Shown: positions 1 through 64,000 of the stretch, piece after piece
Layout of the letters: every line of letters starts with the position of its first letter
How positions within the stretch are numbered: position 1 is the first letter of the stretch
Assembly: GCF_000420385.1 (NCBI RefSeq)
Contig: NZ_ATUV01000001.1
Span: 124,001-188,000, forward strand
Direction of reading: 5' to 3'
DNA length: 64,000 bases
Source of the DNA: Hippea alviniae EP5-r
GTDB taxonomy: Bacteria; Campylobacterota_A; Desulfurellia; Desulfurellales; Hippeaceae
The notes under the pieces: generated by a model
Databases searched by the model: none
What the model saw: only the letters and a program-made list of their open reading frames with translations
Told to the model about the DNA's origin: nothing
Position numbers and translations under genes: made by a program

Positions 1-1058
1 ACACCTGAGCTGTGTTGTTTGCCCAGAGCTATTGCCCCTATACCGAGGCCATAGGTTACTTCGTTGTTTATTGACATGGCTATGAGTTTATCCATGAATA
101 TTTTGGATGCTAAGCCATTTGCTCTTGCCATCAGTACGGATGCGCCTATCATGACGTCTCCCTGTCCGGCCACGCATGCACCTATGCAGGCTCTGTATGT
201 TGAAGTGAAATATGTTATTATGTCGCGTGTGTATTTGTATTCTCCGCACATAAATACGCGTTCGTTGGGCACAAATACATCGTCAAAAATCAGATATGCC
301 TGAGTTATGCCGGTTTTTGGCATATCAAAGTTGTCTTTGAGTTCTCTTAAGTCGCTGGGTCTTGTTGTTTCGATAATGGTCAGTCCTTCTATGTCTCTCG
401 GCACAACACATGCTACAGCGAAATCTTTGTCGCTTTCACCGTAAACTCCGCCTGGGAGTATGAATATTTCATTTGCTGCAGCTACGCCGCATATCATTAC
501 TTTTGCACCGCGAATTACTATGCCATCTTCCCTTTTTTCTACGACTCTGATGTTTGTATCTAAATCTTCTTGTTGGGATGGTTTTTTGCTTCTATCTCCT
601 TTTGCATCTGTTAATGCACCGGATACGGCCAAACTGTTTTCTTGGGCGTATAAAATCCATTTTTTCAGTCTCTCGTGGTAATCTGTGCCAAATTCTTTAT
701 CTATATCTTGTGTTACGGCATACATAACATTCTGACAGTTCCATCCTACGCATACAGCTCCCGTGCATGTTCCTGTTAGTCTGTAGCATGTTCTTTTCAT
801 TCTTGAATTGGCTATAACATCTTCTTCGCTCATCATAAGGGAGTTAAATCTAAAAATTTTCTCTCCGGTTAGCTTTGATGTTGTGGTAAATATTTCTTCG
901 TATTCCGGATCGTATCCTGCAGCAAAACATCTGCTATGACTCTCTACGGTTCTTTTTGTGGCCGGGTCTGTAGTAACATCTTCAATAAGTTTTCCAAATT
1001 TGTAAATGTTTGGCCTCATTTTCCTCAAAGACTCTTTGTACTCCTCAGCAGTTTTCAT
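1..1058 (-). CDS. 4-hydroxybutyryl-CoA dehydratase / HpaB-fold protein (3' end outside window)
   Basis: About 352 residues are visible; the C-terminus runs off the left edge (family about 490). The start is the ATG at 1058, behind GGAGG. The N-terminus (MKTAEEYKESLRK), the DPKGDR-like segment (DAKGDR near 151-156) and VEKREDGIVIRGAK (about 173-186) match the flavin-dependent 4-hydroxybutyryl-CoA dehydratase (AbfD)/4-hydroxyphenylacetate 3-hydroxylase superfamily. By my alignment from memory to clostridial AbfD, two [4Fe-4S] ligands are kept (C103, C295). The ligand Cys99 position is Thr99, with a Cys one residue earlier (C98), and the ligand His position is Tyr288. It may therefore lack the normal cluster and do another reaction. 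It is the last visible gene of the CoA operon, 19 nt after the CoA-transferase beta gene. The superfamily call is firm; the substrate is unknown. Confidence 0.85.
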   Translation of the reverse strand, partial: MKTAEEYKESLRKMRPNIYKFGKLIEDVTTDPATKRTVESHSRCFAAGYDPEYEEIFTTTSKLTGEKIFRFNSLMMSEEDVIANSRMKRTCYRLTGTCTGAVCVGWNCQNVMYAVTQDIDKEFGTDYHERLKKWILYAQENSLAVSGALTDAKGDRSKKPSQQEDLDTNIRVVEKREDGIVIRGAKVMICGVAAANEIFILPGGVYGESDKDFAVACVVPRDIEGLTIIETTRPSDLRELKDNFDMPKTGITQAYLIFDDVFVPNERVFMCGEYKYTRDIITYFTSTYRACIGACVAGQGDVMIGASVLMARANGLASKIFMDKLIAMSINNEVTYGLGIGAIALGKQHSSG

Positions 1059-1077
1059 TGTAACACCTCCTAAAAAA

Positions 1078-1854
1078 TTATTCTGCACTTCTTGAAATTA
1101 CTACCCTGAACGGGTCAACTTCTTCTCTTAAAATTTTTAGCTCTTCCTCTGTCGGCGGTTCGGTTTTTCCTATCGGTTCTTCTATTATCAGCTCAAAGCC
1201 AGTGTTTTTGATAACATCGTCTACGGTTACTCCAGGGTGTACCGACTCAAGTTTCATTCTTTTTGTTTTCTCATCAAACCCCATAACAGCCAGATTGGTT
1301 ATGACTTTGTAAGGACCTGTATTTGCCGGGAGCCCTGCTTCTTCTCTTGCGCCTGGTCCCGTTAGATAACCAGGAGTGGTAATGTAATCTATATCGTTTG
1401 TAAATCTGCGTGCTGAGTGTGGTGCTAAAATTACGCTTCTCCATGCAAAAGATGCAAAATCGTTTGCTCCACCACTTCCCGGGAATCTTACTTTCGGTTT
1501 ATCGTGGTTTCCTATAACTGTTGAGTTTATGTTGCCATACATGTCTATTTGAGCTCCGCCTAAAAATGCATAATCTACAAGGCCACGTTGGTTCATTTCC
1601 ATTATTTTCGGCATGCTTACCGTTTGAATGGCTTTGTATACGGTGTTTGAGTCTCCTATGGATATTGGCATAGATGGCAGAAGAGGTGCGACACCGCCCA
1701 CTTCGAACATTATTAGCAGGTTGGGAGCGTATAGTTTTTGGGCTAAGGCCGCTGCGGCGCATGGCACACCGGTTCCTACTGATACGCTCGCTCCGTCTTC
1801 AAACATTCTTGCGGCTACACATATCATTAACTCCATTGCATTGTATTCGGACAT
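1078..1854 (-). CDS. CoA-transferase family I, beta subunit (glutaconate CoA-transferase B-like)
   Basis: This 258-residue protein has the class I CoA-transferase beta-subunit fold, closest in style to GctB/CatJ. The VSVGTGVPCAAA segment (about 24-36) and FEVGG (50-54) match the family. Glu51 sits where the catalytic glutamate that forms the glutamyl-CoA thioester is expected, so transferase activity is plausible. This differs from IpdB-type ring-opening homologues, which lack that Glu. It lies 19 nt downstream of the alpha-subunit gene and 19 nt upstream of the dehydratase-fold gene, so the two subunits should be made together and load or unload CoA for this pathway. The acid substrate cannot be read from the sequence. 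Confidence 0.85.
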   Translation of the reverse strand: MSEYNAMELMICVAARMFEDGASVSVGTGVPCAAAALAQKLYAPNLLIMFEVGGVAPLLPSMPISIGDSNTVYKAIQTVSMPKIMEMNQRGLVDYAFLGGAQIDMYGNINSTVIGNHDKPKVRFPGSGGANDFASFAWRSVILAPHSARRFTNDIDYITTPGYLTGPGAREEAGLPANTGPYKVITNLAVMGFDEKTKRMKLESVHPGVTVDDVIKNTGFELIIEEPIGKTEPPTEEELKILREEVDPFRVVISRSAE

Positions 1855-1873
1855 ATTTACCTCCCCTTATTTT

Positions 1874-2863
1874 TTATTCTGCATCAATATGAAGAACCTT
1901 TTGTCTTAGTTTTCTCATCTTTTCCAGACCGCCCGTAAGCTGTAGGAAATCTTCGAAATTCTCACAATCAAGGATATATTTTTTTATAAATTTCTCGTAA
2001 GTATCTTCGTTTTGGGCTGCCTTGAGCATATTTTTTAGGAAATCTACGTCCATGTGATACTCATAAGGCATGCCTCCGGGGTGTGCACCGTATGGCACTT
2101 CAACAACCGCATCGACCAGATAGAACGGTATTGTAGTTCTCAGCGGATCATCTCTGAAAAACTCGGTAGGCACCAGTCTTTCTGTTGTTACTATTACGGT
2201 TTTTGAGGCTTCTGCCAGTTCAACGTCGACAAGGGTTGTGCCCTTTATAAAACTGTTTCCGTATTTGTCTGCTGCGTGGACATGTATAAAAACTATGTCA
2301 GGATATACTGCCGGTATGGCAGCATAAGTTTTTCCTGTAAAAGGGCATTTTATCTCTTTTGCGGCACTGTATTTAAAGGTATCTGTTCCTAATATTGACC
2401 TTGCGGGTATAAACGATAAGCCCATGGCTGCCGCTTTGACTCTCCATGCAAGTGTTCCGTTTGACCATTCCGTGACTTTGACTTTTCCTGTTTCGAAACA
2501 TCTTCGGGCCATTTTTGAAATACCTAAGGCTTCCAGAGCCATCCCATAGGATATGTCGCACTCTTCAAAGCACCCGCTCATGAAGGCAAGTACCGACGGT
2601 AAAGGTGAACCTCCTATTGCCCCGTATTTGAGATGTTTTAAATCGTTTTTTCTTACCTGTCTTATCAATTCCATCAGAGCTGCTACCGGAGTTCTTTCGA
2701 TGGCGGAATTTCCCGCTGCTATATAATCGCCGTCTTTTAGGTATTTTGATACGGCATCTTTTAGAGTAGTTGTCTTGTTGACCATCTTTTTTGTTCTTTT
2801 TTTGAAGATTGCTCTCATCTCATCCGGGTCATAAAACCCGTAAAGTTTGCCTACACTTTCCAT
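1874..2863 (-). CDS. CoA-transferase family I, alpha subunit (glutaconate CoA-transferase A-like)
   Basis: A 329-residue alpha subunit that pairs with the next gene to make a two-subunit class I CoA-transferase. Family signs are the KDGDYIAAGNSA segment (about 43-54) and the DIVFIHVHAADKYGN motif (about 190-204), as in GctA/CatI/IpdA proteins. The ATG at 2863 follows a GGGGGG ribosome-binding site and lies 2 nt after the DUF35 gene, so translation is likely coupled. The family includes glutaconate and 3-oxoadipate transferases and the IpdAB ring-cleaving hydrolase of steroid degradation. Length is typical. The exact acid is not predictable. Confidence 0.85.
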   Translation of the reverse strand: MESVGKLYGFYDPDEMRAIFKKRTKKMVNKTTTLKDAVSKYLKDGDYIAAGNSAIERTPVAALMELIRQVRKNDLKHLKYGAIGGSPLPSVLAFMSGCFEECDISYGMALEALGISKMARRCFETGKVKVTEWSNGTLAWRVKAAAMGLSFIPARSILGTDTFKYSAAKEIKCPFTGKTYAAIPAVYPDIVFIHVHAADKYGNSFIKGTTLVDVELAEASKTVIVTTERLVPTEFFRDDPLRTTIPFYLVDAVVEVPYGAHPGGMPYEYHMDVDFLKNMLKAAQNEDTYEKFIKKYILDCENFEDFLQLTGGLEKMRKLRQKVLHIDAE

Positions 2864-2865
2864 TT

Positions 2866-3267
2866 TTACCCCCCTGATATAGGTTCAAATTTTGGAATGT
2901 TAAAATCGCCTGAAGGCTCCCATATTACCTGAACTTGCATACCGCATTCTATGAGTGACGGTTCGCAATTTACTATGTTGCTCAAAAAGTGGATGCCCTC
3001 ATCTAACTCTACTATTCCGACCACGTATGGAATTTTGTCTTTGAAGTATTCGTCGAAAGCTACCCTGTATACGGCAAAGCTGTATATCCTGCCTTTTCCT
3101 TTTGAGACTATGGTTTCAAATTCGGTTGAATGGCATTTAGGGCATGCTATCGATGGTGGCCATAAAACAGTGCCGCAGGTTTTACATTTTTTGAATCTTA
3201 ACTCTTTGTTTTTCGTGCCTTCCCAGAAGAATTTCGTATCGCTGTTCGGCATTGGATAGAAACTCAT
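2866..3267 (-). CDS. DUF35 Zn-ribbon/OB-fold acyl-CoA-associated protein
   Basis: A 133-residue protein with a rubredoxin-like zinc ribbon (CKTCG and CPKCH, four cysteines in the N-terminal half) followed by an OB-fold that normally contacts acyl-CoA. DUF35 proteins are partners of thiolase-fold enzymes: archaeal thiolase/HMG-CoA synthase complexes and the bacterial Ltp2-ChsH2 steroid aldolase. It directly abuts the end of the thiolase-like gene (no bases between), which strongly suggests the two form one complex. It is probably not an enzyme alone but a scaffold or CoA-binding part. Confidence 0.88.
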   Translation of the reverse strand: MSFYPMPNSDTKFFWEGTKNKELRFKKCKTCGTVLWPPSIACPKCHSTEFETIVSKGKGRIYSFAVYRVAFDEYFKDKIPYVVGIVELDEGIHFLSNIVNCEPSLIECGMQVQVIWEPSGDFNIPKFEPISGG

Positions 3268-4458
3268 CTAAAGCCTCCTGAGGATTATGGTTGCGTGGGT
3301 TTGCAAAACACCGCCGTTGTCACTGCATAATATGATTTCCGGCTTTTTTGTGCTTTCTACTTTACCAAGCTGTCTTTCGCCGCATCTTCCCATCAGTTGC
3401 ATTACACCTTCTGTTATGGGTGTTAGTCCCATGAAATATGCCTCGGAGAGTAATCCCCCTGATGTGTTTACGGGTAGTTTTCCTCCGGGTGCTGTGTAGC
3501 CGTTTTTGAAAAAGTCTTTTCCTTCTCCGGGTTTGAAGAATCCATACTCTTGCATGGTTATTTCTACTGTGTATGTGAAACAGTCGTATATTTCGCATGC
3601 GTCTACTTCGTTTATTGTTATGTCAGCCATTTCGAATGCCATTTGAGATGCTTTTTTTGCCCCTGTCGGTCCTGCCATGTATGTGGATTGGTGTATGTCT
3701 ATGCTCGGGTTTGCTTCACCTATTCCCATTATCGTAACAACTGTATGTGGCAGGTCCTTTGCTCTTTCTGTTGATGTGACTATGCAGGCTCTTCCTCCGT
3801 CGCTTATTAAGGCTGCATCGTATTTTCTGAAGGGTTCTATAAGGTAATCTGCTGTCAGGTAGTCTTTTTCTGTGAGTTTTTTCTCATGCATTGTAGCTAT
3901 AGGGTTTAGATTTGCCCATTTTCGCTGGTTTATGGCTATCTCTTTCCATGTTTCTGGTCCTGTTTCGAATTCACACATAGCCTTTCTTGCTGCGAGAGCG
4001 TAATCGCCTACAAAGCCGAATTCTCCAAACATGTGCGTTTCTTCTTTTGGTATTGGATGTGTGGCCTCCTCGATAAACATTCTTTTTGTCGAGAGGGCAT
4101 TATCTGCATAAATTATCAACACGTTCTGGCAGAAACCCGCTTCCAGAAGGGATATAGCCTGAATAAATTGATTTCTCGGGCAGTAAGATTCCTGACTCAA
4201 TACCGTGGGTTCGATTCCAAGCAGTTGGGCTATAAGATACGGTGTCGGCTCTGGTTCGTTTTTTGGTGGGTTGAATTGTCTGTAGCATATTAAGCAATCT
4301 ATATCCTCTTTTTTAAGACCGGCGTCTTTTATCGCATTGATTCCGGCTTCTACATAAAAACTTACCGCTGTTCTACCTGGAATTTTTCCTTGAGGTGTGT
4401 ATCCGACTCCGACTATTGCGTATTTGTCTTTTAATTTTCTTAGATGTTTGTAGTTCAT
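3268..4458 (-). CDS. Thiolase-superfamily protein, SCP-x/lipid-transfer (possible Ltp2-type aldolase)
   Basis: A 396-residue thiolase-fold protein of the SCP-x/lipid-transfer branch and the first gene of the operon. In the region of the thiolase nucleophile (about 86-103) the spacing to the QAI motif puts Arg95 where the Cys should be; a Cys is found two residues earlier (C93). Later motifs are EIYDCF (289-294) instead of the usual HDCF, and SGGLLSEAY (333-341). These look more like the Cys-independent retro-aldolases (Ltp2) than condensing thiolases. The adjacent DUF35 gene supports this, since Ltp2 works with a DUF35 partner. The start is an ATG behind GGAGG. Fold is firm; aldolase versus thiolase is inference. 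Confidence 0.8.
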   Translation of the reverse strand: MNYKHLRKLKDKYAIVGVGYTPQGKIPGRTAVSFYVEAGINAIKDAGLKKEDIDCLICYRQFNPPKNEPEPTPYLIAQLLGIEPTVLSQESYCPRNQFIQAISLLEAGFCQNVLIIYADNALSTKRMFIEEATHPIPKEETHMFGEFGFVGDYALAARKAMCEFETGPETWKEIAINQRKWANLNPIATMHEKKLTEKDYLTADYLIEPFRKYDAALISDGGRACIVTSTERAKDLPHTVVTIMGIGEANPSIDIHQSTYMAGPTGAKKASQMAFEMADITINEVDACEIYDCFTYTVEITMQEYGFFKPGEGKDFFKNGYTAPGGKLPVNTSGGLLSEAYFMGLTPITEGVMQLMGRCGERQLGKVESTKKPEIILCSDNGGVLQTHATIILRRL

Positions 4459-4541
4459 TTTCCCTCCTTTTACTTTGAATTGTAAGGGACTAATTGTTTT
4501 CTAAGTTTCCTAAATTTATTAAATATTCGTTTATTTATTGA

Positions 4542-4555
4542 GCAAATATGATTCC
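4542..4555 (-). promoter_or_regulatory. Sigma-54 (-24/-12) promoter of the thiolase/CoA-transferase operon
   Basis: On the minus strand GG (4555-4554) is followed by exactly 10 nt and then GC (4543-4542), inside TAGGAATCATATTTGCTC, close to the RpoN consensus. Predicted transcription start is near 4530, leaving a leader of about 70 nt. A sigma-54 activator gene lies immediately upstream, which fits. Confidence 0.65.
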
Positions 4556-4700
4556 TAAACTTGAATATAACTTTAAATACTTGTTATGAGTGGAATTTAT
4601 TAAAAATGTATTAAATAGGTTTTTTGAGGTTTTTATCGTTTATGATAGTTAATATAGGTTAGATGGGTGTTTTTTTGCTGTTTGTTTAGGGATGTTTCGT

Positions 4701-4737
4701 GTTTCAAAATTGAATCTTTAAATCTCACTTTTGAAAC
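4701..4737. repeat. 9-bp inverted repeat at the 3' end of the sigma-54 activator gene
   Basis: GTTTCAAAA (4701-4709) and TTTTGAAAC (4729-4737) are perfect inverted arms 19 nt apart. They overlap the last codons and stop of the regulator, about 150-180 bp upstream of the sigma-54 promoter. The position suits an upstream activator sequence. It is AT-rich and no T-run follows on the minus strand, so it does not look like a terminator. Confidence 0.35.
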
Positions 4738-6098
4738 TTTATTTTGAACTTTTTTGCTTTTCTTGCAGCTGTTGATTTTGAAATATTGAGTTTTTTCGCA
4801 AATTCTTGAATATTTTTGCAATTTAATGCTGTCTCTTTTAGAATTTTTTCTTCGCACTCATGGAGCATTATTTTTAAATCTTTTTGACACTTGTCCTTTT
4901 TATAGTCTAATTGTATGTTTAGTTGTTTTGTTTTAAGAAGAGAGTAGTAATCATTTCTCGTTATAGTGTTGCTCTTGGTCAAAATCATTAGGCGTTCTAT
5001 ATAGTTTTCTAATTCTCTTACATTTCCTTTCCATTGGAGATTTTGAAACAGTTTTATTAAGTCTTTCGATATCCGTTTATTTAATCCGTATTTTTTATTT
5101 AATCTGTCGGTTATGTATTTTGTTAAGGGTTCTATATCCTCTTTTCTTTCTCTTAAAGGTGGTATGTGTATTGGTATTACATTTAGTCTGTAGTATAAAT
5201 CTTCTCTAAAGAGATTCTTTTTAATCATTTCTTCTAAATTTTTGTTGGTAGCTGCTATTATTCTTACATTTACCTTTGTTGGTTTTACTGACCCTAACTT
5301 TGTAAATTCTTTATCTTGTAGAACTTGTAAAAGTTTTGTTTGTACATCCAAAGGTATTTCTCCTATCTCATCCAGAAATATTGTGCTATTGTTGGCTTCC
5401 TCAAAAATGCCTTTTTTACCTTTTGGATTTGAACCTGTAAAGGCTCCGCCTTTGTATCCGAACAGTTCGGATTCTATGAGATTATTAGGTATAGCGGCAC
5501 AATTTACCTTAATGAAAGGTCTATTTTTTCTTTTACTTAAACTATGAATTAATCGTGCTAAAATCTCTTTTCCGACTCCAGATTCTCCTGTTATTAAAAC
5601 GGTAGAGTCTATTTTTGATATTCTAATTGCCAATTCTACTATTTCCATCATCTTTGGGCTATGTGCTATTATACCTGGAGAACTCCTTTCCTTGAAGTTG
5701 TGGTCGGTTTCGAAGTAGGCTATATATTTGTCGAATTCAGATATATCGTATACTGTATTTACTACAAAAGTCATATTTCCTTTTTTATCAAAGACAGGTT
5801 TCCCATGAGACAGGAGTGTTCTATTAGTTCTTGTTGTGAATGTTGTTACTGCTGGTTTTCTTGTCTTTAAAACCAGCAAAGTTGCGGATGCGCTGAAGTA
5901 ATTGTTTTCTACTAACTCTTTCATATTTTTTCCTAAGAGCTTTTCTCTCGGTAATTGTGACATTTCTTCGTAAACTTTATTGATATAAATTGTGTATCCA
6001 TCGCTATCTGTTACGTATACCCCTACATATAAGTTGTCAGTTATTATGTCTGCTAATTCTACAGGAAAACTTAAACATTGTTTAGATACTTTATCCAT
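4725..6098 (-). CDS. PAS-domain sigma-54-dependent transcriptional activator
   Basis: A 457-residue bacterial enhancer-binding protein. Residues about 15-125 form a PAS sensor, so the input is probably a small molecule or redox state rather than phosphorylation. The AAA+ domain follows: Walker A GESGVGKE (171-178), the sigma-54 contact loop GAFTGS (218-223; last Ala of GAFTGA replaced by Ser), and Walker B IFLDEIGE (240-247). A C-terminal helix-turn-helix spans about 420-455. It reads toward the thiolase/CoA-transferase operon, which carries a -24/-12 promoter, so it is very likely that operon's activator. Its own promoter has a consensus-like -35/-10 with an inverted repeat over the -10, suggesting autoregulation. 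Confidence 0.93.
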   Translation of the reverse strand: MDKVSKQCLSFPVELADIITDNLYVGVYVTDSDGYTIYINKVYEEMSQLPREKLLGKNMKELVENNYFSASATLLVLKTRKPAVTTFTTRTNRTLLSHGKPVFDKKGNMTFVVNTVYDISEFDKYIAYFETDHNFKERSSPGIIAHSPKMMEIVELAIRISKIDSTVLITGESGVGKEILARLIHSLSKRKNRPFIKVNCAAIPNNLIESELFGYKGGAFTGSNPKGKKGIFEEANNSTIFLDEIGEIPLDVQTKLLQVLQDKEFTKLGSVKPTKVNVRIIAATNKNLEEMIKKNLFREDLYYRLNVIPIHIPPLRERKEDIEPLTKYITDRLNKKYGLNKRISKDLIKLFQNLQWKGNVRELENYIERLMILTKSNTITRNDYYSLLKTKQLNIQLDYKKDKCQKDLKIMLHECEEKILKETALNCKNIQEFAKKLNISKSTAARKAKKFKIKFQK

Positions 6099-6126
6099 GT
6101 TCTAATTTTTCTCTTTGTTTTACTGA

Positions 6127-6154
6127 ACTATGATTAAAGTTCCTTTATCATAGT
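6127..6154. promoter_or_regulatory. Inverted-repeat operator candidate over the activator's promoter
   Basis: ACTATGAT (6127-6134) and ATCATAGT (6147-6154) are perfect 8-bp inverted arms, with centres 20 bp apart (two helical turns). The upstream arm overlaps the -10 box of the activator gene on the minus strand, so a bound dimer would block initiation. Autorepression by the activator is the simplest reading. Confidence 0.5.
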
Positions 6155-6178
6155 AAAATAAATGATTAGATATGTCAA
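6150..6178 (-). promoter_or_regulatory. Sigma-70-type promoter of the sigma-54 activator gene
   Basis: Minus strand: -35 TTGACA (6178-6173), 17-nt spacer, -10 TACTAT (6155-6150). The start would be near 6143, giving a leader of about 45 nt before the ATG at 6098. It lies in the 99-nt gap after the permease gene. Confidence 0.7.
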
Positions 6179-6197
6179 GGACGGAAAAAACTTGATT

Positions 6198-7166
6198 TCA
6201 AGAGTACCTTATCCTTGGGTCAACCAAGGCATAGGTTAAGTCTGCTATTAGGTTGCCAAGGAGAGTAAGTATGCTGCTTATGGCTAAGATGCCCATTACG
6301 GTTGGGTAGTCTCGTGCCATTGCTGAGAAGTAAAAAAGCTGACCCATACCTGGAATAGCGAATATTGACTCTATTATTACACTTCCACCAATGAGAGATG
6401 GTATTGATAATCCCATTATTGTTATAAGTGGTAAAAGGGCGTTTTTTAGTGCGTGTTTGTATAGTATTTTTCTTGTTGGTATCTTTCTTAAAAATAGAAG
6501 TTTTATGAAATCTTTATCCAACACATCTATCATGCCACTTCTTACATACCTTGCAAAGCCAGCCAATGAGCCAAACACTCCTATGAAAATAGGGATAACA
6601 AGGTGTTTTGCTTCGTCTAAGTAATAGGCAAATGTGCCTGCTTTTGCATTGAACGAGTGTAAACCGCTCAAAGGTAGAATGTGCCAATGAACGCTTAAAA
6701 GCAGCATTAAAAGTAAAGCAAGCCAGAACGACGGCATAGCATACCCACTAAAAACAAAAAAAGTAAAAAATTTATCTATGAGAGAGTCTTTTTTTACGGC
6801 TGATACGACGCCTATTGGTATAGATATGATTAATGATAGTATAAGTGTTATGACATTGATTAATAAGGTTATGGGTAATCTTTGTGCAATTTTTTCTGCA
6901 ACGCTTTGACCATCAACAAGGCTGTATCCTAAGTTTAAGCTTAAGAAGGATTTAAGCCAATCCCAATATTGGACATAAATCGGCTCATTTAGGTGATAAA
7001 TCTTTTCCATATTTTTTAAGGATTCTGCCGATACATTTGGATTAAAACCACCCGCTGCATTTATTGGATTACCCGGTGCAAGATGAATTATAATAAAGAT
7101 AATAAATGTTATACCTATGAAAGTTGGAATGAGCTCAAATAGCTTCTTGACCAAAAAGTTCAGCAT
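6198..7166 (-). CDS. DppB-like ABC transporter permease, orphan
   Basis: A 322-residue inner-membrane permease of the dipeptide/oligopeptide/nickel importer family, with about six hydrophobic segments. The HLAPGNP motif near 29-35, the IPIGVVSAV helix and the HALKNALLP segment are typical of DppB/OppB. Its start overlaps the end of the HD-GYP gene by 32 nt. No DppC, ATPase or binding protein is adjacent; the next gene is a transcriptional activator with its own promoter. In the EAA loop the usual A-K-G-L is replaced by L-R-K-I, removing the normally invariant glycine that contacts the ATPase. It may use distant partners or be decaying. Confidence 0.85.
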   Translation of the reverse strand: MLNFLVKKLFELIPTFIGITFIIFIIIHLAPGNPINAAGGFNPNVSAESLKNMEKIYHLNEPIYVQYWDWLKSFLSLNLGYSLVDGQSVAEKIAQRLPITLLINVITLILSLIISIPIGVVSAVKKDSLIDKFFTFFVFSGYAMPSFWLALLLMLLLSVHWHILPLSGLHSFNAKAGTFAYYLDEAKHLVIPIFIGVFGSLAGFARYVRSGMIDVLDKDFIKLLFLRKIPTRKILYKHALKNALLPLITIMGLSIPSLIGGSVIIESIFAIPGMGQLFYFSAMARDYPTVMGILAISSILTLLGNLIADLTYALVDPRIRYS

Positions 7167-9237
7167 ACTTTTTATAGGCGTTTTTCTTTTTTTTCAAGGA
7201 ACATATATACATTAACTCTTCTGCTGATTTTCCTTCTTGTGGGAAACGAGCAAAGGTTATATGACAACCAATTATTTTTTTAGCTTCATCTTTACTTATT
7301 ATGCAGCTTTTGCTCTCTATCTTTTTTATTATGCCCTGTTTTAATTCCCACTCCATTAAGCTTTGGAATGCTTCAGCGTTTTCGCTTAAGTATATGAACA
7401 TGAATGAATCGGCGCCAACTCTTGAAAGCGCTTCTTTTTTTGCAATTTTTTTTAGTTCTTCTGCAACAAACATAATTATTTTATCACCAACTTCCCTACC
7501 GTATTTGTAGTTTAAATAAGAAGTGTTTTTTATGTCAACCATAAAAAGAGTGAAAGGCTTTTTATCTTTTATTAGCTTGTCTATTTTATGAATGAGAAAC
7601 GACCGTCTTTTTAATCCTGTCATGAAATCAAAGTCTATTATGTCCCTTCTGAGTTTCTCTATGTCTTCCGGTAGATATGTTTTGTTTATTCTTGTCTCTT
7701 TTAAAAAGCCTTCTATTAATTCATTTTCCACTTTTTTCAATATGTTTTGGTCTATTTTTTCTTCTTTGAGTATTTTTATTGCTTCTTCTGGCGATAAACC
7801 TTTCCTATAAGGTCTGTCTGTTGTTAAAGCATCAAATATATCGGCTATTGCAAGAATTCTTGCTCCAAGCTCAATCTGGTCGCCTTTTAACCCATCTGGA
7901 TAACCACTCCCATCCATCTTTTCGTGGTGATGTCTGATGCATGTTGCTATTGACCTGAATTTTGGGACATTTTTTATAATTTCGTATGATATTATTGGGT
8001 GATATTTTATTATTTCGTATTCGAATGGTGTTAAATCTGTTGGTTTGAGCAGAATCATATCAGGTATACCTATTTTACCTATGTCGTGCAAGAGACCAGC
8101 ATTGTATATCATCTCTTGTTGGTGAATGTCGAGTCCTAACTTTTTTGCTATTATTTTGGAATATACAGCGACATGTTCTGAGTGTCCCTTTGTATAGACA
8201 TCTTTTGCTTCCGTTGCAGAGACGAATGCTTCTATCAAACCTTCTTCTGTTTCTGAAAGCTTACTTGAGACGATTTTTATATTTTTGTAAGTGTGCACTA
8301 TGGATATAAAATGCGTTAGGGCTATTTGAAGATTTGATAGTTCTCTTTTAAATTCATTTGACGGTTCTTTGTCAAAGGAGAAACAGAATATAGCAACGGC
8401 TCTGTCGAATGAAACTATTGGTATAAATACAGCAAACGGCGACTTTGAATGTGGTATGCACGCTTCTGAAATTTCCGTGGCATTATTTTTCCATAGGTTA
8501 TATATGGGTGAGTTTTTGCTATCATTTATTGTTCCAAAAACTGTGCTGTCGTTTACTTGGATGTATAAATCTTCTGACGCAAAAAGGAGAGAAGCCGTAT
8601 TTGCATTTACCATTACTTTTATTTTTTTTAAAGCTTCGGCAATGAAATTTGCAGAGAGTTTGTATTTTAGTTGATGGTCTAATAGACTTAAAAATTCTAA
8701 CTGTCTTTTATTTTTCTCTTTCTCTTTTTCTATTTCTTCTATGTATCTCTGCTTCTCAAGTTCCGATGCTATGGAATCTGCTATCTTTTTCAAAACCTCA
8801 ACTTTCTCAGACGAAAACTTTTTGTGTTTTGTTAAGCTTATAAGGTGCAATGAACCATATATAGTGCTTTTTGTTTGAATAGCAACTGCAAGAAGAGATT
8901 TTAAACCCACTTTTATCCATGGTTTTAAAGAGTATTTGTATTTTTGATAATTATATATTTTAATAAATCCATCCTTTTTTAATTTTTCGTGAAAGTGTCT
9001 CCTTTTTTTTAGCGGAACTTCATATAACTCAGGAAATTTCTCTTTTGGGAAGTTATCTCTCATAAAAAAAGACGAATGTTTGAATCGTATTACATCATCT
9101 TCCCATAGACCTATAAATGCGCCATCGACGCCGAATAGCTCAGCTACACCATCAAGTATAGACTTCCAGTTATCGCTCAGGTATTCTCTGTTTGTTATCT
9201 TGTTTGATAAGTCGAATGCTTTAATGAGTAAATCCAT
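7135..9237 (-). CDS. GAF / HD-GYP / degenerate GGDEF signalling protein
   Basis: A 700-residue cytoplasmic protein. Two GAF-like sensor regions (about 20-160 and 190-320) are followed by a complete-looking HD-GYP phosphodiesterase domain (about 335-500) with HDIGK (near 384), HHHEKMDGSGYPDGL and later DIFDALTTDRPYRKG. The C-terminal GGDEF-fold (about 555-690) has RVGADSF where GGDEF is expected, so diguanylate cyclase activity is unlikely. The protein therefore probably hydrolyses c-di-GMP, possibly with the dead GGDEF as a GTP or ligand sensor. It is divergent from the flagellar operon, so control of motility is a reasonable guess. Confidence 0.92.
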   Translation of the reverse strand: MDLLIKAFDLSNKITNREYLSDNWKSILDGVAELFGVDGAFIGLWEDDVIRFKHSSFFMRDNFPKEKFPELYEVPLKKRRHFHEKLKKDGFIKIYNYQKYKYSLKPWIKVGLKSLLAVAIQTKSTIYGSLHLISLTKHKKFSSEKVEVLKKIADSIASELEKQRYIEEIEKEKEKNKRQLEFLSLLDHQLKYKLSANFIAEALKKIKVMVNANTASLLFASEDLYIQVNDSTVFGTINDSKNSPIYNLWKNNATEISEACIPHSKSPFAVFIPIVSFDRAVAIFCFSFDKEPSNEFKRELSNLQIALTHFISIVHTYKNIKIVSSKLSETEEGLIEAFVSATEAKDVYTKGHSEHVAVYSKIIAKKLGLDIHQQEMIYNAGLLHDIGKIGIPDMILLKPTDLTPFEYEIIKYHPIISYEIIKNVPKFRSIATCIRHHHEKMDGSGYPDGLKGDQIELGARILAIADIFDALTTDRPYRKGLSPEEAIKILKEEKIDQNILKKVENELIEGFLKETRINKTYLPEDIEKLRRDIIDFDFMTGLKRRSFLIHKIDKLIKDKKPFTLFMVDIKNTSYLNYKYGREVGDKIIMFVAEELKKIAKKEALSRVGADSFMFIYLSENAEAFQSLMEWELKQGIIKKIESKSCIISKDEAKKIIGCHITFARFPQEGKSAEELMYICSLKKKKNAYKKYAELFGQEAI

Positions 9238-9256
9238 TCACCACCCCACTCGTTAT

Positions 9257-9285
9257 TTTCTATCATATAATAAAATCTAAGTCAA
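9257..9285 (-). promoter_or_regulatory. Sigma-70-type promoter for the HD-GYP gene
   Basis: Minus strand TTGACT (9285-9280), 17-nt spacer, TAGAAA (9262-9257). The start would fall roughly 15 nt before the ATG at 9237. The -10 is weak. Confidence 0.4.
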
Positions 9286-9303
9286 ACGATGGAGATATTT
9301 AAG

Positions 9304-9317
9304 GGAATGTTTTTTGC
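9304..9317 (+). promoter_or_regulatory. Sigma-54-like promoter of the flgB operon
   Basis: GG (9304-9305), 10 nt, GC (9316-9317) in GGGAATGTTTTTTGCTA. Sigma-54 control of rod/basal-body genes is well known in polar-flagellated relatives. The predicted start near 9329 leaves the Shine-Dalgarno (9330-9334) at the very 5' end of the transcript, which lowers confidence. Confidence 0.45.
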
Positions 9318-9342
9318 TAAGGAATAGGTGGAGGTGAAAAAG

Positions 9343-9744
9343 ATGGCATTCTTGGGTGATTCAACTTTTACTTACTTAAAAAAAGCGCTTGATATTGCCG
9401 TTTTAAGGCAGGATGTGATAGCAAGCAACATAGCAAATGCCGATACACCTAACTATAAGGCAAAACATATTCCGTTTAAAGATGTGCTTGATATTGCAGA
9501 TAGTGAGTTAAAATTGAAAAAAACTGACCCAAAACATATAGATGACTCAAGTGGCGGTATGGATTATCTCATAAAACCAGATAAAAACGATTATATAACA
9601 AAAAACGACAAAAATAATGTAAAGCTCGATAAAGAGTTGACTGACCTTGCAAAAAATACCCTGCTTGTAAATGCCTTGACGGCTTTTGAGAAGTATAAGT
9701 TTAATGAGTATAGGGATGTTATCTCAGCTTCTAAGAATATTTAA
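9343..9744 (+). CDS. flgB: Flagellar basal-body rod protein FlgB
   Basis: Proximal rod subunit of the flagellum, exported to the periplasm by the flagellar type III apparatus. I start at ATG 9343 (133 residues), because GGAGG lies 8 nt before it. An upstream in-frame GTG at 9328 would put the SD inside the coding sequence. The N-terminal ASNIANADTPNYKAK is the rod/hook family signature, and the C-terminal NALTAFEKYKFNEY helix completes the rod fold. It is the first gene of a run through motE that ends near 16265, and flgC follows after 12 nt. Confidence 0.95.
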   Translation: MAFLGDSTFTYLKKALDIAVLRQDVIASNIANADTPNYKAKHIPFKDVLDIADSELKLKKTDPKHIDDSSGGMDYLIKPDKNDYITKNDKNNVKLDKELTDLAKNTLLVNALTAFEKYKFNEYRDVISASKNI

Positions 9745-9756
9745 GGAGTTTGAGCG

Positions 9757-10170
9757 ATGAGCGTGTTTGATAGTTTGAATATAGCATCTTCTGGCATGAG
9801 TGCACAAAGACTCAGAATGAACATTATATCTGCAAATATAGCAAACGCCGATAGTGTAAAAACAAAAGAAGGTGGACCTTACAAAAGAAGAGATGTTGTG
9901 TTCGAAGCTGTTAATTATGATAAGTTTGGAGATGTTCTAAAGGAAGTTAAAGTTGCAGACATAGTTAGAGATGATACGCCACCAAAACTCGTTTATGACC
10001 CATCAAACCCTTTGGCAAACAAAGACGGGTATGTGGCATATCCCAACATAAACCCTGTTGTTGAGATGGTAAATTTAATTGATGCAATGAGAACTTATCA
10101 GGCGAATGCATCTGTTATAGATTCGGCAAAACAGATGGTTCAGTCGGCTCTAAGTGTTTTAAGGGCTTGA
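9757..10170 (+). CDS. flgC: Flagellar basal-body rod protein FlgC
   Basis: A 137-residue proximal rod subunit. Residues 1-35 contain the rod signature SANIANADSVKT. The C-terminal VEMVNLIDAMRTYQANASVI helix region is typical of FlgC. Its ribosome-binding site (AAGGAG) lies just after the flgB stop, 12 nt away. It assembles with FlgB and FliE between the MS ring and the distal rod. Confidence 0.95.
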   Translation: MSVFDSLNIASSGMSAQRLRMNIISANIANADSVKTKEGGPYKRRDVVFEAVNYDKFGDVLKEVKVADIVRDDTPPKLVYDPSNPLANKDGYVAYPNINPVVEMVNLIDAMRTYQANASVIDSAKQMVQSALSVLRA

Positions 10171-10203
10171 AAATTTTCTGTTTTTTCTTAAAATGGAGTT
10201 AGC

Positions 10204-10500
10204 ATGGATATAAAAGATATTACGCTTAAGCCGATAGATAGCTCAGAGATAAAGAAAAGCGAAACCAAAAAGGCAGAAGGTGATTCTTTTGCTGAGATAC
10301 TAAAGAAATCGCTCGATGAAGTAAATAAGCTTCAGAATAGGGCAGATGAGTCTATCAAAGATATAGCTGCCGGCAAAATGGACAATATTCAAGATGCCGT
10401 AATGGCTATAGAGAAAGCAGATATCTCGTTGAAGCTTCTTACAGAAATCCGCAACAAAGCCATTGAAGCCTACAAAGAAGTAATGCGCATGCAGGTATAG
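10204..10500 (+). CDS. fliE: Flagellar hook-basal body protein FliE
   Basis: A 98-residue FliE, which joins the MS ring to the rod and is the first substrate of the flagellar export gate. The conserved C-terminal half is visible: DSFAEILKKSLDEVN, then QDAVMAIEKADISLKLLTEIRNKAIEAYKEVMRMQV-type helices. Length matches the family (about 100). It sits in the usual flgB-flgC-fliE-fliF order. Confidence 0.95.
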   Translation: MDIKDITLKPIDSSEIKKSETKKAEGDSFAEILKKSLDEVNKLQNRADESIKDIAAGKMDNIQDAVMAIEKADISLKLLTEIRNKAIEAYKEVMRMQV

Positions 10501-10544
10501 TTTTTAGTTGCCAAAATATCCATTTTTGTTATATTTGATAGGGT

Positions 10545-12200
10545 ATGGATTTTAAGTTATTTATTGAACAGATAAAGAAATTCTATAACTCCATGAGCAA
10601 ACAGCAAAGGATTGTTCTTTTTTCATCGTTGGGGGTTTTGCTTGCAGGTTTGATATTTATCTTTGCAATGGCAAGCAGGGTAAGTTATGCTCCTTTGTTC
10701 ACCAATCTTAATGCTAAGGATGCAGCGGACATTGTATCTTATCTAAATCAACATGGAATCAAGTACAAACTTGAAAATGGCGGTTCTGTTATAGAAGTTC
10801 CAAAAGATATGGTGTATAGCCTAAGGTTGGACCTTGTTGCTGCTGGCCTTCCAAAACACGGCGTTGTTGGCTTTGAAATATTTGATAAACAGAATTTTGG
10901 CACGACACCGTTCGTTGAAAATATAAATTACATAAGAGCTTTGGAAGGAGAATTGACTCGAACCATTGAGAATATAGCAGAAGTTAAGTCTGCACGGGTA
11001 AATATAGCAATCCCAAAACCTACAATATTTACAGAGAGACAACAACCACCGACAGCGAGTATTGTGCTTGACCTTTATAGACCATTAAGCAGAGACCAGA
11101 TACTTGCCATTCAAAGACTTGTTGCTGCAGCCGTTCCAGGTTTGTCTTACAAAGATGTTACAATTGTTGATTCGGAAGGTAATCTTCTCTCCATAAATTC
11201 GTCTCAAGAGCAGCTACTTACGGCAAATGAGCTTAAGTATAAGCAGATAGTGGAACAGCAATACACTCAAAGGATAAAGAACTTGCTTCAACCTATTTTA
11301 GGAAAGGATAAATTTGTTGTAAGTGTGAATGTTGATTTGGATTTAAGTAGAGTAAAGAAAAAGTCAATAACCTATGACCCGAATAGCGTTGTTGTATCAG
11401 AAGAGAGCGAAGAGTCTTCTACGACTACACCCGTAAATGGTGGAGTGCCGGGAGTCATATCAAACATTGGCAATAACACTACTACTCAATCTCAGGTATC
11501 TAAGAGCAGTAAGTCAAAGACCATTACCAATTACGATGTAGGAAGAACGGAAACTTTGACAGAGGAGCCTCTTATAAAAATAAAGAGCGTTTCGGCTGCT
11601 GTTGTTGTTGATGGTATGTATGAACCTATAAAGAATAAAAAAGGCAAAATAACAGGTTATAAATTCAAACCGCTACCCCAAAGTGAGATAGCGGCTATCC
11701 AGCAAGCGGTGATGAGTGCAATTGGATATAACAAAAACAGAGGTGATAAAGTAACCGTAACCTGTATGAAGTTTGCATCAACAAAAGGGGGTAATATGGG
11801 AAATTCCATACTTGGTGGCGGGAATATGGTTATTAATGTAGCTTCATATTATAAATATGCTTTAGTAGCTTTGCTTCTTGCTCTCTTTTACTTCTTGTTC
11901 TTAAGGAGATTTATCAAGAATGTTATGACGGCAAGTTTACCTAAGGTTGAAAAAGAAGAAGAAATGAAAGCCGAAGAAGGAAAAGAAACGGAAGAGATAG
12001 AAGAAGAAAAAGTTAAGGGTAAGACTATTAAAGAGATTGAAGAAGAAATAGCATCGAAACTTGAAGAAGAAGAGGTTGTTGACGAAGAGAAGATTAGAAG
12101 CAGTATGATGGAAGAGAAGATAAGAGAAGCAGCCCAACAGAACCCAGAAGAGGTAGCAAGTCTAATAAAGACACTTCTTGCATCAAAACCAAAGGGGTGA
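10545..12200 (+). CDS. fliF: Flagellar MS-ring protein FliF
   Basis: A 551-residue inner-membrane MS-ring protein. There is an N-terminal transmembrane segment (about 25-45), two ring-building motifs of the YscJ/FliF family (NVDLDL and PVNGGVPG segments), a second transmembrane helix near 432-450, and a very acidic, lysine/glutamate-rich cytoplasmic tail. The tail ends in NPEEVASLIKTLLA, the piece that binds FliG. fliG starts 3 nt downstream, consistent with stoichiometric production. Confidence 0.96.
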   Translation: MDFKLFIEQIKKFYNSMSKQQRIVLFSSLGVLLAGLIFIFAMASRVSYAPLFTNLNAKDAADIVSYLNQHGIKYKLENGGSVIEVPKDMVYSLRLDLVAAGLPKHGVVGFEIFDKQNFGTTPFVENINYIRALEGELTRTIENIAEVKSARVNIAIPKPTIFTERQQPPTASIVLDLYRPLSRDQILAIQRLVAAAVPGLSYKDVTIVDSEGNLLSINSSQEQLLTANELKYKQIVEQQYTQRIKNLLQPILGKDKFVVSVNVDLDLSRVKKKSITYDPNSVVVSEESEESSTTTPVNGGVPGVISNIGNNTTTQSQVSKSSKSKTITNYDVGRTETLTEEPLIKIKSVSAAVVVDGMYEPIKNKKGKITGYKFKPLPQSEIAAIQQAVMSAIGYNKNRGDKVTVTCMKFASTKGGNMGNSILGGGNMVINVASYYKYALVALLLALFYFLFLRRFIKNVMTASLPKVEKEEEMKAEEGKETEEIEEEKVKGKTIKEIEEEIASKLEEEEVVDEEKIRSSMMEEKIREAAQQNPEEVASLIKTLLASKPKG

Positions 12201-12203
12201 TAT

Positions 12204-13238
12204 ATGCCAGCGCAAAAGAGTGCAGCTGATATAAAAACCAGCGAAGATTTGACGCCACATCAGAAAGCAGCAATTCTTACGATTGTTCTTGGCGACGATT
12301 TGTCTGCAAAGGTTTTGGCACACTTACCTAAGCAAGACATAGAAGCCATCTCGAAAGAGATAGCCTTTATGAAGACAATTGACCCAAAGATAATCCGCGA
12401 GGTCGTTGATGAGTTTTACAAGATGCTCAAGGCTAAAGAGTTTATGAGTGTTGGTGGCCTTGAGTATGCGAAGGAGATTTTGGTTAAGACATTAGGCCCA
12501 GAAGAAGCCCAGAGAATTATAGACAAGCTTATAAAGATGATGGAATCGAGCTATGGTTTTGATTATCTTGAGAATATAGACCCAAAGCAGTTGGTTAAAT
12601 TTATACAGAGCGAACATCCGCAGACGATTGCTATTATTCTTGCCCATCTTGACCAGTCAACGGCAGCTGAAGTTTTGAGCCTTTTACCTAAGGAGCTTCA
12701 GGCCGATGTTACGCTTAGAATGGCATCACTTGAGAATATATCGCCGACGGTTATAAAACATGTCTCTGAGATTTTGGAGCATAAGCTTGAAAGTGTCAGT
12801 GGCTCTAATATTGAACTTGGTGGTGTTAGGAAGGTTTCAGAGATTATTAACAGAATGGGTAGGGTTGAGTCTAAAGCCTTAATTGATGCTATAGCTGAGC
12901 ATAATCCAGACCTTGCAAGTCAGATAAGGGATATGATGTTTGTTTTCGAAGATATTATCAAGCTCAGCGATACGGATATTCAAGAACTTCTCAAACATGT
13001 TGATAAGAAAGACCTTATTATGGCATTGAAGGGCGCATCTGACGAGCTTAAAGATAAGTTCTTTAAAAATATGTCTTCGCGTGCTGCTGAAACTCTCAAA
13101 GAAGAGCTTGAATTCTTGGGTGCTGTTAAGGTTAAGGATGTTGAGCGTGCACAGAAGGTTATTGTTGATATAGTAAGGAAGCTTGACGAAGAAGGTGTTA
13201 TCTCCATAGGCGGCGGTGGCGAGGAGGTCGTCGTTTAA
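12204..13238 (+). CDS. fliG: Flagellar motor switch protein FliG
   Basis: A 344-residue C-ring protein that binds FliF through its N-domain and contacts the stator through its C-domain. Typical motifs are the EHPQT segment (about 133-137) of the middle domain and the charged C-terminal torque helix region (about 265-310, with DKKDLIMALKGAS and MSSRAAETLKEE). Its stop codon overlaps the fliH start by one base, giving coupled translation. Length is normal. Confidence 0.97.
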   Translation: MPAQKSAADIKTSEDLTPHQKAAILTIVLGDDLSAKVLAHLPKQDIEAISKEIAFMKTIDPKIIREVVDEFYKMLKAKEFMSVGGLEYAKEILVKTLGPEEAQRIIDKLIKMMESSYGFDYLENIDPKQLVKFIQSEHPQTIAIILAHLDQSTAAEVLSLLPKELQADVTLRMASLENISPTVIKHVSEILEHKLESVSGSNIELGGVRKVSEIINRMGRVESKALIDAIAEHNPDLASQIRDMMFVFEDIIKLSDTDIQELLKHVDKKDLIMALKGASDELKDKFFKNMSSRAAETLKEELEFLGAVKVKDVERAQKVIVDIVRKLDEEGVISIGGGGEEVVV

Positions 13239-13987
13239 TGCCTATTGAAGTTGAAGAGTTTGTATTCGAAGATTTCGATGATGAAGGGTTTGAGTCAGAA
13301 GAGTTAGAAAAACATGAAAGTGAGAGTGCTTCTAATAGTGCTCAGACAGACTCTCAAGGTGCAAAAAACAATCAGGAAAATCAAGAGCAGGCTATAGCGT
13401 TTGATAAAGAAGAGATAAAAAGACAGCTTCAGACTATAATAGAGACAACAAAACAGGAAGCTCTAAAGGAAGCACAACTAATAAAAGAGCAGGCAAAGAA
13501 AGAAGGGTTTGAACTTGGTTATAAGGAAGGATATGAGAAAGGGCTAAAGGATGCCAAAGGGATTTTTGATAAGACGATTGAAGAGTATACGGCAAAGATG
13601 CAGCAGGCGATAGCAAAACTGATAGATACAGCCGCTGAGATATCAAGGAGATACGAAGAGCTTGAGAATGCCGCAACGGATATGGTTTTGCAGATTGCAA
13701 AAAAAGTAATAGCGGGCGAACTTGTTCAGAATAAGGATGCAATAAATAATATGGTTAAAGAAGCATTGGGAATCGTTGAGTCTGATAAGATAAAACTCAA
13801 GATGCATCCAGATGATGCCAAAAATGTGAATATCAGCTCTCTTGGTAGCAATAAGAACATAGAGATTGTCGAAGATGATAAACTATCAAAGGGTTCTCTC
13901 ATTATAGAAGAAGCAAACGGCAATGTGATAGATGCAAGCGTGGATACAAAACTAAAGCAGATTAAGGGTTCACTTGTAAATGAGTAA
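13238..13987 (+). CDS. fliH: Flagellar export ATPase regulator FliH
   Basis: A 249-residue FliH-type stator of the export ATPase. The N-terminus is very acidic and low in complexity, the middle (about 50-140) is a coiled coil containing the GxxxG-like GFELGYKEGYEKG repeat, and the C-terminus is a V-type ATPase E-subunit-like domain (about 150-249). It starts inside the fliG stop and its 3' end overlaps fliI by 8 nt, the standard arrangement for this complex. Confidence 0.92.
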   Translation: MPIEVEEFVFEDFDDEGFESEELEKHESESASNSAQTDSQGAKNNQENQEQAIAFDKEEIKRQLQTIIETTKQEALKEAQLIKEQAKKEGFELGYKEGYEKGLKDAKGIFDKTIEEYTAKMQQAIAKLIDTAAEISRRYEELENAATDMVLQIAKKVIAGELVQNKDAINNMVKEALGIVESDKIKLKMHPDDAKNVNISSLGSNKNIEIVEDDKLSKGSLIIEEANGNVIDASVDTKLKQIKGSLVNE

Positions 13988-15284
13988 AATATTAAGAATT
14001 AAAGAAGCACTTGAGAAGTCCAACCTTGTCATAACTTATGGTAGGGTTAAAAAGGTTTCTGGCTTGACGATTAAATCGACGGGTCCCAAAAATGTTAAGA
14101 TAGGTGATGTATGCAAAATAGAGACAGATAACGGCTGGATAGATAGTGAAGTTGTTGGGTTTGATGAAGATGGAGTTGTTTTAATGCCACTTGGCACACT
14201 TGACGGGATTAAAGCCGAAAGCCTTGTAAAATCCGAAGGAAGGGGATTATCCGTTCCCGTTGGTGAGAAGTTTTTGGGAAGAGTTGTTAATGCTTTAGGT
14301 AGACCCATAGACGGCAAAGGGTCTATCAGAATAGATAGCTTTTATCCCGTTTATCCAAAGCCTGTTCCACCGCTTGAAAGGGAGATAATAAAGGAGCCTT
14401 TAAGCGTTGGTGTTAAAGCCATAGACGGACTTTTGACCATAGGAAAAGGACAGAGAGTTGGTATATTTGCAGGTAGTGGTGTTGGTAAAAGCACACTTAT
14501 GGGTATGATAGCAAGGAATAGTTCAGCTGATGTAAATGTGATTGCCCTTATTGGTGAGCGTGGCAGGGAAGTTAGAGAGTTTATCGAGAAGGATTTAAAA
14601 GAAGAAGGTCTAAAAAGAAGTGTGGTTGTGGTTGCAACAAGCGATGAAGCACCACTTTTAAGAAGGGAAGGTGCGTTTGTTGCAACGGCTATTGCTGAGT
14701 TTTTCAAAGACCAGGGTGCCGATGTGATGCTTATGATGGATTCTGCCACGAGATTTGCTATGGCTCAGAGAGAGATAGGTTTGGCTGTTGGTGAGCCACC
14801 AACAACAAAGGGCTATACACCGAGTGTTTTTACACTTCTGCCAAGACTCATGGAAAGAGCAGGCAATTTTAAAAACGGTTCCATTACGGCTATCTATACG
14901 GTTTTGGTTGATGGTGATGATTTGATGGAGCCTATAGCTGATGCATCCCGTTCTATACTTGACGGACATATCGTTTTGTCAAGAAAGATAGCAGAGAAGG
15001 GCAGGTATCCTGCGATAGATGTTTTGAAAAGCATATCAAGGCTGATGAATTCAATAGCCGACGAGAAACATAAGCAACTCGCTTTAAGGATAAGAAAAGT
15101 TCTGTCTGTTTATGCAGATGCTGAGGATTTGGTCAACATAGGCGCTTATGTGAAAGGAAGCAATAAAGATATAGATGAAGCACTTAAATACATAGATAGG
15201 GTTGAGAATTTTCTTGCTCAGAAGATAGAAGAGAGTTTTTCGTTTGATGACACTTTAAAACTGATGGAGTCAATATTTAGCTGA
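13980..15284 (+). CDS. fliI: Flagellum-specific ATPase FliI
   Basis: A 434-residue F1-beta-like ATPase that unloads chaperone-bound substrates at the flagellar export gate. Walker A is GSGVGKST (about 165-172), with GERGREVREF following, and Walker B is near VMLMMDSATRFA. The PTTKGYTPSVFTLLPRL loop is diagnostic of the FliI/YscN family. The ATG lies in the overlap ATGAGTAA with fliH. Length is typical. Confidence 0.97.
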   Translation: MSKILRIKEALEKSNLVITYGRVKKVSGLTIKSTGPKNVKIGDVCKIETDNGWIDSEVVGFDEDGVVLMPLGTLDGIKAESLVKSEGRGLSVPVGEKFLGRVVNALGRPIDGKGSIRIDSFYPVYPKPVPPLEREIIKEPLSVGVKAIDGLLTIGKGQRVGIFAGSGVGKSTLMGMIARNSSADVNVIALIGERGREVREFIEKDLKEEGLKRSVVVVATSDEAPLLRREGAFVATAIAEFFKDQGADVMLMMDSATRFAMAQREIGLAVGEPPTTKGYTPSVFTLLPRLMERAGNFKNGSITAIYTVLVDGDDLMEPIADASRSILDGHIVLSRKIAEKGRYPAIDVLKSISRLMNSIADEKHKQLALRIRKVLSVYADAEDLVNIGAYVKGSNKDIDEALKYIDRVENFLAQKIEESFSFDDTLKLMESIFS

Positions 15285-15736
15285 TGTTTGTTTTTAAGTT
15301 TGAGAAGCTTTTGAAAATAAAATCAAAGTTGCTTGATGAGAAAAGACTTCAGATAGCGCGCTTTGATGCGAAGATAAAAGAGAAAGAAGCAGAGAGAGAT
15401 AAGCTTTTAGATGAGAATAATCAGCGGAGAAAAAAGATTTTTGAGATTTTGACTTCAAAGAGACCTGACAGCAGAATGATTATGTTTTTAAACGAGAATG
15501 TGGAAAAGACAGATGTTGCCATAAAGGTGGTTGAGTTTGAGATAGAGATGCTCAAGAAGGAGAAAGAGAAACTAATTAAAGAAGCTGCTGAGCTGTTGAA
15601 AGAGAAGAAGAAGCTTGAGAAGTTAAAAGAGAAAAAGTTCGAAGAGTTTAAGGAAGAAATCTCTAAAAAGGAGATGAGATTTTTAGATGAGATTGCGTCT
15701 GTTAAGGTTGCTTCTAAGCTTGCTAATGGCAGTTAG
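15284..15736 (+). CDS. fliJ: FliJ-like flagellar export chaperone
   Basis: A 150-residue protein predicted to be almost entirely a charged coiled coil (Lys/Glu-rich heptads from about 10 to 140). This matches FliJ, the central stalk of the FliHI ATPase and export chaperone. Sequence identity in this family is low, so the call rests on shape, length and position directly after fliI (TGATG overlap). The 3' end overlaps the next gene by 50 nt. Confidence 0.8.
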   Translation: MFVFKFEKLLKIKSKLLDEKRLQIARFDAKIKEKEAERDKLLDENNQRRKKIFEILTSKRPDSRMIMFLNENVEKTDVAIKVVEFEIEMLKKEKEKLIKEAAELLKEKKKLEKLKEKKFEEFKEEISKKEMRFLDEIASVKVASKLANGS

Positions 15737-16265
15737 CATCATACATGCTCCTGTCTATGCAGAAAACAGCAATAGGAATTTAAGCAACATAGTTGATAAG
15801 ATAAATGAGCTAAAAACCCTTGAGAGTTTGCTTAATAAAAAGATAGCAAAGCTCGAAAAACTTAAAAGTCAGCTGGATAAAGAGAAGAAGGAGCTTCAAG
15901 CTTTAAAGAAACAGACAGATGAGTATGTTAAGAAAAAGAAGAAGGAAGCAGACGATTATTATGCAAATATAAAAAAGCAGGTTGATGCGTATATTCAGCA
16001 GAAACAGAAGGAACTTGAATCCTTACAAAAGCAGATAGCAACAGAGAAGATAAAAAAACTTGCCCAGATTTATGCTGCTGCAAAGCCACAGGCTGCAGCT
16101 GATGAGTTGTCAAATATGGATGAAGAGACAGCCGCCCAGATTCTCGTTTTTATGAGACCCAGGCAGGCTGGTGCAATAATATCAAAAATGCAACCCAAAA
16201 AGGCTGCAAGCATCTTTCAGAAATACCTTATGAAAAAAGGTCAGCTTAAAATCAATAAGCAATAA
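15687..16265 (+). CDS. motE: MotE-family flagellar periplasmic protein (MgtE-N domain)
   Basis: A 192-residue protein with an Arg/Leu-rich signal peptide (about 1-25, cleavage probably after VYA), a long coiled coil (about 35-125), and a C-terminal MgtE-N-like helical domain containing ELSNMDEETAAQIL and FMRPRQAGAIISKM. This is the MotE architecture found downstream of fliJ in many polar flagellates, where it helps build the periplasmic part of the motor. It starts within fliJ, and its end overlaps the convergent binding-protein gene by 14 nt. The SD is distant, so the exact start is less sure. Confidence 0.8.
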   Translation: MRLRLLRLLLSLLMAVSIIHAPVYAENSNRNLSNIVDKINELKTLESLLNKKIAKLEKLKSQLDKEKKELQALKKQTDEYVKKKKKEADDYYANIKKQVDAYIQQKQKELESLQKQIATEKIKKLAQIYAAAKPQAAADELSNMDEETAAQILVFMRPRQAGAIISKMQPKKAASIFQKYLMKKGQLKINKQ

Positions 16266-17385
16266 GCTTCCACGAACCATTTTCTATTTTAACTATACAG
16301 AAGTCGCTCGGGTCTAAGCCAGCATGGTCGTCTTTTGAGTATGTGAATACACCCGTTATACCAACGAAGTTTTTTATCTTTTCAAGGCTGTCCCTTATCT
16401 GAGCAGGTGTTTGAGCACCTTCTTTTATAACCTTTACAAGCATCATGAAGGCATCGTAAGCATGGCCACCAAATGTTGATACAGGCCCAAATGTTTTCTC
16501 ATACTCTTCTTTGTATTTCAAAAGAACAGCCCTTTGTGGGTCTGTCTTTGGAAGTTGCTCTGCAACGAGTAGTTTTCCAGCAGGCAAGATAATGCCTTCA
16601 GCTGATTTACCTGCAAGCTGAATAAACCTTTTTGATGCAACACCATGACTCATAAATAGTGGTATCTTTATGTTTAGCTCTTTTGCGTTTTTTGCAACTG
16701 ATGCAGGACCTGGGTTTGTTCCCCAACAGATTATGGCTTGAACGCCTTTGGTGTTTTTTATTTTTATTAATTGGCTTGTCATGTTTGTGTCTGTTGCACC
16801 AAATGTCTCATCCCTTAAGATTGTTATGTTGTATTTTTGTGCAAGTTTTTTTAGCTCTTCTCTTCCGCTTTCTCCAAAGCCCGTCTCTGCTGTTAGGATG
16901 GCTACCTTGTGTATGTTGTGATCTTGTAAGTAGCTATACAGTCTTTCTACAGCAAGACTATCTGACGGCGCCGTTTTAAATACCCATCTCTTTGTTGGTG
17001 TTGTAATTTTATAGCTTGAAGCCATAGATATAAGTGGAATATGAGCCCTTTGAATGAAGGGTATTATAGCAAGGGTTGAACCACTCCTTGTAGGGCCTAT
17101 AATTGCATCAACCCTGTCAGAGTAGATGAGTTTTCTTGTGAGTATGACGGTTGAAGATGGGTCTCCTTTTGTATCATAGATAATGAGTTTTATCTTGTTT
17201 CCGTTTATCCCACCATTTTTGTTTATCTTGTCAGCGAGCATTTGAAGTGTGTTTTTCTCTGGTTCACCTAAGAATGAAGTTGGCCCTGTTATAGAAACTA
17301 AAGCACCTATCTTTATTACCTTTGCCTGTGCAGATAGACTAAAAAGCAATAAAACCGCCACAACTCCCGCCAAGACTTTTTTCAT
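16252..17385 (-). CDS. Branched-chain amino-acid-type ABC substrate-binding protein
   Basis: A 377-residue periplasmic binding protein (Leu/Ile/Val-binding, type I fold). A signal peptide covers about residues 1-21 (KKVLAGVVAVLLLFSLSAQA). The IGALVSITGPTSFLGEPE and ALVSIT motifs and the GPTRSGSTLAIIPF segment are typical of LivJ/LivK-like proteins. It is the last gene of the glutaredoxin-paaK-ACT operon, 12 nt after the ACT gene. No permease or ATPase genes accompany it, so it must use components elsewhere. The company of PaaK and an ACT protein suggests aromatic or other amino/organic acid uptake, which is inference. Confidence 0.9.
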   Translation of the reverse strand: MKKVLAGVVAVLLLFSLSAQAKVIKIGALVSITGPTSFLGEPEKNTLQMLADKINKNGGINGNKIKLIIYDTKGDPSSTVILTRKLIYSDRVDAIIGPTRSGSTLAIIPFIQRAHIPLISMASSYKITTPTKRWVFKTAPSDSLAVERLYSYLQDHNIHKVAILTAETGFGESGREELKKLAQKYNITILRDETFGATDTNMTSQLIKIKNTKGVQAIICWGTNPGPASVAKNAKELNIKIPLFMSHGVASKRFIQLAGKSAEGIILPAGKLLVAEQLPKTDPQRAVLLKYKEEYEKTFGPVSTFGGHAYDAFMMLVKVIKEGAQTPAQIRDSLEKIKNFVGITGVFTYSKDDHAGLDPSDFCIVKIENGSWKLIAY

Positions 17386-17397
17386 TTTATTCCCCCC

Positions 17398-17832
17398 TTA
17401 AATTTCTCTTATCTCTTCTTGAGAAAGCATCTGTATGTTGTTTTCCGATAAGATTTTTTCTGCCTTTTCTGTTTCTGAAAACTTAAAGACCATTACGGCT
17501 TTACCTTCAATTGGTGATGCGAATCCATACATGTATTCAATGTTTATCTGGTTATCTGCGAGTATTTTTAGAACATTTGCCAAAGCTCCGGGTTTGTCAT
17601 CAATCATGCAGGCTATGATGTGTGTTTCTGCTATTGTAAAGCCGTTTTCTTTTAATACCCTTATTGCATCGTCGGTGCCTTTTACAACGAGTCTTACTAT
17701 GCCGAAGTCGGTTGAGTCAGCCAAAGATAGAGCCTTTATGTTTATGCTGTGTTTTCCTAAAAGTTCAACAACTTCAAGCAGTCTGCCCGGTCTGTTTTCA
17801 ACAAATACAGAAATCTGTCTAATTCTTTTCAT
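17398..17832 (-). CDS. Tandem ACT-domain protein
   Basis: A 144-residue protein made of two ACT domains (about 3-68 and 71-140); each starts with a VxxxPGxL-type motif (VENRPGRLLEV, IDDKPGALANV). ACT pairs bind amino acids and regulate metabolism allosterically. Stand-alone tandem ACT proteins are often encoded with phenylacetate-CoA ligase and IorAB in anaerobes. Here the gene follows paaK by 9 nt. It probably senses an aromatic or branched-chain amino acid. Confidence 0.9.
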   Translation of the reverse strand: MKRIRQISVFVENRPGRLLEVVELLGKHSINIKALSLADSTDFGIVRLVVKGTDDAIRVLKENGFTIAETHIIACMIDDKPGALANVLKILADNQINIEYMYGFASPIEGKAVMVFKFSETEKAEKILSENNIQMLSQEEIREI

Positions 17833-17841
17833 CTTTGACTC

Positions 17842-19143
17842 CTAAATCTTTCTTTTATCTATAACCCTTTTTGCCTTTCCTTCAAATCTTTGCAAGCTCT
17901 TTGGTTCTGCCAATGTTACCTTTACCGTTATTCCGTATAAGTCTTTTATGTCTTTCTCTATCCTTTCTTTGAGTTTTTGCAGGTGTCTGATTTCATCTGA
18001 GAACATCTTTTCACTGACTTCAACCTTTACTTCAAGCGTATCAAGGTTGTTGATTCTATCAACGATTAGCTGATAGTGTGGTTCTACGCCTTCTGTTTCC
18101 ATAAGCAAAGCTTCTATTTGACTTGGGAAGATATTGACACCCCTTATGATGAGCATGTCGTCTGTTCTGCCTTTGATACGCTCAATTCTTCTGTGTGTTC
18201 TTCCACATTTGCATGGCTCTTTGATTATTCTTGTTATGTCTCTTGTTCTGTATCTGATTAAAGGTATAGCTTCTTTTAGTATAGTGGTTATTACAAGTTC
18301 ACCTTCTTCACCATCTGGTAGAACTTCTCCTGTTTCTGGGTCTATTATCTCTGGTATAAAGGCATCTTCCCAAATGTGAAGCCCGTGTTTTGCTTCTATA
18401 CACTCGATGGCAACACCAGGGCCTAATATTTCGCTTAATCCATATATATCTATTGCATCAATACCAAGTTTTTCTTCTATCATTCTTCTCATCTCTTCAC
18501 TCCACGGTTCAGCACCTAAGATGCCGACTCTCAATTTTATTTCATCTCTACTTATGCCCATCTCTTTTAGAGTCTCTGCAAGATATAGAGTATAAGATGG
18601 TGTTGCTGTTAGAACCGTGGAACCAAAGTCTTTCATTATCATTATCTGTTTTTTTGTGTTGCCGCCGGATATTGGTATAACAGTTGCACCTAACCTTTCG
18701 CCGCCGTAATGTGCACCCAATCCGCCTGTAAATAGGCCATATCCGTATGCGTTTTGAATAATATCGCCTCTGCTTACACCTGCTGCAGCAAATGAACGTG
18801 CCATTAACTCAGACCAGACTTCTATGTCTCTTTTTGAATACCCTACAACTGTTGGTTTGCCTGTTGTTCCACTTGATGCATGAACCCTTACAACCTGTTC
18901 AAGTGGAATGGTGAAAAGGCCAAACGGATAGTTATCCCTTAAATCTTGCTTTGTTGTAAATGGCAGTCTTTTTAAATCGTCAAGTTTTTTTATATCTTCT
19001 GGTTTTACGCCAGCTTCATCGAATTTCCTTTTATAAAAAGGAACAAGGTTATAAACCCTTTCAGCCGTATGTTGGAGCCTTTTTAATTGTAGTGCTTCTA
19101 ATGCTTCCCTTGGCAGGGTTTCCATCTCATCATCGTAAATCAT
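17842..19143 (-). CDS. paaK: Phenylacetate-CoA ligase
   Basis: A 433-residue adenylate-forming enzyme of the PaaK family, which links aryl-acetates to CoA with ATP. Motifs: [14 protein letters not shown] (about 90-103, nucleotide loop), [12 protein letters not shown] (about 233-244), RYRTRDIT and the hinge [20 protein letters not shown]. The family signature [13 protein letters not shown] is at the N-terminus. In anaerobes this often works with IorAB, encoded at 49952-52215 beside a second PaaK. It is 3 nt after the glutaredoxin gene. Confidence 0.95.
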
Positions 19144-19146
19144 AAA

Positions 19147-19407
19147 TCACCTCAAACCGAGATATTTATCTATCTTTGGTTTATCAAAGCCTACAATAGC
19201 CTTCGAACCTATTAAAACTACTGGTACACCAGTTTGACCTGTTCGTCTAACCATGTCTTCTGCTGCTCTTCTATCTCTTGATACATCAACATCTTTAAAT
19301 TTTATGCCGTGCTGTCTTAAATACTGCTTTACTCTATTGCACCATGGGCAGCTTGGCGTTGAAAATACCACAACTCTTGGCTGTTTCTCTGGTTTTTTAG
19401 TTGCCAT
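19147..19407 (-). CDS. Glutaredoxin-like protein (CPWC)
   Basis: An 86-residue glutaredoxin/NrdH-type thioredoxin-fold protein with the active site CPWC, TGVPVV (cis-proline loop) and a C-terminal GFDKPKIDKYLG helix. The ATG at 19407 is preferred: GGAGG lies 11 nt upstream, and an upstream GTG (19419) would overlap the SD itself. It opens the operon with paaK and the ACT gene. Its promoter carries a CIRCE-like repeat, pointing to stress control. It probably reduces disulfides or delivers electrons to a partner enzyme. Confidence 0.88.
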   Translation of the reverse strand: MATKKPEKQPRVVVFSTPSCPWCNRVKQYLRQHGIKFKDVDVSRDRRAAEDMVRRTGQTGVPVVLIGSKAIVGFDKPKIDKYLGLR

Positions 19408-19434
19408 TTTGTTTCTCACCTCCGCTTCAAAGTT

Positions 19435-19461
19435 TTAGCACTCTTAATATTATTCTGCTAA
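19435..19461. promoter_or_regulatory. CIRCE-like (HrcA operator) inverted repeat
   Basis: Read on plus: TTAGCACTC, 9 nt, TTCTGCTAA. The CIRCE consensus is TTAGCACTC-N9-GAGTGCTAA. One half-site matches 9/9, the other 6/9, with exact spacing. It overlaps the -10 box of the glutaredoxin operon promoter, the right place for a repressor. Confidence 0.5.
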
Positions 19462-19474
19462 TTCAAGCTGTCAA
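19447..19474 (-). promoter_or_regulatory. Sigma-70-type promoter of the glutaredoxin-paaK operon
   Basis: Minus strand TTGACA (19474-19469), 16-nt spacer, TAATAT (19452-19447). The start would be near 19440, inside the CIRCE-like repeat, giving a leader of about 33 nt. Confidence 0.7.
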
Positions 19475-19484
19475 TATAACAAAA

Positions 19485-20996
19485 TTATAAGAATAATCTG
19501 CATGCTATGTTTGTTGTCTCTTCGGTGTAGTCATAATTTAAGTCATTTAAAAACTTGTTGAATTCTTCCTTTTCTTCCTTTGGAATCTCAAAACCAACAA
19601 AGACTCTTCCAAATTCCCCGCCATGTCTTCTGTAGTGGAATGCCGTTATATTCCATCTCTCTTTCATGTTGTTTAAGAATTTCATCAAAGCACCTGCTTT
19701 TTCTGGGAATCTAAAGTTGTAAAATATCTCGTTCTCGACAAAAGGACATTTGCCGCCAATCATATATTTTATGTGGTCTTTTATTAGCTCGTTGGGTGTT
19801 ACATCCATTGCATAATAACCTTCTTTTCTCATTCTTTCTAATATTTTTTGATTTTCCTTTTCGTAATCTATGGTTAGACCAACGAGCAGATAGGCTTCTT
19901 CTCTGCTTGAAATTCTATAGTGGAATTCAGAAACATTTTTATCTTGAATAACCCGTTGACAGAATTTTTTAAACTCACCCGGCCTTTCTGGAATTTTAAC
20001 TGCATATAGGGCTTCCTGTTTTTCTCCTATTATCGCTCTTTCTGCGACATAGCTGAGTCTATCGAAGTTCATATTGGCACCTGAGTTTATCGCAACAAGT
20101 GTTTTATTTTTTATCCCCTTATCTTTTATGTATTTCTTTATACCTGCAACACCCAAAGCGCCCGCCGGTTCTACTATATGTCTTGTGTCGTAGTAGATAT
20201 CTTTTATTGCCGATGCAATCTCGTCAACATTTACCAGTATTATCTCATCGACATATTCTTTTGTTTTTTCAAATGTTATCTCTCCGACTTCCTTTACTGC
20301 AACGCCGTCTGCGAATATGCCAACCCTGTCCAATACGACCCTTTTGCCTTCCTTTATAGATAGATACATCGCGTTGCTTTCTGTTGGTTCAACACCGATA
20401 ATTTTCACCTGCGGATAGATGTTTTTTATATATGTTGCTATGCCTGATATTAAGCCGCCACCGCCTATAGGCACAAATACAGCATAGGGTATCTCTTTTG
20501 AAGTTTGTCTTAAAATCTCAAGCCCTATTGTTCCTTGACCTGCAATGACCAATTCATCGTCGAAAGGTGGAATATATGTCAAACCTGTCTCTTTTATTAA
20601 TTTTTTGCAATACTCATAGGCTTCTGAATAGTTATCACCTTTTAAAACGACTTCTGCACCGTGTCTTTTTACGGCTTCCACTTTTATTTGTGGCGTTGTC
20701 TCTGGCATTACAATGACTGCTTTTATACCTAAAACCTTAGATGATAAAGCCACGCCTTGAGCATGGTTTCCTGCCGATGCAGCTATTACACCCTTTTTTT
20801 TCTGTTCTTCTGAGAGATTTACGATTTTGTTGTATGCTCCTCTGATTTTGAATGAGAAGACATCTTGTAAATCTTCCCTTTTCAGAAGAATTCTGTTGTT
20901 TAATTTTTTTGAAAGATTTACAGCAAAGTCTAAGGGTGTCTCCTTTACTATATCATAAACCCTTGCCGTTAGGATAAGTCTGAATATGGTGTCCAT
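19485..20996 (-). CDS. ilvA: Threonine ammonia-lyase, biosynthetic
   Basis: A 503-residue PLP enzyme converting threonine to 2-oxobutyrate, the first step to isoleucine. SFKIRGAYNK carries the PLP lysine (K50), and SAGNHAQGVA and the PIGGGGLISGI phosphate loop follow. Two ACT-like regulatory repeats occupy about residues 325-503, as in the feedback-inhibited long form. I start at ATG 20996 behind a GGGGG ribosome-binding site. A longer open frame to 21131 only reads through the upstream tRNA gene and is rejected. It is probably co-transcribed with that tRNA. Confidence 0.95.
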   Translation of the reverse strand: MDTIFRLILTARVYDIVKETPLDFAVNLSKKLNNRILLKREDLQDVFSFKIRGAYNKIVNLSEEQKKKGVIAASAGNHAQGVALSSKVLGIKAVIVMPETTPQIKVEAVKRHGAEVVLKGDNYSEAYEYCKKLIKETGLTYIPPFDDELVIAGQGTIGLEILRQTSKEIPYAVFVPIGGGGLISGIATYIKNIYPQVKIIGVEPTESNAMYLSIKEGKRVVLDRVGIFADGVAVKEVGEITFEKTKEYVDEIILVNVDEIASAIKDIYYDTRHIVEPAGALGVAGIKKYIKDKGIKNKTLVAINSGANMNFDRLSYVAERAIIGEKQEALYAVKIPERPGEFKKFCQRVIQDKNVSEFHYRISSREEAYLLVGLTIDYEKENQKILERMRKEGYYAMDVTPNELIKDHIKYMIGGKCPFVENEIFYNFRFPEKAGALMKFLNNMKERWNITAFHYRRHGGEFGRVFVGFEIPKEEKEEFNKFLNDLNYDYTEETTNIACRLFL

Positions 20997-21016
20997 TTTG
21001 TTTATCCCCCTGCAAT

Positions 21017-21092
21017 TGGTGGACGGTAGGGGAGTCGAACCCCCGACCTCTACCGTGCGAAGGTAGTGCTCTCCCAACTGAGCTAACCGCCC
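21017..21092 (-). tRNA. tRNA-Ala (anticodon CGC)
   Basis: 76 nt including an encoded CCA. The acceptor stem GGGCGGT/ACCGTCC has the G3-U70 pair that is the alanine identity mark. The anticodon loop TTCGCAC is closed by CTACC/GGTAG, giving anticodon CGC for codon GCG. The T-arm GGGGGTTCGACTCCCC is intact. ilvA begins 20 nt downstream on the same strand. Confidence 0.96.
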
Positions 21093-21102
21093 GATTGCAC
21101 AA

Positions 21103-21131
21103 AATATAAAAAAAGCCTTTTGGGTTGTCAA
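21103..21131 (-). promoter_or_regulatory. Sigma-70-type promoter of tRNA-Ala/ilvA
   Basis: Minus strand TTGACA (21131-21126), 17-nt spacer, TATATT (21108-21103). Transcription would start within a few bases of the tRNA 5' end at 21092. Confidence 0.75.
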
Positions 21132-21163
21132 ATTTAAAATAAAACTCTTAGATAATTAATTCA

Positions 21164-21192
21164 TTGACATAACCTTATTAGTCAATTATAAT
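21164..21192 (+). promoter_or_regulatory. Perfect-consensus sigma-70 promoter
   Basis: TTGACA (21164-21169), 17-nt spacer, TATAAT (21187-21192): both hexamers and the spacing are fully consensus. It drives the secreted-protein gene at 21223. Confidence 0.88.
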
Positions 21193-21222
21193 TTTTAAAA
21201 ATTTTTAGAAGGAGGTGTTTGA

Positions 21223-22101
21223 ATGAGAAAGATTTTCTTCATGGTAGTTGCTTTGCTATTCGTGAGTAGGATTTCGTTTGCATCACTTACAACCTATGAA
21301 CTTGTGGGAACTGTAGCTAACCCGAATCATCAGTCTGTTGTCAAAAATGTTAAGAGTGCTTTAGAGTCAGCGGGATTTAAAGTTCTTACATCTTATAATC
21401 CGGGCGATTTGGCCGATCTTACTGTATTGATAGTTAAATCAGATGAATTCTTTAATGCCGTCAACAAGGCTGGTAAACATGCATTTTTTGCAGTTCCTTT
21501 AAGGGTTGGTATTCAGAAGACAAAAAGTGGAAATAGTGTGATGTTTGCAAATCCTGTTTATCTTGTAGATGCTTTTGCAAAGGGTAAGGACTCTCTTGAA
21601 AGTGTTGCCGAAAAGGTAAAGAATGAGCTTGAGAACGCTTTAAGTAAAGTTAAGGGTATAAAGGTTGAAAAGAAAGCTTTTGGTTACAAGACAGACCCTG
21701 AAGAAATAGGAAACTGGCAGATGATGGGCCAGAGTCTTTACACCATTTATGAAGTTGGCCACAAGTACGGCTCTATTGATGCTGCTTTAAAAGCTCTTAA
21801 TGACTCTTTATCAAAGGGAACAAATGGCTGGAAGAAGGTTTATGAGATAAAACTTGGTAAGGCTGCTGTTGTGGGTGTTGCAAATCCAAAATACGAAAAA
21901 GAAGCTTTTGAGATAGGCGGTTATGACCATCTTTGTGCTTTTCCAATAGAGCTTGTAATTTATGACAATGGCAAGATTAAAGCTCTTCCAGAAATGTATA
22001 GAATGTCTCTGTATTTTATGGATGCTGGTATGAGCGCTTTTGCTGCTCATATGTCTATGCCTGGAGAAATAGACGATTCTTTGAAGGGGCTTCTTAAATA
22101 G
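21223..22101 (+). CDS. Secreted DUF302-like protein of unknown function
   Basis: A 292-residue protein with a clear signal peptide (about 1-20, KIFFMVVALLFVSRISFA). The first half (about 25-130) resembles DUF302: a helix with GFKVL, a strand with TVLIV, and a VPLRVGIQ segment. The second half has a WQMMGQSLYTIYEVG segment and an AAHMSMPGE tail that I do not recognise. It has only one cysteine and no obvious metal motif. Expression signals are exceptional: a perfect -35/-10, AAGGAGGTG as SD, and a strong terminator 30 nt after the stop, so it is a single-gene unit likely made in large amounts. Role unknown. Confidence 0.75.
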   Translation: MRKIFFMVVALLFVSRISFASLTTYELVGTVANPNHQSVVKNVKSALESAGFKVLTSYNPGDLADLTVLIVKSDEFFNAVNKAGKHAFFAVPLRVGIQKTKSGNSVMFANPVYLVDAFAKGKDSLESVAEKVKNELENALSKVKGIKVEKKAFGYKTDPEEIGNWQMMGQSLYTIYEVGHKYGSIDAALKALNDSLSKGTNGWKKVYEIKLGKAAVVGVANPKYEKEAFEIGGYDHLCAFPIELVIYDNGKIKALPEMYRMSLYFMDAGMSAFAAHMSMPGEIDDSLKGLLK

Positions 22102-22127
22102 ATTAAACCCCTCCCTCTCTTACTCAT

Positions 22128-22156
22128 AAAGGCGGGCTTCCATGCCCGCTTTTTTT
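22128..22156 (+). terminator. Rho-independent terminator
   Basis: GCGGGC (22132-22137), loop TTCCAT, GCCCGC (22144-22149), then a run of seven T (22150-22156). It ends the secreted-protein unit. Confidence 0.93.
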
Positions 22157-22244
22157 GTTAATAAGTTTTCTCAAATAGAAGGCGATTTTTTTTTTTTACT
22201 TTTTTGCCAAAAATAATAAACAACAATAATAATATATTAAAATC

Positions 22245-22272
22245 TTGACTTTTTACATATTAGATGTAATAT
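22245..22272 (+). promoter_or_regulatory. Sigma-70-type promoter of the chemoreceptor gene
   Basis: TTGACT (22245-22250), 16-nt spacer, TAATAT (22267-22272), about 33 nt before the strong SD and ATG at 22312. No sigma-28 motif was seen here, unlike motAB. Confidence 0.65.
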
Positions 22273-22311
22273 TCCACTTACCAAAAAAACAAAAGGTAAG
22301 GAGGAGGCTCA

Positions 22312-23991
22312 ATGAAAAACTTACGCTTCAAACAGAAACTTCTCCTTTATGGTGTAGGAGCAACGATGGTGTTCATTTTAATTTTTGGTGTTTACTATGT
22401 ATTTTGGGGAGCGACATTGATAAAAGATAGGTTTAATCAGACCTATGAACTTATAGTTAAGTATAATAAGGATAAAGTTGAAACAATCGTTGACGGTTTG
22501 GTTGAGAAGTATAATCACTTGCTTAAGCAAGGTGTTGATGTTGAAGGTGTAAAAAAAGAAATTATAGCCGATGTGAATACTATACGGTATGGTAATGGTA
22601 ATTACATTTTCGTTCTTAATAAGAATGGAGTTCTTATAGCTGACCCAGAAGACCCTCAACTCGTGGGTAAGAATGTTTATAGTTTAACTGACAGAAATGG
22701 GAAATATCCTTTTAGACTCATAATAGATTTGGCTTTAAGTAAAGGTAGAGGGTTTGTTGAGTATATGTGGCATAAACCTAATGATGATGTTGATGAAAAG
22801 ATAGTTTATGTGAAGCTTATACCTAAGGTAAACTGGATTTTAGCAAGCGGTATATATTTAGGTGAGCTTAAAAAAGAAGCCAACTTATACAGAAGTTTAA
22901 TTAAGGCAAGAATGGTGAGAAGTTATTTGGTGTCTGCTGGTATGGCTATACTTGCTTTGCTGGCTGTTTTATTGTTTGGCTCTTATTTGTCGGAGAAATT
23001 GATGATGCCTTTAAAGGAGATGGCTCATAATTTAGAAGAATTGGAGACTGGTGATGGGGATTTGACAAAAAGGGTTATTTTGCATAGTGGTGATGAGTTT
23101 GAGGATTTGGCAAATAAATTAAACAACTTTTTGAATAGTATGCAGCAACTTGTGAAGGATATAAGGGATTCTGCTGAAAGAGTTATTCAGGAATCTGAAA
23201 CACTTTCTTCTTCTGCCACTGAAACAGCGGCAAGTGTTGAAGAGACGAGCAGGAATTTAGAAGAGATGGTTAACGCTTTAAACGACATGACAGAAGCGGT
23301 TAACAATGTTGCTAAATCAGCAGAGGGTATAAATGAACAGACGGAAATAGTAGGAGAGATAAATGATAAGATGCTTAAGGATATAAAGGATAGAGTTGAG
23401 AGAATGAATGAAAATGCAGCTTTGGCTAGAAAAGCAATGGAACAAATTAATAAGGTGGGCGAATCTTCTAAAGAGATAGGACAAATTGTAAATGTTATTA
23501 GTGATATTGCAGACCAAACAAATCTTTTAGCTTTGAATGCTGCAATAGAAGCTGCACGAGCTGGTGAAGCAGGTAGAGGTTTTGCCGTTGTTGCTGACGA
23601 AGTAAGAAAGCTTGCAGAGAAGACTCAAAGAGCTACTGAAGAAATTAGAGAAATGATTCTCAAAATGCAACAGGATACTCAAAAATCGATAGAGATGACA
23701 AGGCAGGCTGAGGAAGGCATATTAAAAGAGCGTGAAAGAACTATAGAGGATGAGAAAAATATAAATGATATGGTGGCTCAACTTTCGAAGACTATAGAGG
23801 AGGTTAATGCAACCAGTGCGGCAACTGAAGAGTTGTCGGCGACTGTTACTGAGATAAATATGCAATCTCAAGAAATAAATCAGGCTGCAGAGGATAATTC
23901 TAAGGTGGCAGAACAGATAGCTCAGATGAGTGAAAGATTAAAGGAAGAGGCCGACAGACTTAACGAGTATGTAAGGAGATTTAAAGTTTAA
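22312..23991 (+). CDS. Methyl-accepting chemotaxis protein with Cache sensor
   Basis: A 559-residue chemoreceptor. Transmembrane helix 1 is at about 13-33, and a periplasmic single-Cache domain spans about 40-195 (NGNYIFVLNKNGVLIADP, then WILASGIYLGE). Transmembrane helix 2 is at about 204-226, then HAMP (about 227-280) and a long methylation/signalling coiled coil. The signalling tip is DQTNLLALNAAIEAARAGE, which binds CheA/CheW. The C-terminus has no CheR-docking pentapeptide. ATG follows GGAGGAGG. Cache domains usually bind small organic acids or amino acids. The degenerate GGDEF gene follows 14 nt later, so the two are probably one operon. Confidence 0.95.
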   Translation: MKNLRFKQKLLLYGVGATMVFILIFGVYYVFWGATLIKDRFNQTYELIVKYNKDKVETIVDGLVEKYNHLLKQGVDVEGVKKEIIADVNTIRYGNGNYIFVLNKNGVLIADPEDPQLVGKNVYSLTDRNGKYPFRLIIDLALSKGRGFVEYMWHKPNDDVDEKIVYVKLIPKVNWILASGIYLGELKKEANLYRSLIKARMVRSYLVSAGMAILALLAVLLFGSYLSEKLMMPLKEMAHNLEELETGDGDLTKRVILHSGDEFEDLANKLNNFLNSMQQLVKDIRDSAERVIQESETLSSSATETAASVEETSRNLEEMVNALNDMTEAVNNVAKSAEGINEQTEIVGEINDKMLKDIKDRVERMNENAALARKAMEQINKVGESSKEIGQIVNVISDIADQTNLLALNAAIEAARAGEAGRGFAVVADEVRKLAEKTQRATEEIREMILKMQQDTQKSIEMTRQAEEGILKERERTIEDEKNINDMVAQLSKTIEEVNATSAATEELSATVTEINMQSQEINQAAEDNSKVAEQIAQMSERLKEEADRLNEYVRRFKV

Positions 23992-24005
23992 GGAGGTGGC
24001 AGGGA

Positions 24006-24889
24006 TTGAAAGACTTACTTAAGGAGATTATCGAAGAGTCTGTGGAAAAGATAAATCGGCAGGGTAAATTGTTTATCCCTGCCATTTACTATAAGGTTTT
24101 TGTAGAAACAGCCATAGAAAAAGGCTTAAACGAAGGTCAGTTGCATCGATTGATATATGGTAGTATCGATATAGAAGCAGAAGAAATAGAAAAGTTTCAT
24201 GAGATTTCTAAAAAACTTATAGAAAATCTGTCTACTGTTGTTGATAAAGTTTCTAAAAGCGCCGAAAGAAAGTATAGATTATTAGAGGAAAAAGATAAAA
24301 TTATCAATTTAAAATGGCAAGGCAAGATATATGAAGAAGTAGAGAGAATAAAACATGCTAATTTGTCCCTTTTTGATGTTCTTAGGAAGGTTGTAGATGC
24401 AGTTGAGAAATATGAAAAAGTGTTAGAGAGATTCAGGTTTAAAAATCAGCCCGATGCTATTACTGGATTTCCAAAGGGTGAATCAGTAAAAGGAGTGGCT
24501 GAGAGTTTCTTGTATAATTTTTATAGGTATTCTTCAGTTTTTAGCGTGTTGCTTCTTGAGATTGAAGATTTGGAAAGATACATAGATGTAGATACACTTA
24601 AAAAATAGCAAAACATTTTAGGCGTAACTTAAGGCAAAGCGATGTGATTGTTAGAATGGACGAGGAGTCTTTTGTAGTATTTCTTTATGGAACTGTTTAT
24701 GATAAAGCTTTCATTGTTTTAAATAAAATGACAAGTATTTTTAGAAACAGCGTTGAAGAATCAGTGTATCATGGAGTTAAGTTGAAGTTTTCTCTTACTG
24801 AAGCCAAGGAAGGGGATACTTGGGAGAAAATATTAGAAAGGCTCTTTAGTCAGCAAAAATCCTTTCTTTTTCCCCCGAAAACTGGTTAA
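24006..24889 (+). pseudogene. Degenerate GGDEF-domain protein split by a frameshift in an A run
   Basis: Two open frames together make one GGDEF-type protein of about 294 residues. Frame 1 runs from a TTG start (24006, SD AAGGAGG) to TAG at 24608. Frame 2 continues the domain without interruption of homology to 24889. The break is a run of six A (24600-24605); one extra A, or a -1 slip there, restores the frame through IAKHFRRNLRQSDVIVRMDEES. The N-terminal 130 residues are helical. The GGDEF box reads RMDEESF, so it would not be a cyclase even if intact. It may be a true pseudogene, a sequencing error in a homopolymer, or a slippage product. Confidence 0.75.
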
Positions 24890-24930
24890 AATTTTTCATA
24901 GATAATCCGATTAAATTATAGTAAAAATTT

Positions 24931-24944
24931 GGAACTGGTTTTGC
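24931..24944 (+). promoter_or_regulatory. Sigma-54 promoter upstream of pilM
   Basis: TTGGAAC then TTTTGCT: GG (24931-24932), 10 nt, GC (24943-24944). The match to the RpoN consensus is good. Predicted start near 24956, leader about 76 nt to the GTG at 25032. A TTGACA at 24960 lies just downstream, but its -10 candidate is poor. Confidence 0.6.
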
Positions 24945-25031
24945 TACTGAATAATTGAGTTGACAAAAGGGTATTATGTATGATTTAATTTTAAAGATTA
25001 AGGAATTCTGTTATAGAAGGAGAATGGGAGT

Positions 25032-26093
25032 GTGCTTGGTTTAAGTAAAAGCGGGGTGGTCGGTGTTGACATCGGACACTATTACACGAAAGTCGTGAAT
25101 GTTATAGATAAAAAGGGAGTTCTGGTTTTAAAACAAGCCTTCAGAGAGCTTACTCCGCAGGATGTTATTACTTCAGAAGGTGTTGATGATGTTGTTCTGG
25201 GGGATTTTCTTAGATCTATATTCTCTCAACATGGCCTAAAGAGTAAAAATGTATCTGTTGCCCTGAACAGCTCATTCGTCATTACAAAAACGCTTAGCAT
25301 TCCCTTAGTTGCCGATGAAGAGATAGAACAGGCTGTTATGTGGGAAGCCGAGCAGTATGCTCCTGTTAGTATGGAAGATGTTAATGTAAGTTATCAGATT
25401 CTTGATAAAAACGAAGATAAAAACGAGATGACTGTTCTTTTGGCTTTAACAAAAAAGGAGATAGTAGACTCGTATATAAAGGCTTTTAGTAGAGCCAAAT
25501 TAAAAGTGAGTACAGTAGATGTAGATGTGTTTGCAATTTATAATTCTTTTGAAGCTAATAACAAAGAAGCTTTAAATAAGCACCTTCTTTTTGTGGACAT
25601 GGGATATTCTTCGACCAAACTTATTTTTGTAAAAAAAGGTATTCCCATTTTTACTCGATATATGGATTTTAACTTTTCATCTTTAATAGAAGATGCCGTA
25701 GGTATTTTGTCTTTAAAAAAGGAAGAAATTAGTATATTGCTTGAAAGAAAACATAATGATGAGAAGAAGGAGTCATTGCTGAATTTTCTAAACGATAAAC
25801 TTATTTCTCTATTTACTCAAATTCAGAACTCCATGACTTTTTATTTAAGTAATATATTGAATGTTGAAGAGCCAGTGGAAGAGGTAGTTCTTACTGGCAT
25901 ATTAGGTGCTTTGTATGAGAGTTTGAATATAGATATGATGAGAGAGTTTTTTAAAAGCGATATTTCAAGATATAATCCTTTTGATGTGGTTTCTAAGGAT
26001 GAGTCAGGAGAAGCAATAGAAGAGACTACGCCGGATGTTTCGCCATTTTATTGTATAGCAAGCGGTTTAGCCTTAAGGAGTATAGTAAAATGA
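25032..26093 (+). CDS. pilM: Type IV pilus assembly protein PilM
   Basis: A 353-residue actin-fold cytoplasmic ATP-binding protein of the pilus inner-membrane complex. VVGVDIGHYYTKVV (about 9-22) is the phosphate-1 loop and FVDMGYSSTKLIF (about 188-200) the phosphate-2 loop. The middle resembles the EEIEQAVMWEAEQYAP motif of PilM. The start is a GTG with AGGAG 9 nt before it; a nearby ATG at 25024 is out of frame. The stop overlaps pilN (ATGA). Confidence 0.93.
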   Translation: MLGLSKSGVVGVDIGHYYTKVVNVIDKKGVLVLKQAFRELTPQDVITSEGVDDVVLGDFLRSIFSQHGLKSKNVSVALNSSFVITKTLSIPLVADEEIEQAVMWEAEQYAPVSMEDVNVSYQILDKNEDKNEMTVLLALTKKEIVDSYIKAFSRAKLKVSTVDVDVFAIYNSFEANNKEALNKHLLFVDMGYSSTKLIFVKKGIPIFTRYMDFNFSSLIEDAVGILSLKKEEISILLERKHNDEKKESLLNFLNDKLISLFTQIQNSMTFYLSNILNVEEPVEEVVLTGILGALYESLNIDMMREFFKSDISRYNPFDVVSKDESGEAIEETTPDVSPFYCIASGLALRSIVK

Positions 26094-26680
26094 TACGGAT
26101 AAATTTATTAAGTGGTGAATCTGAGAAAAAGAAAAGCTCTAAAGGTGTAGAAGTAAATATTAATACTAAGGTTGTGGTGATAATTGTCGTTTTTCTGGTA
26201 GAATTTATTGCTCTTGGTGTAGCGACATATATGCTTAATGGGAAATTGAATAACTTAAAGGAAAGAAGAGATAAACTTGCTAATTTAGAAAAGAGAGTGA
26301 ACAGAATAAAGGCTAAAATAAGGGAAGTTAATAGGATGGTTAAAGTGATAAAAAAACTTGAACAAGGCAGGGGTAATGCGGCGAAGTTGCTTGCCGAAGT
26401 GGCGAACTCTATACCTTCTTTTTCTTTTAATGCAGGTGCTGTTGTTTCATCTACGGTTGGAGATGGTCTATGGTTTACGAGAATGAGAAAAAAAGGCAAT
26501 GTTTTAACGATAGATGGAAAAAGTTTTTCTGCCGAGGCTGTTGCAGATTATATGATAAAGTTAGAGTCCCTTAAGGATGTGAAAATGGTTAGGTTTACAG
26601 GTGGGGGGTTAAGAAAAATCCTTTCGAAAAATGGAATTGATGTTTATAGTTTTTCTATAGCTATAACACTAAAAGGATAA
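26090..26680 (+). CDS. pilN: Type IV pilus assembly protein PilN
   Basis: A 196-residue bitopic inner-membrane protein. The start is ATG 26090 (AAGGAG 9 nt upstream) and not the longer in-frame extension inside pilM. The N-terminal MIRINLLSGE is the conserved PilM-binding peptide (family INLLP). A transmembrane helix lies at about 26-46, a coiled coil at about 50-100, and a periplasmic ferredoxin-like domain after that. It is followed by pilO after 4 nt. Confidence 0.9.
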   Translation: MIRINLLSGESEKKKSSKGVEVNINTKVVVIIVVFLVEFIALGVATYMLNGKLNNLKERRDKLANLEKRVNRIKAKIREVNRMVKVIKKLEQGRGNAAKLLAEVANSIPSFSFNAGAVVSSTVGDGLWFTRMRKKGNVLTIDGKSFSAEAVADYMIKLESLKDVKMVRFTGGGLRKILSKNGIDVYSFSIAITLKG

Positions 26681-26684
26681 GGGT

Positions 26685-27224
26685 ATGGAAAACTTAGATT
26701 TAAAAAGGATGTTAATTGGAATTTTTGTGGGCGTTGTTTTAGTTGGAGGGTTATGGTATTACTTCTACTACCAGGATACTGCTGACCAGATAAATAGACT
26801 TCAAAGAGATATAGCGAGACTTCTCAAATATAAAGAGCAGATGCCTGTTTTGCTCAGAAAGTACAAAAGAGTTCAAAGTGAGTTTAAAGTTTATTCCAAA
26901 CAGTTGCCTTTAAAGGAAGAAATCCCACCTTTACTTATAAAATTGAGTGGAATAATAAAAAGTGAAGGTGTTTCCCTTCTTTCATTCAAACCCAAGAAAG
27001 CGATAAGAGACAAGAGTGGCATCTATTATATAAAACCTATATCTATAAAAATAAGAGCTACTTATTTAGAGTGTGGAAAAGTGTTTGAAGATGTGTCAAA
27101 GATGGAAAGATTGTTTAGAGTTAAGGATTTTACGATTTCAAATCCAAAGATAATAAATTCTCACAAGGTGTTGGTAGATGTGGACTTTTCAGCCGAGACA
27201 TACTATCTTAATCGAAAAAAGTAA
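26685..27224 (+). CDS. pilO: Type IV pilus assembly protein PilO
   Basis: A 179-residue inner-membrane protein with one transmembrane helix (about 9-27), a short coiled coil (about 30-70) and a periplasmic domain. LPLKEEIPPLLIKLSGI (about 75-91) is typical of PilO. It would pair with PilN to form the alignment complex between PilM and the secretin. It has low sequence identity, but position and architecture are decisive. Confidence 0.88.
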   Translation: MENLDLKRMLIGIFVGVVLVGGLWYYFYYQDTADQINRLQRDIARLLKYKEQMPVLLRKYKRVQSEFKVYSKQLPLKEEIPPLLIKLSGIIKSEGVSLLSFKPKKAIRDKSGIYYIKPISIKIRATYLECGKVFEDVSKMERLFRVKDFTISNPKIINSHKVLVDVDFSAETYYLNRKK

Positions 27225-27242
27225 GTTTGAAAAGGTGAAATA

Positions 27243-27662
27243 ATGAGAAAGTTTATTGTTTTTGGTGTAATTGGAATTATGTTTGCTATTAGTTTATCAG
27301 CTTCGGGTTTTGAACTGAAAATAAAAAGAGACCCTTTCATGGATTTGCTTAAGTATGGAGAGCTAAAGGTGAAAGAAATTAAGTTGCACAAAAAATTGCA
27401 AGAGAGTGTAGAAGAGTATTTAAATAGAGAAGGAGAAATTATAAAATCTTCTTTAAGAGTAAAAATGATAGTTACGAGCAGAAAAGACCCTAAGGCTAAA
27501 GCTGCTTTGTTGTTTGGACCATCAATGGTTCCAATTGTGGTTATGGAAGGGTATAAACTAAAAGACGGTGTTTATGTGAAAGACATAAATAATAATGGTG
27601 TTGAGATTGAGATTAAGAGAGGAAATCATCACAAAACCATTGTGTTAAAAATTTCTAAGTAG
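27243..27662 (+). CDS. pilP: Type IV pilus assembly protein PilP-like
   Basis: A 139-residue secreted protein with a signal peptide (about 1-20) and the KRDPFMDLL motif (about 29-37) shared by PilP lipoproteins. No lipobox cysteine is present. The C-terminal half, about 70-139, should form the beta-sandwich that contacts the secretin. It lies between pilO and pilQ, as usual. Confidence 0.78.
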   Translation: MRKFIVFGVIGIMFAISLSASGFELKIKRDPFMDLLKYGELKVKEIKLHKKLQESVEEYLNREGEIIKSSLRVKMIVTSRKDPKAKAALLFGPSMVPIVVMEGYKLKDGVYVKDINNNGVEIEIKRGNHHKTIVLKISK

Positions 27663-27671
27663 GGGAAAGCT

Positions 27672-29771
27672 ATGAAAACAAAAAAAGTTGTGGGTGTTGT
27701 TTTATTAGTTTTGATATGGAGTTTAATGATAGGAGTTGAGAGTTATTCGGCTATTGTTCAAGGTATAAGGGCAGCAAATGGTGTATGCGAGGTATATTAT
27801 AGTGGAGATATAAGCTGCAATAAGATAGAGTTAAGTAATCCACCACGAATAGCTATTGACTTGATAGGAGTTGATAAGTGTGAAAGATGTGGTGCCGGTG
27901 TTAAGATATTGAGAGATGGAGATGTTTTTATTAAAAGCAGTTTGCATAGTAGTCCAGATGCTGTTTACAAGCTTTACGGTAAGCCAACCGAAAGAATAGT
28001 TTTTGTATTTAAACATGGTGAGAAACCAATATGTAAAATGGATAAGGCAAAGGGACATCTGGAAATAATATATGGTGAATCTGCGAAGAAAAAGAGTGTG
28101 AATGAGATAGAAAGAATCTCTTTGAGAAGGTTTAAAAATTACGAGATGATTGTTGTGCTGTTGAAGAAAAAGCCAGATTATAAGCTTGCTAAGAAAGGTA
28201 GAATTGTATCTCTTGTCTTTGATAATGTTTCCTCCGTAAAGGAGGCTTTAGAAAACCAATATTTTGACAACGATTCTTATAGCGTGAATTCGATAGTCTC
28301 GACTCAAAATGAGAATAAAATAAAGTATATCATAACGCTAAAAAAAGGTGCTTATTTAAAAAGATACTATGCAGATAAGAGACATGTGTATTTGATTTTT
28401 TCTAAAGAAAGAAGTGTTATTGATAACGGTAATGTAAGTAATGTGTCTAAAAAAGACAAAAATGTTCCAGGTAATGTGTCTAAAAATATAATAAATGTGA
28501 ATAGAATAATATCCTTTGATGTTAGAGATGCCCAGCTCAAGGATGTGTTTAGGGTGTTTTCTCAGATTAGTGGACTGAATTTTATAATAGGGAGTGATGT
28601 GAAAGGGACTTTGACGATGAGGTTAAAGGATGTTCCACTTAACCAGGCATTTGAGCTCATTTTGCAACAAGAGGGCCTGGTTGCTGAAAGAATGGGCAAT
28701 ATAGTTATTATAGAGACGGCTTCAAGGTATCAGAGAGAGAAAATGCAACAGCTTAAGGCTTTACAAGATAAAGAGAAACTTGAAAGAATGAAAAATGCTA
28801 TTACTAAGGTTATAAATCTAAATTATATAACACCTGATTATGCCATAAATATAATAAATAAGCTTCTTTATAATGGTTCTAAAAGTAAAGGTTTTATTGT
28901 ATCTGATGTAAAGAACAATGCTTTGATATGTCATGATACAGCTGATAATATAGCTAAAATAGAGAAGATAGTTAGGATGATAGACCACAAGAAAAAGGCT
29001 GTAGAAATAGATGCAAGAATTGTTGAGATAAGTAAAAATTTTGAAAGACAGCTCGGTATCCAGTGGGGCGGAAATTACTTTAGAAGTAATATAGGAACAA
29101 GTAGTACATTCTTTGGTGTCGGAGGGTATAATTCGCCAGCAGATGTGTCCAATGGTTTACCGCCAACTGAGAAATTTAATAATAATAATTTCGTAGTAAA
29201 TTTACCTGCAAGCGTATCAATGTCTAGTATTCCCACTGTAAGCCTTGCCATAGGTAATGTGAATGCTAACTATAACCTTGATTTAAAGCTTACAATGGGG
29301 GAAATAGAAGGATATACAAAAGTTTTATCTTCTCCAAAAGTTGTTACGCTTGATAATGAACCTGCCCAAATAGAGAGTGGGCAGGCTATTCCTTACAATG
29401 AATCTACAAAAACAGATGAGAGTAGTATAAAGTTTGTTGATGCTACTTTGTCTTTAGATGTTACTCCTCATATAACAGGGAATAATGTGATTCTGAAGAT
29501 AAAAGTGAAGAAAGATTCTCCGGATTATTCACATAGTGTTAATGGTGAGCCTCCTATAAACAAGAATAGTGTATCTACGACAGTTATACTAAAGAATGGG
29601 CAAACACTTGTTATAGGTGGGCTAATTCAGAGAACTACAGAAAAAACAGTAAATGGCGTTCCTGGCCTTATGAGGATACCTTTATTAGGATGGTTATTTA
29701 AAACTAGAAAATATTCCAACCCCCAGAGAGAGCTTTACATCTTTGTAACGCCGCATATAATCAGCGACTGA
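27672..29771 (+). CDS. pilQ: Type IV pilus secretin PilQ
   Basis: A 699-residue outer-membrane secretin. Signal peptide about 1-28; an AMIN-like region in the first 250 residues; the STN/N0 domain (ISFDVRDAQLKDVFRVFSQISG, about 278-299); an N1 domain (about 375-445); and the C-terminal secretin barrel with LSSPKVVTLDNEPAQI and GVPGLMRIPLLGWLF. It forms the channel through which the pilus exits. Its stop overlaps the smpB start by one base. No pilin gene is in the window. Confidence 0.95.
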   Translation: MKTKKVVGVVLLVLIWSLMIGVESYSAIVQGIRAANGVCEVYYSGDISCNKIELSNPPRIAIDLIGVDKCERCGAGVKILRDGDVFIKSSLHSSPDAVYKLYGKPTERIVFVFKHGEKPICKMDKAKGHLEIIYGESAKKKSVNEIERISLRRFKNYEMIVVLLKKKPDYKLAKKGRIVSLVFDNVSSVKEALENQYFDNDSYSVNSIVSTQNENKIKYIITLKKGAYLKRYYADKRHVYLIFSKERSVIDNGNVSNVSKKDKNVPGNVSKNIINVNRIISFDVRDAQLKDVFRVFSQISGLNFIIGSDVKGTLTMRLKDVPLNQAFELILQQEGLVAERMGNIVIIETASRYQREKMQQLKALQDKEKLERMKNAITKVINLNYITPDYAINIINKLLYNGSKSKGFIVSDVKNNALICHDTADNIAKIEKIVRMIDHKKKAVEIDARIVEISKNFERQLGIQWGGNYFRSNIGTSSTFFGVGGYNSPADVSNGLPPTEKFNNNNFVVNLPASVSMSSIPTVSLAIGNVNANYNLDLKLTMGEIEGYTKVLSSPKVVTLDNEPAQIESGQAIPYNESTKTDESSIKFVDATLSLDVTPHITGNNVILKIKVKKDSPDYSHSVNGEPPINKNSVSTTVILKNGQTLVIGGLIQRTTEKTVNGVPGLMRIPLLGWLFKTRKYSNPQRELYIFVTPHIISD

Positions 29772-30217
29772 TGAGAGAGATAGTAAACAGAAAAGCAAGA
29801 CACGATTACGAGATTTTAGAGACTTACGAAGCAGGGATAGAGCTTAAAGGTAGTGAAGTAAAGTCGATAAGAATGGGCTCGGCAAACTTGAAAGACAGCT
29901 ATGCCGAGATAAAAAACGGCGAGGTGTTTGTAAACGGGTTTTATATAAGCCCTTACAAATTTGCCTCGCCGCATTCTAATCATGACCCGCATAGAAAGAA
30001 AAAACTTTTGCTTCATAAATATCAAATTAGAAAGCTTATAGGTAAAGTAAAAGAAAAGGGCTTAACTCTTATTCCGTTGAGGGTTTACTCAAAAAACGGC
30101 AAAATAAAGATGGAAATAGCTTTAGCTAAAGGTAAGAAGCTTTACGATAAAAGAAAAGATATAAAGGAAAGAGATTTGGCAAGGGAAGCAGAAAGGGAGC
30201 TTGCACGCTTTAGATAG
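29771..30217 (+). CDS. smpB: SsrA-binding protein SmpB
   Basis: A 148-residue tmRNA partner needed for trans-translation. Conserved features: NRKARHDYEI, EAGIELKGSEVKS (about 21-33), the NHDPHRKKKLLLHK segment, and the C-terminal KLYDKRKDIKERDLAREAER-type tail that enters the decoding centre. Length is standard. Translation is probably coupled to pilQ, a chance association rather than a functional one. Confidence 0.97.
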   Translation: MREIVNRKARHDYEILETYEAGIELKGSEVKSIRMGSANLKDSYAEIKNGEVFVNGFYISPYKFASPHSNHDPHRKKKLLLHKYQIRKLIGKVKEKGLTLIPLRVYSKNGKIKMEIALAKGKKLYDKRKDIKERDLAREAERELARFR

Positions 30218-30229
30218 CTCATAAATCCG

Positions 30230-30257
30230 TTGAAATAAAAATGCAATTGTATAGAAT
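30230..30257 (+). promoter_or_regulatory. Candidate promoter of the carB run
   Basis: TTGAAA (30230-30235), 16-nt spacer, TAGAAT (30252-30257) in the 73-nt gap between smpB and carB. Confidence 0.45.
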
Positions 30258-30290
30258 AAAGCGATTTTTGAATAAAGTAAGGGGTGTTGT

Positions 30291-33200
30291 ATGCCTAAAA
30301 GAGAAGACATCAAAAAGATAATGATAATAGGTTCGGGTCCTATAGTAATAGGTCAGGCGTGTGAATTTGATTACTCTGGAACACAAGCGTGCAAGGCTTT
30401 AAAAAACGAAGGGTATGAGATTGTTCTGGTTAACTCAAACCCTGCAACGATAATGACAGACCCGATGCTTGCGGATAAAACCTACATAGAGCCAATAACC
30501 GTTGATTTTCTTGAGAAAATAATAGCAAAAGAAAGGCCCGATGCTTTGCTTCCTACACTTGGCGGTCAAACGGCTTTGAATGCTGCTATGGATTTGTATA
30601 AGGCTGGAATACTTAATAAGTATTCGGTTGAGCTGATAGGGGCAAATGCAGAGACGATAGAGAGGGCTGAAGATAGAGAATTATTCAAAAAGGCCATGAG
30701 CGAAATAGGGCTTAAAGTTCCAAAAAGCGGAATAGCCCACAATATGCAGGAAGCTATAGATGTAGTTAATGAGATATCGTTTCCTGTTATCATAAGGCCG
30801 TCTTTTACACTTGGCGGGACAGGAGCAGGTGTTGCATACAACAAAGAAGAGTTTGAAGAGGTGGTTAAATGGGGGCTTGAGCAGAGTCCTGTAAACGAGG
30901 TGTTGATAGAGCAGTCTGTTCTTGGCTGGAAAGAGTATGAGCTTGAAGTGATGAGAGATAAAAAAGACAATGTGTTTATCATCTGTTCCATAGAAAATTT
31001 TGACGCTATGGGTGTTCATACGGGTGATTCGATAACCGTTGCGCCTGCTCAGACGCTTTCGGATAAAGAGTATCAGATTTTAAGGGACGCGGCTATCGAT
31101 ATAATAAGAAAGATTGGCGTTGAAACGGGTGGTTCGAATATTCAGTTTGCTGTTAACCCAGAAAACGGCGAGTTCGTCGTGATAGAGATGAATCCGAGAG
31201 TTTCAAGGTCTTCTGCTTTGGCATCGAAAGCCACCGGTTTTCCTATAGCGAAGTTTGCAGCACTTTTAAGTGTTGGATATACGCTTGATGAGATACCAAA
31301 CGATATAACAAAGAAGACGCCAGCAAGCTTTGAGCCTGTGCTTGACTATGTTGTTGTTAAGATTCCAAGGTTTACATTTGAGAAATTCAATACAAAAGAC
31401 GAGCTTGGCACTCAGATGAAAAGCGTCGGAGAAGTAATGTCCATAGGCAGGACATTCAAAGAGTCTCTTCAGAAGGCAATAAGGTCTCTTGAGTATAATT
31501 GGGACGGTTTTATTGAGATGGACTGCTCTGAAGACGAGCTCAAACAGAAGCTTATCCATCCGAACTCAAAGCGGTTGCTTTACATAGGCGAAGCCTTCAG
31601 ACGCGGTTATGATATAGACTATGTTTATGAGCTCACGGCCGTTGATAGGTGGTTTCTGTTCAATATTAAGCAGATAATTGAGAAAGAAGAAGAGATAAAA
31701 AAGAACCCTGAGTTTGTTGAGAAAGACATAGAAGAGCTCAAGAAGTACGGGTTTTCGGACTCAAGACTTGCTCATTTAACAGGCAAAAGCGAGCTTGAAA
31801 TAAGAAACATGCGTCTAAAAAAGGGTATAAAGAATGTTTATAAAATGGTTGATACATGTGCGGGTGAGTTTGAAGCATACACGCCGTATTTCTATTCGAC
31901 TTACGAAGATGAGAACGAGTCTCTGCCATCAAAAAACAAAAAGGTTGTAATTTTGGGAAGCGGGCCAAACAGAATAGGCCAGGGTATAGAGTTTGATTAT
32001 ACCTGCGTTCACGGTTCGCTTGAGTTGAGAAATGAAGGTTATGAGTCTATAATGGTTAACTGCAATCCTGAAACAGTCTCAACAGATTACGATATCTCAA
32101 ATAGGTTGTATTTTGAGCCCTTAGTTTTTGAAGATGTGATGAACATTATAGAAAATGAAAAGCCCGAAGGCGTTATCGTTCAGTTTGGCGGGCAGACTCC
32201 GTTAAAACTCTCTCTGCCGCTTAAAAACGCAGGTGTCAAGATTCTTGGCACAGCACCAGAGAGCATAGACATGGCAGAAGATAGAGAACTATTCAGGGAG
32301 TTGATAAACAAACTAAGGCTTTTACAGCCAGAAAGCGGTATAGCTCATTCAAAAGAAGAAGCTATAGAAGTTGCAAAAAGGGTGGGTTATCCGGTTCTGG
32401 TTAGGCCTTCTTATGTGCTTGGCGGAAGGGCTATGATGATAATATTCAACGAAGAGCAGCTTAAACAGTATGTTGACGAAGCGGTTGAAGTAAGCGGTGA
32501 ACACCCAATTTTGATTGATAAATTCTTAGAAGATGCGATAGAAGTTGATGTAGATGCCGTAAGTGACGGGGAGGAGACCGTTGTTGCTGCAGTTATGGAG
32601 CATATTGAAGCTGCAGGAATCCACTCGGGAGATTCAGCCTGTTCTATTCCACCAAGAACACTAAAAAGAGAAATAGTAAACGAGATAAAAAGGCAGACGA
32701 GATTGCTTGCCAAAGAACTCAATGTAAAGGGCTTGATAAATATACAGTTTGCCGTAAAGAACGATAGGGTTTATATTCTTGAAGTTAACCCGAGAGCTTC
32801 AAGAACCGTGCCGTTTGTGAGCAAAGCAACAGGTGTTCACTGGGCAAAAATAGCAACTCAGCTTATAATGGGCAAAAAAATAAAGGAGCTTGGCGTCAAA
32901 GAAGTAGAGCCAAAGTATTATGCAGTTAAAGAGAGCGTTTTTCCATTTGTTAAGTTTCCAAATGTTGATATTACACTTGGCCCTGAGATGCGTTCGACAG
33001 GCGAAGTTATGGGTATTGCGGATGAGTTTCCTATAGCTTATTACAAAGCACTCCTTGCAAGCGGTATGAGACTGCCAACAGAAGGTAATGTGTTTATGTC
33101 TTTGGCAGATAGGGATAAGCCACAGGGCGTTGTTATAGCATCAAAATTGATAGAACTTGGATTTGATGTCTATTGCACGAAAGGCACCTATGAGTTTTTG

Positions 33201-33491
33201 AAGAAAGAGGGTATAGATGTTAAGTATGTAAAAAAACTTAGCGAAGGAAGGCCGAATATTCTTGACAAAATGAAAAACAACAACATACACTTTCTTATAA
33301 ATACGCCGTCTGGCAAAAGGTCAAGAACGGACTCTTTTTACATAAGGAGAAGTGCTTTGCTTTTGAACATTCCTTACTGCACGACTATTTCTGGTGCTAT
33401 TGCAGCCACAAGAGCGATAGAGGCCATAATAAAAGGTAAGAAGCTCGATGTTATACCAATACAGGATTATTACAAAAAAGAGGTGAACTGA
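30291..33491 (+). CDS. carB: Carbamoyl-phosphate synthase large subunit
   Basis: A 1066-residue enzyme making carbamoyl phosphate for pyrimidines and arginine from bicarbonate, ammonia and two ATP. Two ATP-grasp halves are visible: [18 protein letters not shown] near the N-terminus and [18 protein letters not shown] near 556-573. The C-terminal MGS-like allosteric domain is at about 925-1066. Length is normal. greA overlaps its stop, and pyrK-pyrD follow, so the unit is largely pyrimidine biosynthesis. carA is not in the window. Confidence 0.98.
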
Positions 33492-33961
33492 TGAGCGAGA
33501 AGATTTTGATTACACCTGAGGGATACAGAAAACTGCTTGAAGAGATGGAAGATTTACAAAAAAATCAAAGGCCGGCTATTATAAAAGAGATAGAAGAAGC
33601 AAGAGCCAAAGGCGATTTGAGTGAAAATGCCGAGTATCATGCTGCAAAAGAGAAACATGCCTTAATCGAGAACAGAATAGCCGAGCTTTCAAGAAAGATA
33701 AACAACGCCCAGGTTGTTGACCCGGCTACTGTTCCAAAAGATAGGGTAAACTTTGGCTGCAGGGTTGTTTTGTATGATGTGGATAACGATGAAGAGATAG
33801 AGTATATGATAGTGGGTGAGGATGAATCCGACCCGAAAAACGGCAAAATCTCGATAAACAGCCCGATAGCTAAAGCTCTTCTTGGCAAGGAAGAAGGAGA
33901 CGAAGTTGAAGTTAAAGTGCCTGCCGGCATAAGAAGATTTGAGATAGAGGAGATAAAGTGA
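33491..33961 (+). CDS. greA: Transcription elongation factor GreA
   Basis: A 156-residue GreA. The N-terminal coiled coil (about 5-75) includes EARAKGDLSENAEYHAAKE, whose acidic tip enters the RNA polymerase secondary channel to rescue stalled complexes. The FKBP-like C-terminal domain ends in GDEVEVKVPAG. It overlaps carB by one base and pyrK by four. Confidence 0.97.
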   Translation: MSEKILITPEGYRKLLEEMEDLQKNQRPAIIKEIEEARAKGDLSENAEYHAAKEKHALIENRIAELSRKINNAQVVDPATVPKDRVNFGCRVVLYDVDNDEEIEYMIVGEDESDPKNGKISINSPIAKALLGKEEGDEVEVKVPAGIRRFEIEEIK

Positions 33962-34689
33962 GACTGAAGATAGTCCAGAATGAACAGATAGCTAAGGATA
34001 CATTTGTCTTGAAGGTTGATAATCCGGGCTTATTTGAAGTGTTGCCCGGTCAGTTTTTTATGGTAAAGATCAACGACTATCCGTTTCCTTTGCTTAGAAG
34101 GCCCTTTAGCGTTGCGGGTTTTTCTGATACCATCGATTTTATTTATAGAGTTGTAGGCGAAGGAACAAGAATCCTGACGACAAAAGAGAAGGGTGAGTTT
34201 ATAGATATTTTAGGGCCCTTAGGAAACGGTTTTAGCATAAACTCGACAAAAAAGCTGCTTTTGGTTGGCGGTGGAATAGGCGTTGCCCCGCTTCTTTACT
34301 TAAAAAGCGTTATAGAGAGCGAGTATAAAATCAGGTGTGATGCGTATTTCGGGTTTAATAGTAAGGATGAGATATTTACTGACGATGGCAACATAGCCAC
34401 GATGGATGGCAGTGCTGGTTTTAAAGGCAATGTTGTTGAGATGGTTGAAGATAAGCTAAATAGCGATGTTTTAGTTTATGCCTGCGGGCCTACGCTTATG
34501 CTGAGAAGACTTGCGTTTTTGTGTTTTGAAGCTAACTGCTCCATGCAGGTTTCGCTTGAATCCAGAATGGCATGCGGTATAGGTGTCTGTTTGGGCTGTG
34601 TTGTTCAAACTGCCGATAATAGATATAAAAAGGTCTGTGTTGACGGACCAGTCTTTGATTTTGAGGAGATACAATGGCAAGCTCTTTAG
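33958..34689 (+). CDS. pyrK: Dihydroorotate dehydrogenase electron-transfer subunit PyrK
   Basis: A 243-residue FAD/[2Fe-2S] subunit that passes electrons from PyrD to NAD. FAD-binding RRPFSVAG (about 43-50), the NAD-binding GGGIGVAPLLYL (about 102-113), and a C-terminal iron-sulfur motif MACGIGVCLGC plus a later Cys (about 203-226). The start is a GTG at 33958 overlapping the greA stop. It overlaps pyrD by 16 nt. This defines a class 1B, NAD-linked dihydroorotate dehydrogenase. Confidence 0.95.
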   Translation: MRLKIVQNEQIAKDTFVLKVDNPGLFEVLPGQFFMVKINDYPFPLLRRPFSVAGFSDTIDFIYRVVGEGTRILTTKEKGEFIDILGPLGNGFSINSTKKLLLVGGGIGVAPLLYLKSVIESEYKIRCDAYFGFNSKDEIFTDDGNIATMDGSAGFKGNVVEMVEDKLNSDVLVYACGPTLMLRRLAFLCFEANCSMQVSLESRMACGIGVCLGCVVQTADNRYKKVCVDGPVFDFEEIQWQAL

Positions 34690-35591
34690 TTGTAAAGTTG
34701 GGAAATTTGATATTTAAAAATCCTGTTTTAACGGCATCCGGCACATTCGGATATGGCCTTGAGTATAAAAAATACATGGATTTGAATAAATTGGGTGGTT
34801 TTATTGTTAAGGGTTTGAGTGTCAAAGAAAAATTGGGTAATAAGCCACCGAGAATTGTTGAAACGCCATGCGGAATGTTGAACGCCATAGGTTTGCAAAA
34901 CATCGGTGTTGACAGGTTTATTGAAGAGAAGCTTCCGAAATTGGAGAATCTTAACACCCATGTGATAGCTAATATCTATGGCAGTGAAGTGTCGGAGTTT
35001 GTCGAAATAGCCGAGAAATTGGATAAAGAGCCCAAAATAAGCGCAATTGAAGTAAATGTTTCGTGTCCCAATGTTTCGGCAGGCGGTGCTCTGTTTGGCA
35101 AAGACCCAGATATGGTGTTTGTGCTTACGGCTTCGATTAAGAAGGTTTTTTCTCGCCCTGTGATAGTGAAGCTTACTCCGAATGTTGAAGATATTGCTTT
35201 TATTGCTCAGGCTGCAGAAAAGGGCGGTGCTGATGCCGTAAGCTTGATAAATACAATTACGGGAATGGTTATCGACACAAAAACGAAAAAGCCGCTGCTT
35301 GCGAATAAAACAGGCGGTTTGAGTGGCCCTGCTATCTATCCTGTTGGTGTTAGAATGGTTTATGAGGTTTATGAGAAGGTTAAGATACCGATAATAGGCG
35401 TTGGTGGTATATACAGCTCTGATATAGCGCTTCAATACATTATGGCAGGTGCAACGCTTATTCAGGTTGGAACGGCGAACTTTATCGACCCTGCCATATC
35501 GCTTGAGATTTTAAAGGGAATAGGAGAGTATTTAGAGAGTGAAGGGATTGAGAGTATTAGCAAGCTTATTGGCATTGCTCACGCTGATTAG
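34674..35591 (+). CDS. pyrD: Dihydroorotate dehydrogenase catalytic subunit, class 1B
   Basis: A 305-residue FMN TIM-barrel enzyme oxidising dihydroorotate to orotate. PVLTASGTFGYG near the N-terminus and EVNVSCPNV carrying the class 1 catalytic cysteine (about 122-130) are conserved, as is IIGVGGIYSSDIA for FMN phosphate. It works with PyrK. Its 3' end overlaps the lolA gene by 53 nt. Confidence 0.96.
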   Translation: MASSLVVKLGNLIFKNPVLTASGTFGYGLEYKKYMDLNKLGGFIVKGLSVKEKLGNKPPRIVETPCGMLNAIGLQNIGVDRFIEEKLPKLENLNTHVIANIYGSEVSEFVEIAEKLDKEPKISAIEVNVSCPNVSAGGALFGKDPDMVFVLTASIKKVFSRPVIVKLTPNVEDIAFIAQAAEKGGADAVSLINTITGMVIDTKTKKPLLANKTGGLSGPAIYPVGVRMVYEVYEKVKIPIIGVGGIYSSDIALQYIMAGATLIQVGTANFIDPAISLEILKGIGEYLESEGIESISKLIGIAHAD

Positions 35592-36090
35592 CATATCGAA
35601 TGCAGCAGACATAAACAACATATTCAACGCTTACAAAAACAGGGATGTTAAGCTCTGCTTTAAGCAGGTTTCTATAAATGGCATGACAGGCCAAAAGATT
35701 GAAAAGGACGGCATTTTGTTTATAAAAGCCAAAAAAGAGATGATTTTTGATTATGGTAATGAGAAAATATTGATTGATAATTTTAAGGCCGTTGATGTAA
35801 AGGGCAAAACCGAGACGGTTTATAAATTGACCGGGTTTAACAAGGTTCTGTTTTTGATGTTTTTGGGCAAAAAAGAGCTATCTGACCTGTTTAATATAAA
35901 AGAGTCGGACAATGGGACTTTTGAGCTTTTGCCTAAGTATGAGAGTAGTATAGATAATGTTATTGTCAGGTTTTTTAAGGATAGTGTTAAAGAGATAAAA
36001 ATAACGGACATTTACGCAAATAAAACGATTTATTATTTTCATGCTCTTCCTTGCAAGCGAACATCTCAAAGAGATAAAGCCGCTAATTGA
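35539..36090 (+). CDS. lolA: LolA-like outer-membrane lipoprotein carrier
   Basis: A 183-residue periplasmic protein with a signal peptide (about 1-22, LASLLALLTLISISNA). The rest looks like a LolA beta-barrel half: GILFIKAKKEMIFDYG (about 59-74) matches the FxGxLxxxxPxxxRWxY region in style, but the conserved Arg and Trp are replaced. LolA ferries lipoproteins to the outer membrane. The start is a GTG inside pyrD; the tail overlaps the next gene by 50 nt and its last 15 residues may be fortuitous. LolA is the best match, though identity is low. Confidence 0.65.
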   Translation: MKGLRVLASLLALLTLISISNAADINNIFNAYKNRDVKLCFKQVSINGMTGQKIEKDGILFIKAKKEMIFDYGNEKILIDNFKAVDVKGKTETVYKLTGFNKVLFLMFLGKKELSDLFNIKESDNGTFELLPKYESSIDNVIVRFFKDSVKEIKITDIYANKTIYYFHALPCKRTSQRDKAAN

Positions 36091-37690
36091 ATTCTTTTCC
36101 TTAAAAAAAGAAGGTGAGCTTTTTTTAGGCGATGATATAGCTGTTTTTGTAAATTACGGTCAAAGTGGTTTAAAACTTGGTTTTAAAACAGCCTATTATC
36201 TCTCTAAGGGTGATTTTTCTTTTGCACTTCTTGTCGGTTTTTCAGGCTCTTTAGACTATAGCCTAAACAAGGGCGATTTTGTTTTTTTAAAGAGCGTCAA
36301 GCTTTTAGATAAGGGCTTAAATCCTGTTTATAACCCGATTGATCTGGTTTATCCTTTGGAATATAAGTCAAAAGACGGCATAACGCTTATGGATAGGCTT
36401 TGTTTTGATAAAGATTTGAGTGTGTTTGGCGAGCTTATTGATAATGAGAGTTATTTTTTTGCTGTATCGTCAAAAAGTGCGAATGTTCAACCGTTGGTTT
36501 TGCGTATAGTTAGCGATTACAACGATAAGGATAGTGTTTCTAAAGTTTATGATTTTACCTATGATGCAAAAAAGCTTGCAGAAATAATAAGCAGGCTTAA
36601 ATCTGTTTTGAAGACGCCTGAAGTTTTTTTGCATACCGGTTTTCTTTCTGATGAAGCCAAAAAAGTAGAGCGTCTGACGATAAAGAAGCGTTTGACTTTT
36701 ACACAAAGACAGAATTTTTACAAAAGAATAAAGATAAACACGTCTAAATGCCAACCTGAACCTTTTAGCATAAAAGTTGTATTTCTGGAAAAGGGTATAA
36801 AAAGAGAAAGAATCAGGTTAAATCTTGATAAATTTAAAGTTAAAGAGATTGACGATTATGTCGGCTATTTTCACAATGCGAAGGATAGAAGCGCTGTTAT
36901 CTTTGCAAACAAGAAGGGTGAGTTTTTAAGAGAGACGCCGAATAACTATACGCCTGATGGTTCGAAAGGTTATTCCATACTTTCTGCTTATAACTGTGTT
37001 TATGACTGTGCTTACTGTTTTTTGAAGGGCTATTTCAGAAGTTTTAATCCGGTTGTGTTTTTGAATTTTGAAGAGTATTTTGATGCGATTTTAAATGTTG
37101 CAAAGAAAGACAAAAGGAGACCGCTTTATTTCTATCTTGGCACGTTTTTTGACCCGTTAGCACTTGATTTTTTGTCAGATCAGTTGGACGAGTTTTTGAA
37201 GTTCTTTTCAGGTTTGGAAGACGGATTGATTCTTGAAGTTAGAACAAAGGTTTCGTCTGTGGATAGGATAGTGGATAATTTTAAGCCTTCTGATAATGTT
37301 ATCTTTGCCTTTTCTCTTTCTCCAGATACTGTTATAAAAAGGTATGAGTTTTATACGCCATCGCTTGAAAGAAGACTAAAAGCTTTAAGAAAACTTTCAG
37401 AGAACGGTTTTAAGGTTGGCGTTAGATTTGACCCGATAATTGCCGAGTTTTTTGAAGATTATGTAAAGATAGCCGATGAAATTAAAGGGTTAAAAAATTT
37501 ACACTCCATAGAGATAGGCTTTTTAAGGTTTGATAAGGAAGATTTTAAAAGGATATTAAGGAAAAATCCGTGTGTGTTGAAAGGACTTGTTTTAGAAAAG
37601 TCGATGTATAGGTATCCTTCTGATATAAGGAAGAAGATTATTGAAGAATTTAAAAAGAAAGGCTTTGATTTCTATCTAAATATGGAGTGA
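36041..37690 (+). CDS. Fusion of nucleoside-phosphorylase-like domain and spore-photoproduct-lyase-like radical SAM domain
   Basis: A 549-residue two-domain protein. Residues 1 to about 185 look like a complete MTA/SAH- or futalosine-nucleosidase-type domain: VNYGQSGLKLG (38-48), ALLVGFSGSLDYSLNKGDFV (62-81), and the LRIVSD motif (154-159) whose Asp is the catalytic acid in this family. Residues about 215-549 resemble spore photoproduct lyase, with the radical-SAM cluster motif C319-x3-C323-x2-C326 and YLGTFFDPLALD after it. SPL repairs a thymine dimer in DNA; a nucleosidase partner in one chain is unusual. The start overlaps lolA with no clear SD, so coupling is likely. Function is unknown. 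Confidence 0.8.
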   Translation: MLFLASEHLKEIKPLIEFFSLKKEGELFLGDDIAVFVNYGQSGLKLGFKTAYYLSKGDFSFALLVGFSGSLDYSLNKGDFVFLKSVKLLDKGLNPVYNPIDLVYPLEYKSKDGITLMDRLCFDKDLSVFGELIDNESYFFAVSSKSANVQPLVLRIVSDYNDKDSVSKVYDFTYDAKKLAEIISRLKSVLKTPEVFLHTGFLSDEAKKVERLTIKKRLTFTQRQNFYKRIKINTSKCQPEPFSIKVVFLEKGIKRERIRLNLDKFKVKEIDDYVGYFHNAKDRSAVIFANKKGEFLRETPNNYTPDGSKGYSILSAYNCVYDCAYCFLKGYFRSFNPVVFLNFEEYFDAILNVAKKDKRRPLYFYLGTFFDPLALDFLSDQLDEFLKFFSGLEDGLILEVRTKVSSVDRIVDNFKPSDNVIFAFSLSPDTVIKRYEFYTPSLERRLKALRKLSENGFKVGVRFDPIIAEFFEDYVKIADEIKGLKNLHSIEIGFLRFDKEDFKRILRKNPCVLKGLVLEKSMYRYPSDIRKKIIEEFKKKGFDFYLNME

Positions 37691-37694
37691 AAAG

Positions 37695-38531
37695 ATGATA
37701 AAAAAGGTTCTCTTTTTTGTTGTTTTTGTTGTTCTTTTTGCTGAAGTTTCTTTTTCGGCAGGTTTGCGTATAGTTTCTCTTTCTCCTGTTGTAACACAGG
37801 AGATTTTTATGCTTAAAGCTCAAAAGTATCTTGTTGGCTGTAGCAAATACGGTATAGTGCCAGAAGGTTTTAAAATTGAAAGGGTAGGGACGGTTACGGA
37901 TGCCGATGTCGAACGGATTTTGAAGTTAAAAGCTAATATTGTTTTTGCAAGTTCGCTTTTGAATCCTTCGGATATTAAGGTTTTAAAAAGGCTTGGCTTG
38001 AAAGTTATTGTTTTTAGCCAGCCTGGGAGTTTCAAACAGATATGCGACGATTTTATTAAAGTGGGTAAGATTGTGGGCAAAAAGGATGTGGCTGAAAAGA
38101 TAGTCTCAGAAGCGATGAAAAAAGTTAATTGTATAAAGGATAGGCTTAAAAATATTCGAAGATTAAAGGTTTTTGTTCAGATAGGAGCAAATCCGTTGTT
38201 TACAGCTACGGGTTCTTCGTTTATCAACGATTTTATAAGATTTGCGGGTGGAATTAACATAGCAGAGAATTCAAAAAGCGGCCTATATTCGCCTGCGAAA
38301 GTTCTAAAAGAAAATCCCGATGCGATAATAATATCGCAAATGGGTTTTAACGGCATAAAACAGGCTGAGAGATGGAAGCAGTTTAAGTTTTTGAGTGCCG
38401 TTAAGCATAATAGGATTTTGATTTTAAACGATTACAGCTTATGCAGTCCGACTCCCGTATCATTTGCCAAAACGCTCTTTAAAATTGCAAAATTCCTTCA
38501 TCCAGAGGTGAGCCTTGAAGCCTGCCATTAA
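37695..38531 (+). CDS. btuF: Periplasmic cobalamin (or iron-complex) binding protein, BtuF-like
   Basis: A 278-residue class III binding protein with a signal peptide (about 1-22). RIVSLSPVVTQEIFML (about 25-40) is the family opening, and a VERILKLKANIVFA helix-strand follows. It starts 4 nt after the fusion gene and overlaps the permease gene by 17 nt. BtuF and iron-siderophore or heme binders share this fold. The btuB homologue across the convergent junction, under a cobalamin riboswitch, favours vitamin B12. Confidence 0.82.
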   Translation: MIKKVLFFVVFVVLFAEVSFSAGLRIVSLSPVVTQEIFMLKAQKYLVGCSKYGIVPEGFKIERVGTVTDADVERILKLKANIVFASSLLNPSDIKVLKRLGLKVIVFSQPGSFKQICDDFIKVGKIVGKKDVAEKIVSEAMKKVNCIKDRLKNIRRLKVFVQIGANPLFTATGSSFINDFIRFAGGINIAENSKSGLYSPAKVLKENPDAIIISQMGFNGIKQAERWKQFKFLSAVKHNRILILNDYSLCSPTPVSFAKTLFKIAKFLHPEVSLEACH

Positions 38532-39492
38532 ACTGATTCTGTTTGTTCTGTTTGTCTTTGTTTCTGTCTTTCTATCTTTATCATCAGGCGATAGCGGTAT
38601 CTCTCTTTTTAGCTTTGTTCATGCTTTGAGTGATAATGGCGTTGATAGGGTTATACTGCTTGATTTAAGGATTCCACGCGTGTTGCTTGGTTTTTTCGTT
38701 GGTGGTGCTTTGGGCGTTTCTGGTGTGATGCTTCAGGCGTTGTTTAGAAATCCACTTACAGAGCCTTATACACTCGGTGTTTCTGGTGGTGCTGCGTTTG
38801 GTGCTGCTTTGGCTATAGTTTTCGGGTTGGGTAGGTTTATGGCTTTTGGCGGTTTTGTTGGCTCTTTGGCTGTTGTGTTTTTTATTTACCTTTTGAGCGT
38901 AAAAAATAGGGTTGTTGATATTTCAAAGATGCTGCTTATCGGTGTTATGGTAAGTTTTGTCTCTTCTTCTTTGGTTTTGTTTCTGATGGCTATCTCCAAT
39001 CCTGCCAAGCTTCATCGTATAGTTTTCTGGATGATGGGCTCTCTTCAGTGGCCAAATAGCTTTGCAGTTGTTCTGAATGTGATATCTGCCGTATTTGTTC
39101 TAATCGTGGGTATCTTTTTAAGCTGGAATCTGAATGCGATATCTGTATCCGAAGAAGATGCCGTTTATCTTGGTGTTAATGTTGAATTTACGAAGAAAGC
39201 AGTGTTCTTTGTTAGCTCTTTGGCTGTTGGTATAGCCGTTGCATTTGCCGGAATTATAGGTTTTGTCGGTCTTGTTGTGCCACACTTCTTTAGATTAACT
39301 TTTAGCAGAGACCATAAGTTTCTCATTCCTTTGTCGTTTTTTGGCGGTGGCAGCTTTCTTATTCTTTCGGATGCTTTGGCAAGGAGTCTGATTGCTCCAA
39401 TTGAGCTTCCTGTTGGTGTTATAACGGGTATTGTCGGTGGTGTGGTGTTTATCTGGGTTCTGGCAAAAAGCAGGTGGATGTTTAATGCTTAG
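38515..39492 (+). CDS. btuC: BtuC/FecCD-family ABC permease
   Basis: A 325-residue permease with about nine to ten membrane helices. LRIPRVLLGFFVGGALGVSGVMLQALFRNPLTEPYTLGVS (split over about 45-85) is the FecCD family core, and FVGLVVPHFFR (about 247-257) the coupling region. The start is a TTG with GAGGTGA upstream; the gene overlaps btuF by 17 nt and the ATPase gene by 8 nt. It would form the membrane channel of the B12 or iron-complex importer. Confidence 0.88.
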   Translation: MKPAIKLILFVLFVFVSVFLSLSSGDSGISLFSFVHALSDNGVDRVILLDLRIPRVLLGFFVGGALGVSGVMLQALFRNPLTEPYTLGVSGGAAFGAALAIVFGLGRFMAFGGFVGSLAVVFFIYLLSVKNRVVDISKMLLIGVMVSFVSSSLVLFLMAISNPAKLHRIVFWMMGSLQWPNSFAVVLNVISAVFVLIVGIFLSWNLNAISVSEEDAVYLGVNVEFTKKAVFFVSSLAVGIAVAFAGIIGFVGLVVPHFFRLTFSRDHKFLIPLSFFGGGSFLILSDALARSLIAPIELPVGVITGIVGGVVFIWVLAKSRWMFNA

Positions 39493-40261
39493 AGTTGAAC
39501 ATGTCTCGTTTAGTTATAATTCAAAGCTAATTTTAAATGATATAGATTTTGAAGTTGAAAAAGGCGAGTTTTTTGCCATTGCAGGCCCGAATGGAGCAGG
39601 AAAATCGACATTAATAAAGATAATAGGAAGACTGCTTAAACCAAATAAAGGGAATTTGTATCTGAACGGTAAAAATTTTAGGTTTTATAGGCCTAAAGAG
39701 CTTGCCCGTAAGATATCCGTTGTAAGTCAAAACCCTTCTTATGCTTTTGTTAGGGTTGAAGAGTTTGTTTTGCTTGGAAGGATACCTTACTTCTCTGCTT
39801 TTCAGTTTTTTGAAAAGAGAGAAGATAGAGAAGCTATAGAAGAAGCGCTTTTAATGTGCAATGTTGAGCATTTAAAAAAGCGTTATATGAATGAGCTAAG
39901 CGGTGGAGAAAGGCAACTTGTGTTTTTAGCCAAAGCTATCTCAACAAAACCAGAGCTTCTGGTTATGGACGAACCGTTGAGCGGACTTGATATAAGCAGG
40001 CAGGATGTGATTTTGTCTCTGCTTGAGAAGATGAGAAGAGAGTTTAGCCTTACTATTATTGCCGTTTTGCATGATTTGAATGTGGCAAGTGAGTTTGCTG
40101 ATAGAATTTTGCTTATGAAAGATGGAAGTATATTCAAGATGGGTAAGCCTTCGGCCATTATAAAAGAAAGTATTGTTAAAGAACTGTATAACGCTTCAGA
40201 AAAGGTGAAAGTGTTTAATAATCCGTTTTCCGGCAATCCCTTTGTTTGTATAACAAGATAG
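39485..40261 (+). CDS. btuD: BtuD/FecE-family ABC ATPase
   Basis: A 258-residue ATPase. I start at ATG 39485, because the longer frame to 39431 lies inside the permease gene. Walker A GPNGAGKST (about 32-40), the ABC signature LSGGERQ (about 137-143), Walker B ELLVMDEPLSGLD, and the switch His in AVLHDLN. It powers BtuC/F. The stop abuts the convergent tonB stop with no gap. Confidence 0.92.
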   Translation: MLRVEHVSFSYNSKLILNDIDFEVEKGEFFAIAGPNGAGKSTLIKIIGRLLKPNKGNLYLNGKNFRFYRPKELARKISVVSQNPSYAFVRVEEFVLLGRIPYFSAFQFFEKREDREAIEEALLMCNVEHLKKRYMNELSGGERQLVFLAKAISTKPELLVMDEPLSGLDISRQDVILSLLEKMRREFSLTIIAVLHDLNVASEFADRILLMKDGSIFKMGKPSAIIKESIVKELYNASEKVKVFNNPFSGNPFVCITR

Positions 40262-41044
40262 TCATTCAAGCTTGAAGACAAGATTTATGTTTGCTTTGGT
40301 TGGAACTTTTATACCGGATTGAGTGAGTATCTCTTTCGGTATGGGTGATGAGTCCTTTAGGATTTTTATTGCCGCTTCGTTTAAGTCTTTAAACGAACCT
40401 TTAATGATTCTTATGTTTTCTATTTTGCCGTTTCTGTTTATTTTAAAGCTTATCGTTATTTTGCCTTCTTCTTCGTTGTATATGGCACTTAAGGGATAGA
40501 ATTTATGGGATGCTATCCAATCAAATATATTTGGGTATGAATTTTTTGAAATTTTTACAGGAGTGTTCCTTATAGTTGTTTTTGTTGAAGTATGGGATTG
40601 ATTTTGTATGCCAATTGATTTTTCATTTGATTGTGTTGAGATTGTCTTTTTGCTTTTGGCTGTCAATGTTTTTGCTATTTTTATAGTTTTTCTTTTCTTT
40701 TTTGTTGAGCGATATACCTTTTTTTTCTTGGTTTGAATCTTTTTTGCTTTAGGTTTTTGTAGTTTTATCTGTGTTTTTGTTGTTTTATGATTTTTACCTG
40801 GATTTAGTTTTGGTTTTTGTTGATTGTCCGTGATATTTTTTATGAAAACGGAGTATGTTTTACTTGTTCTGTTTGATTTTAAGTGAATATTGAGCGGTAA
40901 AAAGATGAAAGCGGTGGCTGCTGAGTTGATTAAGACAGCAGCCACCATGCTTATAATAAAGTAGGTGGGGTGGAAGTTAGAATGTATAGGAGATTGTTGC
41001 AAACGCGCTTCTTGGTAGTGTCGAGTATCCGTAAACTTCTTCAT
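40262..41044 (-). CDS. tonB: TonB energy-transducing protein
   Basis: A 260-residue TonB. A short cytoplasmic N-terminus and a signal-anchor helix (about 30-52) are followed by a very Lys/Thr-rich, proline-poor periplasmic spacer (about 55-160). The C-terminal TonB domain (about 175-260) contains GKITISFKINRNGKIENIRIIKGS. It would deliver proton-motive force to BtuB. The frame overlaps btuB by 68 nt; the true start could be ATG 40948, which would leave only a bare anchor, or ATG 41044 as given. It is the last gene of the riboswitch operon. Confidence 0.85.
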   Translation of the reverse strand: MKKFTDTRHYQEARLQQSPIHSNFHPTYFIISMVAAVLINSAATAFIFLPLNIHLKSNRTSKTYSVFIKNITDNQQKPKLNPGKNHKTTKTQIKLQKPKAKKIQTKKKKVYRSTKKKRKTIKIAKTLTAKSKKTISTQSNEKSIGIQNQSHTSTKTTIRNTPVKISKNSYPNIFDWIASHKFYPLSAIYNEEEGKITISFKINRNGKIENIRIIKGSFKDLNEAAIKILKDSSPIPKEILTQSGIKVPTKANINLVFKLE

Positions 41045-42935
41045 AGAACCTGTTAAAGATGTTTTTGACTGTCAAAGACAGCTCTAATCTTTTAGTAGGT
41101 TTGTAGAGTGCTGTAAAGTCAAAAACGGCATATTTGCCTGTTTGTTCGTAATAGTAATATGTTTTAGTTTGTTTGTTGTAGCTGTAGTCGTATCTTTTTC
41201 CTATAAATCTTCCGTCAACTGTTGCTGTGAGTTTGTTGTTTAAAGCTTTTACGGTTATGTATCCTGTATATACTCTTAATGGAATTCTTGCTGTTTGCTT
41301 GCCTGTGTCTGGATTTTTGCTTTTTGTGTATGTGTAGTTTAAGCCTGTTTCTAAGAAGTCAAATGGTTTTGCTTTTAGGCCTAATTCGACACCATGAGAT
41401 ACGGTTTTTCCATTGACATTTTTGTATGTAGATTGCCATGTTTTTGGGTCTGTATAGTATTCTATCCTGTTTCTTATTATGTTTTTAAAGTATAGAGCAT
41501 TAAATGTCAATCTTTCTCTCCAGATATTTTGAATGAAGCCAAAATTCCATATTTTTGCTTTTTCTGGTTTTAGATTTTTGTTTCCGCCCATGAACCACCA
41601 TGTTGGAATGGGTGGAGCATATAATTCCCATATGCTTGGAGCTCTGAAGCCTGTTGCGTAGTTTGCTTTTAGTATAGTGTTTGTTTGAGTGATTAAAAAA
41701 GATGCGCCTAATTTATATGTAAAATGATTTCCAAATGTTTTGTATTTATCTTCTCTTGCTACACCTTGCAGGGTTAAGTTGTGTATTTTCTGATTTAGTT
41801 CTAAAAAACCAGCATAATTATACCTTAACTTTTTAAAAGGAGAGTTATCTTCATATTTTTCCATTTGCTGGCTTAAACCTGCTGTTATAGTTGTTTTATT
41901 TATTTTGTAAGTTGCTGTTATGTTGGAGCCCCATCTTTTGCCTTTATAGTCGTACCACCCTGGTGCCGACTTATTGTATCTTAGGGTTTGAGTATAAAAG
42001 CAGTTGGCTTTGAGAGTTAAATTGTTTAAAAATTTTTTATTTATGTAAACTTTTGACAGGAAGAAACTATCCTCACTTCTTAAACTTTTTGCTTGTGGGG
42101 TGTTATTCGAAGGCACAGAGTCATCAGGGACAAAGGAAAATAGTGATACTTTGCGCCATCCGTTATCTAAATAATTTCTCGTTTTGTTCCATTTTAAAAT
42201 AGTTCCTATTTTTAGGGTTGGGTCAAAATCATATTCTAATCTCGTGGAAAAAGCAGTTTTATGGTAACTGTCTTTTTCGTCTCCTTTTGAGTATGAATGT
42301 TTTGTTGGATTGTATTTGTCCATCTTAGATATACCGCCAGTGTCGAATCTTGAAATGTTTATATAAAAACTTAGTTTTTTGTATTGACCGCCGCTTTCTA
42401 TATTTTCTTGATATGTATGAAAAGAGCCCAATTCCTGAGATAGTTTGAAATAAGGTTTCCCTTTGCCTTTTTTCGTTATTACATTAATTACACCACCAAT
42501 AGCATTTGAACCATACAAACCACTTTGAGCTCCTTGAACTATCTCTATTCTTTGAATATCGTCTGACATTAAATTGGCATAATCAAAATAGGGTTGGGGT
42601 TGTGATGGGTCAGATACATCTATTCCGTCTATAAGGGTTTTTGTATAATATGTAGGTAGTCCCATTATGTTGACACTTGTTGAGCCACCAAAGGCTCCGT
42701 TGGAGTAAACTGTTATACCGGGAATAAATTTAAGAGAATCTTTAACGAAGGTTATCCCTTCTTCTTTTAGTTTTTTACTCGTTATAACATTTACTTTTGA
42801 AGGTGTTGTTAAGGCCTTTGCCTCTGTTCTTGTTGCAGTTACAACTATAGTATCTGAATTGATTGTTCCAGCATAAGCTGAAAAACCGAGCAATGCTAAT
42901 GTGCAGCTAAGAGATATAATTCTTTTGAATTTCAT
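40977..42935 (-). CDS. btuB: TonB-dependent outer-membrane receptor, BtuB-like
   Basis: A 652-residue outer-membrane receptor. Signal peptide about 1-22 (ending AYA); a TonB box-like DTIVVTATRTEA (about 28-39); a plug domain (about 45-150) with the IEIVQGAQSGLYGSNAIGGVINVITKKG segment region; then a 22-strand barrel ending in aromatic TISYTF. The TIVVTATR box is typical of BtuB. Location in a cobalamin-riboswitch operon supports vitamin B12 as the cargo. It starts 10 nt after nrdG. Confidence 0.92.
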   Translation of the reverse strand: MKFKRIISLSCTLALLGFSAYAGTINSDTIVVTATRTEAKALTTPSKVNVITSKKLKEEGITFVKDSLKFIPGITVYSNGAFGGSTSVNIMGLPTYYTKTLIDGIDVSDPSQPQPYFDYANLMSDDIQRIEIVQGAQSGLYGSNAIGGVINVITKKGKGKPYFKLSQELGSFHTYQENIESGGQYKKLSFYINISRFDTGGISKMDKYNPTKHSYSKGDEKDSYHKTAFSTRLEYDFDPTLKIGTILKWNKTRNYLDNGWRKVSLFSFVPDDSVPSNNTPQAKSLRSEDSFFLSKVYINKKFLNNLTLKANCFYTQTLRYNKSAPGWYDYKGKRWGSNITATYKINKTTITAGLSQQMEKYEDNSPFKKLRYNYAGFLELNQKIHNLTLQGVAREDKYKTFGNHFTYKLGASFLITQTNTILKANYATGFRAPSIWELYAPPIPTWWFMGGNKNLKPEKAKIWNFGFIQNIWRERLTFNALYFKNIIRNRIEYYTDPKTWQSTYKNVNGKTVSHGVELGLKAKPFDFLETGLNYTYTKSKNPDTGKQTARIPLRVYTGYITVKALNNKLTATVDGRFIGKRYDYSYNKQTKTYYYYEQTGKYAVFDFTALYKPTKRLELSLTVKNIFNRFYEEVYGYSTLPRSAFATISYTF

Positions 42936-42945
42936 GATAACCTCC

Positions 42946-43626
42946 TTATCTGATAATACATTTTTTTACATGTCCTTTTGCTGTTTCTTTTAATTTTAAT
43001 AGTTTTCTTTCTGGAAAACCCTTTCTGTTAATAAAATCAGGGTTTAATGTTTTTGATGGCTTGAAGTTCTGAATTACATACAACTTTGCGCCTTTGATTA
43101 GGTTTAGAATCTCTTCTATGTCGTTTTCGTTTAGCAATTCTTCGACAACAGTTGTTCTGAATTCATGGTTTTTAAAATTCAAAATTATATTTATCGATTC
43201 ACTTATCTTGTCTGTATTGCATTTTACACCTGCAACCTTTTCGTATTTTTCAAAGGGTGCCTTTATGTCCATTGCTATATAATCGATGAGATTTAAACTG
43301 ATGAGTTTATTTAGTAGCTTCGGGTTCGAACCGTTTGTGTCTAACTTAACCTTAAATCCCTTATCTTTAACCTGTTCAATAAACTTGATCAATCTCTCGC
43401 CGTGTATCGTAGGCTCACCACCTGTTATTGAGACTGCCGTTAGCTTGCCAACTCTTTTTTCCAAGAAATCCAGAATATATTTATCTTCAATTCTTTCTGC
43501 TGTATTGTTGACAAGCTCAGGATTGTGGCAATATGGACATCTAAAATTACAACCTATTGTAAACACAACAGCAGCAATCTCCTTTGGGTAATCTATAAGA
43601 GAGAATCGCTGAAGTCCGCCGAACAT
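42946..43626 (-). CDS. nrdG: Anaerobic ribonucleotide reductase activating protein NrdG
   Basis: A 226-residue radical-SAM activase with C26-x3-C30-x2-C33 (CNFRCPYC) and a TGGEPT motif for SAM. It generates the glycyl radical of class III ribonucleotide reductase. Its ATG overlaps the stop of the small glycyl-radical gene by one base (TGATG), so the two are translationally coupled. It is of the longer PflA-like NrdG subtype. Confidence 0.93.
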   Translation of the reverse strand: MFGGLQRFSLIDYPKEIAAVVFTIGCNFRCPYCHNPELVNNTAERIEDKYILDFLEKRVGKLTAVSITGGEPTIHGERLIKFIEQVKDKGFKVKLDTNGSNPKLLNKLISLNLIDYIAMDIKAPFEKYEKVAGVKCNTDKISESINIILNFKNHEFRTTVVEELLNENDIEEILNLIKGAKLYVIQNFKPSKTLNPDFINRKGFPERKLLKLKETAKGHVKKCIIR

Positions 43627-43802
43627 CAGCTTACCTTAAATGTTTTTCTCTGTTCGAACTCTTCTTGTTTTCCATCGTTCCACTGCTCAACCGGTCTTAG
43701 GTATCCAACAACGCGGGAGTAAACTTCACATCTTTCGCCTTTTACTTCCTTCTTTTTTCTCTCAAGCTCTTCTATCTTTTTTAAGATTTCTTCTTTAGTC
43801 AT
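43626..43802 (-). CDS. Stand-alone glycyl-radical domain of class III ribonucleotide reductase (58 residues)
   Basis: A small gene of 58 codons plus stop. Residues 1-22 are a charged helix (MTKEEILKKIEELERKK). Then CEVYSRVVGYLRPVEQWN and GKQEEFEQR carry the glycyl-radical signature, with G33 as the predicted radical site. This is the segment normally at the extreme C-terminus of NrdD. The NrdD encoded just upstream ends after its zinc site and lacks it. The ATG lies in an 8-nt overlap ATGACTAA with the nrdD stop, with GGAGG 6 nt upstream inside nrdD, so it is properly translated. The following nrdG starts in its stop codon. Confidence 0.88.
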   Translation of the reverse strand: MTKEEILKKIEELERKKKEVKGERCEVYSRVVGYLRPVEQWNDGKQEEFEQRKTFKVS

Positions 43803-45831
43803 TTGTTTCCTCCAGTAATTTTTTAAGTCTTTTAATTTCTGCTTCTATCTCTTCTTCCCTTTCTCTTTTGCAGATGGGACACTCTTTGTGCTCTCCTGCT
43901 ATGTAACCATGAACTGGGCAGATTGAAAAAGTAGGCGTTAAAGTCAGATAGGGCAGTCTGTAATTTTCAAAGATGGTTTTTATTAAAAGCTTAACTGAAC
44001 TTGAATCATACAATCTTTCACCCAAAAAGATGTGCAAAACCGTGCCGCCTGTGTATTTTGTTTGAAGATTATCCTGCAACTCCAACGCTTCAAATACATC
44101 ATCTGTATAGTTTACGGGTAATTGAGATGAGTTTGTGTAATATGGCTTTGAGCTTGTGCCGGATGTTTTTATATCCGGGTATCTCTCCTTATCTAATCTT
44201 GCAAGTCTGAATGATGTGCCTTCTGCTGGTGTTGCTTCAAGGTTGTAATTGTTGTTTGTCTCGTTCTGGAATTGTTGAAGTTTATCTCTCATAAAATCGA
44301 GTACTTTAGCTGAAAACTCCTGACCTGCACTGCTTGTTATTGGCTCATTTATAAGATTTAAACACGCTTCATGCATACCTATAAGCCCTATGGTTGAGAA
44401 GTGGTTTTTCCAGTATTCTCCAAAGCGCTCTTTAATTGAAGAGAGATAGAATTTTGAATAAGGATAGAGATTAAAATCTGTAAAACGCTCAAGTACCTTT
44501 CGCTTTATCTCAAGCGACTCCTTTGCAAGTTCCATCAGTTCTGTGAGACGAAAGAAAAACTCACTTTCTGTTGCCGAAAGATATGCGATTCTTGGCAGGT
44601 TGATTGTTACAACGCCTATTGAGCCGGTTAAAGGATTTGCACCAAACAGACCGCCACCCCTTTTTTTGAGCTCTCTTGTATCAAGCCTGAGCCTGCAGCA
44701 CATTGAACGGGCATCTTCCGGACTCATGTCTGAGTTTATAAAGTTTGCAAAGTATGGAATTCCGTATTTTGCCGTTGCTTCCCAGAGCGGCTTTAATGAA
44801 AGGTTGTCCCAATCAAAATCCTTTGTAATGTTGTATGTTGGAATAGGAAATGTAAACACCCTGCCGTCTGCATCACCTTCGCTCATAACTTCCATAAATG
44901 CCTTGTTGAACATGTCCATCTCTTTTTGAAATTCACCGTATGTTGCATTTTGCAGCTCTCCGCCTATGATAACGGCCTGATTCTTTAAAAATTCAGGCAC
45001 TTTTAAATCAAGGGTTATGTTTGTGAAGGGAGTTTGAAACCCGACCCTTGTTGGCACATTGACATTGAATACAAACTCTTGCAAAGCCTGCTTGACTTCT
45101 TTATAGGATAGATTGTCAAAGGCTATGAACGGAGCAAGATAGGTGTCGAAGTTTGAGAAGGCTTGAGCTCCTGCTGATTCTCCCTGAAGGGTGTAGAAAA
45201 AGTTGACAACCTGACCGAGTGCGCTTCTGAAGTGTTTTGCCGGTCTGCTTGAGACTTTACCCTTTGCTCCTTTAAAGCCTTTAAGCAACAAGTCCTGCAG
45301 ATCCCAACCGACACAATATACGCTTAGAGAGTTTAAGTCGTGGATGTGGAAATCGCCGTTTAGATGAGCTTCTTTGATGTTTTTAGGATAAATTTTGTTA
45401 AGCCAGTAGGTTTTGGTGATAGCCGATGAGATGTAATTATTTAACCCTTGAAGGGAAAAGCTCATGTTGGAGTTCTCTTTTACTTCCCAATCGAGTCTGT
45501 TTAGATAGCTCTCGATGAGTTCGACATCGGCTCTGTTTTTGAACTCTCTTAACTGGGCATGCTGTTCTCTGTAAATAATGTAGGCTTTTGCTGTCTTTTT
45601 GAATGGTGAGCTTAACAGGACTTCTTCAACAATGTCCTGTATCTCTTCAACTGTTGGTGTTCTATCACCAAAAAACCTGTAAGCTAAATCTAAAACTTTG
45701 ATGGTGAGCTTTTTTGCTGTATCATAATCGAACTCTTTGGTTGATTTTCCTGCCTTTGCTATGGCGTCGGTTATCTTTTCTGCGTTAAAACTTACAACTC
45801 TGCCGTCTCTTTTGATGATTTTTGAAAACAC
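43795..45831 (-). CDS. nrdD: Anaerobic (class III) ribonucleoside-triphosphate reductase NrdD, lacking the glycyl-radical tail
   Basis: A 678-residue class III reductase making dNTPs without cobalamin or oxygen. An N-terminal ATP-cone (KIIKRDGRVVSFNAEKI, about 4-20) gives allosteric control. The body contains the expected barrel motifs (HDLNSLSVYCVGWDLQDLL; INLPRIAY near 410). The C-terminus has the zinc site C638-x2-H641 and C651-x2-C654, then a charged helix, and stops. The RxxGY glycyl-radical motif is absent here and is supplied by the overlapping 58-codon gene. The start is a GTG with AGGGGG upstream. A cobalamin riboswitch precedes it. Confidence 0.93.
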   Translation of the reverse strand: MFSKIIKRDGRVVSFNAEKITDAIAKAGKSTKEFDYDTAKKLTIKVLDLAYRFFGDRTPTVEEIQDIVEEVLLSSPFKKTAKAYIIYREQHAQLREFKNRADVELIESYLNRLDWEVKENSNMSFSLQGLNNYISSAITKTYWLNKIYPKNIKEAHLNGDFHIHDLNSLSVYCVGWDLQDLLLKGFKGAKGKVSSRPAKHFRSALGQVVNFFYTLQGESAGAQAFSNFDTYLAPFIAFDNLSYKEVKQALQEFVFNVNVPTRVGFQTPFTNITLDLKVPEFLKNQAVIIGGELQNATYGEFQKEMDMFNKAFMEVMSEGDADGRVFTFPIPTYNITKDFDWDNLSLKPLWEATAKYGIPYFANFINSDMSPEDARSMCCRLRLDTRELKKRGGGLFGANPLTGSIGVVTINLPRIAYLSATESEFFFRLTELMELAKESLEIKRKVLERFTDFNLYPYSKFYLSSIKERFGEYWKNHFSTIGLIGMHEACLNLINEPITSSAGQEFSAKVLDFMRDKLQQFQNETNNNYNLEATPAEGTSFRLARLDKERYPDIKTSGTSSKPYYTNSSQLPVNYTDDVFEALELQDNLQTKYTGGTVLHIFLGERLYDSSSVKLLIKTIFENYRLPYLTLTPTFSICPVHGYIAGEHKECPICKREREEEIEAEIKRLKKLLEETND

Positions 45832-45883
45832 AATACCCCCTTATGCTTTTGAGTTGATAATATGTGAGATTTAAAAGGGGATA

Positions 45884-45910
45884 TCAGTCAGGCGGGCTTT
45901 CTTTTCTCAT
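45884..45910 (-). other. Possible leader mini-ORF after the riboswitch (8 codons)
   Basis: ATG at 45910 reads MRKESPPD then TGA. GGGAGG lies 7 nt upstream, the best SD in the leader. GAAC/GTTC arms flank this SD and could form a small hairpin that hides it. It may be a regulatory leader peptide or chance. Confidence 0.3.
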
Positions 45911-45935
45911 CTTTGAACCTCCCGTTCGATTTTTT

Positions 45936-46096
45936 GTCGGGTAAGTCTCCTGGCTCGGCTTCATCCTACTCCTCTCGCCTTCCCATCGGGCGACCCTGTT
46001 TAAAGAGCCACTCCCGACAGTGGCATAGTGAGAGTTTCGTCAGCCTCACAGTTGCGGGGGCAGCGCCGGATTTTCACCGGACTTCCTTGACCCGAC
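45936..46096 (-). ncRNA. Cobalamin (AdoCbl) riboswitch
   Basis: On the minus strand a closing stem GTCGGGT (46096-46090)/ACCCGAC (45942-45936) encloses the conserved core: GGAAGTCCGGTGAAAATCCGG, CTGCCCCCGCAACTG and the B12 box GCCACTG with GGGAAGGC and GAGCCAGGAGAC downstream. This order and sequence are diagnostic of cobalamin riboswitches. It precedes nrdD-nrdG-btuB-tonB, so high B12 should switch off B12-independent dNTP synthesis and B12 uptake. No T-rich terminator follows, suggesting control of translation. Confidence 0.96.
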
Positions 46097-46103
46097 ATGT
46101 TTT

Positions 46104-46132
46104 TTATATTACTTTTGCTAAGAAGATGTCAA
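46104..46132 (-). promoter_or_regulatory. Promoter of the riboswitch-nrdD operon
   Basis: Minus strand TTGACA (46132-46127), 17-nt spacer, ATATAA (46109-46104); a TAATAT reading with 15 nt is also possible. The -35 lies inside the last codons of the NRDE gene. Transcription would start right at the riboswitch. Confidence 0.6.
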
Positions 46133-46822
46133 GCGAAAGATATACCTGCTCTTTGTCTCTTCTAAATGGTTTTTCTCAAGTATAAATATCTCTCTGTTTC
46201 TGTTTTTTATAAAATATGAAAAGTGCGTTCCATATAAGCCGTTGATGTTTAAAAATAGAGAAGAGAGATTGTCTGAATCGGTTTCTTCAAGAAACGATAA
46301 TATCGTCTCTTCGTCTATCTCTTTCTCGATTGCATTTTTTAGAAATGTTTTAAGTTTTTCGCCTTTAGGCCAGGAAGAGTTTAAAAAGGCATTGGATAGG
46401 CAGTGGATTCCGTCTTCTATCTCAACAAGCTCATCTTTAATGTTTGAGTAATAAAACAGCCGTTTGTCGGTTAGGTTTCCGAAAACGAGATTGTATCCGT
46501 TGAAGATTGATTTTGTGTCTTTTAAAAATGAGATAAACTCTTTTTCGTTTATGTTTTCGGTTAGGAATTTTTTGACGATGTGTCCTCTTGATGGTGCGTT
46601 TTCTTTGAAGATTTTAGGGTTTCTGTGGTTTGTTATGAAGGCGATTTTTCCGTTTTTTGTCAAACCAAGCCAACTTCCCTTCTCTTTTAAATCTATGCCC
46701 ATAAGCGTATTTTCATTAGCGAAGTGTAAACCTATCGATTTTCTTTTGAACTCTTCGTCTCTGTTGCCCATCATTACAAAGATATCTCTTTTTTTATTTA
46801 GATAAAATGCATAGACACACAT
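46118..46822 (-). CDS. NRDE/TANGO2-family protein
   Basis: A 234-residue protein with the family-defining NRDE motif (GNRDEEF, about 19-25), an N-terminal Met-Cys typical of Ntn-like members, GIDLKEKGSWLGL (about 43-55), and a ITNHRNP segment. TANGO2 relatives have been linked to heme and lipid homeostasis in eukaryotes; the bacterial role is not settled. It follows the ATPase-GNAT gene by 2 nt, so it is the last gene of the Gfo-GNAT unit. Confidence 0.85.
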   Translation of the reverse strand: MCVYAFYLNKKRDIFVMMGNRDEEFKRKSIGLHFANENTLMGIDLKEKGSWLGLTKNGKIAFITNHRNPKIFKENAPSRGHIVKKFLTENINEKEFISFLKDTKSIFNGYNLVFGNLTDKRLFYYSNIKDELVEIEDGIHCLSNAFLNSSWPKGEKLKTFLKNAIEKEIDEETILSFLEETDSDNLSSLFLNINGLYGTHFSYFIKNRNREIFILEKNHLEETKSRYIFRLTSS

Positions 46823-46824
46823 GG

Positions 46825-48294
46825 CTAAATTAGATTATAAACCTTAAGCTGGTTCTCTTTTACATACTCTTTTAATTTTACTGCCCTTTTGTCGTAAAGC
46901 TTTATCTCATCCCAATCTATCTTCTGATTTATTGGCTGAATATAGAGCAAAGACCACTTGTCAATTGGGCCTAATATTGTGCCGCTTAAGAAAAACCCTA
47001 AGGAGTTCATATATTCTTCTAAGTTTTCTGGCAGTGGTTTGTCGGCTAAAATCCTGACAAAAATAGTCTTAAAACCGTCAAATTTTATCTCTTTGGATAC
47101 GCTTTTTATGATGTCAAACCAGTCTTTGCCCATTGTTTTTATAATGATTGTGCCAAGTGACATATCCCGTCTCTTTATTGTTGAGTAAAGCGTTTTTTCT
47201 TCTAAATCGTTGGTTGCTTCGGTTTTTACACTTACATCAAACATGTCGCCTGAGTATATCTCTTTTAGGAATTGTTCGTGCTCTTTTGGTGAAAAAATGG
47301 TTGATTTGATTGGTTCTTTTGATGGTCTTAAAGCGTAAAGTATTGTCTCTCTCTGTCTGTTTTTTGGTATGTTTATGCCTATAAACTCGTTCTGGTCGTA
47401 ATAGGAAACAAATAGGGCAAACGGCAAAAATCCGTATATGCTTGCTATCTTTTGCGAAGATGTGTGTCCGGTTACGAGCTCTGCTTCTGCGACTTTGATT
47501 CTGTCTGAATTTTTCATGGAGTATTCGTATTGAAACTTGAGCAGTTTTGCGACAATGCGTGTTCTTCTTACTTCGGGTCTTGCCATTAAAGCGACAGATT
47601 CGTAAATCCCTTCGCCGTTTCTTGATTTTACATAGGCAGTGTGAGCTATGATTTGTTTATCCTGCGTCTCTGCAACAAGCGAGATAACTTCTCTGTTTTC
47701 AATACTTTCTTTTAAAACTTCCGGATAGTAAAACATACTCCTTCCATATGAGTATTTGTATGTAAGATATGCTAATTTTGTTATCTCGTATGAGTCTTCG
47801 GCTTCTGCAAGCCTAAAGTTTACATTATCCAGGGCGGGTATTTCTTCGACTGTTGTCTCTTTAAAAGAAGATTTCAACGGGTCTTTGAAATTTTCAAGCC
47901 TTTTTTCTATGATAGTTTTCCAACCTTCTTTGCCGCAGTTTATGAGTTTAAAATTGTCGGCGAGTTTTTTTATGAGATAAAACTGCAGACCATCAGGCGA
48001 GCTCTTTAGATTTTCAGGTTTATACTCTGGTATGCCGTTTTTGTTTACGGGAATGCCTTTGTTTATCATGATTATTCTGAATATTTTACTTTCTGGCTCG
48101 GTTTCTATGAATATCTCAAAGGTATCTTTGAAGAATTTAGGATAGTTTGAGATTATGTGGTTTGCCGCTTCTTCCGATGCAAGCTCAAGTGCATATCTCT
48201 CTTTGCTGTTTGCTCCGTAAAAGTTTGCCGCTTCAGATACGAAATTGCGTATCAAGGAGATGGCTTTTGGGTTGTAATAGGTTTCAAGTTTCAT
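46825..48294 (-). CDS. Fusion of histidine-kinase-like ATPase (RsbW-type) and GNAT acetyltransferase
   Basis: A 489-residue protein. Residues about 1-135 resemble anti-sigma-factor-type GHKL ATPases: the N-box ELASEEAANHII (about 37-48) is kept, but the glycine-rich ATP-lid motifs are weak (NKGIPVN, DGLQFYLIKKLAD). Residues about 150-300 are GNAT-like: FRLAEAEDSYEI opening, ESVALMARPEVRRTRIVAKLL as the acetyl-CoA loop, then a later long extension to 489. It follows the Gfo/Idh/MocA gene by 12 nt. It might acetylate an amino-sugar or amino acid made by its neighbour, or control a regulator; neither is shown. Confidence 0.72.
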   Translation of the reverse strand: MKLETYYNPKAISLIRNFVSEAANFYGANSKERYALELASEEAANHIISNYPKFFKDTFEIFIETEPESKIFRIIMINKGIPVNKNGIPEYKPENLKSSPDGLQFYLIKKLADNFKLINCGKEGWKTIIEKRLENFKDPLKSSFKETTVEEIPALDNVNFRLAEAEDSYEITKLAYLTYKYSYGRSMFYYPEVLKESIENREVISLVAETQDKQIIAHTAYVKSRNGEGIYESVALMARPEVRRTRIVAKLLKFQYEYSMKNSDRIKVAEAELVTGHTSSQKIASIYGFLPFALFVSYYDQNEFIGINIPKNRQRETILYALRPSKEPIKSTIFSPKEHEQFLKEIYSGDMFDVSVKTEATNDLEEKTLYSTIKRRDMSLGTIIIKTMGKDWFDIIKSVSKEIKFDGFKTIFVRILADKPLPENLEEYMNSLGFFLSGTILGPIDKWSLLYIQPINQKIDWDEIKLYDKRAVKLKEYVKENQLKVYNLI

Positions 48295-48306
48295 GGCTTT
48301 TTCCTG

Positions 48307-49749
48307 TTAAATTTCAATCTCTATTATCGGATTTTCACCCTGTTTTTGTTTTATGTGGGAAAGATAAATCGCCGACATGATTTTTACCTGTGTTTTGTGT
48401 TTTTCTATGGACGATTCGCTTATTCGGTCAGGGTTTTTTATTAGATTTAGAAACTCGATTATAACGGATTTTTTTGAGTGTTGAGATAGGGTTATGTTTA
48501 GGTTGTTCTCTTTTGTGAGTTTTTCTGCCGATTCTACGATTATCGGGCTTTTACCATGAGTTATACCGATATTTAGAAATCTGTAAATGTCAAAATGCTG
48601 AGTTCCGCCAACATTGAAATGATTGCCTTCTTTTGTGTGTCTGTCGTATGCGTGATATGAGTGTATCTGTATATTTTGAAGCGGGCCTTGATGAATATTG
48701 AACGACTCATGATGAACCCTGCCGTTTCCCTTAAGCAGGTCTTTTTTCGATTTAATCCATGACCTTTTAGAGAATGTGTTGTGCTGAATGTTGAGTGTTA
48801 TGTGCGATATAATTTCGTTATCTTTTATGAGTCTTATTATGACAAATGCGTCAACTTCGCCAAATGGTTTTGTCATGATTTTTAAAAACTCGTCGTTCCA
48901 TAAGGCTTCCTTTTTGTATTCTTCGCCAAAGATGTTTAAGTAATCCTTGTAATTCAACTGATGAATTAGGCCTGTCGGTGTTAAAAAGGAGCTAAAGACT
49001 TCTATCTTTTGCGGAAATTTCTCCTTCGGGCATGTTTTTTCAAAAAGCCACCAGGCAGCATCTATAAGATGATAACCCGTATGCGATATCATACCGCAAC
49101 CTGTGTTGTAAGGATGATAGTTGTGTGTTATCAATTCGTGTGGAAGACGCCATTTTCCATCTGCGTTATAGACATGCATTGATGTTATGGGTATGTTGAA
49201 TCTTTGAGATATCTCATCTAAATAGTCTAAAACCTTGAAAAAGCCTAAATGATATCTGCGTTTTAGATGAATCATAAATGCCGTTTTTTTGGTTTTTTGA
49301 AGCTCTTTATAGGCTTTTAAGATTTCAAGATAATCGTCATAAATTGCCTTTGCTTTTTCTTCATCGTTTATCACATTTAAGTATGTGCTTATCGGTTTGT
49401 CCATGAGTATGTGCAGCTTGTGTTTTAGTGCCCAGAGAGCATACGCCTTGTGGCAGTATGGCGGTGTTGATATGATAACTCCGTCAATTTCCTCTTTTTC
49501 TATCAGTTTATCTAAGTAATTTTCAGTCTCTTTTGGCATATCGTGGGCAAAAAACTCCACGGACCTTATGCTTTTGGGTTTTATGTTTTGAGAGTCAAAC
49601 CACTGTTTTATCTCATCTATTCTTTCGTTTATATCTATGGCAAGGGTAATCTCAAGCGGAATTTTGTTCTTGATTTCGGCCAAAATCGGAATGTGGATGG
49701 TTTGAGCATGTGGCCCTATGCCTATAATCATAAGTTTGATTTTGTCCAT
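48307..49749 (-). CDS. Gfo/Idh/MocA-family oxidoreductase
   Basis: A 480-residue NAD(P)-dependent dehydrogenase. The Rossmann opening KLMIIGIGPHAQTIHIPIL (about 5-23) and DKPIS (EKP-equivalent, around residue 125) are family marks. It is longer than usual (about 340-400). C-terminal half is rich in His (e.g. KWRLPHELITHNYHP, and a HYHAYD-type HSYHAYDRH). ATG 49749 is chosen; a GTG one codon upstream is possible. First gene of a divergent unit opposite iorA. Substrate unknown, probably a sugar or sugar-acid derivative. Confidence 0.82.
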   Translation of the reverse strand: MDKIKLMIIGIGPHAQTIHIPILAEIKNKIPLEITLAIDINERIDEIKQWFDSQNIKPKSIRSVEFFAHDMPKETENYLDKLIEKEEIDGVIISTPPYCHKAYALWALKHKLHILMDKPISTYLNVINDEEKAKAIYDDYLEILKAYKELQKTKKTAFMIHLKRRYHLGFFKVLDYLDEISQRFNIPITSMHVYNADGKWRLPHELITHNYHPYNTGCGMISHTGYHLIDAAWWLFEKTCPKEKFPQKIEVFSSFLTPTGLIHQLNYKDYLNIFGEEYKKEALWNDEFLKIMTKPFGEVDAFVIIRLIKDNEIISHITLNIQHNTFSKRSWIKSKKDLLKGNGRVHHESFNIHQGPLQNIQIHSYHAYDRHTKEGNHFNVGGTQHFDIYRFLNIGITHGKSPIIVESAEKLTKENNLNITLSQHSKKSVIIEFLNLIKNPDRISESSIEKHKTQVKIMSAIYLSHIKQKQGENPIIEIEI

Positions 49750-49778
49750 CACTCACTCGCCTGACAAACCTTTATCTA

Positions 49779-49807
49779 TTATTAGAGAAAATTTAAAGCC
49801 TTTTCAA
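49779..49807 (-). promoter_or_regulatory. Promoter of the Gfo/GNAT/NRDE unit
   Basis: Minus strand TTGAAA (49807-49802), 17-nt spacer, TAATAA (49784-49779). The -35 sits in one arm of the 10-bp inverted repeat shared with the iorA promoter. Confidence 0.55.
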
Positions 49808-49897
49808 GTTTTACATTTAATTGAGTTGTAAAACGCCTAAATTTTTTGCAAAGTTAATCGATGATGAAATATCTCTTTGCCATGTTTAACTTGAAAA
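49801..49897. repeat. Nested inverted repeats between divergent promoters
   Basis: Outer arms TTTTCAAGTT (49801-49810) and AACTTGAAAA (49888-49897) contain the two -35 boxes. Inner arms GTTTTACA (49808-49815)/TGTAAAAC (49827-49834) and GCAAAG (49848-49853)/CTTTGC (49875-49880) lie between. All are upstream of both predicted starts, so they would act as DNA sites (operators), not RNA. Confidence 0.5.
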
Positions 49898-49918
49898 ACT
49901 CGTCTTTTTTTGGATAAT
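49891..49918 (+). promoter_or_regulatory. Promoter of iorAB-paaK
   Basis: TTGAAA (49891-49896), 16-nt spacer, GATAAT (49913-49918), about 33 nt before the iorA ATG. Confidence 0.55.
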
Positions 49919-49951
49919 CTTTTAGATTTATAGTTGTAGGGGTTTGTTAAG

Positions 49952-51751
49952 ATGAAGCTTTTTCTTTCTGGAAACGAAGCTATAGCTTTTGGATTGATGG
50001 AAGCAGGCGTTAGGTTTTTGACTGCTTATCCAGGCACGCCTTCAAGTGAAGTGTTGCCTGCAGCTGCCGAAATTAAAAAGAGATTTAATCTCAATGCTTA
50101 TATTGAGTGGTCGGTAAATGAGAAGGTTGCAATAGAAGAAGCAACGGCTGCAAGCTTCTGTAATGTTCCTTCAGCCTGTGTGATGAAGCAGGTTGGCTTG
50201 AATGTTGGTATGGATCCGTTTATGAATACTGCACTTGTTGGAACGGTAGGCGGTTTCGTTTTGGTTGTTGCTGATGACCCAGGGCCACACTCATCCCAAA
50301 CAGAGCAGGATTCTCGTTTTATGGCTTTTTTTGCAAAAACTCCGGTGCTTGAACCTTCAACGCCGAAGGAAGCCTATAAGTTTTCTAAGGAAGCATTGTC
50401 TTTAAGCAAAAGGTATGAGATTCCTGTTATGTTAAGAACAACGACAAGGGTATCGCATTCTCGTGAAGATATAGAGATAGGCAATATTGAAGATAGTGGG
50501 TTGAGTGTTGAGTTTAAAAAGGATAGGGATAGATACGCTGCGACGCCGCATTTTAGGTTTATTTTACATAAAAGGTTGAATGAGAAGCTTGAGAAGATAA
50601 AAATCGAAAATGAGATAGAAGAGCATTTCAACGGTGATACATTGATTATTACTTCAGGTATCAGTTTTGCCTATATATGTGATATTGTTGAAGAGTTTGG
50701 GTTGGAAAATAAGGTTAAAGTTCTGCGCATAAAGATGCCGTTTCCTTTAGATGAGAGTAAGATTCAAAAGTATATAGATGAGTATGGTTCTGCAATTGTG
50801 ATAGAAGAAGGTTATCCTTTAATTGAGATGCAGATTGTTGATAGGCGTGATGTTAAGGGCAGGAATGACGGAACTGTCCCTAAGGAAGGTGAGTTAACTG
50901 TTGATGTGATAAAGTCTATTTTTGCCAAGTCTGGTTTAATAGATTATAAGAAGGAAGAAGTTGTTAAACCACCATTTAAAAGGCCGTCTTTGTGTCCTGG
51001 TTGTGGGCATAGGAGCGCATTTTACATTATTAGAAAAACATTTGGCAATAGAGCCGTATATACAGGTGATATAGGTTGCTATACGCTTGGATTGAATTTA
51101 AATGCCGTTGATACTGTGCACTGCATGGGAGCAAGTGTCTCGTTTGCCTTTGGTTTTAATAAGGCATTTTCACTTGATAAAAATAGCAAACCCATTGTTG
51201 CGACAATAGGAGATTCAACATTCTTTCATAGTGGCATTACGCCCTTAATCGACGCTGTTCATAATCGTTCTCCGTTTATACTTGTTATACTCGATAATTC
51301 AACTGTTGCTATGACAGGCAATCAGACAACACCTGCAAATGAAACAGGAGCATCTGAACATAACAAAAAGCCTGTGAGTATTGAGAAGATAGTCGAAGCT
51401 ATAGGTGTTGAGTTTTTAAGGATTAGAGATGCATACGACATAGAAGGTATGAAGGAAGATTTAGAAGCTGCAAAAGGGTATATTGAGAACAATGATTTGC
51501 CTGCCGTTTTAATATTTAGGCATCCGTGTGTGTATACGAAGGAAGGTTTAGAGTCTAACATCAGGTTTGAAGATGTGTATATTGAGCAGGATAAATGCAC
51601 AGGTTGTAAGGTGTGTATAAAGGATTTTGAGTGTCCTTCTTTGGTTTATAACGAAGAGACAAATAAAGTTTTTATAGATGCAACAACATGTATAAAATGC
51701 GGTCAATGTGTTGTTAGCTGTCCATTTGATGCGATAAGGGTGAAGAGATGA
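49952..51751 (+). CDS. iorA: Indolepyruvate:ferredoxin oxidoreductase, alpha subunit
   Basis: A 599-residue subunit that oxidatively decarboxylates aromatic 2-oxo acids (from Phe, Tyr, Trp) to aryl-acetyl-CoA, reducing ferredoxin. N-terminal pyrimidine-binding part opens LSGNEAIAFGLMEAG. Thiamine diphosphate site: CPGCGHRSAFY (about 349-359) and GDIGCYTLG, with GDSTFFHSGI later. The C-terminal tail carries two 4Fe-4S motifs, CTGCKVC and CIKCGQCVVSCP. Its stop overlaps iorB (ATGA). Length is typical. Confidence 0.96.
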   Translation: MKLFLSGNEAIAFGLMEAGVRFLTAYPGTPSSEVLPAAAEIKKRFNLNAYIEWSVNEKVAIEEATAASFCNVPSACVMKQVGLNVGMDPFMNTALVGTVGGFVLVVADDPGPHSSQTEQDSRFMAFFAKTPVLEPSTPKEAYKFSKEALSLSKRYEIPVMLRTTTRVSHSREDIEIGNIEDSGLSVEFKKDRDRYAATPHFRFILHKRLNEKLEKIKIENEIEEHFNGDTLIITSGISFAYICDIVEEFGLENKVKVLRIKMPFPLDESKIQKYIDEYGSAIVIEEGYPLIEMQIVDRRDVKGRNDGTVPKEGELTVDVIKSIFAKSGLIDYKKEEVVKPPFKRPSLCPGCGHRSAFYIIRKTFGNRAVYTGDIGCYTLGLNLNAVDTVHCMGASVSFAFGFNKAFSLDKNSKPIVATIGDSTFFHSGITPLIDAVHNRSPFILVILDNSTVAMTGNQTTPANETGASEHNKKPVSIEKIVEAIGVEFLRIRDAYDIEGMKEDLEAAKGYIENNDLPAVLIFRHPCVYTKEGLESNIRFEDVYIEQDKCTGCKVCIKDFECPSLVYNEETNKVFIDATTCIKCGQCVVSCPFDAIRVKR

Positions 51752-52215
51752 AGTTGGTTATACTTGGTGTTGGTGGAATGGGTGCTATAACGCTATCAAA
51801 AATGATAGCTCAGATGTCTATGGATAGGGATTTATCCGTTAAATCGAGCGAGATTCACGGAATGGCAAAAAAGGGCGGTTTGGTTGAAGTGCAGATGAAG
51901 ATAAACGAAGGCACAAGTGGTGTTGTTCTTCAACATGAAGCTGATATATCTATTGTTTTTAGAAGGGAGTTTAAAGAGTATGCATCTGCATTTCTTAAGC
52001 AAGATGGAAGATTGATTGTTTTTGAAGATAAGGTTATCAATGATTTTGTTAAAGAGTTCAAAGATATAAGATACATAAGTTCGTTTGCTTTGGGTGTTTT
52101 TGTTAAGCACCAAGATATTTTTACAAAAGAAGATGCTTATAAGGTTATAGGTGGTTTAAAGAATAGAGATTTAAACCTAAAAGCCTTTGAAAAGGGAGTT
52201 GAGTATGATTTTTAA
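51748..52215 (+). CDS. iorB: Indolepyruvate:ferredoxin oxidoreductase, beta subunit
   Basis: A 155-residue gamma-domain subunit with LGVGGMGAITLSKMIA (about 5-20) and the SSEIHGMAKKGGLVEVQ motif (about 33-49), both characteristic of IorB. It is shorter than many IorB (about 190). The missing part is the C-terminal helical region. It overlaps iorA by 4 nt and paaK by 11 nt, so the three products are co-made. Confidence 0.92.
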   Translation: MKLVILGVGGMGAITLSKMIAQMSMDRDLSVKSSEIHGMAKKGGLVEVQMKINEGTSGVVLQHEADISIVFRREFKEYASAFLKQDGRLIVFEDKVINDFVKEFKDIRYISSFALGVFVKHQDIFTKEDAYKVIGGLKNRDLNLKAFEKGVEYDF

Positions 52216-53479
52216 CAGAGAGATGGAGACATTGCCAAGAGAAGAGATTGAAAAGCTTCAGCTTGAAAGGTTAAAAGAGACGATAAAAAAAATCAAAAAC
52301 TCAAGCTCTATTTTTAAAGAGAAGTATAGAGATATAGAGCCAGATGATATAAAGAGTTTAGATGATTTAAAGAAGATACCGTTGCTTGAGAAGGATGAGA
52401 TAAGAAGAGCATATCCTTTTAGACATATAGCTGTTGAAGACGATGAAAAGTGGATGAGAATGCACATGAGTTCAGGAACAACAGGAACGCCTGTTATTAA
52501 TGTTATGACTAAGCACGATATTCAACAGTGGGGCGAGATAATGGCTCGCTGTTATTATGCCGCAGGTGTAACTGCAAAGGATAGAATTCAGATTACTCCG
52601 TCATTTGGCTTATTTAACGGCGGCTTTGGATTTCATTACGGTGCGGAAAAAATAGGAGCGTTTATTATTCCAGTTGGTGCAGGAAGGAGTAGATTGCAGC
52701 TAAAATTTATGGAAGACTTGGGAACGACGGTAATGACAGGTATAGCTTCTTATCCGCTAAGGCTTATAGAGGTTGCTCACGAGATAGGTTTTGATTTTAA
52801 AAAGACAAATCTGCGGGTTGCCATTTTGGGTGCCGAAACCTGGTCTGATGAGATAAGGGCTCGCATAGAAGAAGAGATGGGTGTTGACACTTACGATATC
52901 ATAGGAATGACAGAAACAGGTGGTGTTGGTCTTGGTATAGATTGTGAAGTAAAAAACGGCATTCATGTGTGGGAAGACCATTATATAGTTGAGATTATAG
53001 ACCCAAGCACGGGCGAAGTTTTAGAAGATGGCAAAGAAGGTGAGATGGTTATAACGACACTGACGAGAGAAGGTATGGCGCTTTTGAGATATAGAACTCG
53101 AGATATAACCAGAATTATATCAAGGGATAGGTGCGACTGCGGAAGGACGCATCTAAGGGTTGACAGGCTAAAAGGCAGAACAGACGATATGCTTAAAGTT
53201 AAGGGCGTAAACTTCTATCCAAGTCAAATTGAGAACATATTGATGAGATACAAGCAGCTTTCACCATATTATCATATTGTTATAGAGAAGGTTAAGGGTA
53301 AAGGCCATATGACGATTGTTGCGGAGAGAAAAAACGGTTTTTCTGTTGATTTAAACAGATTGCATGCAGAACTTTATGATTTTTTGGGCTTTAAGGTTGA
53401 TATACAGATAGTCCCAGAAGGAACGCTTGAGCGTCCACAGGGCAAAGCGATAAGGGTTATTGATAAAAGACAAAAATAG
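52205..53479 (+). CDS. paaK: Phenylacetate-CoA ligase (second copy)
   Basis: A 424-residue PaaK paralogue beginning at ATG 52205 ([14 protein letters not shown]) inside the iorB end; the longer in-frame extension inside iorB is rejected. HMSSGTTGTPVINV is the nucleotide loop, and GRTDDMLKVKGVNFYPSQIE the hinge. Coupled to iorAB, it probably converts the aryl-acetyl-CoA product to the free acid with ATP gain, or the reverse. It differs enough from the copy at 17842 to suggest a different preferred acid. Confidence 0.95.
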   Translation: MIFNREMETLPREEIEKLQLERLKETIKKIKNSSSIFKEKYRDIEPDDIKSLDDLKKIPLLEKDEIRRAYPFRHIAVEDDEKWMRMHMSSGTTGTPVINVMTKHDIQQWGEIMARCYYAAGVTAKDRIQITPSFGLFNGGFGFHYGAEKIGAFIIPVGAGRSRLQLKFMEDLGTTVMTGIASYPLRLIEVAHEIGFDFKKTNLRVAILGAETWSDEIRARIEEEMGVDTYDIIGMTETGGVGLGIDCEVKNGIHVWEDHYIVEIIDPSTGEVLEDGKEGEMVITTLTREGMALLRYRTRDITRIISRDRCDCGRTHLRVDRLKGRTDDMLKVKGVNFYPSQIENILMRYKQLSPYYHIVIEKVKGKGHMTIVAERKNGFSVDLNRLHAELYDFLGFKVDIQIVPEGTLERPQGKAIRVIDKRQK

Positions 53480-53481
53480 GC

Positions 53482-53508
53482 TAAAAAATTTTTCGTTTAT
53501 GCCGATTA
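53482..53508 (+). promoter_or_regulatory. Sigma-28 (FliA) promoter of motAB
   Basis: TAAA (53482-53485), 15-nt spacer, GCCGATTA (53501-53508; consensus GCCGATAA). motAB are classic late-class sigma-28 genes. It lies in the 62-nt gap before motA. Confidence 0.85.
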
Positions 53509-53541
53509 TGATAAGTGGAGACTTTTGATTCAGGAGGCTAA

Positions 53542-54387
53542 ATGAACGCAGCGGGAATTATATTTACTCTGCTGGCTGTTGTTGGTGCTTTCGTCTATGA
53601 AGGTGGCAATCCTATGGTTCTTATACAGATAGGTGAATACATAGTTCTTATTGGTGCGTTTTTTGGCATGCTTTTATCAACTGCTTCTCCTTCTGCTTTG
53701 AAGGGTGCATTTGGCGTAATTTTAGGTATTGCAAAGCCAGACCCTTATAACAAGAAAAACTATCTTGAGCTGCTTAAAATAATTTACGATTTATCAACGA
53801 AGGTTAGAAAAGATGGTATTTTGTCATTAGAAGCTGTTGTTGATGACCCGGAATCTTCACCTATTCTTCAAGATGCTGCTTTTTTCCTGAAGAATAAGGA
53901 AGCAAGAAACCTGCTTATAGATGCTTTAAGGAGTATTGTTACGGGTATAGAAGTTGAAAAGTTAGATGAGATGCTGGATACGAACATCGAATCCATAGAG
54001 AAAGAGATTTCTGCACCACCTAAGATGGTAGCAATTTTAGCTGAGTCGATGCCTGGTATGGGTATTGTTGCTGCAGTTATGGGTGTTATACTTACGATGG
54101 GTGCATTGGGTGGTTCTATTCTTGTAATTGGTGAACATATTGCTGCTGCTCTGACAGGAACATTCTTAGGACTTCTTTTGTGTTATGGAATATTTGGGCC
54201 TATGGCAAGGTATGCCGAATTTAAAAACGAAGATATGATAGCCTATCTTAAAGCGTTGAAAACTGGCATTATCTATATAGCAAAGGGTGATGCTCCGATT
54301 ATTGCAATGGAAGCTGTTAGAGAGTCGATACCACCTTTGGCAAGGCCTGAGTTTGACGAAGCAGAACAGTTTGTAAAGGGTAAGTGA
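53542..54387 (+). CDS. motA: Flagellar stator protein MotA
   Basis: A 281-residue inner-membrane stator subunit with four membrane helices. The N-terminal GIIFTLLAVVGAFVYEGG and the later MPGMGIVAAVMGVILTMGAL region (about 170-190) are characteristic of proton-type MotA. The cytoplasmic loop (about 60-160) would contact FliG. SD is AGGAGG. motB follows after 1 nt. Confidence 0.96.
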   Translation: MNAAGIIFTLLAVVGAFVYEGGNPMVLIQIGEYIVLIGAFFGMLLSTASPSALKGAFGVILGIAKPDPYNKKNYLELLKIIYDLSTKVRKDGILSLEAVVDDPESSPILQDAAFFLKNKEARNLLIDALRSIVTGIEVEKLDEMLDTNIESIEKEISAPPKMVAILAESMPGMGIVAAVMGVILTMGALGGSILVIGEHIAAALTGTFLGLLLCYGIFGPMARYAEFKNEDMIAYLKALKTGIIYIAKGDAPIIAMEAVRESIPPLARPEFDEAEQFVKGK

Positions 54388-54388
54388 T

Positions 54389-55252
54389 ATGGCTGAAGAG
54401 AATCCCGAAGGTGGCATAGTCAAAAAGTGTAAGCAGAAGAAGTGCGAAGAAGGTGGTGGCAGCGCATGGGAAGTTGCATACGGCGACTTCATGACATCGA
54501 TGATGGCTTTTTTCCTGGTTATGTGGCTTATTGCTGCCACTAATGTTAAGCAAAGAAAAATTCTCTCCACCTATTTTACTCAACCTGGCGCCACATCCTT
54601 AACTGAAGGTTCCTCCATGCTTCCTTCAAAGGGTGTTTTTGACATAGGCTCAAAGAGTTTAACCATATCGCAGCGTATCCCAGAGATGCCTTTACCTTCT
54701 GTTCAACAACCAAAGACGTTAAAAGGTAGAGGCCTTATACCCAAGGTTTTGAGAAAGAGCGGAGGAGGAGTAGGCCATCAGAAACAAACATTAAATTTGT
54801 ATATGGTAATGAAGAAAATTCAACAGTCTATAGCAAGCAAAAAGGAGCTTCTCCAATATAGAAACCAGATAAAGATGGAAATTACGGAAGAAGGTTTGAG
54901 AATTGTGATTTTCGACAAAAACAAGAGACCAATGTTTTATCCAGGCTCTGCTCAGCTTGAGCCTTGGGCTAAAGAAGTTCTCGATATTGTTGCCAAACAA
55001 CTTGCTTCAATCTCAAACAAGATAGTTATAGAAGGCCATACGGACGCCCATCCATATACAATAGGTAATGTATCTAATTGGGATTTGTCAACAATGAGAG
55101 CAAATGCTGCAAGAAGAGAGCTTCAGGCAAACGGCGTGAGTTCAGACAGGTTTGATAGTATTATTGGTTATGGTTCAACAAGGCCAGTTCCTGGGACAAA
55201 TCCTGATGACCCTATCAATAGGCGCATCGTAATTCTCGTTAAAAAAATATAA
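54389..55252 (+). CDS. motB: Flagellar stator protein MotB
   Basis: A 287-residue stator subunit. AWEVAYGDFMTSMMAFFLVMW (about 27-47, split here) holds the single membrane helix and the ion-binding Asp of YGDF. The plug and linker region follow, and a C-terminal OmpA-like peptidoglycan-binding domain (IEGHTDAHP, about 213-221; NRRIVILVKK at the end). Two cysteines near residues 14 and 19 (CKQKKC) are an odd N-terminal feature. Confidence 0.96.
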   Translation: MAEENPEGGIVKKCKQKKCEEGGGSAWEVAYGDFMTSMMAFFLVMWLIAATNVKQRKILSTYFTQPGATSLTEGSSMLPSKGVFDIGSKSLTISQRIPEMPLPSVQQPKTLKGRGLIPKVLRKSGGGVGHQKQTLNLYMVMKKIQQSIASKKELLQYRNQIKMEITEEGLRIVIFDKNKRPMFYPGSAQLEPWAKEVLDIVAKQLASISNKIVIEGHTDAHPYTIGNVSNWDLSTMRANAARRELQANGVSSDRFDSIIGYGSTRPVPGTNPDDPINRRIVILVKKI

Positions 55253-55310
55253 CCTATATATTAACAATTACTTAAACCATTAGTTAGCCAAAAGTTAAGC
55301 ATCTATAACC

Positions 55311-55339
55311 TTGACTATATGTTTTCCCTATGATATAAA
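55311..55339 (+). promoter_or_regulatory. Sigma-70 promoter of the first acs gene
   Basis: TTGACT (55311-55316), 17-nt spacer, TATAAA (55334-55339) with a TG one base before the -10 (extended -10). Confidence 0.75.
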
Positions 55340-55376
55340 ATTAAAAAGTTTAAACTTTTCCATAAAGGGGGAGAAT

Positions 55377-57404
55377 ATGGGTAAGCAGAAAGGGACTATT
55401 GAATCCAAATTGAAGGAGACAAGAATTTTTTACCCATCTATTGAATTTTCCCAAAGGGCCAATATTGATGCCGAAGAGTATGAAAGGCTCAAAAAATGGG
55501 TTGAAATGGATTGGGAGGGGTTTTGGAAATATTTTGCATTGAAAAAAATTACTTGGTTTAAAAGATTTGACGAAGTTTTAGATGATTCTAATCCGCCGTT
55601 TTACAAGTTTTTCACAGGGGGGAAGCTCAATGTATCTTACAACTGTCTTGATAGACATGTTAAAACATGGAGAAAGAATAAGGCTGCTATAATCTGGGAA
55701 AGTGAGAATGGCGACACTGAAGTTTTAACATATCAGCAACTTTATATAAAAGTAAACAAGTTTGCCAGTGTTTTAAGAACTCTTGGTGTTAAGAAGGGTG
55801 ATAGGGTTTTGATATACATGCCTATGATACCTGAAGCCGCGGTTGCAATGCTTGCATCGGCTAGAATTGGTGCAATACACTCAGTTGTTTTTGGCGGGTT
55901 TTCTTCAGAAGCCCTAAGGGACAGAATAAACGATGCAAAACCAAAGGTTATAGTGACGGCAGACGGAAGTTTTAGGAATGGTAAAGCTATACCGCTAAAA
56001 AGTAAGGTTGATGAAGCTTTGAATGGTGTTGAACATAAAGTTGATTATGTAGTTGTTGTAAGGCATATAGAGAGAGATATTCACATGAAGCCCTTAAGGG
56101 ATTTCTGGTGGCAGGATTTGATGAGCGACCCTGATTATGCTTCTATTTATTGCGAACCTGAGCATGTTGATAGCGAAGACCCGTTATTTATTCTTTACAC
56201 ATCAGGCTCAACGGGTAAACCAAAAGGTATAGTTCATTCGTCTGCCGGTTATCTGCTTTGGACAATGCTAACGATGAAATGGGTTTTTGATATAAAGGAT
56301 GATGACACATTCTGGTGTACGGCTGATATAGGTTGGATAACAGGGCACTCATACGGTGTATATGGGCCTTTGGCTATAGGTGCAACAACAGTTATGTATG
56401 AAGGTGTGCCAACATATCCCACACCTGCCAAATGGTGGGAACTTGTTGAGAAGCACTCAATAAACATACTTTATACGGCACCAACAGCTATAAGGGCGTT
56501 GATGAGACTTGGTAATGAGTGGGTTTTGAAACACGATTTATCATCTTTAAGACTGCTTGGAACAGTCGGTGAACCTATAAACCCTGAAGCATGGATTTGG
56601 TATTATCAGACTGTTGGGAATGAAAGAGCCCCGATTGTCGATACATGGTGGCAGACAGAGACCGGTGGACATATGATAACCACTGTCCCGGGTGCTCAGG
56701 CTGCAAAGCCGGGTTCTGCTGGTATGCCATTGCCTGGTATATTTGCAGATGTTGTAGATATGGAGGGCAACCCTATAAATGACCCAAATCAGGGTGGTTT
56801 ACTTGTTATAACAAAACCCTGGCCTTCTATGCTCAGGACGATTTGGGGGGACGATAAGAAGTTTATCGATGTCTATTGGGCAAAATTTAAAGACAAGGGA
56901 TATTACTTTGCTGGAGATGGCGCAAGGAAAGACGAAGATGGATACTTCTGGATTATGGGAAGGGTTGACGATGTTCTTAATGTCTCCGGCCATAGGATTG
57001 GAACGATGGAAGTTGAAAGTGCGCTTGTTTCTCATAGAAATGTTGCAGAGGCTGCAGTTGTTGGAAGGCCAGATGATATTACAGGTGAAGCTATTGTTGC
57101 ATTTGTTGTGCTCAAGGAAGGTGTTGACAAGACACATCACGATGAACTGGTTAGGGAGCTAAGGGAGCATGTTCAGAAGGAGATTGGACCTATCGCAAGA
57201 CCGCAGGAAATTATCTTTACAGATGCGCTTCCAAAGACAAGGTCTGGCAAGATAATGAGAAGGCTACTTAAGGATATAGCTGCAGGTAAGAAGATTGAAC
57301 AGGATATATCCACGCTTGAAGATGCTTCGGTTCTTGATAAACTCGCAGAGTTAAGGGATAAACTCGAAGAGGAGATGAATAAGAACGGGAATGACAAAAA
57401 GTAA
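55377..57404 (+). CDS. acs: Acetyl-CoA synthetase (AMP-forming)
   Basis: A 675-residue acetate:CoA ligase. I start at ATG 55377 behind GGGGGAG; a longer frame has no [13 protein letters not shown] is the nucleotide loop. TWWQTETGG keeps the Trp (W425) that closes the acetate pocket, so acetate is the predicted substrate. The C-terminal [11 protein letters not shown] carries the lysine acetylated in this family. An intrinsic terminator follows, so it is a separate unit from the next gene. Confidence 0.95.
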
Positions 57405-57410
57405 ATCTTA

Positions 57411-57436
57411 AGGGGGTTAATGCCCCCTATCTTTTT
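57411..57436 (+). terminator. Rho-independent terminator between the two acs paralogues
   Basis: AGGGGG (57411-57416), loop TTAATG, CCCCCT (57423-57428), then a T-rich tract with TTTTT from 57432. Confidence 0.8.
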
Positions 57437-57494
57437 GGTTTTTTTCAGAAGGCTTTTCTTTAGAATCGTTTTAAACATAAAGTGGGGGTGTAAA

Positions 57495-59465
57495 ATGACA
57501 AAAAACAAAATCAAAGTTCCAAGGGATTTTTTATCTAAAGCAAACCTAAAATACGATGAGTATGTGAAACTGTGCAAATGGGCAGAAGATGATTTTGAAG
57601 GTTTTTGGGACTATTTTGCAAAGAGAGAGATAAGCTGGTTTGAGCCATATAAAAAGGTGTTTGATGACTCAAATGCTCCGTTTTATAAGTTTTTCGTCGG
57701 TGGCAAGCTTAATATGTGTTATAACTGCGTTGATAGGCATGTAACAACACGAAAGAAAAACAGGGCTGCTATAATCTGGGAAAGCGAGCAGGGTGAATCA
57801 AGGATTTTGACTTACAGGGAATTGCAGTATCAGGTTAATAAGTTTGCCAATGTTCTAAAGACTTTGGGTGTGAAAAAGGGCGATGTTGTTGTTATCTATA
57901 TGCCAATGATACCAGAACTTCCTATAGCTATGCTTGCATGTGCGAAGATTGGAGCTATACATTCAGTTGTATTTGCCGGAATGAGTGCTGTTGCGTTGAA
58001 TGAGAGAATTAAAGATGCCAAAAGTTCTGTTATCGTTACAGCAGACGGCGGGTTTAGAGCAGGAAAGACAATTCCTTTGAAGGAGAATGTGGATAAAGCC
58101 GTTGAAAAGCTGAAGTTTGTTAAGTATGTGGTGGTTGTAAGACATGCAGATAGAGATATCTCGATGAAGACATTAAGGGATTTCTGGTGGCAGGATTTGA
58201 TGAGCGACCCTGATTATGCGAAACCTTACTGCGAGCCAGAGCCAATGGATGCAGAAGACCCACTCTTTCTTATTTATACTTCTGGTTCGACTGCAAAACC
58301 AAAGGGAGTTGTTCATACAACTGCAGGTTATCTTTTGTGGAGAATTTTAACTGCCCGTTGGGTGTTTGATTTAAAAGAAGAAGATACTTTTTGGTCAACG
58401 GCAAATATAGGTTGGATTTCTGGACACTCTTACACATTGTATGGGCCACTTTCCATAGGCTCAACAACTTTTATTTACGAAGGTATGCCGCTTTATCCTA
58501 CTCCTGCTCAGTGGTGGTATTTAGTTGAGAAATACAAGATAAATGTCATGTACACAGCACCAACGGCAATAAGAGCACTAATGAGAAGAGGGGAAGAGTG
58601 GCTTAAAAAATACGACTTGTCATCTTTGAGACTGCTTACAACAGGTGGAGAGAGACTAAACGAAGCCGCATGGCTCTGGTATTGGGAGCATGTGGGCGGT
58701 AAGAGATGCCCTGTTATAGATGCATACGGTCAAACAGAAACGGCAGGGCATATGATTTCGGCTTTACCTGTAGTTGACCAAAAGCCCGGTAGTGTCGGTA
58801 TTGCCGTTCCTGGTATATTTCCTGATATAGTTGACGATGACGGTAATATAATAACAGAGCCAGACAAAACAGGTCATCTTGTGCTTAAGAAACCGTGGCC
58901 TTCAATGGTTAGAACACTGTGGAATGATGATGAAGGGTATAAAGAGCTCTATTGGGGCAAGTTTAACGGCAAGTATTACTATACTGGAGACCTTGCTTAT
59001 AAGGATGAAGATGGCTATTTCTGGATGGAAGGCAGGGCTGATGATGTTGTTAATGTCTCTGCTCACAGAATTGGGTGTGCTGAGATTGAGAGTGCTCTAA
59101 CAAGTTGCAAGTATGTTGCCGAAGCTGCTATAGTTGGAAGGCCGAATGAGATAACAGGGGAAGAAGTGTTTGCCTTTGTTGTGCTTAAAGAAGGTGTGGA
59201 TAAGACAAGGCACGACGAGATAGTAAGAAGATTGAGAGAGTATGTTGAGGAGATGGTATCGCCAATTGCAAAACCGTCGGAAGTTGTGTTTGTTGATGCT
59301 CTGCCAAAGACAAGGTCTGGCAAGGTTGTAAGAAGGATTTTAAAAGCTATAGCGTCTGGCAAACCTATAGAACAAGACTTATCGACACTTGAAGATATAA
59401 GCGTAATTGATAGAATTAAAAAGGCTGTGGAAGATAGAAGTATGGAGTTCAAAAAGGAGGGCTAA
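57495..59465 (+). CDS. Acyl-CoA synthetase, Acs paralogue with enlarged acyl pocket
   Basis: A 656-residue AMP-forming synthetase closely related to the preceding Acs (shared FWDYFA-type N-terminus, [11 protein letters not shown] loop, [12 protein letters not shown]-terminus). The pocket motif differs: AYGQTETAG replaces TWWQTETGG, so the acetate-gating Trp is Gly412. In a methanogen Acs a Trp-to-Gly change at this position opened the pocket to longer acyl chains, and medium-chain synthetases carry Gly here. It is therefore more likely to use butyrate-size or larger acids. ATG follows GTGGGGGTG. The MTH1187 gene starts 2 nt after it. Confidence 0.92.
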
Positions 59466-59467
59466 AA

Positions 59468-59782
59468 ATGTCCGTTCTTGTTGAGTTTGCCATGTTTCCA
59501 ACAGATAAAGGAGAGAGTGTTAGCTCTTATGTGTCAAGGATTATAGATGTTATAGATAAAAGTGGGTTTGAGTATAAACTTACGCCTATGGGAACGGTAT
59601 TTGAAACAGAAACAATGGAAGATGCTTTGGATTTGATAAAGAAGGCTTATGATGTTTTAGAACCCGACTGCAATCGAATATACTCAACAATTAAGTTTGA
59701 TATACGAAAAAACAGGTCAAATAGAATGAAGCAGAAGATAGCGTCTATTGAATCAAAGCTGAACAAAGAAGTTAAAAAGTGA
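59468..59782 (+). CDS. MTH1187-family thiamine-binding protein
   Basis: A 104-residue protein of the MTH1187/YkoF-like family, a ferredoxin-like fold reported to bind thiamine-type ligands. VEFAMFPTDKGESVSSYV (about 5-22) and YKLTPMGTVFE (about 36-46) are the recognisable parts. It follows the Acs paralogue by 2 nt and overlaps rmuC by 4 nt. Physiological role in bacteria is unclear. Confidence 0.88.
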   Translation: MSVLVEFAMFPTDKGESVSSYVSRIIDVIDKSGFEYKLTPMGTVFETETMEDALDLIKKAYDVLEPDCNRIYSTIKFDIRKNRSNRMKQKIASIESKLNKEVKK

Positions 59783-60999
59783 TATACGCGTTAGCTATTC
59801 TGATTGCTGTTGTTATAGTTGGATTTGTTGGGCTTTTTGTGTGGCAAAGGAAGTATTTTGCTCAGATTCAAGATAAGCTTACAAACACGCTTATTGAAGT
59901 GTCTAAGGAGAATCAGAAGCAAATAGAACATGCAAAGGAGTCAAGTGTTGAGCTTTTGAAGGCCACAGAGCAGCTTAAGGGAACACTTAAGGATGAGTTG
60001 TATGAGAGATTTAAGGATATAGGTGAGAAGTTTGATAATATATCGATAAAGATAAGTAGCGCCTTATTTGAGCAGGCTAAGAAGAATACAGATGAGCTTG
60101 ATAAGTTTATGCAGCTTGTTGAAGAGAAACTTGTGATGATTAGCGATAAGGTTGATGAGAGACTGAAGGTTGGTTTTGAAAATGTTGATAAAACATTCAA
60201 GGATATTATTGAAGGCATAGCAAGGATATCAGAAGCTCAAAGGAAAATAGAAGAGTTAAGCTCAGAAGTTGTATCTCTTCAGAAGATTTTGGACGATAAA
60301 AAAAGGCGTGGTGGATTTGGTGAAGTAAGGCTTGAGTTGATTTTGGAGAGTGTGTTTGGCGAGTCAAGAGAGCTTTACGATATTCAGGTAAAGCTTAAGA
60401 AGAACGGAAAAGAATACATAGCAGATGCTATAATTAAAGCACCTCAAGTTGGTTTGATAGCGATTGATTCAAAGTTTCCACTTGAAAATTACCAAAGGAT
60501 GATAAATGCAGAAGGCAACGAGTATCGTGAGTTTAAAAGGGCTTTTGAAAACGATTTGAAGAAGCATATAGATGACATAGCGGATAAATACATAATCAAA
60601 GGAACAACAGCAGATATGGCTGTTATGTTCTTGCCGGCTGAAGCAATATTTGCAACTGTAAACGCACACCATTCTGATATAGTTGCGTATGCTTATTCAA
60701 GAAGAGTTTGGATAGCATCACCCACCACGCTTATGGCTCTTCTTACAACCATCTCTGCAGCGGTAAGGGATATGAAGATTCATCAACAGGCTAAAAATAT
60801 TCAAAATGAGTTGATGAAATTATCCGAAGAATTTGATAGATATAGAAAGAGATGGGAGAAGCTTTTGAAAGATGTTGATAGGTTGCATAAGGATGCAGCT
60901 GATATAGACACGACGACACAGAAGATTGTAAAAGCGTTTGAGAGAATAGAGAAGGTTGAGTTTGAAGAAGTAAAGAGCATAAAAGATGGCACAGATTAA
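59779..60999 (+). CDS. rmuC: RmuC-family DNA recombination protein
   Basis: A 406-residue protein with an N-terminal membrane anchor (about 2-20), a long coiled coil (about 25-175) and the RmuC nuclease-like core (about 180-350: GGFGEVRLELILE, IAIDSKFPLENYQRM, TADMAVMFLPAEAIFA, SPTTLMALLTT). The core resembles restriction-type PD-(D/E)xK enzymes. Members limit DNA inversions at repeats. It starts with GTG overlapping the previous stop. Confidence 0.95.
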   Translation: MIYALAILIAVVIVGFVGLFVWQRKYFAQIQDKLTNTLIEVSKENQKQIEHAKESSVELLKATEQLKGTLKDELYERFKDIGEKFDNISIKISSALFEQAKKNTDELDKFMQLVEEKLVMISDKVDERLKVGFENVDKTFKDIIEGIARISEAQRKIEELSSEVVSLQKILDDKKRRGGFGEVRLELILESVFGESRELYDIQVKLKKNGKEYIADAIIKAPQVGLIAIDSKFPLENYQRMINAEGNEYREFKRAFENDLKKHIDDIADKYIIKGTTADMAVMFLPAEAIFATVNAHHSDIVAYAYSRRVWIASPTTLMALLTTISAAVRDMKIHQQAKNIQNELMKLSEEFDRYRKRWEKLLKDVDRLHKDAADIDTTTQKIVKAFERIEKVEFEEVKSIKDGTD

Positions 61000-61450
61000 G
61001 TTAACACCTTCAACGGAAGATTATATAAAGGCGATTTATAGAATATCTCAAAATTCAAAGGTTGTTAGAATAAAGGATGTATCAAAGAATCTCAATGTGA
61101 AGATGCCGTCTGTTGTAAATGCAGTAAAAACGCTCGAAGAGAAAGGGCTCGTTATACACGAGAGCTATGGGTATATAGAGCTTACACCTGAAGGAGAAAA
61201 AATAGGCAGAGAGTTGAGTTATCGTTATGATACGCTTGTGGATTTTTTGGTGAATGTGCTTCAGGTTGATGTTAGGGTTGCAGAAGAAGATGCCTGTGCT
61301 ATTGAGCATTATCTTCATCCAGAGACAACGGACAGGATAGTGAAGTTTCTAAGCTTTTTAAGGTTGACACCAGATGGTGAGCCTGGTTGGCTTAGAAAGT
61401 TTAAGTTATTTCTAAAGACAGGTAAGAAGGATTGCGATAAATTGAAATAA
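60986..61450 (+). CDS. DtxR/MntR-family metal-dependent regulator
   Basis: A 154-residue regulator with a winged helix (about 8-70; STEDYIKAIYRIS opening, NVKMPSVVNAVKTLEEKGLV recognition region) and a dimer/metal domain (about 75-145) with EEDACAIEHYLHPE carrying typical Glu/His ligands. It has no SH3 domain, so it is the shorter MntR type. It overlaps rmuC by 14 nt. Metal (Mn or Fe) cannot be assigned. No operator was found. Confidence 0.9.
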   Translation: MAQIKLTPSTEDYIKAIYRISQNSKVVRIKDVSKNLNVKMPSVVNAVKTLEEKGLVIHESYGYIELTPEGEKIGRELSYRYDTLVDFLVNVLQVDVRVAEEDACAIEHYLHPETTDRIVKFLSFLRLTPDGEPGWLRKFKLFLKTGKKDCDKLK

Positions 61451-61481
61451 CAGTAATTATTTGGCTTCTTTTGTTAACCTG

Positions 61482-61509
61482 TTGACAATCATCTCTTTTA
61501 ATTTATACT
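61482..61509 (+). promoter_or_regulatory. Sigma-70-type promoter of the CHASE4 sensor gene
   Basis: TTGACA (61482-61487), 16-nt spacer, TATACT (61504-61509). The GTG start at 61528 is only 19 nt downstream. Confidence 0.65.
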
Positions 61510-61527
61510 AAAATTTAGGTGATAAAT

Positions 61528-64000
61528 GTGGCAAGAGAAAAGAATTTAAAATCAAAATTTTTTATCTATTTTATTATAGCATTAGTTATTTTGCTGTTTT
61601 CTTTTTCTGGTGTATTCTATAAAGAAAAGCAATTTTTGGAGAAGAAAGCAGAAAATCTTTATAGGGATAAATATACCGAGCTTATTGTTCTATATTTAAA
61701 CTCTTCTTTGAAACATATAAACAATACGGCTAAAGATTGGGGAATATGGAATGATACCTATAACTTTGTGATAACAAAAAATAAGCAGTATGTGAAAGAT
61801 AATTTTCCTGGAAATACACTTAAAAATCTTGGCATAGATTATATGTTGTTTTTTGATAGAAAAGGGTTTGTTTTTGGTGTGGGTAGAGATGATTCCTCAC
61901 TTAACACTAATCCTTTGGGATTTGTTCCCGTAAAAGTTTCTCGTGGTTTTGTTAGAGTAAACGGTATTGTTTATTTTTATGCTTCAAGCAAGATTTTACC
62001 TTCTGATGGTTATGGTAGTTCTCGTGGTGTTTTGGTTGTGTTGAAAAGGGTTAGAGTAGATAAATTGAAGAAGTATATAGAATCTATAAAAATGGGTTCT
62101 GTTCCTTGCTGTTATGAAATTACACGAAAAAATGACTTAAAATTGGGTTTTTATTCCAAGAACGGTATTCAATATATAGTTTTATTTGATATTAATGATA
62201 AACCAATTGCGAGTTTGTTGTTCTCATTGCAACCAAGTATTCTGCACTATATATACAGGTTTATAACGATTAATATATTTGGCCTGGCCGTTATCTTTAT
62301 ATTTTTGAGTGGTGGTTTAATATATTTTGGAGTGTCTAAGTATTTCATTAGAAAACTGGATAAGCTTTCTAAGAGAATAGAGGATGTTCCAGCCAATCTT
62401 GATGTTCTTTACGATAAAGAAATTGTAGAAAAAGAATTTGAACCTATTTTAGAAACTGTATTTAAGCTTGTTGAAAGAATAAAAGAGAGCGAATATATGT
62501 TTGAGAAGATAGCAGATATAATACCTGCTGGCATAATAATATGTGGAGAGAAAATAGTTTATGCTAATAGATATGCTAAAGAAGTTATAGGAAGTGAAAT
62601 TGTTGGTAGAGATATAAGAGATGTATTGCAGAAAGAAGACCAAGAGGTGTTTGCTAAGAATATAGAAAGGAGAAGAAAAGGAGAGCAATTTACCACAACT
62701 CATATTCTAAAATTAAACACTCCTTCCCATGTGATAGTTTATGCTGTATCTACAAGCGTAAAATATAAGGGTGAATATTTGAGTCTTTCAACATTTGTCA
62801 ACATAACGGAAATTTTTACATTGAAAGAGAAGTATCAGAGAATTGTAGAACATTTGCCCTACGGGGTTTTTCATAAAATAGTAGAGATTGAAGATGAGGA
62901 TGTAAAAAATGAGAAAAATCTTTATATCTCTAAAGAGATAAAAGAAATAACGCTTTACGATGAAGAAGAGGTTAGTAGCCTAAAAAGCTGGGAAAGCTAT
63001 ATAGTTAGTGGTGAAATAGACAAAATAAAAAAACTTATTGAGAGTGGTAAGGCAGAATATGAATACAGAATGAGAAAAAAAGACGGCAAAATAATATGGG
63101 TGAAGGATGTTTCTATAGTTTTAAGTAAAGAAAAAAACAGATATGAGATACTCAATATAATTGAGGATATAACTAAAAGAAAAAAGATTTCCATGTTTTA
63201 TCAAACTCTTTACAGGATAAATGCAATAAAGGTTAAATCCGAAAGGGAAGATGAACTACTAAATTCAATTTGTACATGTCTTGCGGTTACATGTGCTTTT
63301 AAGTTTGTGTGGATAGGGAAAGTCGAAGACAATAAAGTTAAACCTCTGTTTGAATATGGGGACAGAAGTTTATCAGATGCGTTTAAAAATTACTCTTGGA
63401 TATCTCCCTACATAAAGAATGATTCCTTATTCAATTTTTCTAATGATAGTATTTCTTATTATAGTGCCACTCTACCAATTGTTATAGACAATAAAGTTGA
63501 GTATACGCTTAATGTGTATAGTGAGATATTCAGTATTTTTGATGATGAATTTCTTGATTTGCTTAAGCAACTTGCAAGCGATATAGGAGATTCTATAAAG
63601 AGAATAAGATATAGGAAAGAGTTGCTGTATGAGTTTTATCACGATAAACTCACAGGTTTAAAGAACTTTACATCACTAAATGAGAAAATAGGAAATATAA
63701 GCAAAGGTTCGTTGATTTACTTGAGAGTAGATAACCTGCTTACATTAAATCAAGTATATGGAATAGAATTCTCAAATAGGGTAATAAAGAAGATCGGCAG
63801 ACTTATAGCTGGCAAAATAGAAGATAAAGGTGAAGTATTTAAAATTCCGGGGAATAGGTTTGCTGTGTTTTTAAACGAGACAGATAGGGACGAGTTATTG
63901 AATATCGTAGAAAGTATAAAAAGTGCGACGGCAGAGATTGTTTTAGATGACAATAAGGTTCAGGTGACTTTGAGTGTAGGAATAAGTGTATATCCTGATT
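61528..64000 (+). CDS. CHASE4 / PAS / PAS / GAF / degenerate GGDEF sensor (3' end outside window)
   Basis: About 824 residues are visible, open at the right edge. I start at GTG 61528 (AGGTGA upstream); another GTG lies three codons before. Transmembrane helix about 11-30; extracytoplasmic CHASE4 domain (DWGIWNDTYNFV, about 72-83); transmembrane helix about 250-272; PAS about 320-425; PAS about 430-550; GAF about 560-690; then a GGDEF domain (HDKLTGLKNFTSL near 707). The GGDEF box reads KIPGNRF, so cyclase activity is unlikely. An EAL or other domain may follow beyond the edge. It is probably a c-di-GMP-linked receptor that senses a periplasmic ligand. Confidence 0.88.
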   Translation, partial: MAREKNLKSKFFIYFIIALVILLFSFSGVFYKEKQFLEKKAENLYRDKYTELIVLYLNSSLKHINNTAKDWGIWNDTYNFVITKNKQYVKDNFPGNTLKNLGIDYMLFFDRKGFVFGVGRDDSSLNTNPLGFVPVKVSRGFVRVNGIVYFYASSKILPSDGYGSSRGVLVVLKRVRVDKLKKYIESIKMGSVPCCYEITRKNDLKLGFYSKNGIQYIVLFDINDKPIASLLFSLQPSILHYIYRFITINIFGLAVIFIFLSGGLIYFGVSKYFIRKLDKLSKRIEDVPANLDVLYDKEIVEKEFEPILETVFKLVERIKESEYMFEKIADIIPAGIIICGEKIVYANRYAKEVIGSEIVGRDIRDVLQKEDQEVFAKNIERRRKGEQFTTTHILKLNTPSHVIVYAVSTSVKYKGEYLSLSTFVNITEIFTLKEKYQRIVEHLPYGVFHKIVEIEDEDVKNEKNLYISKEIKEITLYDEEEVSSLKSWESYIVSGEIDKIKKLIESGKAEYEYRMRKKDGKIIWVKDVSIVLSKEKNRYEILNIIEDITKRKKISMFYQTLYRINAIKVKSEREDELLNSICTCLAVTCAFKFVWIGKVEDNKVKPLFEYGDRSLSDAFKNYSWISPYIKNDSLFNFSNDSISYYSATLPIVIDNKVEYTLNVYSEIFSIFDDEFLDLLKQLASDIGDSIKRIRYRKELLYEFYHDKLTGLKNFTSLNEKIGNISKGSLIYLRVDNLLTLNQVYGIEFSNRVIKKIGRLIAGKIEDKGEVFKIPGNRFAVFLNETDRDELLNIVESIKSATAEIVLDDNKVQVTLSVGISVYPD

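Follow-up and report, generated by a model that had tools for sequence, protein, structure and literature searches.

A 4-hydroxybutyryl-CoA dehydratase-like subfamily with tyrosine at the position of the histidine cluster ligand

Introduction

4-Hydroxybutyryl-CoA dehydratase (4HBD; AbfD) is a classic example of radical chemistry that combines a flavin with an iron-sulfur cluster. A ketyl/enoxy-radical mechanism that uses FAD and the cluster has been proposed for this enzyme, and the histidine-ligated iron is central to it. The overall fold is shared by the HpaB-type 4-hydroxyphenylacetate 3-monooxygenases, which are aerobic two-component enzymes without cluster cysteines. Here we describe a 4HBD-like protein encoded at one end of a 64,000-nucleotide stretch of Hippea alviniae EP5-r DNA (the window); the name HBL is used below for this protein and for its subfamily. 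HBL apparently represents a widespread and undescribed branch, and a search of the open-access literature returned neither a paper on the subfamily nor biochemistry of any member.

The HBL gene and its fold

The window holds the following part of the gene:

1-1058, minus strand: 5' part of the HBL gene (352 codons), recognized by its open frame, homology, and Pfam matches

The start codon is ATG at 1058, with GTG at 1088 also possible, and the frame runs out of the left end of the window. In the genome stretch that supplied the remainder (L003, G000:C1:118000-134000), the complete gene (G000:C1:123607-125058, equal to L003:5605-7059 on the minus strand) encodes 484 amino acids from the ATG, and 132 of its codons lie to the left of the window. 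The protein matches the Pfam domains HpaB_N (271 bits) and HpaB C-terminal (131 bits). Its best solved relative in a phmmer search was AbfD (1u8v; 304 bits, E 1e-89), and the Nitrosopumilus 4HBD (6vjr) scored 295 bits. Homology to AbfD spans the full length of HBL in both sequence and fold; the structure model, which is that of a 67% identical Aquificota homologue and not of the window protein (mean pLDDT 91), aligned with 1u8v at a Foldseek TM of 0.94. The 4HBD fold assigned by a first-pass annotation of the window was borne out by these comparisons.

According to the closest NCBIfam and Pfam names, HBL would be an HpaB-type FADH2-dependent aromatic monooxygenase. The Pfam HpaB_N/HpaB and TIGR02309 matches speak for this assignment, to which we nevertheless give next to no credence: no NCBIfam equivalog passed its cut-off for HBL, the HpaB equivalog scored 134 bits where 480 are required, HpaB proteins scored at most 96 bits (Thermus HpaB) against 304 for 1u8v, and HBL has conserved the three cluster cysteines and has acyl-CoA gene neighbors.

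The HBL gene is under purifying selection and the protein is maintained. In comparison with the 84% identical orthologue of the related genome G017, pN was 0.10 and synonymous sites were saturated, and the acyl-CoA dehydrogenase and CoA-transferase B genes of the same operon showed a similar selection pattern. A degenerating pseudogene was rejected on the basis of the stop-free frame and this pN with saturated pS.

Cluster ligands and active-site residues

Residues were tallied in 34 HBL and 33 canonical 4HBD sequences, some of which are partial, and the denominators vary with position. The positions concerned are encoded in the window as follows:

765-767, minus strand: Cys98 codon; cluster ligand by homology, equivalent to AbfD Cys99 (Cys in 30/30 HBLs and 33/33 canonical 4HBDs)
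750-752, minus strand: Cys103 codon; cluster ligand by homology, equivalent to AbfD Cys103 (30/30 HBLs)
558-620, minus strand: motif GALTDAKGDRSKKPSQQEDLD, residues 147-167; presumed FAD-binding loop
489-491, minus strand: Cys190 codon, at the position of AbfD Thr190 (Cys in 25/32 and Ala in 7/32 of the clade)
300-302, minus strand: Gln253 codon, at the position of AbfD Glu257 (Gln in 33/34 HBLs)
195-197, minus strand: Tyr288 codon, aligned with the His292 ligand of AbfD (34/34 HBLs have Tyr)
183-185, minus strand: Ile292 codon, at the position of AbfD Tyr296 (Ile in 34/34 HBLs)
171-176, minus strand: Cys295 and Val296 codons, equivalent to AbfD Cys299 (cluster ligand) and Lys300 (both in 34/34 HBLs)

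The catalytic and ligand roles of these AbfD residues are what we take them to be from general knowledge of 4HBD together with the aligned 1u8v sequence. HBL and canonical 4HBDs separate completely by their residues at H292 (Tyr in every HBL against His in 33/33 canonical sequences), Y296, and K300 and almost completely at E257 and E455. At the Glu455 position, Gly was found in 32/33 HBLs with four residues lost nearby, and position 440 beside it is Cys in 29/33 HBLs and Thr in the window protein. The motif TDxKGDR..PSxQxDxD is present in HBL, and T150, D151, K153, G154, R156, Q163, and D167 occur in all or nearly all HBLs and canonical 4HBDs; from the HpaB/4HBD fold, residues 147-167 are presumably the FAD-binding loop.

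The alignments agree with the first-pass annotation in placing Cys103, Tyr288, and Cys295 at AbfD Cys103, His292, and Cys299, and Ile292 and Val296 at Tyr296 and Lys300. That annotation had also taken Thr99 as the equivalent of AbfD Cys99. Instead, the invariant Cys98 aligns there, because the loop between Cys98 and Cys103 is CX4C in HBL and CX3C in AbfD, with one inserted residue in both pairwise and multiple alignments; the assignment of Thr99 is thus an artifact of counting back from Cys103 without a gap. The ligand set is therefore incomplete relative to AbfD in one ligand, not two: Cys98 is a normal ligand, and the fourth ligand is Tyr or absent. The changes from Glu257 to Gln253 and from Glu455 to Gly, and the subfamily-common cysteines at C190 and position 440, are additions to the earlier list.

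The extra cysteines C91, C108, and C291 do cluster near these sites in the window protein, as had been pointed out, and C108 and C291 also occur in the 84% identical orthologue. They are rare in the clade, with Cys in 3/30, 3/30, and 9/34 sequences, respectively, and the 67% identical Aquificota homologue has Ala, Ser, and Ala at these positions while its other site residues are the same as those of the window protein. A differently ligated center built from these three residues with C98/C103, as formerly suggested, is accordingly extremely unlikely.

Because the residue pattern is common to 34/34 clade sequences and the gene is under purifying selection, neither drift nor a sequencing slip explains it. 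That the fourth ligand and the Y296/K300/E257/E455 set are gone would also be expected if the cluster were merely structural, of the [3Fe-4S] type, or absent, with HBL acting as an ordinary flavoenzyme on a 4HBD scaffold, and the relatives L019, L030, and L033, which are free of the cluster cysteines and keep the His and Lys, indicate that the fold tolerates cluster loss. We regard this as quite unlikely, since the invariance of C98, C103, and C295 in bacteria and archaea is unexpected for dispensable residues.

Phylogeny and distribution

When the genome collection was scanned with three queries, namely the window protein and the homologues from G017 and G045, 32 loci formed a group that shares 51-67% identity with the window protein; the remainder follow after a gap, at 44% or less. 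The HBL census is a lower bound, because just two peptide patterns were scanned. HBL was found in Bacillota, Aquificota, Thermodesulfobacteriota, Zixibacteria, Calditrichota, Spirochaetales, Thermoplasmata, Lokiarchaeota, and others, although individual taxon assignments may err because nearly all of the records are metagenome-assembled genomes (MAGs). A maximum-likelihood tree built from 83 sequences united the 30 full-length HBLs in one clade with support of 100/100; this clade lies beside the canonical 4HBDs, outside their clade, and its stem measures 1.3 changes per site. It is close to certain that HBL is a distinct, maintained subfamily. Among 25 genomes of the window organism's phylum, an intact HBL gene was present in the window genome and G017 only, with a broken copy in G018, and this patchiness suggests horizontal transfer and loss.

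The operon and its relatives

HBL belongs to an operon on the minus strand that comprises, in order, the genes for a sigma-54 activator, a thiolase, its OB-fold partner, CoA-transferase subunits A and B, HBL, and an acyl-CoA dehydrogenase:

4725-6098, minus strand: PAS/AAA+ sigma-54-dependent activator, upstream of the operon
3268-4458, minus strand: SCP2-type thiolase-like protein (profile matches)
2866-3267, minus strand: Zn-ribbon/OB-fold (ChsH2/BbsA-like) thiolase partner (profile matches)
1874-2863, minus strand: CoA-transferase subunit A; closest solved relative 1poi_A
1078-1854, minus strand: CoA-transferase subunit B; among solved structures nearest to the beta subunit of glutaconate CoA-transferase (1poi_B)
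L003:4447-5586, immediately outside the left end of the window, minus strand: acyl-CoA dehydrogenase beside HBL, operon member

The position of the catalytic Glu of GctB is kept in subunit B, where the Glu of LLIMFEVGG aligned with that of HIIVESG in 1poi_B. An IpdAB-type ring hydrolase was considered for the pair and rejected, as glutaconate CoA-transferase fits better (196 bits for the B subunit against 64/60). The activator is a probable regulator of the operon; no convincing -24/-12 promoter was found before the operon, and a weak GG-N10-GC site at 4541-4556 (minus strand) departs from the consensus at three positions and may be due to chance. The thiolase/OB protein/CoA-transferase A and B/HBL/acyl-CoA dehydrogenase operon is also kept in another family within the order of the window organism, and the gene order from thiolase to dehydrogenase is the same in G017.

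In G018, a broken form of the operon (L116:10047-11585, on G018:C18) carries a deletion that fuses the beginning of CoA-transferase A with the central part of HBL, followed by frameshifts, while the thiolase and acyl-CoA dehydrogenase genes are still intact. The same contig bears a parallel operon (L118:203-6939, in G018:C18:80000-99999) with a sigma-54 activator, a thiolase-like gene, and a 4HBD-type gene that keeps the His, and its CoA-transferase subunits share 52% and 75% identity with those of the window. Elsewhere in the window, positions 7135-9237 encode a protein of 700 amino acids that resembles a GAF-HD-GYP-GGDEF signaling protein by sequence and lies between permease-like and flagellar genes.

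These loci bear on whether HBL is a working 4-hydroxybutyryl-CoA dehydratase that tolerates its substitutions. The fold, FAD motif, three cysteines, and acyl-CoA context would all fit, as would the adjacency of the G018 CoA-transferase pair to another 4HBD-type gene. We consider such an activity very unlikely, because the catalytic residues are fixed as other residues, the same genome has a second 4HBD-type gene (L004) with His and Lys, and the stem of the clade is long.

Neighborhoods of HBL genes and the partner dehydrogenase

Bacterial and archaeal HBL genes often adjoin genes for acyl-CoA dehydrogenase, EtfB, EtfA, and an acyl-CoA ligase, which is PaaK-like in bacteria and MbcS-like in Thermoplasmata, and sometimes a transporter gene. 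No neighbor is universal across the HBL loci, and several members have no metabolic neighbor at all. In seven Thermoplasmata loci (L045-L048, L053, L054, and L061), the gene directly upstream of HBL encodes a DUF6125-type protein, the DUF6125 match having been shown for L046.

The usual catalytic Glu is missing in most bacterial loci where an acyl-CoA dehydrogenase neighbors HBL. In the HBL-adjoining dehydrogenases of the window genome, G017, G018, L035, L038-L043, and L049, SAG or SGG replaces the YEG of most such enzymes, and there is no Glu at the isovaleryl-CoA dehydrogenase position either; the HBL-linked dehydrogenases of Thermoplasmata retain the catalytic Glu. Motif deviations are known for isovaleryl-CoA dehydrogenase, which uses another base, and for a desulfinase, a carnitine-type dehydrogenase, and the decarboxylating benzylmalonyl-CoA dehydrogenase (PMC8360864, PMC11659651). 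The carnitine-type branch has SGG, and deviating motifs accompany unusual chemistry (PMC8360864). The motif deviation thus makes an unusual acyl-CoA reaction plausible at the HBL loci, though it names none.

One Spirochaetales MAG locus (L040:5354-16048) combines HBL with two CaiB-like CoA-transferases, BKACE, an ApbA-like reductase, a BCCT transporter, and two EtfBA pairs, a set that resembles a carnitine/betaine catabolic island. A carnitine or butyrobetaine role for HBL was considered and set aside, as L040 alone hints at it and other loci give no support.

Given how frequently EtfB/EtfA and acyl-CoA dehydrogenase adjoin HBL, HBL could itself be an ETF-linked acyl-CoA oxidoreductase or the electron-transfer partner of the dehydrogenase, with the three-Cys cluster as a relay. 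The loss of the dehydratase acid/base residues and the apparent retention of both redox centers are in keeping with this redox role. It is nonetheless rather unlikely in our judgment: the same loci already encode a dedicated acyl-CoA dehydrogenase, and the window operon contains no ETF genes. This role and a structural cluster are the chief competitors of the function proposed below.

Proposed function

We give roughly an even chance to HBL being an anaerobic acyl-CoA lyase or isomerase with FAD and a three-Cys [4Fe-4S] cluster whose fourth iron is ligated by Tyr or open; judging from its residues, HBL probably catalyzes a reaction different from that of 4HBD. HBL would have arisen from the 4HBD lineage by neofunctionalization, and homology suggests that it binds FAD and that its Cys98, Cys103, and Cys295 hold a [4Fe-4S] cluster. 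The phenolate of Tyr288 might coordinate the fourth iron, as the position of this residue suggests; alternatively, this iron might be open to the substrate or to hydroxide, an arrangement found in other site-differentiated clusters. By extrapolation from the 4HBD proposal, FAD and the cluster would act on a CoA thioester by one-electron (ketyl/enoxy-radical) chemistry, which might result in elimination or double-bond migration. The substrate is likely to be other than 4-hydroxybutyryl-CoA, because the pocket is rebuilt at Glu257, the Glu455 loop, Thr190, Tyr296, and Lys300. In the window operon, the GctAB-like CoA-transferase would activate an acid, HBL and the acyl-CoA dehydrogenase would convert the product, and the thiolase would cleave it; in other organisms, the set of HBL, dehydrogenase, and ETF with an acyl-CoA ligase could equally run reductively.

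The lyase/isomerase reading draws support from the monophyly of the clade (100/100), the residue dichotomy, the kept cysteines and FAD loop, the TM of 0.94, the selection pattern, and the linkage to acyl-CoA genes. The counterpoint is that the reaction type is borrowed from 4HBD, whose other catalytic residues are gone in HBL. A bolder version, in which a pan-prokaryotic subfamily carries out a radical acyl-CoA reaction with a three-Cys plus tyrosinate (or open, substrate-binding iron) cluster, coupled to an acyl-CoA dehydrogenase without the canonical base, is offered tentatively, as a possibility that we would not yet call probable.

HBL provides a natural test of which parts of the 4HBD mechanism are essential, because the scaffold is kept while Tyr stands for His and the Tyr/Lys/Glu set is replaced. 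It probably marks one step of anaerobic acid metabolism in many uncultured lineages. HBL genes are likely to be miscalled as 4HBD or HpaB and to serve as markers for 4-hydroxybutyrate pathways or carbon-fixation cycles, a use that their residues do not support.

Comparison with known systems

HBL resembles AbfD (1u8v) in its fold, with a TM of 0.94 for one clade member, and in homology over the full length, the positions of three Cys, the FAD-loop motif, and the acyl-CoA context. It differs in the replacement of His292 by Tyr, Tyr296 by Ile, Lys300 by Val, Glu257 by Gln, Glu455 by Gly, and Thr190 by Cys or Ala, and in its loops, with one residue more in the CX3C loop and four fewer near Glu455. 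The O2-tolerant 4HBD of Nitrosopumilus maritimus (6vjr) shares the fold (TM 0.93, 295 bits) and retains the His ligand and Lys, whereas HBL has neither.

The paralogue in the same genome (L004:8832-10271) has the 4HBD fold and cluster cysteines like HBL, but keeps the His and Lys positions; its set is Cys/Cys/His/Cys/Lys with Gly at the Tyr296 position, the same as in its relatives L012-L014 and L023. More generally, the paralogues in related genomes (L012-L016, L018, L023, L025, L028, L029, and L032) keep the cluster cysteines, His, and Lys. L019, L030, and L033 form another deviating branch of 4HBD-like proteins, with no cluster cysteines and with the His292 and Lys300 positions kept (HRFTAxSYK).

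HpaB-type 4-hydroxyphenylacetate 3-monooxygenase (2yyg/2yyj) shares the overall fold at a TM of about 0.83 and an identity of about 20%; the three cysteines that HBL keeps are absent from this type, as they are from the HpaB-like L020. Fold and descent make HBL a member of the 4HBD superfamily. Since it lacks the His ligand and the catalytic set of AbfD-type dehydratases and lies outside their clade, annotation as 4HBD is not appropriate, nor is annotation as HpaB.
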